A stretch of DNA of 37,624 bases from assembly GCA_902799715.1 (NCBI GenBank), contig CADCBS010000011.1, positions 1 to 37,624 on the forward strand, given 5' to 3'. Shown here piece after piece: positions 1 to 37,624 of this stretch. The notes under the pieces are model-generated. The model was given only the letters and a program-made list of their open reading frames with translations. It ran no database searches and had not been told where the DNA came from. This DNA is from an uncultured bacterium. GTDB lineage: Bacteria; Verrucomicrobiota; Kiritimatiellia; RFP12; UBA1067. The translations under genes were made by a program, and so were the position numbers. Every line of letters starts with the position of its first letter. Positions within the stretch are counted from its first letter, which is position 1.

Positions 1-70
1 CCGCTATGGCGACAATCTGCTGAATCGCCTGGTATTTCTCCCATGTCAATGGAGCAATGTCGATGGCCAT
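1..70 (-). CDS. Start of probable immunity gene for the RHS toxin (partial, runs off window)
   Basis: On the minus strand an ATG at 70-68 opens a frame that stays open to the window edge, beginning MAIDIAPLTWEKYQAIQQIV. A strong Shine-Dalgarno (AAAGGAGA) ends about 7 nt before it, inside the end of the RHS gene, and the two frames overlap by 25 nt. In polymorphic toxin loci the gene directly after the RHS toxin tip, often overlapping it, is the cognate immunity gene. That role is inferred from position alone, since only 23 residues are visible and they match no family I recognise. Confidence 0.6.
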   Translation of the reverse strand, partial: MAIDIAPLTWEKYQAIQQIVAIA

Positions 71-3000
71 CCGATCTCCTTTCCGTTTAAATACGCCCGT
101 TCAAAACCAAATGCTGAGAGTCCGCCCAACCACCCAAAATTGCTCAATGTATATTTTTTATTGCCAGAGACCATTACCCCGTGCATCTCTTTGCTGAAAC
201 CTTTCACAAAATTCTTCATTTCAGGCGTAATATACTCTTCATCATCCTCGGAAGCTGTATGACAGCCATTGAAATAAACTTTAGCTCGTCTTGACAATTT
301 CTTTTTCAAAATAGCTGATAAGTTTTCAGCATGAATTGTCTCTGAGTTTTCAGAATCATATAGCGAATAATACAACTTCAACGAATTATCATAGACAGAC
401 CATCCGAGGTACGATTTCACCGAGTCAAATGGATACATCCCAGAAAAGTTGCCATGTCCTACAAACTCGATATCAGTTACTGACTTATCTGGCAACGATG
501 CCATATAATTGATAAAAAACGCACCACTAACCCCATCAAGACAAGTATATTGACCATTATATCTTATCTTTATAGCGCCCTTCCCGCTACTCACTCCATA
601 CGCTCCAACTACATCAAACCTTTGCAGTATTTGATTGTCAACAAAAGCATAGTTGTTTAAACCCGCAATGGCACTCGCTATATCTCGCCCTATCCACCTT
701 CCATCCAGCGGATTGTAGTGGCGGTAGTTGTAATAGACCAAGCCTAAAGCATCGTCGGCGTATTCGGAAGAAAAGCGGAAGGGGTTGGATGCGGCGGAAG
801 CGCCGGACGGGGAAAGCACAGCACCGAACGGGGCGTACTCGTAATGTGCAGCAACGGTCTGGTCCGCACCGGCGATGCCGGAAACATTCTTGTTGCCGTC
901 GTGGGTGTAGTACTGTGGCGAAGCGTTAGATCGATAGAATGCGAGTGGGCGGGTGGCTACGGGTTCTGTCGGATCCCAGATGAATAGTTGCGGGTTCTGC
1001 GTCGCGAGTTCGCAGTTGGCGATCTGGAGATAACCGTCGTAAGCGAAAGCCTTGCTGGAATTTGTAGCAGAGCCGCAAGTTTCAAGATATGAGACCCGCC
1101 GGCCCATGCGGTCGAATTGCATGACTATGTTTGTCGCGCCGTCAGACCAGAGAACCGGGCGGTTCTCGCCGTTGTAGATGACAGACCAGATGCCGGTGGA
1201 TGTTTGAATCAGGGTTTGGTTGCCGTCGTCGTCATATTGAGGCATGAATTCCTCTTGCGGCGCGTTGGGGACGCCGCGCCCTACCATCGTGTATTGGTTG
1301 AGGCTGTTGGCCGCGTAGATGGAATTGACGCCGCGCCCGGACGCGACCTCGCGGTTGCCGATGTCATCGAAGCCGTATGCATAGAGATATGAAGAATCGA
1401 CAGCGGCAACTGCGTTGGTCAATTCGCTGCGGATATTGTAGCAGTAGGCGACAGAATCGTTCTGCGCGAAAGCTGTTCCTGTCTGGGAAACATTGACGCG
1501 GCGACCCATTGCATCATACGTGTAATCGTATTGCGAAATGATGTTTGCGGGGAATGCGTTGCGGACTTGAAGCAACTGGCTGTTCGCGTCGTAGGCCCAG
1601 AACGCCGTCAGCCCGTTTGGATAGGCGAGAGAGGATTTCAGGTCGGAGCCGGGGTGATATGACCACGCGAACGGTGATTCGCTGCCGTCGGCAAGCATTG
1701 TTGCGAGACGACCTGTGACAGGATCGTAAGAGAGCGTTGTCTGCCTTTGCGGCGCGTTGGGGACAACGCGCCCTGCCAAACTGTAGCCGAGGGAACGGCC
1801 GAACCCATCCCAATAGCGTATTATCGTATTAGTCCCTGTAGCACCGACGACCGTTTCATTTGTGATGGAGCCGAAGGAATCGTAGAGGAACGTCGTCACG
1901 CCTGCGGCATCGCGGGCTTCCGTTTGGCGGCCGAGAACGTCACAGACAAGAGTGATTGTCGGGGTGTTGTCCGAGTAGACGGTATTCGTCAGATTGCCCC
2001 AGCCATCGTACGAGTAGCCGGTGACGATTCCCCGCGCCCAAGTGCGCGTTGCGAGTTTGCCGTCGGGCGTGTAAGTGTATGCCGGGCCTTTGCCGTCGGC
2101 GTAGACTTTGTTTGTCAACAGACCGGTCGCTTCGTCGTAGAGCCAAGTTGTCGTGTCGCCGGACTGGAGCGACTCCGCGCGGTATGTTGTCATGTTTGTC
2201 ATGGCATTGAAACCGTCGTATGCATAACGCACTGGATATGTCGCGCCGCCTTCGTATGTCTTGTTGCCGCGGATGTCGTATCCATAGATTGTCGCGTTGC
2301 CGAGTGCGTTGGTGATTGCAACAAGATTGCCGATAGCGTCGTATGCGTATGATGTCGTCGCGCCGGGCGGATCCGTCACGGACTTGAGGCGGCCGAGCGA
2401 ATCGTACGCATTTGTCGTCGCGTTGCCGCGTCCGTCGATGCGCACGGTCTCGCGACGATAGGCATCGTATGATGCCGTATTCGTCACCGCCGAATGCGAC
2501 ACGGCGCGAACCGTCGCGCCGTCGACAGTTTCTTCGACCGCAACGTTCTCCGCCGTCGGGATGCGCGAACGGGAGATGCGCGTCGCCTTTGCCGGATCGA
2601 ACTCGCTCCACGTTTCGCTCGCGTTGCCGCGAACGTCTATCGACACCTTTCGCGATTCGTTCGCAAGCGACAAGCCAGACACCTGCGTCATGTCCGTTGC
2701 CACGAGCGGTGCGATGGAAGAATCCGAACATGAAACGGTGCGCGAGGACACGCGCCAGATTTCATTCGAGAACGGCGCGATGGGGTCATCGCGTCCTACC
2801 GCGAAATGCCAATCCGTTGCGACCGTGCGCGTTTCCGGCGGCGCGTTGGGGACAACGCGCCCTACCGAAAATGTAACATTCGTCACTTCGCCGAAACAGT
2901 CGTGCTTGCGCGTCTCCACCGGCTTGCCGGTCTCTTCTACGCGAACCAATCTCCCGAGCGCGTCATACTCCGTATCTCTGCGCATAATCGCCGGCGCATC

Positions 3001-6000
3001 TCCGAATCCCGGCCATTCCTCGCGCACGGTTTCGCCAAACCCGTTTGCGTATGTCCTCCGCCATCTTGCGCCGTCTGGCGAAAGGTAGTTCACCTGCGTC
3101 CATTCCAGTCCGTCTTCCGTCACGCCGTATGTATAGAACTCCGCCGCCTGCGCGGTTCCTGTCACGGACGCGAGCGACCCGTCGGGGTTCACCGTGGTTA
3201 TCCGCGTCGCGCCCGAGGGAAGCGTTTCGGTTGTCGTGCGGTTGTCAGCCGAATATGCGTAAACCGTCGTGCGGCCTTGCGCGTCAATCACGGAAACCAC
3301 GCGCCCTCTCGCGTCGTATGTGCGCGAGGCCGTGCGCGTCTCCACGCCGGGTGCGGATTCCGTCTCCAGCACCGCCCTGCCGCGACAGTCGCGCACATAC
3401 TCCGTCGTCACCGCGCCGAGAGGCGAATAGCGGGTAGACGAAACGAGCGACTTCGTGCCGTCGTAGACATTGGTCGCCGCTATGCCGTCCGCGCCGTTCC
3501 GCCATAGCGGACCTGTGCATATCCACGCGGCGGACGACGATTTGCCGTTCGAGTGCCGTGTCGATACGACCTGGTGCTTTGCATTGTATGTCTTGGTCTC
3601 GAACGAAAGAGAATGCCATTCTCCGCCGGCAAGCGCGAAGCGTTCCGTGCCGACTTCGTCGCCGAGGGCGTTGCGCTCCGACACCGTGCGCTCCGACTTG
3701 CCGTCGACAAGCGAAAACGCACCGCCTTCGAACACGCCCGTTTCGGAAGTTTCCGTGCAGGCTCCTGCGGGGTCGTCCGACGAATACGCCGCGCGGAGCG
3801 CAGTACCGTCTTCGGAGACGGAGAGTATCCGTCTTCCGAGGCTGTCGTACTCCGTGAAAGACGTGCGCGCAACGCCACGTACCGTCCTTGAGACAGTCGC
3901 GCGTCCGGGTTCGTATGCGTAGCGCGCGCGCTCCGTCTCCACGCCGTCGAGAAAGCGTATCATCGAGCGCGGCCTGCGGTCGGGCAGGCCGTCCGATTGC
4001 GGGTAGGACAGGAGCGTCAGCTCTTCCATTCCGCCCTTGACAGTGCGGCGGCTTGCGGCAAGCCTGCCGTATCGATCGTGGATTCTGCGGACGGCCAGCC
4101 CCGTTTCGTTCGTTTCGGCCGAGATGCGTCCTGCAGGGGAGGCGACGCTTGAATATGTCGTCTGTCCATTCGCTGTCTTGAGGACGAGCCGCGGGACGTG
4201 CCCTGCGGTGTCGTACACGTTCGTTTCGGTGGATTCCGCAGAGCCGTCGGCACGGAAATGCGTCCGGATGCGCGTCCAGGAGCGTTCAGACCCGTTCCAC
4301 CGGGTCTGGCACGACTCCCTGAGTTCATCTGCCGCGCCGGGCGCTTTTATGAACGTCCATGCGCCGCCGGCATGCTCCCAGCGGCTGACGTAGTCGCGAT
4401 TTCCGTGTTCGGTCAACGTGAACGAGCCTTGGGGGTCGAACGAGAACGCGAACGATTTCACCGGCGCGCCCGAAGGCGAACTCCACGTCACGGTGAAAGA
4501 GTCTTGCGCCGACGACACGGATAGCGTGCCGTCGGAGACCGACTGGATTTGCGATATCGCGCCCGAAGCGTCGCGGCTGACGGATATTCCAAGTTCGGAC
4601 ACCGGGATTTCGCGGCAGAACTCCGGCTTGAGGGAGACGGGAACGCCGTCCGCGCCGTATGTGACGAGCGTGCGGTCCGGGAGCTGTTCCACCAACAGCC
4701 CCGAAGAGTTCGTCGAAACGCCGCAATCGAGTCCGGACGACCAGAGGCACGGCTTTCCGCCGGAATATGCGACGGCTTCGCCGGAGGGTGTGCGTATCGT
4801 GGCATCAAGCCCCGAACGCTTTTCCACGCGCCGTTCCATCGGATGGTCGTAGAACAGGCAGGCGTGGGAGGGAAGCCTGCCGGGGAAGTTACGTTCGCGT
4901 ATGCGCAGCGTGCCGGAAGGGAGCGACGGAACGCCTGGGGTTCTGCCGAACTTCTGCGCGAAAGCGACCGACGCCACTCCGGCGCGGGAGGCGTAGTCGC
5001 ATCCGCAAGGGCAGTCGTCGTCTTCTTCGGGGTACGGCGGAGGTTCTGGAGTCAGCGCGGACCCGTCCGAGACGGTCGCTTCGCCGGAGAAATGGATTGC
5101 ATAATCGAACTTGTACGGTCCGCCGATGCTGTCCCACGAGATCGAGACGGGATGGCTTCCCCTTTCGAGGATGCCTGTGACGGCGACGCTGGAGGCGGAC
5201 GGCCAGCTCGCGGATGCGGACAGGGTCCCGACGGAAACGGTCGCGTTGTCGTCTGCGGAAACTTCGAGTATGAAATATCCCGGCGATGCGACGTTCAGGC
5301 ATGGGCCGGATGCGGCGACGGAGATTGCATTCGAGAATACCGGACTTCCGCCGGAGCAGGCCATGTCTGCGGTTCTCGCCATGCCGCCGGGGGCGGCGAC
5401 GCCATAGACGGAGAAACCGGGAGGATACGGCTCGGCTATCGACACTCTTGCGTCGAAAACCGCGCCGCAGGTGATGTTGCTTGCGAACTGCACCCCATCC
5501 GGCAGACATCCGTCCGGCAGGATTGACGAGGCGGCGGATCCCGATCCGGCATCGGGCTGTCCGCCAAGATAATCTTCAAGGTTTGAAAGTCCGTTTCCGT
5601 CGGGGTCGGAAAAGGCATCGAGCGGATTGTCCGGGCAGGAGCCGTTTGCGATCTCCCATCCGTCTGGGATTCCGTCGCAGTCGGTGTCGGCGTCGCAAGG
5701 ATCCGTGAGGGTGCAGTGCGACTCTACGGCGTCCGGGATGCCGTCGGAATCGGAATCGAAGTCTGCGGCGAACCGGAAGAATCCGGCCGGGCCGGCGTCG
5801 AAAGAGAGCGGGCGCGGACCGGCCTGCGGGAAGGAGTTGGACGCGACGGCGAACGTGAAGGCGTTCGTGCCGGGAGGGGCCTCGACCGTGCCAAGACCGG
5901 TCCACTGGCGCTCCAGAAGATTGGTGGAGAAAAGAAGATATATGTCGCGCGACTGCGCGCCGTCGAAAAACGAATCCGTCCATGAAAGGCCAAACTCCGC

Positions 6001-6354
6001 CGAACCGGCGTGACGGTCTACGGAAAACGACGTCACCGCAAGCGCGCCGGGCTGCACGCCGGATCCGCGGCGCGCAGGCGTTGCGCCCGGCGCGCGCCCT
6101 GGATCGCGGTCTCCCCCCGTGCGGTCCGTCCCCTTCGTGCCGCCCCATAGAGTGAACAGGACGACGACTGCAAGGACGGCCAGCCTGCCTGCCGGGCCGA
6201 GACGGGCGAATCGCGCGGCGCATGAGGAGAATACGCGGCTTTGGCGCAGAATTGCGGCAAGCCACAGCGCAAGCGCGAATGCCGCCGCCGCGGCGAAATA
6301 CGGGGCGGCGGCGGAGAAAGCGGCCTTGACGGCTATGGACGGTGCTTCGGTCAT
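46..6354 (-). CDS. Giant RHS/YD-repeat polymorphic toxin with clan CD peptidase-like C-terminal tip
   Basis: This 2102-residue protein starts with two hydrophobic segments (about residues 17-35 and 54-70), so it is probably membrane-anchored at its N terminus. A beta-rich region follows, then acidic DSDGIPD-type (thrombospondin-3-like, calcium-binding) repeats at about 198-260. After that come more than a thousand residues of YD/RHS repeats such as YDSLGR and YAYDAIGN, ending in the RHS core signature (YYNYRHYNPLDGRWIGRD). In known RHS proteins this shell encapsulates a variable C-terminal toxin. Here the tip (about 1915-2102) has a VGHGN motif (His1967) and an NGCHTA motif (Cys2031) after predicted beta strands, the His/Cys dyad layout of clan CD peptidases (CHAT, gingipain, caspase-like). 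The usual DPxGL pre-toxin motif is degenerate (DVVGAY). The DNA for the tip (about 46-650) is clearly AT-richer than the rest, which suggests tip exchange. The toxin class is inferred; the RHS assignment is secure. Confidence 0.93.
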   Translation of the reverse strand: MTEAPSIAVKAAFSAAAPYFAAAAAFALALWLAAILRQSRVFSSCAARFARLGPAGRLAVLAVVVLFTLWGGTKGTDRTGGDRDPGRAPGATPARRGSGVQPGALAVTSFSVDRHAGSAEFGLSWTDSFFDGAQSRDIYLLFSTNLLERQWTGLGTVEAPPGTNAFTFAVASNSFPQAGPRPLSFDAGPAGFFRFAADFDSDSDGIPDAVESHCTLTDPCDADTDCDGIPDGWEIANGSCPDNPLDAFSDPDGNGLSNLEDYLGGQPDAGSGSAASSILPDGCLPDGVQFASNITCGAVFDARVSIAEPYPPGFSVYGVAAPGGMARTADMACSGGSPVFSNAISVAASGPCLNVASPGYFILEVSADDNATVSVGTLSASASWPSASSVAVTGILERGSHPVSISWDSIGGPYKFDYAIHFSGEATVSDGSALTPEPPPYPEEDDDCPCGCDYASRAGVASVAFAQKFGRTPGVPSLPSGTLRIRERNFPGRLPSHACLFYDHPMERRVEKRSGLDATIRTPSGEAVAYSGGKPCLWSSGLDCGVSTNSSGLLVEQLPDRTLVTYGADGVPVSLKPEFCREIPVSELGISVSRDASGAISQIQSVSDGTLSVSSAQDSFTVTWSSPSGAPVKSFAFSFDPQGSFTLTEHGNRDYVSRWEHAGGAWTFIKAPGAADELRESCQTRWNGSERSWTRIRTHFRADGSAESTETNVYDTAGHVPRLVLKTANGQTTYSSVASPAGRISAETNETGLAVRRIHDRYGRLAASRRTVKGGMEELTLLSYPQSDGLPDRRPRSMIRFLDGVETERARYAYEPGRATVSRTVRGVARTSFTEYDSLGRRILSVSEDGTALRAAYSSDDPAGACTETSETGVFEGGAFSLVDGKSERTVSERNALGDEVGTERFALAGGEWHSLSFETKTYNAKHQVVSTRHSNGKSSSAAWICTGPLWRNGADGIAATNVYDGTKSLVSSTRYSPLGAVTTEYVRDCRGRAVLETESAPGVETRTASRTYDARGRVVSVIDAQGRTTVYAYSADNRTTTETLPSGATRITTVNPDGSLASVTGTAQAAEFYTYGVTEDGLEWTQVNYLSPDGARWRRTYANGFGETVREEWPGFGDAPAIMRRDTEYDALGRLVRVEETGKPVETRKHDCFGEVTNVTFSVGRVVPNAPPETRTVATDWHFAVGRDDPIAPFSNEIWRVSSRTVSCSDSSIAPLVATDMTQVSGLSLANESRKVSIDVRGNASETWSEFDPAKATRISRSRIPTAENVAVEETVDGATVRAVSHSAVTNTASYDAYRRETVRIDGRGNATTNAYDSLGRLKSVTDPPGATTSYAYDAIGNLVAITNALGNATIYGYDIRGNKTYEGGATYPVRYAYDGFNAMTNMTTYRAESLQSGDTTTWLYDEATGLLTNKVYADGKGPAYTYTPDGKLATRTWARGIVTGYSYDGWGNLTNTVYSDNTPTITLVCDVLGRQTEARDAAGVTTFLYDSFGSITNETVVGATGTNTIIRYWDGFGRSLGYSLAGRVVPNAPQRQTTLSYDPVTGRLATMLADGSESPFAWSYHPGSDLKSSLAYPNGLTAFWAYDANSQLLQVRNAFPANIISQYDYTYDAMGRRVNVSQTGTAFAQNDSVAYCYNIRSELTNAVAAVDSSYLYAYGFDDIGNREVASGRGVNSIYAANSLNQYTMVGRGVPNAPQEEFMPQYDDDGNQTLIQTSTGIWSVIYNGENRPVLWSDGATNIVMQFDRMGRRVSYLETCGSATNSSKAFAYDGYLQIANCELATQNPQLFIWDPTEPVATRPLAFYRSNASPQYYTHDGNKNVSGIAGADQTVAAHYEYAPFGAVLSPSGASAASNPFRFSSEYADDALGLVYYNYRHYNPLDGRWIGRDIASAIAGLNNYAFVDNQILQRFDVVGAYGVSSGKGAIKIRYNGQYTCLDGVSGAFFINYMASLPDKSVTDIEFVGHGNFSGMYPFDSVKSYLGWSVYDNSLKLYYSLYDSENSETIHAENLSAILKKKLSRRAKVYFNGCHTASEDDEEYITPEMKNFVKGFSKEMHGVMVSGNKKYTLSNFGWLGGLSAFGFERAYLNGKEIGWPSTLLH
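1259..1280. repeat. REP-like palindrome inside the RHS coding sequence, copy 1
   Basis: The arms are GGCGCG and CGCGCC around a GT-rich centre. The copy is followed by CTACC, as in copies 3 and 4. It is read in the RHS gene as GRGVPNAP. The inner stem is less perfect than in copies 2 and 4. Confidence 0.75.
1751..1772. repeat. REP-like palindrome inside the RHS coding sequence, copy 2
   Basis: A perfect inverted repeat, GGCGCGTTG and CAACGCGCC, with the tetraloop GGGA, followed by CTGCC. It is read in frame as GRVVPNAP within the RHS protein, interrupting the YD-repeat rhythm. Confidence 0.85.
2774..2795. repeat. REP-like palindrome inside the RHS coding sequence, diverged copy 3
   Basis: The stem is CGCGATG and CATCGCG around GGGT, extended by one G-T and one G-C pair and followed by CTACC. 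Relative to copies 2 and 4 the stem bases have changed on both sides so that pairing is kept. It encodes GRDDPIAP in the same reading frame as the other copies. Confidence 0.65.
2840..2861. repeat. REP-like palindrome inside the RHS coding sequence, copy 4
   Basis: A perfect inverted repeat identical to copy 2 (arms GGCGCGTTG and CAACGCGCC, loop GGGA), followed by CTACC. It encodes GRVVPNAP. It lies only 44 bp from copy 3, so the two are nearly in tandem. Confidence 0.85.
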
Positions 6355-6381
6355 TTCGGGAAGTGCGGAACTCTTGGGGAA

Positions 6382-6410
6382 AGACTACCACACCGCCCCG
6401 TGCCGTGCAA
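6382..6410 (-). promoter_or_regulatory. Probable promoter of the RHS gene
   Basis: Reading the minus strand, the -35 box is TTGCAC and the -10 box TAGTCT with exactly 17 nt between them, and TGG directly precedes the -10 (extended -10). The predicted start near 6375 leaves a leader of about 20 nt with no clear Shine-Dalgarno before the ATG at 6354. Confidence 0.55.
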
Positions 6411-6448
6411 GCCCGATTTCAACGTTGCCGTGCCGAAGGATGCGCTGT

Positions 6449-6538
6449 ATTTCATACGCACTGTAATCTTATTCCATCCATCCCCCGAATGGATGCCTCC
6501 CCCGAATCGGATTTCATACGCGCCGTAATCTTATTTCA
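6449..6538 (+). repeat. Two 28-bp direct repeats between RHS and fucosidase genes
   Basis: Copies at 6449-6476 and 6511-6538 start ATTTCATACGC and share GTAATCTTATT, with 25 of 28 positions identical by eye. Between them CCCCCGAAT occurs twice, and ATCCAT/ATGGAT could form a small hairpin. No gene is visible in 6355-6612 apart from the two promoters; the role of the repeats is unknown. Confidence 0.6.
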
Positions 6539-6577
6539 GGCATACCGCGGAAAGCCGCCGTTTCGGCGCGCGGCGGG

Positions 6578-6606
6578 TTGCGGCTGGCGCGGGCATGTGG
6601 TATACT
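6578..6606 (+). promoter_or_regulatory. Promoter of the fucosidase operon, predicted leaderless
   Basis: The -35 is TTGCGG, then a 17-nt spacer ending TGG, then the -10 TATACT at 6601-6606. Only 6 nt separate the -10 from the ATG at 6613, so the predicted +1 falls on or next to the start codon. Confidence 0.65.
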
Positions 6607-6612
6607 GCCCGC

Positions 6613-7959
6613 ATGAACATGAAAATAGCATTCTACGCGCTTGCGGCATGCTCGCTGGCGCTGCCATGCGCCGCCGCATCTTCCAGCCAAGGCGGCGACG
6701 CTGGAAAATACGTCCCCGAAGAGTGGAACGTCAAGGCGCGCGAGCGTTTCGTGAACGACCGCTTCGGGGTGTTCATCCACTGGGGCCTGTACGCGAACTA
6801 CGCGCAGGGCGAATGGTACCTGCTCCACGGCAGGCTTGACGAAAAGGCGTACTCGCGCATGATGTACGGCTTCTGCCCGTCGAAGTTCGACGCGCGCGAG
6901 TGGGTGCGCACCGTGAAGGCCGCCGGAGCGAAGTACATCACGATCACTTCCCGCCACCACGACGGCTTTTCGCTGTGGCCCACCAAGGCCGACGACGGCT
7001 ACAACATCGCAAACACGCCCTTCCGCCGCGACATCCTGGGCGAGCTCGCCCAGGCGTGCAGGGAAGAGGGCGTCACGCTGAACTTCTACTACTCGTTGAT
7101 GGACTGGCACCGGAAGGACTACCCGGCAGGGTTCCAGTCGAGAAAGGTGCTCGGCAGCCAGAAGGGCGACTACCGCTCGTACAAGAAGTTCATGCTCGCC
7201 CAGATAGCCGAACTGATCGAGAACTACCATCCGGCCAACATCTGGTTCGACGGCGAATGGGACCACACGCGCCACGAAAACGGCAAGTGGCTGCGCACTC
7301 TCGACTGGGAGATGGACTCCATCTACGATTTCATTCACGCAAGGCACACCCTGGTGGGCAACAACAACCACCAGACGATACGCCCCAAGGAGGATTTCCA
7401 GATATACGAGTGCGACCTTCCGGGCGGCGGCGAGAAGGTGGTGTTCTCCAAGCACCAGCCTGTCGTGAACGACCGCCCCATCGAGCAGTGCGACGTAATC
7501 CAGCACGGCGCATGGGGATACAGGATCGTCGAAGGGTTCCGCACCCCGCAGGATATCGTGGCGCTCGTGGCGCGCGCCGCTTCGCGCGACTCCAACCTCA
7601 TGATGAACGTGGGGCCCGACGGCAGCGGACAGTTCCCGGCCGGCGCCGTGAAGGCGATGCTCGAAACCGGCAAATGGTTCGCCAGGAACGGCGAATCCAT
7701 TTACGGGACCCGCGGCTGCAAGGTCGCCCGCGGGCTGGACGTGGTGTCCACGAGGCGCGGCGGAACGATCTACCTGCACTTCCTGAACCCGAAGGTCGAC
7801 GAGATTTCCTTCAACATCGAAGGCAGGATCGTCGAAGCCGTGTATCTCGACGGCGGCAAGCCTGCCGACGCCTCGGTGCAGGACGGCGTGGCGAAGGTCA
7901 GGATATCCCGCCGCCAAGGCGACCGTTTCGACGTAGTCGTGAAGGTGACGGTGGAGTGA
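6613..7959 (+). CDS. Secreted GH29 alpha-L-fucosidase
   Basis: Family GH29 enzymes remove alpha-linked L-fucose from glycans by a retaining mechanism. The protein has a signal peptide (about residues 1-21, ending CAAASS). The GH29 TIM barrel follows, with the hallmarks FGVFIHWGLYA, TSRHHDGFSLW and IWFDGEW; the Asp of WFDG (residue 213 from this start) is the expected nucleophile. A short beta-rich C-terminal part follows, typical of the family at roughly 450 residues. I chose the ATG at 6613 because the signal peptide begins there and an extended -10 promoter lies 6 nt upstream. An in-frame ATG at 6595 lies inside the spacer of that promoter. It is first in a three-gene series with the 8008 gene and the S41 protease (gaps 48 and 14 bp), which suggests periplasmic or surface processing of fucosylated material. 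Family assignment is firm; the exact substrate is not visible. Confidence 0.95.
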   Translation: MNMKIAFYALAACSLALPCAAASSSQGGDAGKYVPEEWNVKARERFVNDRFGVFIHWGLYANYAQGEWYLLHGRLDEKAYSRMMYGFCPSKFDAREWVRTVKAAGAKYITITSRHHDGFSLWPTKADDGYNIANTPFRRDILGELAQACREEGVTLNFYYSLMDWHRKDYPAGFQSRKVLGSQKGDYRSYKKFMLAQIAELIENYHPANIWFDGEWDHTRHENGKWLRTLDWEMDSIYDFIHARHTLVGNNNHQTIRPKEDFQIYECDLPGGGEKVVFSKHQPVVNDRPIEQCDVIQHGAWGYRIVEGFRTPQDIVALVARAASRDSNLMMNVGPDGSGQFPAGAVKAMLETGKWFARNGESIYGTRGCKVARGLDVVSTRRGGTIYLHFLNPKVDEISFNIEGRIVEAVYLDGGKPADASVQDGVAKVRISRRQGDRFDVVVKVTVE

Positions 7960-8007
7960 GCGACGTGCCGGCAGACATGATTGCCCGGTCAAAACAGGAG
8001 TGAAAAG

Positions 8008-9660
8008 ATGAATGCGATGATGAATGTTTCCCCCGCGCCCCGGCGCAGGTTCCGCTTCCGCGGCGCGGTTGCGGCCGCGGCGGCCGCAATGTCCATGGCG
8101 GCGTCCGCCGGCTTGCGCGAGGTCGCGACGATACAGGTGGCGTCGATGGACGTCATGAAGCCGCAGCTGGCGCTGCTGGCCGCCAAGGCCAAGTTCCCGC
8201 TGCTGCCCATGCTCGTGCCGCAGGTGCTGGCGCAGGTGGACATGGCCGGCCGCTTCGAGCCGCTCTCGCCGGAGTCGGAGTTCGGCTTCAAGCTGCTGGC
8301 GGACGATTCCGCCGCGCCGGCCGGCGGCGAAGGCAAGATGTCTTTCGTGTGGGCCTGGCCTCTCGGCAAAGGGGTCGCCGGACAGTGGCGCGACGGGAAC
8401 GAAACCAGTCTTTCCGAAGCGGGAAGACCGGTGTGGAAGACGAAGATGTCCGCTCCCGACCCTGCGAATCCGCAGGTTCCCAAACAGGCTGACGCGTACA
8501 TCGCGTTCACTGCCGACGACACCTGGGCGTACGTCGGCGACACCGCCGCCGCCGCAGTGGCCGCCGCCAAGGCCGGCGCGCCGTTCTCGAAGCCGCTGAA
8601 GAAGGGGCTTGTCGCGTTTTCGATCGACGGCGAAAAAGCGATGTCCACCGTTGCGGGATTCCTCAAAGGCTCCGGCGACAGCCCGGTGAAAGTCGCGGGC
8701 TTGACGGTGGCCGATGCCGGTTCCGACCCGCGGCAGTTCCTCCCCGAAGACATCGATTTCGGCGATTTCGACCGCGCCGTGCCCGCACTCCTGGGCGAGC
8801 TGAAGTCTTTCCGCGCCGTTCTGGGCGTGTCGAAGACCGGCCTCGACCTGCGCCTCACGTTCGAGCCGCGCCCCGGCTCGGCCCTCGCCCGCCCCGGCGT
8901 TTCCATGCCCCGCGGCGCCCTCGAGTTCCGCGGCTTCCCGCCGAACAGCATGATCGGCGTCTCCATGGTGCCGTTCGAAAAGGACGGCGTTCTGGGCAAG
9001 GCGTGGAACTCGTTCGCCGACAAGTCGGCGAAGAAGCTGTCCGCCCACTTCGCGAAGCTGTCGAAGGATTCCAGATATGCCGACCAACTCCGCGCCTTCA
9101 TGGGCTTCGCCGCCGCGTTCGTCCGCGTGGCCGAACAGCTGCGCGCGTCCCCCGTCAAGACTTCCGCGCTGTCTTTCTCGCTCGCCGAGGACGACAAAGG
9201 CAGGAAGGACGTGCGCATGACGGCGTTCAGCGCAGATCCGGCCCGCGCGTACGGCCTTGCGAAGCCGAAGGTCAAAGGCCTGATGCCGCTCAAGATGGAA
9301 GAGTCCGGCGGCGTGCTGTCCGTCAGCGGGACCGAAAAGGGTTTCGACGGCGGGAAGCAGACGCCCCCCGGCGCCGCGTTCGCCGCCGCGTTCCCGGAGA
9401 ACGCCCAGACGAAAGAGCCTCTCTTCGCCGGCTTCTGGCGTTTCACGATCTCCAACGGCAAGCCTTCCGCGTCCGGCGACGATGACGACGGCGACGGCGA
9501 CGAAGCCGCTCCCGCCGGCGGCGCGGACATGAAGTCTTTCGGCGTCTGGGCGTTTGGATGGCGCGCCAAGGGCGCGTCGACCCGCATGATAATCCGCATC
9601 CCGGCCGACGACCTCGAAACCATGGTTTCCCTTTTCGTCACGATGCAGGCCTCGGAATAG
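8008..9660 (+). CDS. Unrecognised secreted protein between fucosidase and S41 protease
   Basis: The product has 550 residues. The start is fixed by AGGAG at 7996-8000, 7 nt before the ATG. An arginine-rich n-region and a long Ala-rich hydrophobic stretch (about residues 22-42) indicate a signal peptide, so it is probably periplasmic or outer-membrane associated. I recognise no enzymatic motif. The sequence alternates predicted strands and helices and carries a very acidic Asp/Glu run near residues 490-502, possibly a flexible or metal-binding loop. It lies 14 bp before the Prc-type protease gene and is likely cotranscribed with it, so it may be a partner or substrate of the protease; that is inference from position only. 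Confidence 0.85.
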   Translation: MNAMMNVSPAPRRRFRFRGAVAAAAAAMSMAASAGLREVATIQVASMDVMKPQLALLAAKAKFPLLPMLVPQVLAQVDMAGRFEPLSPESEFGFKLLADDSAAPAGGEGKMSFVWAWPLGKGVAGQWRDGNETSLSEAGRPVWKTKMSAPDPANPQVPKQADAYIAFTADDTWAYVGDTAAAAVAAAKAGAPFSKPLKKGLVAFSIDGEKAMSTVAGFLKGSGDSPVKVAGLTVADAGSDPRQFLPEDIDFGDFDRAVPALLGELKSFRAVLGVSKTGLDLRLTFEPRPGSALARPGVSMPRGALEFRGFPPNSMIGVSMVPFEKDGVLGKAWNSFADKSAKKLSAHFAKLSKDSRYADQLRAFMGFAAAFVRVAEQLRASPVKTSALSFSLAEDDKGRKDVRMTAFSADPARAYGLAKPKVKGLMPLKMEESGGVLSVSGTEKGFDGGKQTPPGAAFAAAFPENAQTKEPLFAGFWRFTISNGKPSASGDDDDGDGDEAAPAGGADMKSFGVWAFGWRAKGASTRMIIRIPADDLETMVSLFVTMQASE

Positions 9661-9674
9661 GAAAGAAACACGGC

Positions 9675-11765
9675 ATGAATCTTTTCAGGAATATCGCGCT
9701 CGCGGCGGTCGCATGCGCGGCTGCGCACGCAACCGCGGCCGCCCCGGCCGCCGCCAAGGCCGCGCCCAAGGCCAAGGACGCAAAGCCGTCCGGCGGCGGC
9801 ACGGCCCTTGTGCAGGAGATGTGCGACAAGCTGCAGCTCATGCACATATCCAAGACCGCGCCGGACGACAACATATCCCGCCGCGCGTGGACGAACATCC
9901 TTGACGCCTGCGACTCGCAGCACATGCTGTTCGATCCGTCCGACATCAAGGAGTTCCTGAAAAGAGAGACCTCTCTCGACGACGCTTTCAAGGCAGGCGA
10001 CTTCTCGTTCGCCGAAATGGCGCGCAAGACAAGCGACAGGCGTCTCGCCGAGCGCACGGCGTTCGCCACCAGCTACCTCGCCTCCGCGAAGTTCGTTTTC
10101 AAGGGCGCCCGTTCGTACCCGGCGCGCGACTACGATTCCAGGTGGCCGGCCACTTCCGCCGAACGCGACTCCCTGTGGAAGCTGCGGCTCGAAAGCGAAG
10201 TCCTCGACGAATATATCGCCGACGAAAAGGCCGGCGTCGCCAAGGCCGCCGCCAAGGTCGCCGCGCGGTATGCCGACAACCTCCGCCACAGGCTGAAGCA
10301 CGCACCTGAAGCCGACAGCGCCCGCAAGCGGTTCATGCTGGCCATCGCGTCCGCATACGACGCGCACACCATCTACATGCCTCCGAAGGCGCTCAAGTCG
10401 TTCGAGCAGGAAATGAGCGTTTCGCTCTGCGGCATCGGCGCGTCCTGGGAGCCGACCGACGATGGCGCGGCGATCAAGCGCATCGTGCCCGGCGGCCCGC
10501 TCGCCAAGGACGGCCGCGTGCACACGGGCGACACCATCGTTTCGGTCTCCCGCGCGGCCGACGGCGTTTTCGAGCGCGTCGCCGACAAGCAGGAGGACGA
10601 CGCGATCGGCATGTTCCGCGGCGAGAAAGGCACGAAGATCACCCTCGAGGTGCGCCACGCCGACGGCAAGAGGGAGATGATCACGCTCGTGCGCGACATA
10701 ATCCCGCTGAAAGAGCAGGCCGCTTCGTCCAGGACGGTCGAGATCGATGTCGCCGGCAGGAAGATGAAGGCCGGCTATCTGCGCCTGCCGCTCTTCTACG
10801 AATCCCAGGGAAAGAACGGCGAAAAGGGCAGCTCCTGCGCCGCCGACCTCCGCGCCGAGCTGCTGAAGCTCCGCGACGACGGCGTGTGCGGCGTGCTGTT
10901 CGACCTGCGCGACAACACCGGAGGCTCGCTCGGCGACGCCGTCCGCACCATCAGCCTTTTCGTCAGGAACGGACCCGCGGTCAGGATGGTGGACCGCCAT
11001 GGCGAGGTCGCTCTTCCAGTGCCCGACGACAGCGTCGTCTGCGAGGTTCCCGTGGTCGTCCTCACGAGCCGCGGAAGCGCCAGCGCCGGAGAGCTCGTCC
11101 CTGGCACGCTCCAGGATCTCGGCCGCGCCGTGGTCGTCGGCGAAGAGCACACGTTCGGCAAGGGCACGGCCCAGGCCGTCGTCCAGTTCGACGGCGACAA
11201 AAGCGGCGCGCTTGTCGTCACCGAGGGCCGGTTCTACCGCGTCACCGGCGCGTCCACGCAGTTCAGAGGCGTCGAATCCGACATAGTCCTCCCCTCTTCC
11301 GCCGGCGTGAACGAGCTTCTCGGCGGCGAAGGGAAGCTGCGCTACCCCCTGCCCTGGAACAAGATCGGCAGCGTCCCGTTCAACCCCAGCTGGGATCTCG
11401 GCCGGTTCGTCCCCGCGCTCCGCGCGGCCTCGGCCGCCCGCGTCGCCTCCGGCGGGAAATGGGAAGACCAGAAGCGTCTGGTGCGCTGGGCCGAAGAGTC
11501 CGCTTTCGCAAAGAGCAAGTCGCTCGATCTCGGCAGGCGCAAGGCGCAGATTGAGCGCCAGCGCGCCGTGGACAAGGAGCGCGAGCGCATCGGCGAAAAA
11601 GGCTTCGATCCCGACGCGCGCGATTGCGACATCGTGCTCGACGAAGGATTGAACATCCTCGCCGATCTCGTCAGGCTGAACGGCGGCCGCAAACTTCCTG
11701 CCGCCAAGCCTGTCCCGGTCGACACGAGCGGCGGTCTGTTCGGCGGGCTCGACGACGACGACTGA
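9675..11765 (+). CDS. Prc/Tsp-type carboxy-terminal processing protease (S41)
   Basis: Tail-specific proteases cut exported proteins at their C-terminal ends in the periplasm. This 696-residue protein has a signal peptide (first about 22 residues, then an Ala/Pro/Lys-rich linker), a helical N-terminal domain, and a PDZ domain around residues 235-340 (motif GIGASWEP, then IVPGGPLAKDG). The S41 core follows, with DLRDNTGGSLGDAV, the serine motif SRGSASAGE and the lysine motif FGKGTAQ about 25 residues later, which together form the Ser-Lys dyad. A helical C-terminal region ending in an Asp-rich tail matches the Prc layout, and the length is close to E. coli Prc. The start at 9675 follows GAAAGA by a few nucleotides and begins a clean signal peptide. 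It is the last gene of the fucosidase operon and is convergent with the GH43 fusion gene 39 bp away. Confidence 0.93.
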   Translation: MNLFRNIALAAVACAAAHATAAAPAAAKAAPKAKDAKPSGGGTALVQEMCDKLQLMHISKTAPDDNISRRAWTNILDACDSQHMLFDPSDIKEFLKRETSLDDAFKAGDFSFAEMARKTSDRRLAERTAFATSYLASAKFVFKGARSYPARDYDSRWPATSAERDSLWKLRLESEVLDEYIADEKAGVAKAAAKVAARYADNLRHRLKHAPEADSARKRFMLAIASAYDAHTIYMPPKALKSFEQEMSVSLCGIGASWEPTDDGAAIKRIVPGGPLAKDGRVHTGDTIVSVSRAADGVFERVADKQEDDAIGMFRGEKGTKITLEVRHADGKREMITLVRDIIPLKEQAASSRTVEIDVAGRKMKAGYLRLPLFYESQGKNGEKGSSCAADLRAELLKLRDDGVCGVLFDLRDNTGGSLGDAVRTISLFVRNGPAVRMVDRHGEVALPVPDDSVVCEVPVVVLTSRGSASAGELVPGTLQDLGRAVVVGEEHTFGKGTAQAVVQFDGDKSGALVVTEGRFYRVTGASTQFRGVESDIVLPSSAGVNELLGGEGKLRYPLPWNKIGSVPFNPSWDLGRFVPALRAASAARVASGGKWEDQKRLVRWAEESAFAKSKSLDLGRRKAQIERQRAVDKERERIGEKGFDPDARDCDIVLDEGLNILADLVRLNGGRKLPAAKPVPVDTSGGLFGGLDDDD

Positions 11766-11804
11766 TCCGCCGGGGCCGCCCCGGATGCGCGGCCGGACGC
11801 GCCG

Positions 11805-14516
11805 CTACTGTTTCCCGCCGGCCTGCACGGCCGGCGCGGGCCGCTGCGCGAACACGTTTCGCACGGCTTCCAGAAAGCCGTATCCGTACGTTTCGTCGGG
11901 TTCCAGATAAGACCCCTCGATCCACTCGTTCCACGCATTCAGCGATATCAGCTTCGGCCGTCCCGGCGGCGTGTTCGCATCGCACCACGCCTTCGCGTCG
12001 CGCAGCGCGGCCTCGAATTCCGAAGGCGTCGAATCGACCGTCCCCGAAGGCTCCGGAAACCTGGGATTCGTGTCCCATCCGACGGACACGTGCGCGAAAT
12101 AGTCCTTTGCGCCCATCCGCGCCTTCTCCTCGTCCAGCTTCGCCAGGCCGCGCCGCGCCCATTCCGGGTAGCCTCCGCGCGCTTCCACATGGTGCACGTA
12201 CGTGTACATCGTGGCGGAGTCGAACCCCAGCGCCTTCACAAGCGCCTGCGTGTTGCGCTTCTGGCTGCACGCCATCAGGTGCACTCCGGGCAGCCCCGCC
12301 GCGCGGCAGTCCGCGCGGAACGCCTCAATCGCGGCGGCGGCCTTCTCCGCGCCGCCCAGTCCTTTCGCCAACGTGTCCAGCTCGTACACCATGAACACCG
12401 GCTTGCCGTCTATGCGGTAGTAGTTCGGCCGCGAGAAGTACATGTCGATTATCCGGCGCGTCATCGCGCGGAAGGCGCGCGCGTCCACGAAGCCGCTCAA
12501 GCGCATCCTGTCTTTCGCGCGCGGGACCTTGTTGTTGCACGTTTCGCCGAAATGGTGGTTCGCCCACATGATGAAAAACCGCATCCGCCCGTTGTTTCCG
12601 GCGCCCAGAAAGCCGTCGTCCAGCGCCGACTCCAGAAACGGCCTTCCGCCGTACCAGTACCAGTCGAATATGAACGTGTCCACGCCGTGCGAGGCTGCGG
12701 CGCCGATCTTCTTCTCCATCACCGCCGGATCCGCCTCGTTGCAGTATCCCCACAATGGGCGGCGCGGCTGGCGGTGACCTTTCCATTTGGGCTTCGCCTC
12801 TTTTATGTTCTGCCATTCGCCGATGCCTTCCTTGAAGATGCCCAGCTCTTTCTGCCATCGCGGATCGGGGTGCCACCCCGGATACACGAGCGCGGCCACG
12901 TCGTATTCCGCGGGCGTCGCCGCCGCACGGGCTTCCTTCACGGACGTGAAAAGCCTGTCGCGCGCGAATTCCACGCCGTCGACGATCGTGCCTTTGTCCG
13001 TCCGCGGGCCTTCTCCGTCTTCCTCGCGCGGCGCGCGCTGGAGAAGCTGGAGCGTGAACAGCCCGGGCCTGTCGATTTCCACGAAGGTCTCCCATCTTGT
13101 GAAGGCCTTGTCCGAAAGGGGCGTCACCGTGAACTCGCGCATCGGCTCGCCTGCCGCCGCGCCGCCTTTGAACACGCGCACGAAAAGCGTCGCCCCGTGC
13201 ATTTTCGGCCGCCCTGCGTATGAAAGGCGCAGCCTGTAGTCTCCCTTCTCCGTCACGCGGAAGGTCTGCGCCACAGAAGCGTCGCCGGGCTTGCCGCCTT
13301 CGCCTTTGTAGCGGCACGTCTGGATGAAGAGCGCGTGCCTTCCAGCGTCGAGTCCGGCGTCCATCCACGGGCTCCCGGGCTTCGCCAGGCCTGCGTGGCC
13401 CGATTCCACGCGCCACGGCGCGATTTTGCCGGACCCCGCGCCGATCTGCTCCCAATCGCCGCCGTTGTCCGTAACGGTTCCGTCCTCGAAATCGCCGTTC
13501 AGTATGAGATTGCCGGTTTTCGCGGCGCGCGATGCGGCGTCCGCCGCCGCCTGCGGCGCGTCCGCGCCCGCTATGCGCAGACCCTCCCCCGTGTCCTCGA
13601 CCGCCATGAAGCGCATCCGTTCGCGTCCGCCGCCGTTGGGGCTGTGCAGCGTGAGCGTCAGGCCGCCGTCGAGCTTTCTGAACAGCATCCCGTGTCCGCC
13701 GTCTTTGCCGAACAGTATGCGGAAGTTCTTCCACGGTCCGGCGATTTTTCCCGTCGCGGATTCGCACAGGATTTCCGTGTATCCGTGCTTCGAAGTGACG
13801 TTGCTCCAGATCATGTACAGCTTGCCGTTCTTGTCCGAGCGGTACAGGAACGGCCCGTCGGTCACGCGGTCCAGATGGCGCTGTCTGGGCTTGGGCAGCG
13901 GACCGTCCGCATAGTCCGTGGCGCGGAACAGCAGCTTCGGCGCCCCCGCCGCGCCAGAAAGATCGTCTTTCAGTGGAATCAGGCACATCTCCCCGTTCTT
14001 CGCCTGCGTCCATTCGTGGCAGAAGACCATGTACGGCTTGCCGTCCTCCACCCACAGGGTTCCGTCGAGGCAAGCCCATTCCGGCGGCGTGGCGGCCTTG
14101 TCCGATACCGGCTTGAACGGGCCGTCGGGTTTTTCCGAGCGGAATATCCACGTGCCCATCTTGAAGTTCTTGCGGTGCAGGGTCACGAACATGTACCAGG
14201 CGTCGCGGTACTTGTGGACTTCGGGCGCCCAGTACGCGCTCACGTCGCGCTTGAAATCCGGCGGAAGATACAGCGCAGGCTCGCCTGCGGACCAGTTTTC
14301 GAGGTCGCGCGACTTGCGGACGCACACCCCGTCGCCGCCGGACCACGGGCGCGAGGCGTATATGCGGTAGATGCCGGCTTCCGGGTCGGGGACAACGAAC
14401 GGATCCCTTACGTGTATCTTTCCGCGGGGAACGTTCCATTCCTCCGGTTCCGCGCCGCAGGCGGCGCAAACCGACGCCGCCAGCGCCGCGCAGGCGATGA
14501 TGCCGGCATTTCTCAT
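11805..14516 (-). CDS. GH43-like plus carbohydrate-binding plus GH99/WbsX-like fusion protein, secreted
   Basis: The product has 903 residues, and AGGAGG lies before the ATG. A signal peptide covers about residues 1-21. Residues 24-330 form a GH43-type five-bladed propeller: RDPFVV (Asp38), LDGTLW (Asp151) and TDGPFLY. In classical GH43 enzymes the last motif is EGP and carries the general-acid Glu; here it is Asp220, so the catalytic arrangement may differ. Residues 340-500 resemble a carbohydrate-binding or lectin-like beta sandwich (LNGDFEDG start). Residues 520-890 are a GH99-like / Glyco_tran_WbsX domain, with YPGWHPD, FDWYWYGG and the hallmark NAWNEWIEGSYLEPD near the C terminus. GH99 enzymes are endo-acting on alpha-mannose linkages, so one chain may combine exo and endo activities on a complex glycan. 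The domain calls are from motifs; the substrate is not known. Confidence 0.88.
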   Translation of the reverse strand: MRNAGIIACAALAASVCAACGAEPEEWNVPRGKIHVRDPFVVPDPEAGIYRIYASRPWSGGDGVCVRKSRDLENWSAGEPALYLPPDFKRDVSAYWAPEVHKYRDAWYMFVTLHRKNFKMGTWIFRSEKPDGPFKPVSDKAATPPEWACLDGTLWVEDGKPYMVFCHEWTQAKNGEMCLIPLKDDLSGAAGAPKLLFRATDYADGPLPKPRQRHLDRVTDGPFLYRSDKNGKLYMIWSNVTSKHGYTEILCESATGKIAGPWKNFRILFGKDGGHGMLFRKLDGGLTLTLHSPNGGGRERMRFMAVEDTGEGLRIAGADAPQAAADAASRAAKTGNLILNGDFEDGTVTDNGGDWEQIGAGSGKIAPWRVESGHAGLAKPGSPWMDAGLDAGRHALFIQTCRYKGEGGKPGDASVAQTFRVTEKGDYRLRLSYAGRPKMHGATLFVRVFKGGAAAGEPMREFTVTPLSDKAFTRWETFVEIDRPGLFTLQLLQRAPREEDGEGPRTDKGTIVDGVEFARDRLFTSVKEARAAATPAEYDVAALVYPGWHPDPRWQKELGIFKEGIGEWQNIKEAKPKWKGHRQPRRPLWGYCNEADPAVMEKKIGAAASHGVDTFIFDWYWYGGRPFLESALDDGFLGAGNNGRMRFFIMWANHHFGETCNNKVPRAKDRMRLSGFVDARAFRAMTRRIIDMYFSRPNYYRIDGKPVFMVYELDTLAKGLGGAEKAAAAIEAFRADCRAAGLPGVHLMACSQKRNTQALVKALGFDSATMYTYVHHVEARGGYPEWARRGLAKLDEEKARMGAKDYFAHVSVGWDTNPRFPEPSGTVDSTPSEFEAALRDAKAWCDANTPPGRPKLISLNAWNEWIEGSYLEPDETYGYGFLEAVRNVFAQRPAPAVQAGGKQ

Positions 14517-14607
14517 GTTTCAATCCTCCTGTTGGCGCGTGCGCCCGCCGCGCACACGCGGGTGTTTTGGCAGAATGCCTCCGCCGTGGCTTCCGCCTCG
14601 TGCGGAC

Positions 14608-14691
14608 TGGTGGGCGCGGAGGGACTTGAACCCTCACTCCTTGCGGAACTGGAACCTAAATCCAGCGTGTCTGCCGTTTCACCACGCGCCC
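14608..14691 (-). tRNA. tRNA-Leu, anticodon UAG
   Basis: On the minus strand the acceptor stem GGGCGCG pairs with CGCGCCC, followed by discriminator A and an encoded CCA. The anticodon stem CTGGA/TCCAG closes the loop TTTAGGT, giving anticodon UAG (plus-strand 14656-14658). A long variable arm and the T-loop GTTCAAG mark a class II leucine tRNA. It starts 16 nt after the end of the aspartate kinase gene and may be processed from that transcript. Confidence 0.96.
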
Positions 14692-14707
14692 GGGGAAAAT
14701 CCCTGTA

Positions 14708-16072
14708 TCAGCGGCCTTCCTTGAAATACGCCGCATAGAGCGCGCGTATGGCGTCGTCCTTGCGGTCGGCGCTGATGCCGATCATGAACGAAACCTGTGA
14801 CGCGCCCTGGTTGACCATCGTAATGTTTATCCCCGCGTCGGCGAGCGCCTGCGCGGCGCGCGCCAGTATGCCGGGATAGTTCAGCATGCCCTCGCCCACG
14901 ACCATCAGGATCGCGTAGCCGTGCGTGACGACGACGTCGTCCGCCGCGAGTTCGCGCTTTATGCGCGCCACGATGCGCTTTTCCTTGATGTTGTCCATCC
15001 CGCGTGCGCGCACGATCACGGAAATCGAGTCTATGCCGGACGGCGAATGCTCGTAGGACACGCCTTCGCTTTCGAGAATCTGGAAAAGCCTGCGCCCGAA
15101 GCCGACTTCTCGGTTCATCAGGTATTTTTCGACGATGATGTTGCAGAAGCCGGTGTCGCAGGCGATGCCTATCGGGTGGCCTGGCTCGACGCGCCGGGAC
15201 TGCTGGATCATTGTGCCGGGCAGTTCGGGGCGGTTGGTGTTCCTGATGTTGATCGGGATGCGGGCCTTGACCGCGGGATAGACCGCTTCGTCGCTGAACA
15301 CGCCGAAGCCGGCGTAGGAAAGTTCGCGCATCTCGCGGTACGTTATCGTGCGGATTTCCGCGGTGACTTCGGGGACGACGCGCGGATCCACGGCGTAGAC
15401 GGAGTCGACGTCGGTGAAGTTCTCGTAGACGTCGGCGCGGACGGCGGCGGCGAGGATCGACCCGGTGATGTCGCTTCCCCCGCGGGGGAAAGTGGCGATG
15501 GAGCCGTCGGCGCGGTGTCCGAAGAAGCCGGGATAGACTACGATGCCTTCGAAATCGGAAAACGAGCGCGCGAGGCGCTTGTAGGACTCGGGCACGAGCA
15601 CGGCCGCGCCCGGCTCGCCGGAGAGCATCATTCCGGTGTCGAGCGGCGAGGCGTAGCGCGCCTTCACGCCGCGCGCGGCGAACGCCGCGGCCACGAGGCG
15701 GGCGCAAAGATCCTCGCCGGCGGCTTTCAGGGCGTCGGTGAAGACGCCGGGCGAAGACTTGTCGGCGGCGGCGCGGGACTGGAGCTCCTTGCGGACGGCG
15801 GCGGCGACGTCGTCGCCGATGCCCAGCCCGGCGGCGATGTCGCCGTACCTTGCCGCCACGGCGTCGATGGCGGCGCCGGCGTCCTCGCCGGCAAGGGCCT
15901 TTTCCGCGATCGATATGAGAAGGTCGGTGACCTTCACGTCGTTCTTGTCGCGCTTGCCGGGCGCGGACACCACGACGATCCTGCGCTGCGGATCGTCGAG
16001 GACGATTTTCAGGACTTTGTTTATCTGCGCGGCGTCCGCCACGGACGATCCGCCGAATTTGCATACTTTCAT
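14708..16072 (-). CDS. lysC: Aspartate kinase
   Basis: Aspartate kinase phosphorylates L-aspartate, the first step toward lysine, threonine and methionine. The 454-residue protein opens with the family signature KFGGSSVAD (residues 5-13), has the substrate region typical of monofunctional enzymes, and ends with two ACT domains (about 315-380 and 385-454) that usually bind an amino-acid effector for feedback control. AAGGA lies upstream of the ATG. The gene is 19 bp downstream of homoserine dehydrogenase and 16 nt upstream of tRNA-Leu, which suggests one transcript. I cannot say from the sequence which end product inhibits it. Confidence 0.96.
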   Translation of the reverse strand: MKVCKFGGSSVADAAQINKVLKIVLDDPQRRIVVVSAPGKRDKNDVKVTDLLISIAEKALAGEDAGAAIDAVAARYGDIAAGLGIGDDVAAAVRKELQSRAAADKSSPGVFTDALKAAGEDLCARLVAAAFAARGVKARYASPLDTGMMLSGEPGAAVLVPESYKRLARSFSDFEGIVVYPGFFGHRADGSIATFPRGGSDITGSILAAAVRADVYENFTDVDSVYAVDPRVVPEVTAEIRTITYREMRELSYAGFGVFSDEAVYPAVKARIPINIRNTNRPELPGTMIQQSRRVEPGHPIGIACDTGFCNIIVEKYLMNREVGFGRRLFQILESEGVSYEHSPSGIDSISVIVRARGMDNIKEKRIVARIKRELAADDVVVTHGYAILMVVGEGMLNYPGILARAAQALADAGINITMVNQGASQVSFMIGISADRKDDAIRALYAAYFKEGR

Positions 16073-16091
16073 CGCTGTCCTTTTCCGCGCG

Positions 16092-17396
16092 TCAGACTAT
16101 GCGCATCGCCACTGGTTCGCACCTGACCACGCCCGAGCGCTTGATTTCGGCCAGGGCGGCTTCGAGATCCGCCCTGCGCGCGGGATGCGTCTCGATCACG
16201 ACGGGTATCGTTTCGAGTATTTCGCTTCCGGGCACGAACGGGAAGGAAGACGCCGTGCGTATCGACACGCCGTGCTTGCCGAATATCGTGCCGAAGCAGC
16301 CGAAGGTGCCCGGGGCGTCCTTCACCATCAGGCGTATGTAGAATTCGGAGCGCACTTCGCCGCGCGGCTTCACGCGCAGATGGCCGGCGTTGGCGGTGGA
16401 TATGGCGTTGCGGTAGCGCGGGGAGCCGCCCGCGATGTTGCGCGCAACGTCGCCGATGTCGCCGATGACTGTCGACGCCGTGGGGGCGCGCCCCGCGCCG
16501 CGGCCGTAGAGGAGCATGTCGTCCACGAGGTCGCCGTGGACCATGACGGCGTTGAACACGCCCGACACGGAGGCGAGCATGTGGCCGGCTGGGACGAGCG
16601 CCGGGCCGACGTCTACTTCGACTTCGTCGCCGTCGCGCTCGATGCGGGCGAGAAGCTTCACGCAGTATCCCAGGCGGTCCGCGTACTGGACGTCGGTGGA
16701 CGACAGCCTGCGTATGCCGGTGACGTCCACTTCCGCCTTCGGCACGTAGAAGCCGTATGCGAGCGACGCGAGCAGGATGGCCTTGTGCGCGGTGTCCCAC
16801 CCGTCTATGTCGAGCGAGGGGTCGGCTTCGGCGTATCCCTTGCACTGCGCGTCGGCGAGCGCGGCGTCGAACGGGATGCGTTCCTTGCCCATGCGCGTGA
16901 GGATGTAGTTGCACGTGCCGTTCAGGATGCCGTCGATGCGTTCGATCTCGTTGCCGGCCAGGCCTTCGCGCAGCACGCGCACGATCGGTATGCCGCCGCC
17001 CACGGACGCGCCGAAGTAGACGTCCACGCCGGCCTTTCCGGCGGCCTCGAAAATCTCCGCGCCGCGTTCGGCCAGCAGGGCCTTGTTCGCGGTCACGACG
17101 TGCTTGCCGGCCGCTATCGCGCGCAGGATGAAGTCCGCCGCGGTCTTCGTGCCGCCGATGAGCTCCACCACTATGCTTATGTCCGGATCGGCGATCACTT
17201 CCGCCGCGTCGCGCACGAGCATGCCTTCGGGCAGCTTCACGCCGCGGTCGCGCTCGGTGTCGAGATCCGCTATCTTCCTGAGCTCCACCTCCACGCCGAG
17301 ACGCTGCGCGAGCGTCTCCCTGTTGCGGAGCAGACCCTCCGCCACGCCGGCGCCGACGGTTCCGAATCCGAGTATTCCAACACCTGTTTTAGTCAT
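16092..17396 (-). CDS. hom: Homoserine dehydrogenase with ACT domain
   Basis: This enzyme reduces aspartate semialdehyde to homoserine using NAD(P)H. The 434-residue protein starts MTKTGVGILGFGTVG, a Rossmann nucleotide-binding motif, followed by the catalytic domain with NGTCNYILTRM and GWDTAHK, and ends in an ACT domain (about 350-430). I chose the ATG at 17396 because AAGGAGA lies about 8 nt upstream and the Rossmann fold begins right after it; an upstream in-frame start would add a basic, unrelated leader. It is the first gene of the hom-lysC pair and divergent from the 17541 metalloenzyme gene across 144 bp. Confidence 0.96.
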   Translation of the reverse strand: MTKTGVGILGFGTVGAGVAEGLLRNRETLAQRLGVEVELRKIADLDTERDRGVKLPEGMLVRDAAEVIADPDISIVVELIGGTKTAADFILRAIAAGKHVVTANKALLAERGAEIFEAAGKAGVDVYFGASVGGGIPIVRVLREGLAGNEIERIDGILNGTCNYILTRMGKERIPFDAALADAQCKGYAEADPSLDIDGWDTAHKAILLASLAYGFYVPKAEVDVTGIRRLSSTDVQYADRLGYCVKLLARIERDGDEVEVDVGPALVPAGHMLASVSGVFNAVMVHGDLVDDMLLYGRGAGRAPTASTVIGDIGDVARNIAGGSPRYRNAISTANAGHLRVKPRGEVRSEFYIRLMVKDAPGTFGCFGTIFGKHGVSIRTASSFPFVPGSEILETIPVVIETHPARRADLEAALAEIKRSGVVRCEPVAMRIV

Positions 17397-17470
17397 TTCA
17401 GCAGTTCTCCTTCGCCTGCGCTTCGGCATCCCGGCAGGCGTGAAGGACGTATGATAATGATTTCCCGTTC

Positions 17471-17499
17471 TTGCGTCAAACGATAAATCTTCCTATAAT
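17471..17499 (+). promoter_or_regulatory. Promoter of the phosphoglycerate-mutase-like gene
   Basis: TTGCGT at 17471-17476, a 17-nt spacer and a consensus TATAAT at 17494-17499. The predicted start is near 17506, leaving a leader of about 35 nt. Confidence 0.7.
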
Positions 17500-17540
17500 A
17501 TCCGCGCGCGCCCCGCGCCAGGGGGACGCGCAGGCGTAAA

Positions 17541-18419
17541 ATGAAAATCGTGTTCATCTTCATAGACGGCGTGGGAATGCGCGAACCAGCCGCGGACAAC
17601 CCGGTGAATCCCGAGGTCTGCCCCGCGCTCTGCCGCCTCATGGAGCGGAACTGCACGCCGTGCGACGCCTGCCTTTCCGTGGACGGTCCGCCGCAGAGCG
17701 CCACCGGGCAGACGGCTATGTTCACCGGGGTGAACGCGCCGCTTTTCATGGGCCGGCACTGCGAAGGGTTCCCCGGGCCGTCGCTGCGGAAGACGATCGC
17801 GGACGGCAACCTGTTCACGGAACTCCGCAAGCGCGGCCTGCGCGTGAAGTTCGCCGACGCCTATCTCGTGGACTCGCCCGAAGAGCTCGCCGCGCGCCGC
17901 TTCAAGAGCGTGACCACCGTGATGGCGCTCACCGCCCCCGAGACGATACTGACCGAAAGCGACCTGCGCGAGGATTCCGCCGTGATGCAGGACATCACGC
18001 GCGAGACTATCCGCGACCGCTATCCCGACATCCCCGCGATAAAGCCGGAGACGGCCGCGGAGCATCTCTTCTCGGTGTCGCGCGGATGCGACTTCACGCT
18101 GTTCGAGTATTTCCAGAGCGACATCGCCGGCCACTCGATGGACTACGCGCGCGCCTGCGCCACGCTGCGCACGTTCGACAGGTTCCTTTCCGTGCTGCTG
18201 CGCTTCACCGACGCCTCCGGCACCACCTTCGCCATGACGAGCGACCACGGCAACATCGAGAACATGTCCGAGCGCGGGCACACGCGAAACCCCGTCCCGT
18301 TCATCGCGCGCGGCCCGCGCGCGCAGGAGATGCTGGCGCGCGTGAAAAGCCTGACCGACGTCACGCCCGCCCTGCTGGACGCGATGCGCCCCGCCGACCC
18401 CGCCGACAGGCAGTGGTGA
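17541..18419 (+). CDS. Short iPGM/alkaline-phosphatase superfamily metalloenzyme
   Basis: The 292-residue protein has the metalloenzyme-superfamily pattern. It starts MKIVFIFIDGVGM with the first metal-binding Asp, has SATGQTAMFTG (nucleophile region, Ser or Thr), then DIAGHSMDYA and TSDHGNIE, and a further His in RGHTRNPVPF that would complete two metal sites. Cofactor-independent phosphoglycerate mutases have about 510 residues and ApgM-type enzymes about 400, so this is a short form lacking a full inserted domain. ApgM homologues (COG3635) have been annotated as predicted functional analogues of homoserine kinase. Here the gene lies back to back with hom and lysC, so such a role is worth considering, but it is inference. 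It converges on the esterase gene 17 bp away. Confidence 0.85.
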   Translation: MKIVFIFIDGVGMREPAADNPVNPEVCPALCRLMERNCTPCDACLSVDGPPQSATGQTAMFTGVNAPLFMGRHCEGFPGPSLRKTIADGNLFTELRKRGLRVKFADAYLVDSPEELAARRFKSVTTVMALTAPETILTESDLREDSAVMQDITRETIRDRYPDIPAIKPETAAEHLFSVSRGCDFTLFEYFQSDIAGHSMDYARACATLRTFDRFLSVLLRFTDASGTTFAMTSDHGNIENMSERGHTRNPVPFIARGPRAQEMLARVKSLTDVTPALLDAMRPADPADRQW

Positions 18420-18436
18420 CGCCGCGCGGAATCCGC

Positions 18437-19789
18437 TCAGCGCCCCCGCCCCCGGCCGAACGCATTGTCGGCGAAATCGAGGATCTGCGTCCAGTCCCAG
18501 GCCGAGATTCCGTGCTTCTCGGTGCGGTGCGCGTATCCGATGGACGGCCCGATGCAGCGCGTTTCGTATGGCGCCGGGAACGGGCCGCCGGGCAGGCCCG
18601 GCCTGCCGAGGATTTCCCAGGCGGGCGAAGCGGCCTTGCAGGAAAGCCACTCGCCTTTCGTGTCGTACCACGGATCGTCGAAGCCGAGCACGAGAAGTCC
18701 GCGCGGCGCGATGGTGGCGATCATCAGATGCTGGTCGAAAGGCATGTTCTCCTCGTTGTCGGCGTACTTCGCGTAGGCGCGGCAGAACCAGTGCGGAAAG
18801 GCGCGGTTGATTATCGCCACGGTTTCGCCGAAGTCGCGTTTCAGCAGCTGCACGCCGCCCGCCCCGCACTGCACCGGCACGCACACGGCGAAGCGCTCGT
18901 CGCGCGAAGCGGCCAGCAGCGCGGATTTCGCGAGGCGCGAATATCCAGTCGCCACCGTGCGCCGCGCGTCGATCTCTCCAGTCCGCTCCGCAAGGTCGAG
19001 CCCGCGCGAAAGCGCCCACGCCCAGGCGCCGAACGACGATATGCCGTCGGTCGCCGAAGGGTCGCGCGCCCCCCACAGCTCGAACACTCCTTGCCAGGCG
19101 CGGTTCCCGGGCCGGTCCGCGGGGTTGCGGTCGTTCCACACAGGGTCGGGCGACACCTGCCCGTAGCAGGCCGTCATCACCGCGTAGCCGCGCGCCACGA
19201 GCATCGCCGCCGGCAGTATGGAATCGGCGCGCTGGTCGCAGCGCCGGCCGCGGTGCTTTTCCGTCGGCTTGTGGTCCGTCACGCCGTCCCCGTTCCTCAG
19301 CCACGTGCAGTCCGGAACCGCCACCTGCGGGTCGGCGAGCATTTCGTGGTTGCCGTGGTAGTTCAGCCCGATTATCGCCGGGACCGGTCCTTTCGCGTGC
19401 CGTGGAAGTATAAGCAGCCAGTCTATGTGCGGGCCAGACCTGTCCTTGCGGAACCACATGCGCACCTGGCGGCGGATCGCGAAGCCCGCCAGCGTGACGC
19501 CTTCTTCCATGGTCTTGCACTCGACCGTTTCCGGCGGGGGCGGTTCGCGTCCGTACATTTCGCGCGCGAAGAGGTCCACGATCTCCCTGCGGCGGGCGGG
19601 CCAGTCCTCCGGCCCGCGCACCTTGCGCCCGTCGGCGAAAGCGAGCGGGTCTTCGAGCGTGTACGGCGCGACTTTCGATTCGTCGTAGTTCGGCCGGAAG
19701 CGTCCCTTCACGACGCTCGGGCGCTTCGCGGTGGCGAATGCGCCCAATGCCGCGGCAGCGGCGGCGGCCGCAAATGCGATGCGTTTCAT
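18437..19789 (-). CDS. Secreted CE15-type (glucuronoyl esterase-like) alpha/beta hydrolase
   Basis: CE15 esterases cleave ester bonds between glucuronic acid in xylan and lignin alcohols, or related esters. The 450-residue protein has a signal peptide (residues 1-21) and an alpha/beta hydrolase fold. The nucleophile motif is GYSRLAKSA (Ser284, Lys288), equivalent to the family's GxSRxGK. Further family landmarks are FGAWAWALSR and the PFDQHLMIATIAPRGLLV segment. The ATG at 19789 overlaps the stop of the upstream tricorn-like protease by 4 nt (ATGA), with GGAGGAAGG just before it, so translation is probably coupled. The exact ester substrate cannot be read from the sequence; acetyl-ester activity is an alternative. 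Confidence 0.9.
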   Translation of the reverse strand: MKRIAFAAAAAAAALGAFATAKRPSVVKGRFRPNYDESKVAPYTLEDPLAFADGRKVRGPEDWPARRREIVDLFAREMYGREPPPPETVECKTMEEGVTLAGFAIRRQVRMWFRKDRSGPHIDWLLILPRHAKGPVPAIIGLNYHGNHEMLADPQVAVPDCTWLRNGDGVTDHKPTEKHRGRRCDQRADSILPAAMLVARGYAVMTACYGQVSPDPVWNDRNPADRPGNRAWQGVFELWGARDPSATDGISSFGAWAWALSRGLDLAERTGEIDARRTVATGYSRLAKSALLAASRDERFAVCVPVQCGAGGVQLLKRDFGETVAIINRAFPHWFCRAYAKYADNEENMPFDQHLMIATIAPRGLLVLGFDDPWYDTKGEWLSCKAASPAWEILGRPGLPGGPFPAPYETRCIGPSIGYAHRTEKHGISAWDWTQILDFADNAFGRGRGR

Positions 19790-22700
19790 TCCTTCCTCCC
19801 CTCCCCCGCGTCGCGCAGCCTTTCCTGGAGTGCGGGCCGCCCCGCGATGCGGAGCGGCGGCGGCGGATTCGCCTTGGCGGCGGCGGCCTCCTTGCGGAGC
19901 GTTTCGATCGCGGCGTCGAGCTGCGGGTCGCGCCCGGCCGCGATGTCGGCGGGCGTGATGTCGACAGGCACGTCCGGCTTCGCGCCGTGCCATTCCATGT
20001 CTGTGCCGTCCGGAAGGAAGAATCCTATCCGCGGCCTGCGCAGGGTGCCGAGGTCGAAAAGCGGATGGTCGTTCGTGCCGATCACTTCGCCGCACGTCTC
20101 CCTGCCGACGAGCTTGGCGCGCTTGAGCGTCTGCATCGCGTGGGAGAACTCCTCCGCGTTCGACATGGAATGCTGGTTGGCCAGGGCCACGACCGGCAGA
20201 TGCGTCAGCACGGGGCGCCCGAAGCGGCTGTACACGTAGCCTTCCCCGCCCGCGCCGCGGCAGAGGCACCGCACGTGCCTCTGCCCGCAGAGCATGTCCA
20301 GGAGCCTGTCGGTCACGAACCCGCCGCAGTTGAAGCGCACGTCGATCACCACGCCGTCCTTGCCGAAGCATTCGGCGAACGCTTCGTCCGCGAAGGCGTC
20401 GGCCGACTTGGAATCCATCGCGTCGATCGCGAGATATCCGAAGTTGCCGGCGGCCCTGGTCCTGTCGCGCATGCGCTCGATCCCGGCTTCGCGCATGAGC
20501 TTGCGTACGGTCTCGAACGTCGCGGCCTCGACTTCTATGCCGATTGGCGCCTTCTCGCCGGCGCGTTTCACGGAAAACCTGAACTTGTGCGGCATGCACA
20601 CGTTCATCGCTGGCGCGTAGCCGGTTCCGGACGACACCGGCTTGCCGTCCACGGAAAGTATGATGTCGCCCGGCATCAGCCCGGCGGCGCCGCGCGCGGC
20701 CGGCGAGCGCGGCACGACGTCCTTCACGAGCCATCCTTCGCCGCGGTGCGCCGGATCGAGGCGCGCGCCGGTGTGCGCTGTCGTCGTCTGCCAGTCGCCG
20801 GACTTCACGTCGCGCCGGGGCCACGGGGAGCTTGTGTTTTCCCAGTATCCGTTGTGCGAGGCGTCGATCTCGCCGATCGTCAGCGACATGATTTTGCGGA
20901 AAACCGACCAGTCCGGGGCGTTGCGCGCCGCAGGCGCGTATTTCTCGCGAACCGCCTCCCAGTCCATTCCGCGGAGCGTCGGGTCGTAGAACGAGTTCCG
21001 CAGCGTGGCCCACGCCGAAAGGAACCCGAGTTCGAGGTAGTCCGGAATGTCGACCGTCTTGCGGACGGTGAATCCCAGCTTCTTCCCTCCGTGCGCCGGA
21101 AGCCTGTCCACCTGGCAAAGCTGTCTTTCGCCGTTGCGCAGCTTGATCCATTTCATCATCACTGTTTCGCAGTCGAGCATCTTTTCCGGGTTCTTGCAGT
21201 CCGGCAGTTTCACCTTGTGCGTTTTCCCGCCGGACGAATACGCAAGGGTCCTGCCGTCGTGCGAAAAACACGGCCGCCAGCCTTTGATGCCCGTGTTGCG
21301 CACGCGTCTGTACAGGCCGTCGAACACGATCCGCGGCGGGCCTTTGCGCGGTTCGCGCCCTGCGGCCTCGGCGTCCTCGTCGGCCGGATCGAGATATGCG
21401 TAGAACAGGCGGTAGTTCCCGCCGCTCGACTTGCGCTCGCCGCAGAACGCCAGGATGCGCCCGTCCGGCGACCACGCAGGGTTGCAGTCCCACATGATGT
21501 TGCGCGACACGTTGTACGGCTCGGGCGCGGGCCGGCCCTTCCCGTCCTTCTCCCACGACGGGATTATCCAGATGTCGGTGTTCAGATACCCGTCCGCGAG
21601 CGACGCGGCCACGTACTTCCCGTCGGGCGACCACGCCATGTCTTCGAACGATGTCGCCGGCACCTTCGACACGCACCGCGCACGGGCGTTCGTGCCGGCG
21701 AACGTGATGATGCCTGTGAGGTCGGTCCATGCAAGCGTGGCGCCGTCGGGCGAAACGGACAGGTTGCGCCTGCACTGTCCGTCGGAAGCGAGGCGCTTGC
21801 GGACGAATTCACTGTTCTTCGACCAGGGCTGCGACGGGTCGGCGCGGTGCGCCACCCACACGTCCGTCCCGTCGCCGCGGTCGGACAGGTAGTAGAGGGC
21901 GTTCCCGTCCGGGGAGAAGCAGCAGTCGCGTTCGTGCGTGCGCGAGGAGCCGTGCACGAGCGCCGGCTCGCGCTTGCCGGCGTCCATCACCCACACGTCC
22001 CCGCCGGCGGTGAACGCCACTTCGTCGCCGTTCCCCGCGAACGAGCAGTTGCCCTGTCCGTAGTCGTTGTCGAGTTTCGAGTACGTGCGGCGGTATTCGC
22101 GCCAGCGCCCGGGCGCCGTTCCGGCGGGGTGTAGCGTCACCGGCTCGGGCGCAGGGTTCTCCGCCGATGGATCCATGCGCATGAAGTCCATTCCGACCCT
22201 GAACACCATGGTGCGCCCGTCGCGGGACAGTGACGGATGGTATACGTGCTCGCGCGTGAAATGCGTCAGTTCGCGGTCGCCTCCGCCGTCTATCCGCCGG
22301 AAGTGGATGTTGCGCACGCCGCGCCTGTCGTTCGTGTAGTAGAACCCCTTGCCGTCCGGCGCCCACATCGGGTTCGCCTCGTTGTCGATGGTCCGGGCAG
22401 CGGGCGCGAACGTCCGCGCCTTGCGGTCGTACAGCCAGATGTCCGTGTTGCACTGCGTCTTGGAGCCCGCCAGCCTTTTGCGGGTGTCGGGCATGAAGGT
22501 GCTTGCGCCGTATACGAACAGCACCTTGGAGCCGTCCGGCGAAACGGCCGGGCGCGTGGCCGGGACGTCGAACAGCGGCTCTTCCCGCCCGGAACCGTCC
22601 ATCGACGCGAGGAACGCGCAGGTGGATTCGCGCAGGTTCGCCCCCATGCCGCTCGCGAAGTCGCGCTTCCCCGTCGCAGTCATGTATCTGCCGTCCGGGG

Positions 22701-23097
22701 TGTAGCCGCACGGCAGCATGCCCTCCGAATGGAACGACACCTGGCGCAGTGCGCCGGCAGGGCGGCCGTCCCGGGGAAGATCCATCTCGAAAAGCTTGTA
22801 TCCTCCTGCGCGGTTGGACATGAACGCCACGCGTGCGCCGTCGGGCGAGACGCATGGCGCGTATTCGTACGAGTCGCCCGACGTGAGGGGCGTCGCGGTT
22901 CCGCCGGCCGCCGGCGCGCGCCAGATGTGCCCGCACCATTCGAATACGAAGAACGAGCCGTCCGGCGCCACCGACGTCGAAGAACCGAGATATATCCGGG
23001 ACCAGTCTTTCGCGGCGGGCGCGGCGTTTCCGGCGCGCCCTCCCCCGGCGAGTCCTGCGACAAGCGACGCGAGGGCAATCTTGAGAATTTTATCCAT
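19786..23097 (-). CDS. Tricorn-like S41 protease with beta-propellers and PDZ
   Basis: The product has 1103 residues with a signal peptide (about 1-24), so it is exported, unlike archaeal cytosolic tricorn. Residues about 35-640 hold two propellers built from repeated PD40/WD40-like blades (recurrent SPDG motifs such as CVSPDGARVAFMSN and WSPDGRILAF). They are followed by a linker domain, a PDZ domain (GAAGLMPGDIILSVDGKPV) and an S41 core with VIDVRFNCGGF and the serine motif NQHSMSNAEEFSHAM. The C terminus (DITPADIAAGRDPQLDAAIE) is typical of the group. I chose the ATG at 23097 because the signal peptide starts there and an extended -10 box lies 6 nt upstream. These enzymes degrade oligopeptides; its coupling to a carbohydrate esterase is unusual. 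Confidence 0.93.
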   Translation of the reverse strand: MDKILKIALASLVAGLAGGGRAGNAAPAAKDWSRIYLGSSTSVAPDGSFFVFEWCGHIWRAPAAGGTATPLTSGDSYEYAPCVSPDGARVAFMSNRAGGYKLFEMDLPRDGRPAGALRQVSFHSEGMLPCGYTPDGRYMTATGKRDFASGMGANLRESTCAFLASMDGSGREEPLFDVPATRPAVSPDGSKVLFVYGASTFMPDTRKRLAGSKTQCNTDIWLYDRKARTFAPAARTIDNEANPMWAPDGKGFYYTNDRRGVRNIHFRRIDGGGDRELTHFTREHVYHPSLSRDGRTMVFRVGMDFMRMDPSAENPAPEPVTLHPAGTAPGRWREYRRTYSKLDNDYGQGNCSFAGNGDEVAFTAGGDVWVMDAGKREPALVHGSSRTHERDCCFSPDGNALYYLSDRGDGTDVWVAHRADPSQPWSKNSEFVRKRLASDGQCRRNLSVSPDGATLAWTDLTGIITFAGTNARARCVSKVPATSFEDMAWSPDGKYVAASLADGYLNTDIWIIPSWEKDGKGRPAPEPYNVSRNIMWDCNPAWSPDGRILAFCGERKSSGGNYRLFYAYLDPADEDAEAAGREPRKGPPRIVFDGLYRRVRNTGIKGWRPCFSHDGRTLAYSSGGKTHKVKLPDCKNPEKMLDCETVMMKWIKLRNGERQLCQVDRLPAHGGKKLGFTVRKTVDIPDYLELGFLSAWATLRNSFYDPTLRGMDWEAVREKYAPAARNAPDWSVFRKIMSLTIGEIDASHNGYWENTSSPWPRRDVKSGDWQTTTAHTGARLDPAHRGEGWLVKDVVPRSPAARGAAGLMPGDIILSVDGKPVSSGTGYAPAMNVCMPHKFRFSVKRAGEKAPIGIEVEAATFETVRKLMREAGIERMRDRTRAAGNFGYLAIDAMDSKSADAFADEAFAECFGKDGVVIDVRFNCGGFVTDRLLDMLCGQRHVRCLCRGAGGEGYVYSRFGRPVLTHLPVVALANQHSMSNAEEFSHAMQTLKRAKLVGRETCGEVIGTNDHPLFDLGTLRRPRIGFFLPDGTDMEWHGAKPDVPVDITPADIAAGRDPQLDAAIETLRKEAAAAKANPPPPLRIAGRPALQERLRDAGEGRKE

Positions 23098-23103
23098 GCC
23101 GGT

Positions 23104-23132
23104 ATCATACCAGAATACACCGCCCGCATAAA
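23104..23132 (-). promoter_or_regulatory. Promoter of the tricorn-esterase operon, predicted leaderless
   Basis: On the minus strand an extended -10, TGG then TATGAT (23109-23104), ends 6 nt before the ATG at 23097. The -35 (TTTATG, 17-nt spacer) is weak. The +1 would coincide with the start codon. Confidence 0.5.
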
Positions 23133-23183
23133 GACATTTCGCCATTCCATCCGCCGCCGGTGCGACCCGGCCGGAACGGGAAG

Positions 23184-23212
23184 TTGAATTTCCCGCGGGA
23201 ATATGCGATAAT
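23184..23212 (+). promoter_or_regulatory. Promoter of the isomerase-oxidoreductase operon
   Basis: TTGAAT at 23184-23189, a 17-nt spacer and GATAAT at 23207-23212. The spacer contains TTCCCGCGGGAA, a perfect 12-bp palindrome that could be an operator. The predicted start is near 23219. Confidence 0.6.
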
Positions 23213-23244
23213 GCGCACATCTTCAAAATTCGCCGGAGTGTCGA

Positions 23245-24183
23245 ATGGAATCTTCAGAAAACTTCATGGCGGGCGGGGCGCTTACAAGAAGATCGTTCTT
23301 GGGCGGCGCGTTCACCGCAGGGGCGGCGGCGCTCGCGCCGCATTCCGTGTTCTCCGCCGGCACGGACGCAAAACGCGGGCGCATTCTCCTCGGCGCATGC
23401 CTTACGGGACGCGATGCCGTCGAGACGATGAAGTCGATCGGCTTCGACTTCTGCGAAGGCGGCGTGGCCGACGCGGTGAATCCCTTCCGGAACGGCGAAT
23501 GGTGGAAGAAAAGGCGCGACGAACTCCGTTCGCTCGCGCTTCCCGTGCGCAGCCTGGCGGGGTTCATACCCGGGAAATTCCGCCTGACCGGTCCGAAGGC
23601 GGACCATGCGCCGGCGCTCGACTACGCCGTGAAAGCCTTGGAAAGAGCCTCGGAAATCGGCGTGAAATACGTCGTCCTCGGTTCCGGCGCGGCAAGAAAC
23701 GTGCCGGGAAAGAATCCGTCGAAGGAAGAGCTTGGAAAAGGCGTGCTGCAGTTCACGGACTTCTGCCGCGCCCTCGCAAAGCGCATGGAGGGCGTCCGCG
23801 GCGTCACCGTGTTGGTGGAGCCGCTGCGCGCCAGAGAGTCGAACATCGTCAACACCGTCGCGGAAGGGAAGAAGATCGTAGACGCGGCCGGCTCCCCGAG
23901 AATCCGGCTTCTCGCCGACATCTTCCACATGATGGAAGGGAACGACGGCCCAGACGGCATCGCCGCCGCGGGCCGGGCGATAAAGCACTGCCATGTCGCG
24001 GAATGCGGCACCAGGAGCTTCCCCGGCGACAATCCCGCCGCGGCGGCCCGCCTGGAACCGTATTTCGCCGCGCTCAAATCCATAGGATACGGCGGCGGCG
24101 TCAGCTGCGAGTGCGGCTGGCGAAGGAAGAACATCGCAAAACAACTCGAAACCGCGTTCAAGACGCTGAAAGGAATGATATGA
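23245..24183 (+). CDS. Tat-exported sugar phosphate isomerase/epimerase-like TIM barrel
   Basis: The 312-residue protein begins with a twin-arginine signal (TRRSFLGGAF, then a hydrophobic stretch to about residue 42), so it is exported folded. The rest is an AP-endonuclease-2/xylose-isomerase-like TIM barrel. The expected metal ligands are visible as Glu in VLVEPL, Asp in LLADIFHMM, His in HCHVAECG and Glu in SCECGW. Family members isomerise or epimerise sugars and keto-sugars. Its stop overlaps the start of the next gene (ATGA), and the pairing of such a barrel with a Gfo/Idh/MocA oxidoreductase is a recurrent sugar-conversion module. The substrate is unknown. Confidence 0.9.
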   Translation: MESSENFMAGGALTRRSFLGGAFTAGAAALAPHSVFSAGTDAKRGRILLGACLTGRDAVETMKSIGFDFCEGGVADAVNPFRNGEWWKKRRDELRSLALPVRSLAGFIPGKFRLTGPKADHAPALDYAVKALERASEIGVKYVVLGSGAARNVPGKNPSKEELGKGVLQFTDFCRALAKRMEGVRGVTVLVEPLRARESNIVNTVAEGKKIVDAAGSPRIRLLADIFHMMEGNDGPDGIAAAGRAIKHCHVAECGTRSFPGDNPAAAARLEPYFAALKSIGYGGGVSCECGWRRKNIAKQLETAFKTLKGMI

Positions 24184-25538
24184 ACGGAAGCGAAACCACA
24201 CGCCGCGACTTCTGCAAAGGCGCGGCCGCCGGGATAGCCGGCATCCTCGCGGCGGGCGCCGCCCCGTCGCTCTACGCCGCAGGCGCAAACTCGAAGATCC
24301 GCGTGGCCTGCGTGGGCTATTCGGACCGCTTCCGCGCGACGCTTCTCCCGTGCTTCCTCGGACATGCCGGGAAAGAGGGCTTCGAGATGGTCGCCGTGGC
24401 CGACCTCTGGAAAAAACGCCTTTTCGAAAAGGCCGTCCCGGAGATGGAAAAGCGCACCGGCGGCAAGATACAGGCCTTCAGGAGCGACGAGGAGCTTTAC
24501 GAGAAAGGCAAGGACATCGACGCCGTGATAATATCCACGGCCGACTTCCAGCACGCCCGCCACGCCGCGCGCGCGGTCGAGGCCGGCAAGGACGTCTACT
24601 GCGAAAAACCCATGGCGGAGGACATGCGCTCGGCGAATCTGCTCCTCGACGCCGTCGATGCAAAACGCAAGGCCGGTTTCGCGCCCGGCGCAGTCCTCCA
24701 GATCGGTTCGCAGCGCCGCAGCGGCGCCGCCTACCATGCCGCGAAGCAGTTCCTCGAAAGCGGCAGGTTCGGCAGGCTTGCGTACGTGGATCTTTGCTGG
24801 AACGTGAACCAGTCCCGCCGCTGGCGCCGCGACGAAAAACTCGTGAAGTCCCTCCGGAAGGAGGATGTCGACTGGAACGCCTGGCTTCTCGACCGCGATC
24901 CGTCCGAATACGGATTCGACCCGCGCAAGTATCTCGAGTTCCGCCTGTTCTGGCCTTTCTCCAGCGGCATCCCGGGCCAGTGGATGTGCCACCAGATCGA
25001 CACCGTCGGGTGGTTCACCGGCCTGAAGCATCCGCTGAGCGCCGTCTCGTCCGGCGGCATATACGCCTGGGACGACGGCCGCCAGAGTTTCGACACGTTC
25101 ACGACGATTCTCGAATACGGTCCGTCCAAGCTCAACGGCAAGGGGTTCCAGGCGGTGTTCTCCTCGCGCCAGACCAACCAGGAGCGCGGGAACGTGGAAA
25201 GGTACTACGGACCCGACGGGGTGATCGACCTTTGCAGGGGCACGTACACCCTGTACAAGAAGCGCAAGACCGCCAAGCTCGCCCAAGACTACAAGGCGGC
25301 CGAGACCGCGGCCGACACCGGGGCCGATCCGCTCGCTTCCGCGCACATGCTCGACTGGATGAAGTGCATCAAGGAACGCAAGAACCCCAACGCGCCCGTC
25401 GAGGCCGGCTACGGACACTCCGTGGCGCTGATAATGTCGAACGCCGCCTGCCGCACGGGCATGAAGGCGTCTTTCGACGAAAAGACTCGCCAGGTCGTCG
25501 TGGACGGCAAGCCCTGGACGGGCTACAAGGCCGTCTGA
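24180..25538 (+). CDS. Tat-exported Gfo/Idh/MocA family oxidoreductase
   Basis: These enzymes oxidise or reduce sugars with NAD(P), often with a tightly bound cofactor. The 452-residue protein has a twin-arginine leader (TRRDFCKGAAAG), a Rossmann domain starting KIRVACVGYSDR, a VIISTADFQH segment, the hallmark CEKPMAEDM, and a C-terminal alpha/beta domain with a conserved WMCHQIDTVGWF stretch supplying the catalytic His region. It overlaps the isomerase-like gene by 4 nt, so the two are translationally coupled and probably act in sequence on one sugar outside the cytoplasm. It converges on the phosphatase gene 48 bp away; the gap holds a GC-rich hairpin without a T-tract. Confidence 0.93.
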   Translation: MNGSETTRRDFCKGAAAGIAGILAAGAAPSLYAAGANSKIRVACVGYSDRFRATLLPCFLGHAGKEGFEMVAVADLWKKRLFEKAVPEMEKRTGGKIQAFRSDEELYEKGKDIDAVIISTADFQHARHAARAVEAGKDVYCEKPMAEDMRSANLLLDAVDAKRKAGFAPGAVLQIGSQRRSGAAYHAAKQFLESGRFGRLAYVDLCWNVNQSRRWRRDEKLVKSLRKEDVDWNAWLLDRDPSEYGFDPRKYLEFRLFWPFSSGIPGQWMCHQIDTVGWFTGLKHPLSAVSSGGIYAWDDGRQSFDTFTTILEYGPSKLNGKGFQAVFSSRQTNQERGNVERYYGPDGVIDLCRGTYTLYKKRKTAKLAQDYKAAETAADTGADPLASAHMLDWMKCIKERKNPNAPVEAGYGHSVALIMSNAACRTGMKASFDEKTRQVVVDGKPWTGYKAV

Positions 25539-25586
25539 CGGTCCGTCCCTCCCCCGCGGGCCGGGATCGCCGGCCGGGAACCGGCT

Positions 25587-26027
25587 TCAAAGCATCGCAA
25601 GGAGCGCTTTGCAGCCGGTTTCCACGTCTTCGTACGTCTGCGCGAAATCGCCGGTGTACCAAGGGTCCGCGATGTCGCGGGGAGAGCCGGCGAACTCCAG
25701 GAGCTTGCGCAGCTTCCTTATGTCGGACGGATACACGCTGTGCGGAAGGTCCGCCATGTTCATGCCGTCCATGCCTATGATCAAGTCGTAGCCGTGGGCG
25801 CGTTCCGGCGTAAGCAGCCATGCGGCGCGCGGCTCGAACGGTATGCCGCGCCGTGTCAGCTCCGCGCGCGTGCCGCGATGCATGTCGTGGCCGATTTCGT
25901 CGGTGTGCAACGCGGCCGAGGCGACCGTCACGTCGTCCCTCCCCGCCTTGCGCAAAAGGTCTTTCATCACGAACTCGGCCATCGGGCTCCGGCAGATGTT
26001 GCCGTGGCATACGAAAAGCAGTTTCAT
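25587..26027 (-). CDS. Low-molecular-weight protein-tyrosine phosphatase
   Basis: The 146-residue protein has the complete family signature. The P-loop VCHGNICRSP (C-x5-R, residues 6-15) contains the nucleophilic Cys, and the general-acid Asp sits in DPWYTGDF near residue 119. In bacteria these enzymes dephosphorylate tyrosine kinases of exopolysaccharide systems or low-molecular-weight substrates, and close relatives act as arginine phosphatases. Start at 26027 with GGAG about 11 nt upstream. A possible -10 (TAAAAT, 26097-26092) lies upstream without a good -35. No kinase gene is in the window, so the partner is unknown. Confidence 0.94.
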   Translation of the reverse strand: MKLLFVCHGNICRSPMAEFVMKDLLRKAGRDDVTVASAALHTDEIGHDMHRGTRAELTRRGIPFEPRAAWLLTPERAHGYDLIIGMDGMNMADLPHSVYPSDIRKLRKLLEFAGSPRDIADPWYTGDFAQTYEDVETGCKALLAML

Positions 26028-26191
26028 CGAAATGTCGTCTCCGTTCCTGTCTCGATCCTCCCGTGCGCGCGCCTGCCGCGCACGAGACTTGATTTTACCG
26101 AAACCGCGGCGATAATGGAAGCCTCTATTCTCCGCCCCTCCCCCGCAATCGCATTTCAGTGCGGCCGTGCGATTTCTTGTCTTTATGCCTG

Positions 26192-26220
26192 TTGTCTTTA
26201 CGCCTGCGAAACTGTATAAT
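26192..26220 (+). promoter_or_regulatory. Promoter of the cysteine-rich lipoprotein gene
   Basis: TTGTCT at 26192-26197, a 17-nt spacer and a consensus TATAAT at 26215-26220. The predicted start near 26227 leaves a leader of about 80 nt. Confidence 0.7.
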
Positions 26221-26306
26221 TGGCACGGATTCTTTCCTTCCGCGGCGGAGGGCGGCGGCGAAATGCCGCAGGTCCTGCCGCGGGATGCAAACGAGGTGAA
26301 TCGACC

Positions 26307-27368
26307 ATGAGAAAAACTTTTTGCCGGTGTCTTGCGCTGATTGCGATGCTGTCCGCCTGCGACGTCTATGGCATATACTACAAGAGCGGCACACGCCGCA
26401 CCCCGTACTCCGCGGGAACTTCCGGCCAGCGTGCAGACAGCAGTACGATAGGAGGGCCACTTACCAGACACAAGTGCGACTATTGCGACAGGGCCGGCGT
26501 GAAATACTTGATAAAAGGCCGGGAGATGAATCTGTGCTCCGCCCATTATTGCAGACGCCACAAGCGGCCCCAGCCGGACGGCGACGGGACGTGCGAAGTC
26601 TGCGCCAAGGAAAACGCGGCCCGCAGGGAGAAAGCGCGCATCGAAGAGGAACGCCGCGAAAAGGAGCGCATGGCGAAACTCGAGGCCAGTCTCGCCGCGG
26701 CGTTCTCGAACCGCAACGCCCGCGCCGCCGCCGTTCTCGCCGGCCTGCCTCCGGGCGCCGCTCCGGACTTCGAATCCTTCCTGCATCTCAAGTTCGGCTC
26801 CCCCGGGGTCTGGCTCTCGGGAGATTCCGTATTCGTACGCAAAGACAACGGGCAGACCGTTTCGGCAAAGCCGGCTTCCTCGGGCGGCGGCGCCGGCCGC
26901 GTCTCCCGCCGCTACGAAGTTTCTGGAAGGGGCGTGAAATACCGCGGGTTCCAGCATGTATACCTTTATTTCACCCCGCAGACGCGGCTGCTGTGGAAGG
27001 TGGAGATATGCGACAACGAATCGCGTCTGACCGACGAAGACGAAAGGAAGATAATCGAGGCCAATTTCCAGCGGCGCTACAATGCGCAGTTCAAGCCGGC
27101 TGTCGACGGGACCGCCGGAAAACTCGAGATGCGCATCGGCGACTGCGTGCTTGTCTGGAACGGAGCCGGGGTTTCGGGGTTGCAGCCGCGGAACAAGCCG
27201 CGAATGGGCGATGTCTGGCAGGCCGCCGCCGGATTGGAGGAAGTCCGCGTAGAGCCGCGACTCTCCATGAAAGACCTGCGGCTTGAAAAGCTCGCCGTTT
27301 CCGAAAGCCGGTCGATACGCTCGCACCGCATCATGGACGAGGTGCGCAGCAGCCAGGAAGATCTGTAG
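26307..27368 (+). CDS. Predicted lipoprotein with Cys/His-rich zinc-ribbon-like region
   Basis: The 353-residue protein is unrecognised. A lipobox (LSAC, Cys17) follows a short signal peptide, so it is probably a lipoprotein. Residues about 55-98 carry CDYC, a Cys-x2-His-x-x-Cys-x2-His cluster and CEVC, which looks like a structural zinc-binding module, rare in exported proteins. A charged, Glu/Arg-rich helical stretch (about 98-125, possible coiled coil) follows, then a beta-rich C-terminal half. The start at 26307 is supported by GAGGTG about 8 nt upstream and by the lipobox position. It lies at the left edge of the accessory island and has the GC content of the backbone. Confidence 0.82.
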   Translation: MRKTFCRCLALIAMLSACDVYGIYYKSGTRRTPYSAGTSGQRADSSTIGGPLTRHKCDYCDRAGVKYLIKGREMNLCSAHYCRRHKRPQPDGDGTCEVCAKENAARREKARIEEERREKERMAKLEASLAAAFSNRNARAAAVLAGLPPGAAPDFESFLHLKFGSPGVWLSGDSVFVRKDNGQTVSAKPASSGGGAGRVSRRYEVSGRGVKYRGFQHVYLYFTPQTRLLWKVEICDNESRLTDEDERKIIEANFQRRYNAQFKPAVDGTAGKLEMRIGDCVLVWNGAGVSGLQPRNKPRMGDVWQAAAGLEEVRVEPRLSMKDLRLEKLAVSESRSIRSHRIMDEVRSSQEDL

Positions 27369-27511
27369 AACCGGCGTCCGCCCCTCCCCCTTCCGGGACG
27401 ATGCGGCAAACGCATTGAAAACGGTTCTTCCCATTGTAGACGCTTGGATGTTATTGATGCGCCGGCAGTACGATTGCATCGTTTCCCCATGCGCGCGGGC
27501 GCGTAATATGG

Positions 27512-27762
27512 TATCATATTGACGTTTTCAGCCGTCGGCGGCAGGGCCTGCGGCTATATCGCGAAAACGACGAATGTTCTTTCCCATCGGCGGGAAGAGC
27601 CTGCATGGAACCCCGCCACCGGGCCGAAAGGCCGAAACCCCGGAACGGGCCGCGCACACTGGCGCCCGGCACGGGGAGCCGAGAATCCCGAAAGGACTCT
27701 GGCGAATCCTCTGTAGCGGAGCAATCCGCGAAGGAGGAGACGTACGCAATCTTGCGTATTTG
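27512..27762 (+). ncRNA. Candidate structured RNA downstream of an extended -10 box
   Basis: TGG plus TATCAT at 27512-27517 predicts a start near 27524; no good -35 is visible. The next 240 nt are rich in stems. CGTTTTC pairs with GAAAACG around AGCCG/CGGCT. GGCGGG pairs with CCCGCC. GGCC-GAAA-GGCC and GCGGA-GCAA-TCCGC are hairpins with GNRA-type loops, and TACGCA-ATCT-TGCGTA closes the series. The short reading frames here look like chance. It matches no riboswitch or housekeeping RNA I know. Decayed coding sequence with chance GC stems is the alternative. Confidence 0.35.
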
Positions 27763-27764
27763 GC

Positions 27765-27892
27765 TTCACTTGAAAATCGCCAATTTTTCATACAAAAAGC
27801 CGAGTATGTGAGATGCGCTGCGTGTGCAAGCCACACGTGGCGTGTCTTTTATTCGTGTTTTTTGTAGGGCGTTTGGCGATGCCTCAAGTGAA
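27765..27892. repeat. Inverted repeat pair, 19/20-nt arms
   Basis: The left arm 27765-27783 (TTCACTTGAAAATCGCCAA) matches the reverse complement of the right arm 27873-27892 (TTCACTTGAGGCATCGCCAA) at about 17 positions with a one-base gap. The arms lie about 90 bp apart in a gene-free stretch, perhaps the ends of a small mobile or decayed repeat element. Confidence 0.55.
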
Positions 27893-27917
27893 ACATGGAT
27901 TTACAGGCACGCCACGT
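27835..27917. repeat. Second, interleaved inverted repeat pair
   Basis: ACGTGGCGTG at 27835-27844 and CACGCCACGT at 27908-27917 are perfect 10-bp inverted arms, and the similarity extends imperfectly by about 20 nt. The pair interleaves with the 27765-27892 pair (left, left, right, right), so the two cannot form nested hairpins together. Confidence 0.5.
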
Positions 27918-27973
27918 TTCTTTTCCGCGTCGATGCGACGGGCCTTGTGCCGGAGGCGCGGAGAAGAAAAGGA

Positions 27974-28054
27974 CGAGCCGTCAATACAACTGGCTATCAG
28001 GCGAAGTATTTCGCGTATGCCTTGACGCGCGAGGGCGGACAGGGCTTGGACATG
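27974..28054 (+). pseudogene. Remnant of an SNF2-type defence helicase N terminus
   Basis: This short stretch translates to a piece reading QAKYFAYALTREGGQGLD, which resembles the conserved N-terminal segment (KYFAyELTrr...) that I recall from RapA/DrmD-like SNF2 helicases in defence loci. There is no start codon at the expected place, and the similarity stops at about 28054, long before the ATPase motifs. The intact helicase gene downstream does not contain this segment, so it seems to come from a different, deleted gene. The recall is from memory and the match is short. Confidence 0.4.
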
Positions 28055-28146
28055 AAATTTACATGTCGTGGCGGGCTCCCAATCTGCCGCGCTACATGAA
28101 AATTGAATAAAAACTTAAAAATTCCACACTAAAATGAATTGACTTT

Positions 28147-31100
28147 ATGTTCAAAGAAAAAGATATTGTCTGTCTGTTATCGGATCCAGCCAAAAAAGGT
28201 GTCGTGATATCTGTCTCCTGTGAAGGAGCCGATGTCCAATATTCTGTCTTTCTTGACGGAAAGATTCAAAGTTTCTTCGAAGAACAACTCCGTCCGGCTT
28301 CAGCCATCAAGACTGAGTGGGTTGATCGACAGACGTTCCAAGCATACCTCACAAGCAGCCTCATCAATACACCTTCAGCAAGGAATTTATATTCGCTGAA
28401 TGCAGCGCGCATTGATTATGTCCCATATCAATTTCGTCCGGCTTTGAAAATCCTCAAGGCGGACGAACCGCGAATCCTTATTGCAGATTCAGTTGGCGTC
28501 GGCAAAACAATAGAGGCCGGTTTGATTATAAAAGAGCTTCAGGCCCATTCAGATCTAAACCGGATTGCCATCATCTGCCCGAAGCCGCTCGTTGCAGAGA
28601 AGAAATGGGAATGCGAAATGCGGGAGCGCTTTGACGAGGAATTCGTACCTCTTGACAGTATGGCACTAAGGCAAGCACTATCTGATACCGATCGCGATGG
28701 CGAATGGCCGGCCCGCTTGTCGCGGGTAATCATTCCGTATTCGATTTTCGATGACATGACATTTGCCGGAAATATTGGGAAAGCCGGTAAAAACCGGAAA
28801 GGACGTATCTATGGATTGCAAGATGTCATTAAATTGCTCCATTTCAACCTTGTGATCGTTGACGAGGCCCACCATATCCGAAATGGCAGCGATCAAAAAG
28901 ATAAAGCATTTGCTTACAAATGTACGAAGATTTTCTGCGAGAGAGCCGACGCAGTAGTGATGCTGACAGCTACTCCGATCCAGAATTCCACACACGACCT
29001 TTATACGCTTCTCAATGTTCTTCGCCCAGACCTGATTTTCGATGAGACCACATTTGAATCGATGGGGGAACCGAATTCACATGTGTCGGCCATCTCCCGC
29101 CTTGCGCGCTCCGCGGCCAATGGATGGCGGAGGGCGGCTCTGGACGAATTGGGAAAAATCGAGGCAACCGCATGGGGGCGTGCATACTTGGTCAAAAACC
29201 CCTTGTTTGAGAAATGTCGCACCAAATTGATCCAGACAAAGGAGCTAACCCGTGATGAACGCGTACAGCTCATATCAGACATCGAGGAACTCCACAGTTT
29301 CAATTCAATCATCAACCGCACCCGTCGCCGTGACATCGAAGACTTTTGCGTTCGTGAGCCAAGAACGATTGAAATTCCTTTTACCAGATATCAGGCAAAG
29401 CTCCACGACGCAGTCCTGTCGTTCGAACGGTCGGCTTTGGCAGCCATGCATGGCGACCGTTCCGTCGCATTCATGATGTCAACAATAAAGCGACAGGCTG
29501 CAAGTTGTATCTTTGGACTGGCGCCATTCATCAAAAACATTCTGGAAAGGCGTATTGCGCAGATTGATTCGGCCGACCAAACCGCTGAAAAAACTGTTGA
29601 GCTCGGAAAAGCCGCTGTAGCCATGCTGAGAAACATGGCCGAGGAAGTGATTGCCCTGGCCGATAATCTCCCGCCGGAAGACCCCAAGTTCGATGCGGTC
29701 CTCAATGTAATCCTTGAAAAGCAGACCCACGAAAAGAACAAAATCATGCTTTTCAGTTCCTTCAAGCACACTTTGTCCTACCTTCGCGGAAAATTTAGAG
29801 AAAAAGGAATTCGCGTTGGACAGATAGATGGCGATGTGCAGGACGAAGAACGCCGTGAGCTTCGCCGCCGTTTCATGTTGCCGAAAAGCGACCCGGAGGC
29901 GTTTGACATGATGTTGTTCACTGAGGTCGGCTCCGAAGGTCTCGACTATCAGTTCTGCGACATGATGGTCAACTATGACCTTCCGTGGAATCCTATGGCT
30001 ATTGAACAGCGCATCGGGCGCATCGACCGCCGCAAACAAACTTCCGCCAAGGTGTGGATTGTAAATGTCATCACACCAGGAACGGTTGACGCCGACGTTT
30101 ACAACAGATGCCTTGCCAAACTTGGAGTGTTCACTGAATCCATAGGCGATTGCGAGGAAATTCTCGGCGAACTCGGCAACGATATCAGGACAATAGTGCT
30201 GAACGAATCGCTGACTGACGACCAGCGGCAAAAGAAACTTGAGCAGATGGCCGACAACGCTGTCCGGCTGACTCAGGCCGAGATGAAGTTGGAGGAAGAG
30301 CAAAAATCGTTCTTTGGACTTGATTTGTCGAACTTCAAAGACGCGAAGGCCATCGAAGAGGCGCAAAGCCCGTGGCTCTCTTCAGGCTGTATCCGGGGAC
30401 TCGTCTCGTATTATCTCAACAAACGGATTGCGCCAGGCACATATTTTCTCGGCACAGGACCGAAAAAGACGCTTCGACTCTCTCGCGAGGCAAAAGAAGT
30501 GCTGCTTGACGACTTGCGTTCTTCCAAACTACCAAGAACCGCAGCGTATCTGAAGTTTCAGTCGTTCCTGAAGGACATCGACCAGACATGCACTGCAACT
30601 TTCGACAGAGAGTTCGCTCAACAGGAACCGCGCTCCGTCTTTTTCACCCCTATGCATCCTTTGGTGAAAATAGCCGCTAGATATTTTGAAACGACCCGGA
30701 CAGGCGCCGAGCCATGCATCTCGTTCCGGTGTTCTCGGTGCCTTCTGCCTGATGTCCCGCCCGGCCGGTATCCATTCGCGGTATACGCTTGGAACTACAA
30801 AGGATTCACCTCGCAATTCAAGATGGTGACTATTCCCCTTGACGAAAAACTGCAAGCGAGGCTACCCAGCATAGTGCAAGGCGCGGAAGAGTTCGTGCCG
30901 TCCGAAGACGCTTCCTCCCTGTGGAAAGACATAGCGCCAATCCATGCGCAATTATGGCGCAATGCCAAAGACGCATGGATCAAGGAGACAGAAGAGCAAC
31001 TGGTGTACAAGCGCCAGTCGAGGCTTCTCAGCTTAACGCGCAAGAAGGCCGTTTTGGAGAGGAAACTCAATCTCGCCGCCGATCCGCGAGTCTTGCGCAT

Positions 31101-31230
31101 GCTTAATGTGCAGATTGCCGACGAGACGGAACGATACGAGACGAAATGCGCGCACGACAATGAAATCGCGCGGCGCGCGGATATCGTCTTCCGCAAGATT
31201 GCCAATGGCTTGATAATCGTTGAAGGGTGA
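28147..31230 (+). CDS. RapA/DrmD-like SNF2 helicase, candidate defence gene A
   Basis: The 1027-residue protein is a superfamily 2 DNA translocase. Residues 1-50 resemble a Tudor/KOW-like RapA N-terminal domain (DIVCLLSDPAKKGVV, then FLDGKIQSFFEEQL). The helicase core has motif I ADSVGVGKT (Lys120), motif II DEAHH (239-243), motif III LTATP (273-277), and in the second RecA domain SSEGLDYQ-type and IGRIDRRKQ (621-628) motifs, so it should hydrolyse ATP. A long C-terminal extension (about 700-1027) has a coiled-coil-like region and a CxxC (FRCSRC) without a known domain. The ATG at 28147 has no Shine-Dalgarno. The helicase is followed within 38 bp by the sacsin-like ATPase gene. Codon use and GC are clearly lower than in the backbone, indicating transfer. 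The role in phage defence is inferred from family and context. Confidence 0.92.
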   Translation: MFKEKDIVCLLSDPAKKGVVISVSCEGADVQYSVFLDGKIQSFFEEQLRPASAIKTEWVDRQTFQAYLTSSLINTPSARNLYSLNAARIDYVPYQFRPALKILKADEPRILIADSVGVGKTIEAGLIIKELQAHSDLNRIAIICPKPLVAEKKWECEMRERFDEEFVPLDSMALRQALSDTDRDGEWPARLSRVIIPYSIFDDMTFAGNIGKAGKNRKGRIYGLQDVIKLLHFNLVIVDEAHHIRNGSDQKDKAFAYKCTKIFCERADAVVMLTATPIQNSTHDLYTLLNVLRPDLIFDETTFESMGEPNSHVSAISRLARSAANGWRRAALDELGKIEATAWGRAYLVKNPLFEKCRTKLIQTKELTRDERVQLISDIEELHSFNSIINRTRRRDIEDFCVREPRTIEIPFTRYQAKLHDAVLSFERSALAAMHGDRSVAFMMSTIKRQAASCIFGLAPFIKNILERRIAQIDSADQTAEKTVELGKAAVAMLRNMAEEVIALADNLPPEDPKFDAVLNVILEKQTHEKNKIMLFSSFKHTLSYLRGKFREKGIRVGQIDGDVQDEERRELRRRFMLPKSDPEAFDMMLFTEVGSEGLDYQFCDMMVNYDLPWNPMAIEQRIGRIDRRKQTSAKVWIVNVITPGTVDADVYNRCLAKLGVFTESIGDCEEILGELGNDIRTIVLNESLTDDQRQKKLEQMADNAVRLTQAEMKLEEEQKSFFGLDLSNFKDAKAIEEAQSPWLSSGCIRGLVSYYLNKRIAPGTYFLGTGPKKTLRLSREAKEVLLDDLRSSKLPRTAAYLKFQSFLKDIDQTCTATFDREFAQQEPRSVFFTPMHPLVKIAARYFETTRTGAEPCISFRCSRCLLPDVPPGRYPFAVYAWNYKGFTSQFKMVTIPLDEKLQARLPSIVQGAEEFVPSEDASSLWKDIAPIHAQLWRNAKDAWIKETEEQLVYKRQSRLLSLTRKKAVLERKLNLAADPRVLRMLNVQIADETERYETKCAHDNEIARRADIVFRKIANGLIIVEG

Positions 31231-31268
31231 TGAAATTTATTCAGCAAGGATTCAGGAGGAACCGCAAA

Positions 31269-34200
31269 ATGGAAATCAATCGAGGCATAGCAGGGATACA
31301 GGAAAATAGGCGCAAGCTCTTTGTAGGGCTAGATGCAAACAAAGGATTTGAGCAAGGACTCCACGACACTGCGCAAGATCAGTATGCGGGAAATTGCCAC
31401 TTCATATACGAACTTCTACAAAATGCCGAAGACGCCGGAGCTTCGCATGTTGAATTTACGCTTGCCGAGGATTCTCTGGAGTTCCGCCACGACGGGAAGC
31501 GTCTGTTCAACCTGAATGATGTTGATTCCATAACCGGTTACCACCAATCCACAAAAGGCCAGGATTATGATGCTGTAGGCAAGTTCGGCATGGGTTTTAA
31601 ATCTGTATTCTCATGTACGCAGGCACCGGAAATACATTCTGGAGATTTCCACTTTCGCATTCGCCGGATGTTTTATCCCGATACGGAAAATGTAAGAACC
31701 GACGAGCGCTTGGATGGTTGGACAAAGTTCGTTTTCCCTTTCGATCTTCCTAAACAATCGCCAAAAGAGATATGCAATAAAGTGCGGAAAGGATTGTCGG
31801 AAATAAAGGGCGAAACACTTCTGTTCCTCAAAAAAATAAAGGAGATTGAATGCCTGTTTGACGGAGGGACGGCATATCTGCACATTGTTCGCGAGGAATG
31901 CGGGCATGTCATCAGAATCAGAATGACGGATTCTGCCCGCAGCCTTCCCGACATCTATTATCTCAAGTTTGTCCAGAATACCACTTCGCAAAGTTCTAAC
32001 ACGGGCGCTTCCGCTTCTTATGAAATAGCTGTCGCTTTTGGCCTATCGTTGCGCTCGGACGCAGATCGATCTCGGGCTGTTTCGCAGTTGAGTCCGGAAG
32101 ACTTCTCTATCAAGCCAATAGCCGGACAGGTGTTTGTGTATTTCCCAGCTGACAGAGAAGATTCGCATTTGAAGTTCCACATCAATGCTCCATTCGCCAC
32201 CCCAATGTCCAGGGAAAACCTTTCTGACACCAACGCCGGCAACGACTGGCTTCTTGGACAATTGGCTGAATTGACCGTCACCTCACTGCCGTTTCTGCGT
32301 GACAATCAGTTGCTTGATGTCGATACACTTGGCATATTCCCGACGGAAGACGATCACTTGCCTGAAAAATACAAAGTGTTTGAAAATCGTATCATAGACG
32401 CATTCATCAATCAGCCATTAACCCCTACGAAGTCCGGCGGCCACAAGCCGGCCAGGCAGCTCATCCGTTCTGAAAACAGAATGTCTGAACTTTTTTCCGA
32501 CGAGGACATGTCTGCGCTTTATCCAAGATTTCAAGCACCTGTCTGGGCCAAGGCTCCAATGAACAATTCAAGAGAACACAAGTTTTTGTCCCGGCTTCAG
32601 ATGGAGGTGTTTGGCGATGCAGAACTCAAAAAAATTGTTTCGGTTGTTGAAGAAGAACTCCCGAACAGTCGCTTAGGAAAAAAACTTACGTTGCGCAAGA
32701 ATCTATTACTTAATCTCCAGTTGGCCAATGAATATACGATTGTGAACGAGCCATTCGATATTCCACTTGCCAAATCTTTCGTTGCACTCGTCAAATCTTT
32801 CTCTGACGATAAATTACTTAGGCTGTACCGGAAATTCTCCGTTTTCGAGTTCAAGGATGAGTACGGGAGGCGAGGCACGATGCGTTTTTTGCCCGTGTTC
32901 AAGGCAAACGACGAATGCTTCTATCCGTCCGATGAATTGTATTTGATGCCAGCACTGTCAAAATGCGGCGATGTCGGCTCTGTCGTTGGCGGCGTCAAGT
33001 TTCTGAAAAAAATTTATGATAATTCGGACGAAAAGCTAATTGCTTTTTTTAGAAGGATTGGAATTTCCGACTACGCACCCGATAAATTTTTGGAAGATAT
33101 GATCGTAAGGGACGATCTGTTTCTTAAGGACCATGAATTCAATCCCGCAGACGCAGACCGTCATATTCGGAATATACAACTGTTGATTGCATCTTACAAA
33201 ACCGATCCACGATGTTTGGAGCGCTTTCAAGAATTCCTGTGGATAGGCAAGGACACGAAAGGCAATGCTAAACTATTTCCAGCCTGTGAAATCATCATTG
33301 ACGAGCCTTATGAATCTACCGGCATGCGAAATCTTTGGCCGGCATACAGCAACAAATACATGCTGTCGGAATTCTACAGGGAGATGTTGTCAGGGCAGGA
33401 ACTCCGTCTGCTAGCGGAGATTTTCCGTAAATTTGATTTTGTCCGCGACATAAAGTGGTCGTACATAGATAAGAGCGGGGATTTTTCAGTCGAAGGACAT
33501 CCCCGGCATTCAGAACTTGCTCTTCCTGCCGGACGAAAGCGGCGATATCCTTACTATTCTGATTGCGACATTGAAAACATCGACAATCTTATTAACGCGA
33601 TTAATGACGATGTTTCGAAGAGACTTTGGAAGCTGGTTTGCAGACTTAAAGAAACCGATGAAGCTTCTCGCCATCCATTTAAAGCGAAATGCCATTACAG
33701 CGATCAGTGTTCAAGAGAATCCGATTCGTTGCTTGTATGCCATTTGCAAGAAAAAGCGTGGATTAAAGATGTCAGCGGGAAATGGTGTCGGCCTGCTGAT
33801 GTCAGTTGGGAGACGCTTCACCATCAATATGAACCCCGCGAGATCTGCCCTGGACTAAACGTCATAAATTTTGGCTCAAAAACAGATAAAGCCTTGTTAC
33901 AAGACAAAACCAGCCAAATAGCTGTTTCATCCATAGCGAAAGGACTTGGATGCGACAGCTCGGAACTACGTGAAATGATAGAATTGTATTTGGAGGCGAA
34001 GAAGGGCGGTATCGATTATAGAAGTTTATTGAAAAATGAAATTCGCAAAGCGGAAATGCCTGAAGGCTGTGTGCGGAATACCGAACGCCGGCAAACACAT
34101 GTAAGAGATGATTACAGAGATGCACCACACCAGGAATATGGAATGCGACTTAGATCCGTCCGTTCAAGTGCCTGTGCCGAGATGGCACAAAGAGCGAAGG

Positions 34201-34610
34201 CTCGTCTTGAAAGGGATTATACAGATGAAGAAGGGAAAATGCGCTGTCAGTTGTGCAGACAACCGATGCCATTCAACAAACGCGATGGGAAACAATTTTT
34301 TGAATGTGTTCAAATATTGCGAAATATGGACAAGGAGACGCCAGATCAATATCTTGCCCTTTGTCCATGCTGCGCGGCCGTATACGATGAATGGATTCGT
34401 CAATACAAGGAAAACGCGGACGCTCTCTTGAATAAAATAGTTGTGCTACAAATCGCAGATGGGCAGGGTTCCGTTGCCGTTCCATTGCCTTGCCGTGGCA
34501 CGACATATTGCCCAAATTCACCTTTGCGTGGAATGGGGCTATATTTTACAGGAACACATTTCACAGATCTGCAATGCATAATAAAGGAAGCGATTAGGCA
34601 AAAACAATAA
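31269..34610 (+). CDS. Sacsin-like GHKL ATPase with C-terminal degenerate HNH/zinc module, candidate defence gene B
   Basis: The product has 1113 residues. The N-terminal 200 residues form a sacsin/HSP90-like HATPase: YELLQNAEDA (N box, Asn52), RHDGKRLF (Asp75-Gly) and GKFGMGFKSVF (104-114), so ATP binding is likely. A large central region without clear motifs follows. Near the C terminus CQLC (993-996) and LCPCC (1031-1035) frame FFECVQI, the layout of an HNH finger (CxxC ... HH ... LCPxC) in which the catalytic His-His is replaced, so zinc binding is likely but nuclease activity doubtful. I chose the ATG at 31269 because AGGAGGA lies 8 nt upstream and the GHKL domain begins soon after. An alternative start at 31230 overlaps the helicase stop and would add 13 residues. 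Probably one operon with the helicase; the pair suggests an ATP-driven DNA-sensing complex. Confidence 0.9.
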   Translation: MEINRGIAGIQENRRKLFVGLDANKGFEQGLHDTAQDQYAGNCHFIYELLQNAEDAGASHVEFTLAEDSLEFRHDGKRLFNLNDVDSITGYHQSTKGQDYDAVGKFGMGFKSVFSCTQAPEIHSGDFHFRIRRMFYPDTENVRTDERLDGWTKFVFPFDLPKQSPKEICNKVRKGLSEIKGETLLFLKKIKEIECLFDGGTAYLHIVREECGHVIRIRMTDSARSLPDIYYLKFVQNTTSQSSNTGASASYEIAVAFGLSLRSDADRSRAVSQLSPEDFSIKPIAGQVFVYFPADREDSHLKFHINAPFATPMSRENLSDTNAGNDWLLGQLAELTVTSLPFLRDNQLLDVDTLGIFPTEDDHLPEKYKVFENRIIDAFINQPLTPTKSGGHKPARQLIRSENRMSELFSDEDMSALYPRFQAPVWAKAPMNNSREHKFLSRLQMEVFGDAELKKIVSVVEEELPNSRLGKKLTLRKNLLLNLQLANEYTIVNEPFDIPLAKSFVALVKSFSDDKLLRLYRKFSVFEFKDEYGRRGTMRFLPVFKANDECFYPSDELYLMPALSKCGDVGSVVGGVKFLKKIYDNSDEKLIAFFRRIGISDYAPDKFLEDMIVRDDLFLKDHEFNPADADRHIRNIQLLIASYKTDPRCLERFQEFLWIGKDTKGNAKLFPACEIIIDEPYESTGMRNLWPAYSNKYMLSEFYREMLSGQELRLLAEIFRKFDFVRDIKWSYIDKSGDFSVEGHPRHSELALPAGRKRRYPYYSDCDIENIDNLINAINDDVSKRLWKLVCRLKETDEASRHPFKAKCHYSDQCSRESDSLLVCHLQEKAWIKDVSGKWCRPADVSWETLHHQYEPREICPGLNVINFGSKTDKALLQDKTSQIAVSSIAKGLGCDSSELREMIELYLEAKKGGIDYRSLLKNEIRKAEMPEGCVRNTERRQTHVRDDYRDAPHQEYGMRLRSVRSSACAEMAQRAKARLERDYTDEEGKMRCQLCRQPMPFNKRDGKQFFECVQILRNMDKETPDQYLALCPCCAAVYDEWIRQYKENADALLNKIVVLQIADGQGSVAVPLPCRGTTYCPNSPLRGMGLYFTGTHFTDLQCIIKEAIRQKQ

Positions 34611-34778
34611 ATCCATAATGACACTGAATCTTCAAATTAAACTGCGGCTTGAACTCGGACGCTACGATTTCGCTGTTCCAAAGAATCGAGCCGACGAAGC
34701 ATGCTTGAACTCCCGAAGAGCCTGTCTGTCATGGCAATCCGCGGCGGCTTGTTGGCCTGAGACATGGGTCGGTCGGCG

Positions 34779-34848
34779 TTGGTTCCTAATACGGAACGTG
34801 GTAAAATGCTACCGAAATCCGTAATAGGAAGGAGTCGAAAACGGTAGC
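34779..34848 (+). promoter_or_regulatory. Orphan promoter embedded in a near-perfect operator-like dyad
   Basis: TTGGTT, a 17-nt spacer ending TGG, and TAAAAT (34802-34807) form a good promoter. Arms TTCCTAATACGGA (34783-34795) and TCCGTAATAGGAA (34818-34830) are inverted repeats with one mismatch in 13, centred on the -10 box. A second perfect pair, GCTACCG (34808-34814) and CGGTAGC (34842-34848), begins at the predicted start. No substantial gene follows on this strand. Confidence 0.55.
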
Positions 34849-34869
34849 TTCTTGGAAAAGAGATGTGAA

Positions 34870-34947
34870 ATGAACCCAACACGTAAAAAAGGAAAGGAGT
34901 CGGGAATGTCTGGAGCGGAATTGCCCGGACTCGCAAAGGTGATTTAA
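34870..34947 (+). CDS. Possible 25-residue peptide or truncated gene start
   Basis: ATG at 34870 opens a basic 25-codon frame, with a second in-frame ATG at 34906 preceded by AAGGAG at ideal spacing. The TAA at 34945-34947 overlaps the stop of the convergent VapC gene. With the regulated promoter upstream this could be a leader peptide, a small antitoxin-like peptide or the stub of a deleted gene. Very short frames arise by chance, so this is weak. Confidence 0.25.
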   Translation: MNPTRKKGKESGMSGAELPGLAKVI

Positions 34948-35354
34948 GGTGTGATGATGTTGAGTGACGGAAAGAGTGCGCGAAAGTCATCTGCATTGCG
35001 GGTGATGAGTCCGTCGTTGGCCTGTGCGAGCGCGCCAATCATCACGTCGGCGACGGGACGGCGCGCGGTCTTGCCAGATTGCTTGCGCTGGATGTGGTCG
35101 TTCCATGCGGCATGCGCAAGCGAAAGGTCGTCCTCGCCGAATTCCGGCGGAAGGTCGATTCCGATTTCAAAGAGGAAATCGCGTTCGCGCGTTTCGTCGC
35201 CGAGAAAGGCGGGCGAAAGCTCCACGTACGTGAGCGGCGAGATGACGAGCCCGCCTTCGGCATACTTCTCAAGCACTTCGGCTGATGCGAGGCCAAAGGT
35301 TGGGTCTTGCTCAAGTACGTCAAGAATGACGCAGGTGTCGACGACCATGCTCAC
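34944..35354 (-). CDS. vapC: VapC-type PIN-domain ribonuclease toxin
   Basis: PIN-domain toxins cleave RNA, often tRNA or rRNA. The 136-residue protein has the family acidic residues: Asp in MVVDTCVILDVL near the N terminus, Glu in TYVEL, Asp in ADVMIGALA and Asp in TRNADDF. The GTG at 35354 overlaps the antitoxin stop by 4 nt (GTGA); an ATG at 35348 is the alternative start. It follows the AbrB-fold antitoxin gene in the usual antitoxin-first order. A typical accessory-island passenger, possibly stabilising the island. Confidence 0.88.
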   Translation of the reverse strand: MSMVVDTCVILDVLEQDPTFGLASAEVLEKYAEGGLVISPLTYVELSPAFLGDETRERDFLFEIGIDLPPEFGEDDLSLAHAAWNDHIQRKQSGKTARRPVADVMIGALAQANDGLITRNADDFRALFPSLNIITP

Positions 35355-35608
35355 GGGCGTTCCCCATCGCGAAGTTCATCCATCCACTCGGCGGTCGTGC
35401 GCGGCTTGCGGAAGGTGGACGCATAGCCGAGCATGGCCATTGCGCCTTTGCGTGCGCGCTTGCGGACAATCGTTACCACGCATGTGTAACGATCTTGTCC
35501 ACAATTCCACAATAGCGTCGTTCCCGGCGTCATCTGCATGGATTCGCGGATTGATGCCGGGATTGAAACTTGACCGCGCTCGGTCACTTTAGTCACCAAA
35601 GTTTTCAT
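35351..35608 (-). CDS. vapB: VapB-type AbrB/SpoVT-fold antitoxin
   Basis: The 85-residue protein has the swapped-hairpin AbrB N-terminal pattern (TKVTERGQVSIPASIRESM, residues 6-24) that binds DNA. Its C-terminal half (about 50-85), rich in Arg and then acidic, would wrap the toxin. The start codon lies 7 nt after a consensus -10 box, so its mRNA is probably leaderless. It is translationally coupled to the toxin gene. Confidence 0.88.
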   Translation of the reverse strand: MKTLVTKVTERGQVSIPASIRESMQMTPGTTLLWNCGQDRYTCVVTIVRKRARKGAMAMLGYASTFRKPRTTAEWMDELRDGERP

Positions 35609-35615
35609 GCGGCGT

Positions 35616-35644
35616 ATTGTACATCATGTCGTTTATCATGTCAA
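35616..35644 (-). promoter_or_regulatory. Near-consensus VapBC promoter with direct repeats, leaderless
   Basis: On the minus strand TTGACA, a 17-nt spacer and TACAAT, with the ATG 7 nt downstream. GACATGAT occurs twice with a 12-bp period across the -35 and spacer, and ACATGATGT is a small palindrome, so it is a likely autoregulatory operator for the AbrB-type antitoxin. Confidence 0.65.
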
Positions 35645-35828
35645 CGGAGAGGCGAAGGTTCAGGCGGCGCTCGCGGACAAGGCGGGGACCGGTATTACGA
35701 CGATGGCGATTCCATCTCCAAGCGCCGCTACAAGGAAGGGCAGTATGCGATACCGTATTCGGGCGAGGAGGTGAAGCTCCACTGGGCGAATGCCGACCTG
35801 TGCTGCACGATTCCAGACGCCAAAAACG
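35640..35828 (+). pseudogene. Frameshifted remnant of an unrecognised protein
   Basis: Two adjoining frames look coding: NGEAKVQAALADKAG up to about 35685, then DRYYDDGDSISKRRYKEG and IPYSGEEVKLHWANADL after a one-base shift. There is no start codon, and the frame runs into the hisG promoter. I do not recognise the family. It probably marks the deletion junction at the right end of the island. Confidence 0.35.
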
Positions 35829-35833
35829 TCAAT

Positions 35834-35862
35834 TTGCGTTTTGCGCGGTTGTTTGGTATACT
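35834..35862 (+). promoter_or_regulatory. Promoter of hisG
   Basis: TTGCGT at 35834-35839, a 17-nt spacer ending TGG, and TATACT at 35857-35862 (extended -10). The predicted start is near 35869, with a leader of about 30 nt. Confidence 0.7.
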
Positions 35863-35898
35863 CTCGCGAAATCACCCATAACAGGATGGATTCGCCGA

Positions 35899-36768
35899 AT
35901 GTCGATAGTCTTAGGATTGCCGAAGGGAAGCCTGCAAGAGGCGACCTTTTCAGTGATGAAACGGGCCGGGTTCAACGTAACCTGCTCGTCACGCTCGTAT
36001 GTACCCTCGATTGACGATCCCGAAATAACATGCCGCCTTCTCCGTCCGCAGGAGATGCCGCGCTACGTGGAACTGGGGCTTCTCGACGCGGGCATAGCCG
36101 GCTACGACTGGATATACGAGAACGGCGCCGACGTGCACGAAGTGTGCGAGCTGAACTACTCGAAGGCCACGTCCAACCCCGTGCGCTGGGTGATCGCCGT
36201 CCCGAACGATTCGGACATCAAGAGCCTGGAAGACCTGAACGGCAAGCGCATCGCGACGGAGGCCATCGGCTTGACGAAGCGCTTCCTGAAGGAGCACGGC
36301 GTGAAGGCCGAGGTGGAATTCTCGTGGGGCGCGACGGAAGTGAAGGCGCCCGAGCTCGTGGACGCCATCGTAGACCTCACGGAAACGGGTTCGTCGCTCC
36401 GCGCGAACAACCTGCGCATACTCGACACGATTCTCACCTCGACCACGCGGCTGTTCGCGAACAAGAAGTCCTGGAAGGACGGCGCCAAGCGCGCGAAGAT
36501 CGAACAGATCGCCATGCTGCTGACCGGAGCGCTCGCGGCGGCCCGCCGCGTCCTGCTGAAGATGAACGCCCCGGCGGCCACGCTTTCCGAGGTGGTCAAA
36601 GCCCTTCCCGCCCTGCACGCCCCCACGGTGAACAAACTCAACGACCCGGAGTGGTTCGCCGTGGAGACCGTGGTGGAAGAACGCCTGGTGCGCGACCTCA
36701 TACCGGTGTTGCGCACCGCCGGCGCGACGGGCATCATCGAATTGCCTTTGAACAAGGTGATTTTCTGA
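35899..36768 (+). CDS. hisG: ATP phosphoribosyltransferase, long form
   Basis: HisG condenses ATP and PRPP in the first step of histidine synthesis. The 289-residue protein starts MSIVLGLPKGSLQEAT, has the catalytic domain with GLLDAGIAGYDWI, ATEAIGLTKRFL and the PRPP-binding region DLTETGSSLRANNL (about 165-178). It ends with the regulatory PII-like domain (about 215-289) that distinguishes the long, hexameric, histidine-inhibited form, so no HisZ partner is needed. No other his gene is adjacent, so the pathway is dispersed in this genome. Confidence 0.95.
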   Translation: MSIVLGLPKGSLQEATFSVMKRAGFNVTCSSRSYVPSIDDPEITCRLLRPQEMPRYVELGLLDAGIAGYDWIYENGADVHEVCELNYSKATSNPVRWVIAVPNDSDIKSLEDLNGKRIATEAIGLTKRFLKEHGVKAEVEFSWGATEVKAPELVDAIVDLTETGSSLRANNLRILDTILTSTTRLFANKKSWKDGAKRAKIEQIAMLLTGALAAARRVLLKMNAPAATLSEVVKALPALHAPTVNKLNDPEWFAVETVVEERLVRDLIPVLRTAGATGIIELPLNKVIF

Positions 36769-36807
36769 ACAACAAAAACTGACATCCCGAAAACCAAGGA
36801 GACGAAG

Positions 36808-36897
36808 ATGGGTTCCATCAAGAAAAAGCGCCGCAAAAAAATGTCGAAGCACAAATACGACAAGCGCATGAAGGCGCAGCGCCACAAGAACAAGTGA
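36808..36897 (+). CDS. AURKAIP1/COX24 (mS38-like) small ribosomal protein
   Basis: A 29-residue, extremely basic peptide beginning MGSIKKKRRKKMSKHK and ending RHKNK. It matches the short bacterial relatives of mitochondrial mS38/AURKAIP1, which bind the small ribosomal subunit near the decoding region. AAGGAGA lies about 5 nt upstream of the ATG and a strong terminator follows 6 nt after the stop. It is easily missed because of its length. Possibly cotranscribed with hisG, 39 bp upstream. Confidence 0.85.
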   Translation: MGSIKKKRRKKMSKHKYDKRMKAQRHKNK

Positions 36898-36903
36898 AAC
36901 GAA

Positions 36904-36935
36904 CCCCGGCTTGCAAAAGCCGGGGGCGTTTTTTT
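36904..36935 (+). terminator. Rho-independent terminator after hisG and the mS38-like gene
   Basis: The stem CCCCGGCTT/AAGCCGGGG has a GCAA loop and is followed by GCG and a run of seven T. Confidence 0.92.
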
Positions 36936-36960
36936 CGCAGGGCGCGGAACGCCGGGCGGT

Positions 36961-37624
36961 TCAGCCGAACAGGGCTTCGGCCTGGCGCACCAGGCCCATC
37001 GCGTCCTTGGAATAGAAGTCCGCGCCGATCTGCGCCGCGTAGGAGGCGGTGAGGACGGCGCCGCCGACCGCCACCTTGCATCCGGGAAGCTCCCGGTGGA
37101 GCAGCGCGACGGTCTCTTCCATGTACGGCACGGTGGTGGTCATCAGCGCGGAAAGCCCCACGAGGCGCGCGCTTTCGCGCCGTGCGGTTTCGAGGACCTT
37201 TTCAGGCGGGACGTCGCGCCCGAGGTCGATCACCTTGAAGCCGTAGTTTTCGAGCAGGGCGCGGCAGATGTTCTTCCCTATGTCGTGGATGTCGCCTTTT
37301 ACCGTGGCGATGACGATCGGCCCCTTGGCGTGGCCGGCGTCCTGCGACGGCATGGCGGCGCGGACCGCTTCGAACGCCGCGCCGGCGGCCTCGGCGGCCA
37401 TGAGAAGCTGCGGCAGGAACACCGTTCCCGACTCGAACCCCTTGCCGACATTCTCGAGCGCGGGGGCGATGGCTTTTTCTATCACATCGAGCGGCCCCTC
37501 CCCCGAAGCGAGCGCTTCGCGGGCGGCGGCCGCCGCATCGTCCTTCAGCCCGCGCCTGATCGCGGCCGAAACGGGCGGCTCCGCGCCCCCGGCCGCCGGC
37601 GCGGCGGCGGCAACCGCCGCGGCG
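36961..37624 (-). CDS. C-terminal part of a corrinoid (B12-binding) protein, MetH-like (partial)
   Basis: The frame is open to the window edge, so the N terminus is missing. The visible part has an Ala/Pro-rich linker, then a helical cap domain (VSAAIRRGLKDD to FLPQLLMAAEA), then the cobalamin-binding Rossmann domain with the lower-ligand motif VKGDIHDIGKN (DxHxxG), GLSALMTTT and GGAVLT. This cap-plus-Rossmann pair occurs in methionine synthase and in corrinoid proteins of methyltransferase systems. The linker suggests an upstream methyltransferase domain beyond the window, but a stand-alone corrinoid protein cannot be excluded. An internal GTG at 37485 is not the real start, since the cap domain begins well before it. 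Confidence 0.9.
   Translation of the reverse strand, partial: AAAVAAAAPAAGGAEPPVSAAIRRGLKDDAAAAAREALASGEGPLDVIEKAIAPALENVGKGFESGTVFLPQLLMAAEAAGAAFEAVRAAMPSQDAGHAKGPIVIATVKGDIHDIGKNICRALLENYGFKVIDLGRDVPPEKVLETARRESARLVGLSALMTTTVPYMEETVALLHRELPGCKVAVGGAVLTASYAAQIGADFYSKDAMGLVRQAEALFG

Follow-up and report, generated by a model that had tools for sequence, protein, structure and literature searches.

A RapA-type SNF2 motor and a sacsin-type GHKL ATPase form a conserved gene pair with a putative anti-invader role: a HEPN-less copy in an uncultured Kiritimatiellia bacterium

We analyzed a stretch of 37,624 nucleotides (hereafter the window; GCA_902799715.1, contig CADCBS010000011.1) from an uncultured bacterium of the Kiritimatiellia, in which two adjacent genes code for a SNF2/RapA-type translocase and a sacsin-type GHKL ATPase. 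The two almost certainly constitute a fixed two-gene module, and to judge from its neighbors in other genomes the pair likely has an anti-invader role. On balance, we read the locus as a HEPN-less version of a two-gene module that acts against invaders, is widespread and spreads horizontally, and would combine a RapA-type motor with a sacsin/GHKL clamp. The fixed pairing, the domains and their conservation, the defence context, the purifying selection and the partner exchange described below all come from sequence comparison.

Results

Both genes lie on the plus strand. The translocase gene (28147..31230) encodes a HEPN-less protein of 1027 aa in an open and intact reading frame, and the ATPase gene (31269..34610) encodes 1113 aa when read from the ATG at 31269. 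This ATG is the best start of an intact ORF (31227-34610) with two alternative in-frame starts, a GTG at 31227 and an ATG at 31230, and a Shine-Dalgarno motif AGGAGG, read from the sequence, stands ahead of it at 31254..31259 on the same strand. The 38 bp between the stop codon of the motor gene and the ATPase gene, given in the initial annotation for two real ORFs, hold for that start. GC content is 43-52% across 28.0-35.0 kb compared with 57-70% in both flanks, bearing out the AT-richer island claimed before. The adjoining toxin-antitoxin pair was likewise recovered: a PIN protein gene (34947-35354) downstream of the ATPase gene and a MazE/AbrB-type partner gene (35354-35608), both on the minus strand, form a TA-like pair. 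PADLOC models gave zero matches to the 37 other ORFs of the window, in agreement with the earlier statement that DISARM drmA/B/C and a BREX methylase are absent. By this search of the window ORFs, the PIN/MazE-type pair is the sole possible defence neighbor of this copy, and the remaining genes have ordinary metabolic and carbohydrate functions.

Relatives become syntenic with the window again precisely at the start codon of hisG (35899); everything upstream of this position differs, as would fit a variable site in front of hisG. An empty site before hisG was sought among the relatives and none was found, nor were convincing flanking repeats found at the island ends. A scan with Rfam for RNA elements returned one tRNA above thresholds and nothing else. 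Ahead of the helicase gene lies a 20-nt inverted repeat (27835-27917, 80% complementary) with no Rfam match. The left end of the window carries a gene for a large RHS-repeat protein (46-6354), and GC content goes down to 46% in the first kilobase.

The motor matches the Pfam families SNF2-rel_dom (9.6e-18) and Helicase_C (1.4e-22), and Foldseek matches its AlphaFold model (mean pLDDT 79.8) to RapA from end to end (E 5.5e-31); alignments for structure prediction were made without plasmid-derived rows. The protein begins at a beta domain (28165..28296, plus strand, residues 7-50) that was delimited by modelled beta strands and by alignment with HEPN-bearing relatives. We call this domain Tudor-like by analogy, a name borrowed from the RapA/BrxHII parallel (PMC12839542). 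Most relatives carry about 170 extra residues at this end, including a HEPN domain. Walker, DEAH and GHKL motifs had been described as intact, and indeed each of them is there and mostly invariant across the family. On the motor, these are the Walker A motif GVGKT (28495..28509, residues 117-121), the DEAH box (28861..28872, residues 239-242; D239, E240 and H242 invariant, A241 nearly so) and helicase motif VI QRIGRIDR (30007..30030, residues 621-628), all on the plus strand, with Walker A and motif VI invariant in a 44-row alignment.

The ATPase scores over the cut-off of the NCBIfam model NF047352 (2.7e-24) and matches Pfam SACS (5.8e-14), and its family profile matches the solved SR1 of sacsin at 2.3e-23 to 3.1e-24. 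Sacsin is known as a human ataxia protein. Fold matches were to Hsp90, sacsin and MutL, MORC4 being merely a distant one. Two GHKL motifs are encoded on the plus strand: the N-box ELLQNAED (31410..31433; E47, Q50, N51, A52 and D54 invariant, the others nearly so) and the G2 box GKFGMGFKS (31578..31604; G103, G106, G108, F109 and K110 invariant). The protein ends in a McrA-like HNH zinc domain (34164..34450, plus strand, limits approximate) with cysteines 992, 995, 1031 and 1034 (codons 34245-34373). This assignment rests on the family profile, which matches residues 191-285 of EcoKMcrA (6ghc), its HNH region, at E 1.8e-7, because the window sequence by itself matches McrA weakly (E 0.088). The zinc ligands are kept in 67/67 scored relatives, the fourth being a histidine in 8, and the catalytic histidines are absent in 66 of these 67. 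The window protein has all four zinc cysteines and carries V, Q and A at three of the catalytic histidine positions, which rules out an active McrA-type HNH nuclease. Since the zinc ligands are kept and the catalytic histidines are missing, the C-terminal region is best read as a zinc module rather than a nuclease, and this module presumably binds DNA. The initial annotation had found no nuclease at the locus. Functionally this is correct; structurally it is not, because the ATPase C-terminus is a McrA-like HNH fold minus its catalytic histidines. In a longer ATPase variant of about 1570 aa (L036:13049-17767), the same Cys4 end is preceded by two GHKL-like modules in a sacsin-like tandem, and length suggests the same arrangement for the ATPases of L034, L037, L041, L046, L062 and L107.

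How regularly the two genes occur together was assessed with a helicase-alignment scan of 84,980 species genomes, from which the best 80 loci (all at least 41% identical) were taken; plasmid, class and viral loci were then included, and 85 loci could be evaluated downstream. The ATPase gene comes next downstream on the same strand in 83 of these 85, within 60 bp in 73. Of the two exceptions, one lies on a contig that runs for just 681 bp more, and the other, on a viral contig, has a fragment of the ATPase in inverted orientation. Because the best 80 loci were taken, this figure holds for helicases of the window clade, not for all SNF2 proteins; about 30 viral loci with helicases 23-35% identical have no ATPase gene downstream. 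In the plasmid collection, the best full-length helicase matches (39-41%) are the paired ones. Hosts of the pair belong to about 20 phyla and comprise isolates and MAGs, plasmids including an archaeal one, and viral contigs. Within the class of the window organism the pair is sporadic: 8/346 genomes match the motor at E <= 1e-100, and two of these matches (L180, L181) are distant, unpaired DrmD-like helicases.

Dozens of species share full-length homologues of both proteins in the same gene order, which disfavors a chance pairing. The window copy conforms to this module, having a RapA-type SNF2 gene followed on the same strand by a sacsin-type ATPase gene with a Cys4 McrA-like end. Conserved adjacency, independent of any other fixed gene, had been proposed as a check on the two-gene unit, and homologues that always lie with further genes had been named as the outcome against it. 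Neighbors change from locus to locus and the pair persists; the constant unit is therefore the pair, and that outcome did not occur. The reverse link is looser: the viral contig L154 has a Cys4 ATPase without a motor, and other sacsin-type ATPases sit in other contexts, such as a GmrSD fusion in L021. The latter gene (L021:5975-10159), from the window's own family, joins a sacsin-type ATPase to GmrSD_N and DUF7834, a further gene overlaps its end, and it is a candidate for another restriction system. At L179:3983-5104 a gene for a YhcG/DUF1016 PD-(D/E)XK nuclease lies between the motor and ATPase genes. In the Rhizobiales loci L015, L016 and L017 (about 6200-6760) an extra gene of 176-184 aa overlaps the helicase start; its product is sigma-factor-like by eye and has no Pfam match in those scanned.

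Recurrence beside known defence systems, also suggested before, was observed. Gene clusters around the pair include PDC-S68, type I and type III R-M, PglX and PglZ (pglX/pglZ in relatives L057, L058, L059 and L061), and single neighbors match AbiE, Hachiman, CBASS, Mokosh- and Azaca-type models. Thus, relatives of the pair recur with genes of BREX, type I/III R-M, AbiE, Hachiman and CBASS, an association by neighbors and not an enrichment statistic; it is tempered by the fact that genes more than 5 kb from the pair are likewise rich in defence models. PDC-S68, a RecD-like protein of about 1230 aa, is found near the pair in ten loci (L045, L047, L048, L054, L058, L059, L066, L092, L093 and L111), mostly two genes past the helicase, and may be an optional third component.

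These neighborhoods also bear on a different explanation, in which the pair is an accessory of R-M or BREX and aids a resident system, either as a motor with a looping ATPase that extends restriction or by acting when restriction fails. Type III Mod/Res, type I R-M or PglX/PglZ directly adjoin the pair in many loci. What keeps the accessory explanation alive is the closest relative, L177, a HEPN-less and paired copy from the same taxonomic family (57% identity for the motor, 47% for the ATPase), where the base right behind the ATPase gene is the first of a type III methylase gene (Mod), with a ResIII gene after it (L177:8344-12000). Type III Mod is also found near the pair in L028, L045, L047, L048, L070, L089 and L109, and GHKL ATPases with SF2 helicases have been predicted as R-M subunits (PMC2292703). 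However, no R-M type is constant, and a recognised defence family is present in 24/91 loci, a lower bound taken from gene clusters only. In addition, PADLOC found no R-M or BREX genes among the 37 other ORFs of the window, so that this copy would have to partner R-M elsewhere in the genome or be orphaned, and the HEPN domain on most relatives suggests that the pair has an output of its own. We regard an accessory function as unlikely, albeit one to be taken seriously.

A Swt1-type HEPN domain is fused to the helicase N-terminus in relatives (Pfam HEPN_Swt1, 4.2e-17 and 7.2e-9). It is found on 66/87 complete helicases and retains the R-N-x-x-x-H motif in 60 of these 66. The other 21, namely the window copy and 20 more, are HEPN-less and spread over several clades. 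We detected no HEPN domain in the window motor protein, no remnants of it in the DNA upstream of the motor gene and no HEPN_Swt1 match elsewhere in the genome (assembly about 90% complete). A HEPN domain split off as a separate upstream gene was also considered for the HEPN-less loci and rejected, as no ORF matches and the small upstream genes look unrelated. Because a quick tree of the motors places the window motor inside a clade (support 96) whose members mostly carry HEPN, the simplest reading is that the window copy is a HEPN-less subtype that probably lost its RNase domain.

Such a loss could mean decay, with the locus a functionless remnant of a HEPN module that was left without its toxin and is retained by chance. 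The absence of HEPN from gene and genome fits this, as do the long branches of the window proteins in the trees. On the contrary, about 2,100 codons are open, motor and ATPase retain intact catalytic motifs, and HEPN-less helicases recur across clades. L177 is HEPN-less as well, and codon differences between it and the window at positions 1/2/3 are 0.35/0.24/0.63 for the motor and 0.41/0.30/0.66 for the ATPase. Third-position differences thus far exceed second-position ones, from which we infer that both genes are kept and the HEPN-less form is maintained. Decay is therefore improbable, and the window copy is best read as an RNase-less variant maintained by purifying selection.

Pairwise distances of motor and ATPase are correlated (r 0.66; permutation maximum 0.11). 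The window motor groups with Bacillota-type motors and the window ATPase with another group, and forcing the two trees to agree was rejected either way (AU p below 1e-60); the same conflict is seen in L057 and in the L056/L068/L086 group. Because the trees conflict, an exchange of ATPase partners between motor lineages is credible; it falls short of proof because the conflicting groups were named after the trees were seen and the trees are quick searches with long branches. The ATPase also diverges much faster, with about 20-30% identity to the window protein compared with 40-50% for the motor. Faster divergence is expected of a sensing subunit, so a sensing role of the ATPase would fit.

The full-length structural match of the motor to RapA and the Hsp90/sacsin fold of its partner would also suit a housekeeping function, namely the recycling of RNA polymerase by the motor, helped by a chaperone. 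Against this stand the sporadic distribution, the location next to defence genes, on plasmids and in viral contigs, the HEPN fusion in relatives and the rapid divergence of the partner ATPase, and we consider a housekeeping role very improbable.

Discussion

Several features of this module are already published: the theme of GHKL, SWI2/SNF2 and HNH (PMC2292703), the Swt1-HEPN/SNF2 fusion (PMC3710099) and the RapA layout (PMC12839542). Iyer et al. (2008; PMC2292703) predicted that GHKL ATPases of the MORC/paraMORC type together with SF2 helicases act as restriction systems, and proposed a looping role. The pair described here resembles those systems in its GHKL ATPase, its SWI2/SNF2 helicase, the HNH theme and the occurrence in defence operons. 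However, they comprise MORC/paraMORC families with separate nucleases and methylases, and sacsin goes unmentioned there, whereas the window-type pair has a sacsin-type ATPase that ends in a dead HNH domain, a fixed set of two genes and a HEPN domain on most motors. The best sequence matches of the window ATPase are sacsin, and it is set apart from MORC/paraMORC by descriptions, not by family models.

Anantharaman et al. (2013; PMC3710099) listed a Swt1-type HEPN fused to a SWI2/SNF2 ATPase (WQE_15321) as a table entry and also described HEPN-DUF499 systems, which are now named Hma/BR (PMC12839542). As in our family, a HEPN RNase is there linked to an SNF2 motor and found in defence loci, and the entry of 2013 may include a motor of the SNF2/sacsin family. 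We found no report of a sacsin partner for this fusion in the literature that could be searched. In DUF499/BR systems the HEPN sits on the AAA ATPase and a methylase is a core component, while in the window family it sits on the SNF2 motor. BrxHII and the BR helicases have a RapA layout (PMC12839542), and BrxHII of BREX type 3 and RapA share the whole-length RapA-type architecture of the window motor. BrxHII, however, works as a single subunit within a methylation system of several genes, whereas the window motor belongs to a gene pair; the window has no PglZ, BrxC or PglX, and BREX membership was rejected.

The motor's best PADLOC model is that of DISARM DrmD, an SNF2-like helicase (332 bits, compared with 199 bits for BrxHI/BrxHII), and the ATPase has a sacsin-type N-terminal ATPase in common with Tiamat TmtA. 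The best TmtA match, 180 bits, joins ATPase residues 39-436 of 1127 to positions 58-450 of 1486 and is thus confined to the N-terminal 400 residues; one weaker TmtA model (122 bits) spans residues 61-866. The C-terminus and the fixed SNF2 partner differ from Tiamat, and membership was rejected since the match fails to cover most of the window ATPase. DISARM membership was rejected as well, the motor reaching 270.7 bits on the DrmD equivalog with its cut-off of 610, and drmA, drmB, drmC and a methylase being absent from the window, where the contig ends. That the locus is a DISARM fragment beside an unrelated Tiamat-type protein, as the top PADLOC models could imply, is hardly credible given these partial scores, a pairing fixed across phyla and a window free of other PADLOC proteins.

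As a pair, the sacsin-SNF2 genes are not described in PADLOC 2023, NCBIfam 2026 or the full-text literature, of which the search covered a minority of subscription papers and preprints and did not extend to DefenseFinder. Within this range the claim of an undescribed system was upheld, no named system corresponding to it, and the pair is apparently a widespread two-gene surveillance module that is undescribed as such.

How might the module work? The fast-evolving ATPase could act as sensor and clamp, and its dead HNH domain would hold DNA, possibly recognizing a modification or a phage nucleoprotein. GHKL dimerization may then license the motor, which as a RapA-type double-strand DNA translocase is expected to move on DNA. 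In HEPN-bearing relatives, the motor would release the N-terminal HEPN RNase, so that translation stops and infection becomes abortive. For the HEPN-less copies of the window and L177, we envisage ATP-driven clamping and translocation on invader DNA, by which clamp and motor would block or strip polymerases or replication proteins of the invader, or feed its DNA to resident nucleases. Mechanical interference is the option we favor, and help to resident nucleases or R-M ranks next. That the window copy acts as motor plus clamp without a nuclease of its own is plausible, although we hold it to be somewhat less likely than not. The earlier proposal of a self-contained system in which one of the two proteins is the effector was not supported for this copy: the usual HEPN effector, the sole catalytic effector domain observed among family members, is missing and the HNH domain of the ATPase is catalytically dead. 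Its self-sufficiency is unproven because the L177 pair sits directly before type III Mod/Res. More tentative still is the wider view that the HEPN-less subtype defends by mechanical means alone and uses no nuclease, methylase or RNase, that the ATPase is an exchangeable specificity subunit, and that the sacsin/HEPN partnership in humans traces to such modules.

If the module is defensive, a common gene pair is at present split in catalogues into a "DrmD-like helicase" and a "Tiamat-like protein," and it would offer a compact two-protein system in which to study how a GHKL clamp and an SNF2 motor together detect foreign DNA. Its natural HEPN-plus and HEPN-less versions would be a ready contrast for protection by motor activity alone. 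Human sacsin joins a sacsin-type ATPase with a HEPN domain in one protein (PMC3710099), whereas in the bacterial relatives, which share the ATPase family, the HEPN sits on the partner motor and is lost in the window copy. A defensive module would thus be a case from bacteria of sacsin-type ATPases acting jointly with HEPN domains, and would bear on the unexplained HEPN of human sacsin.
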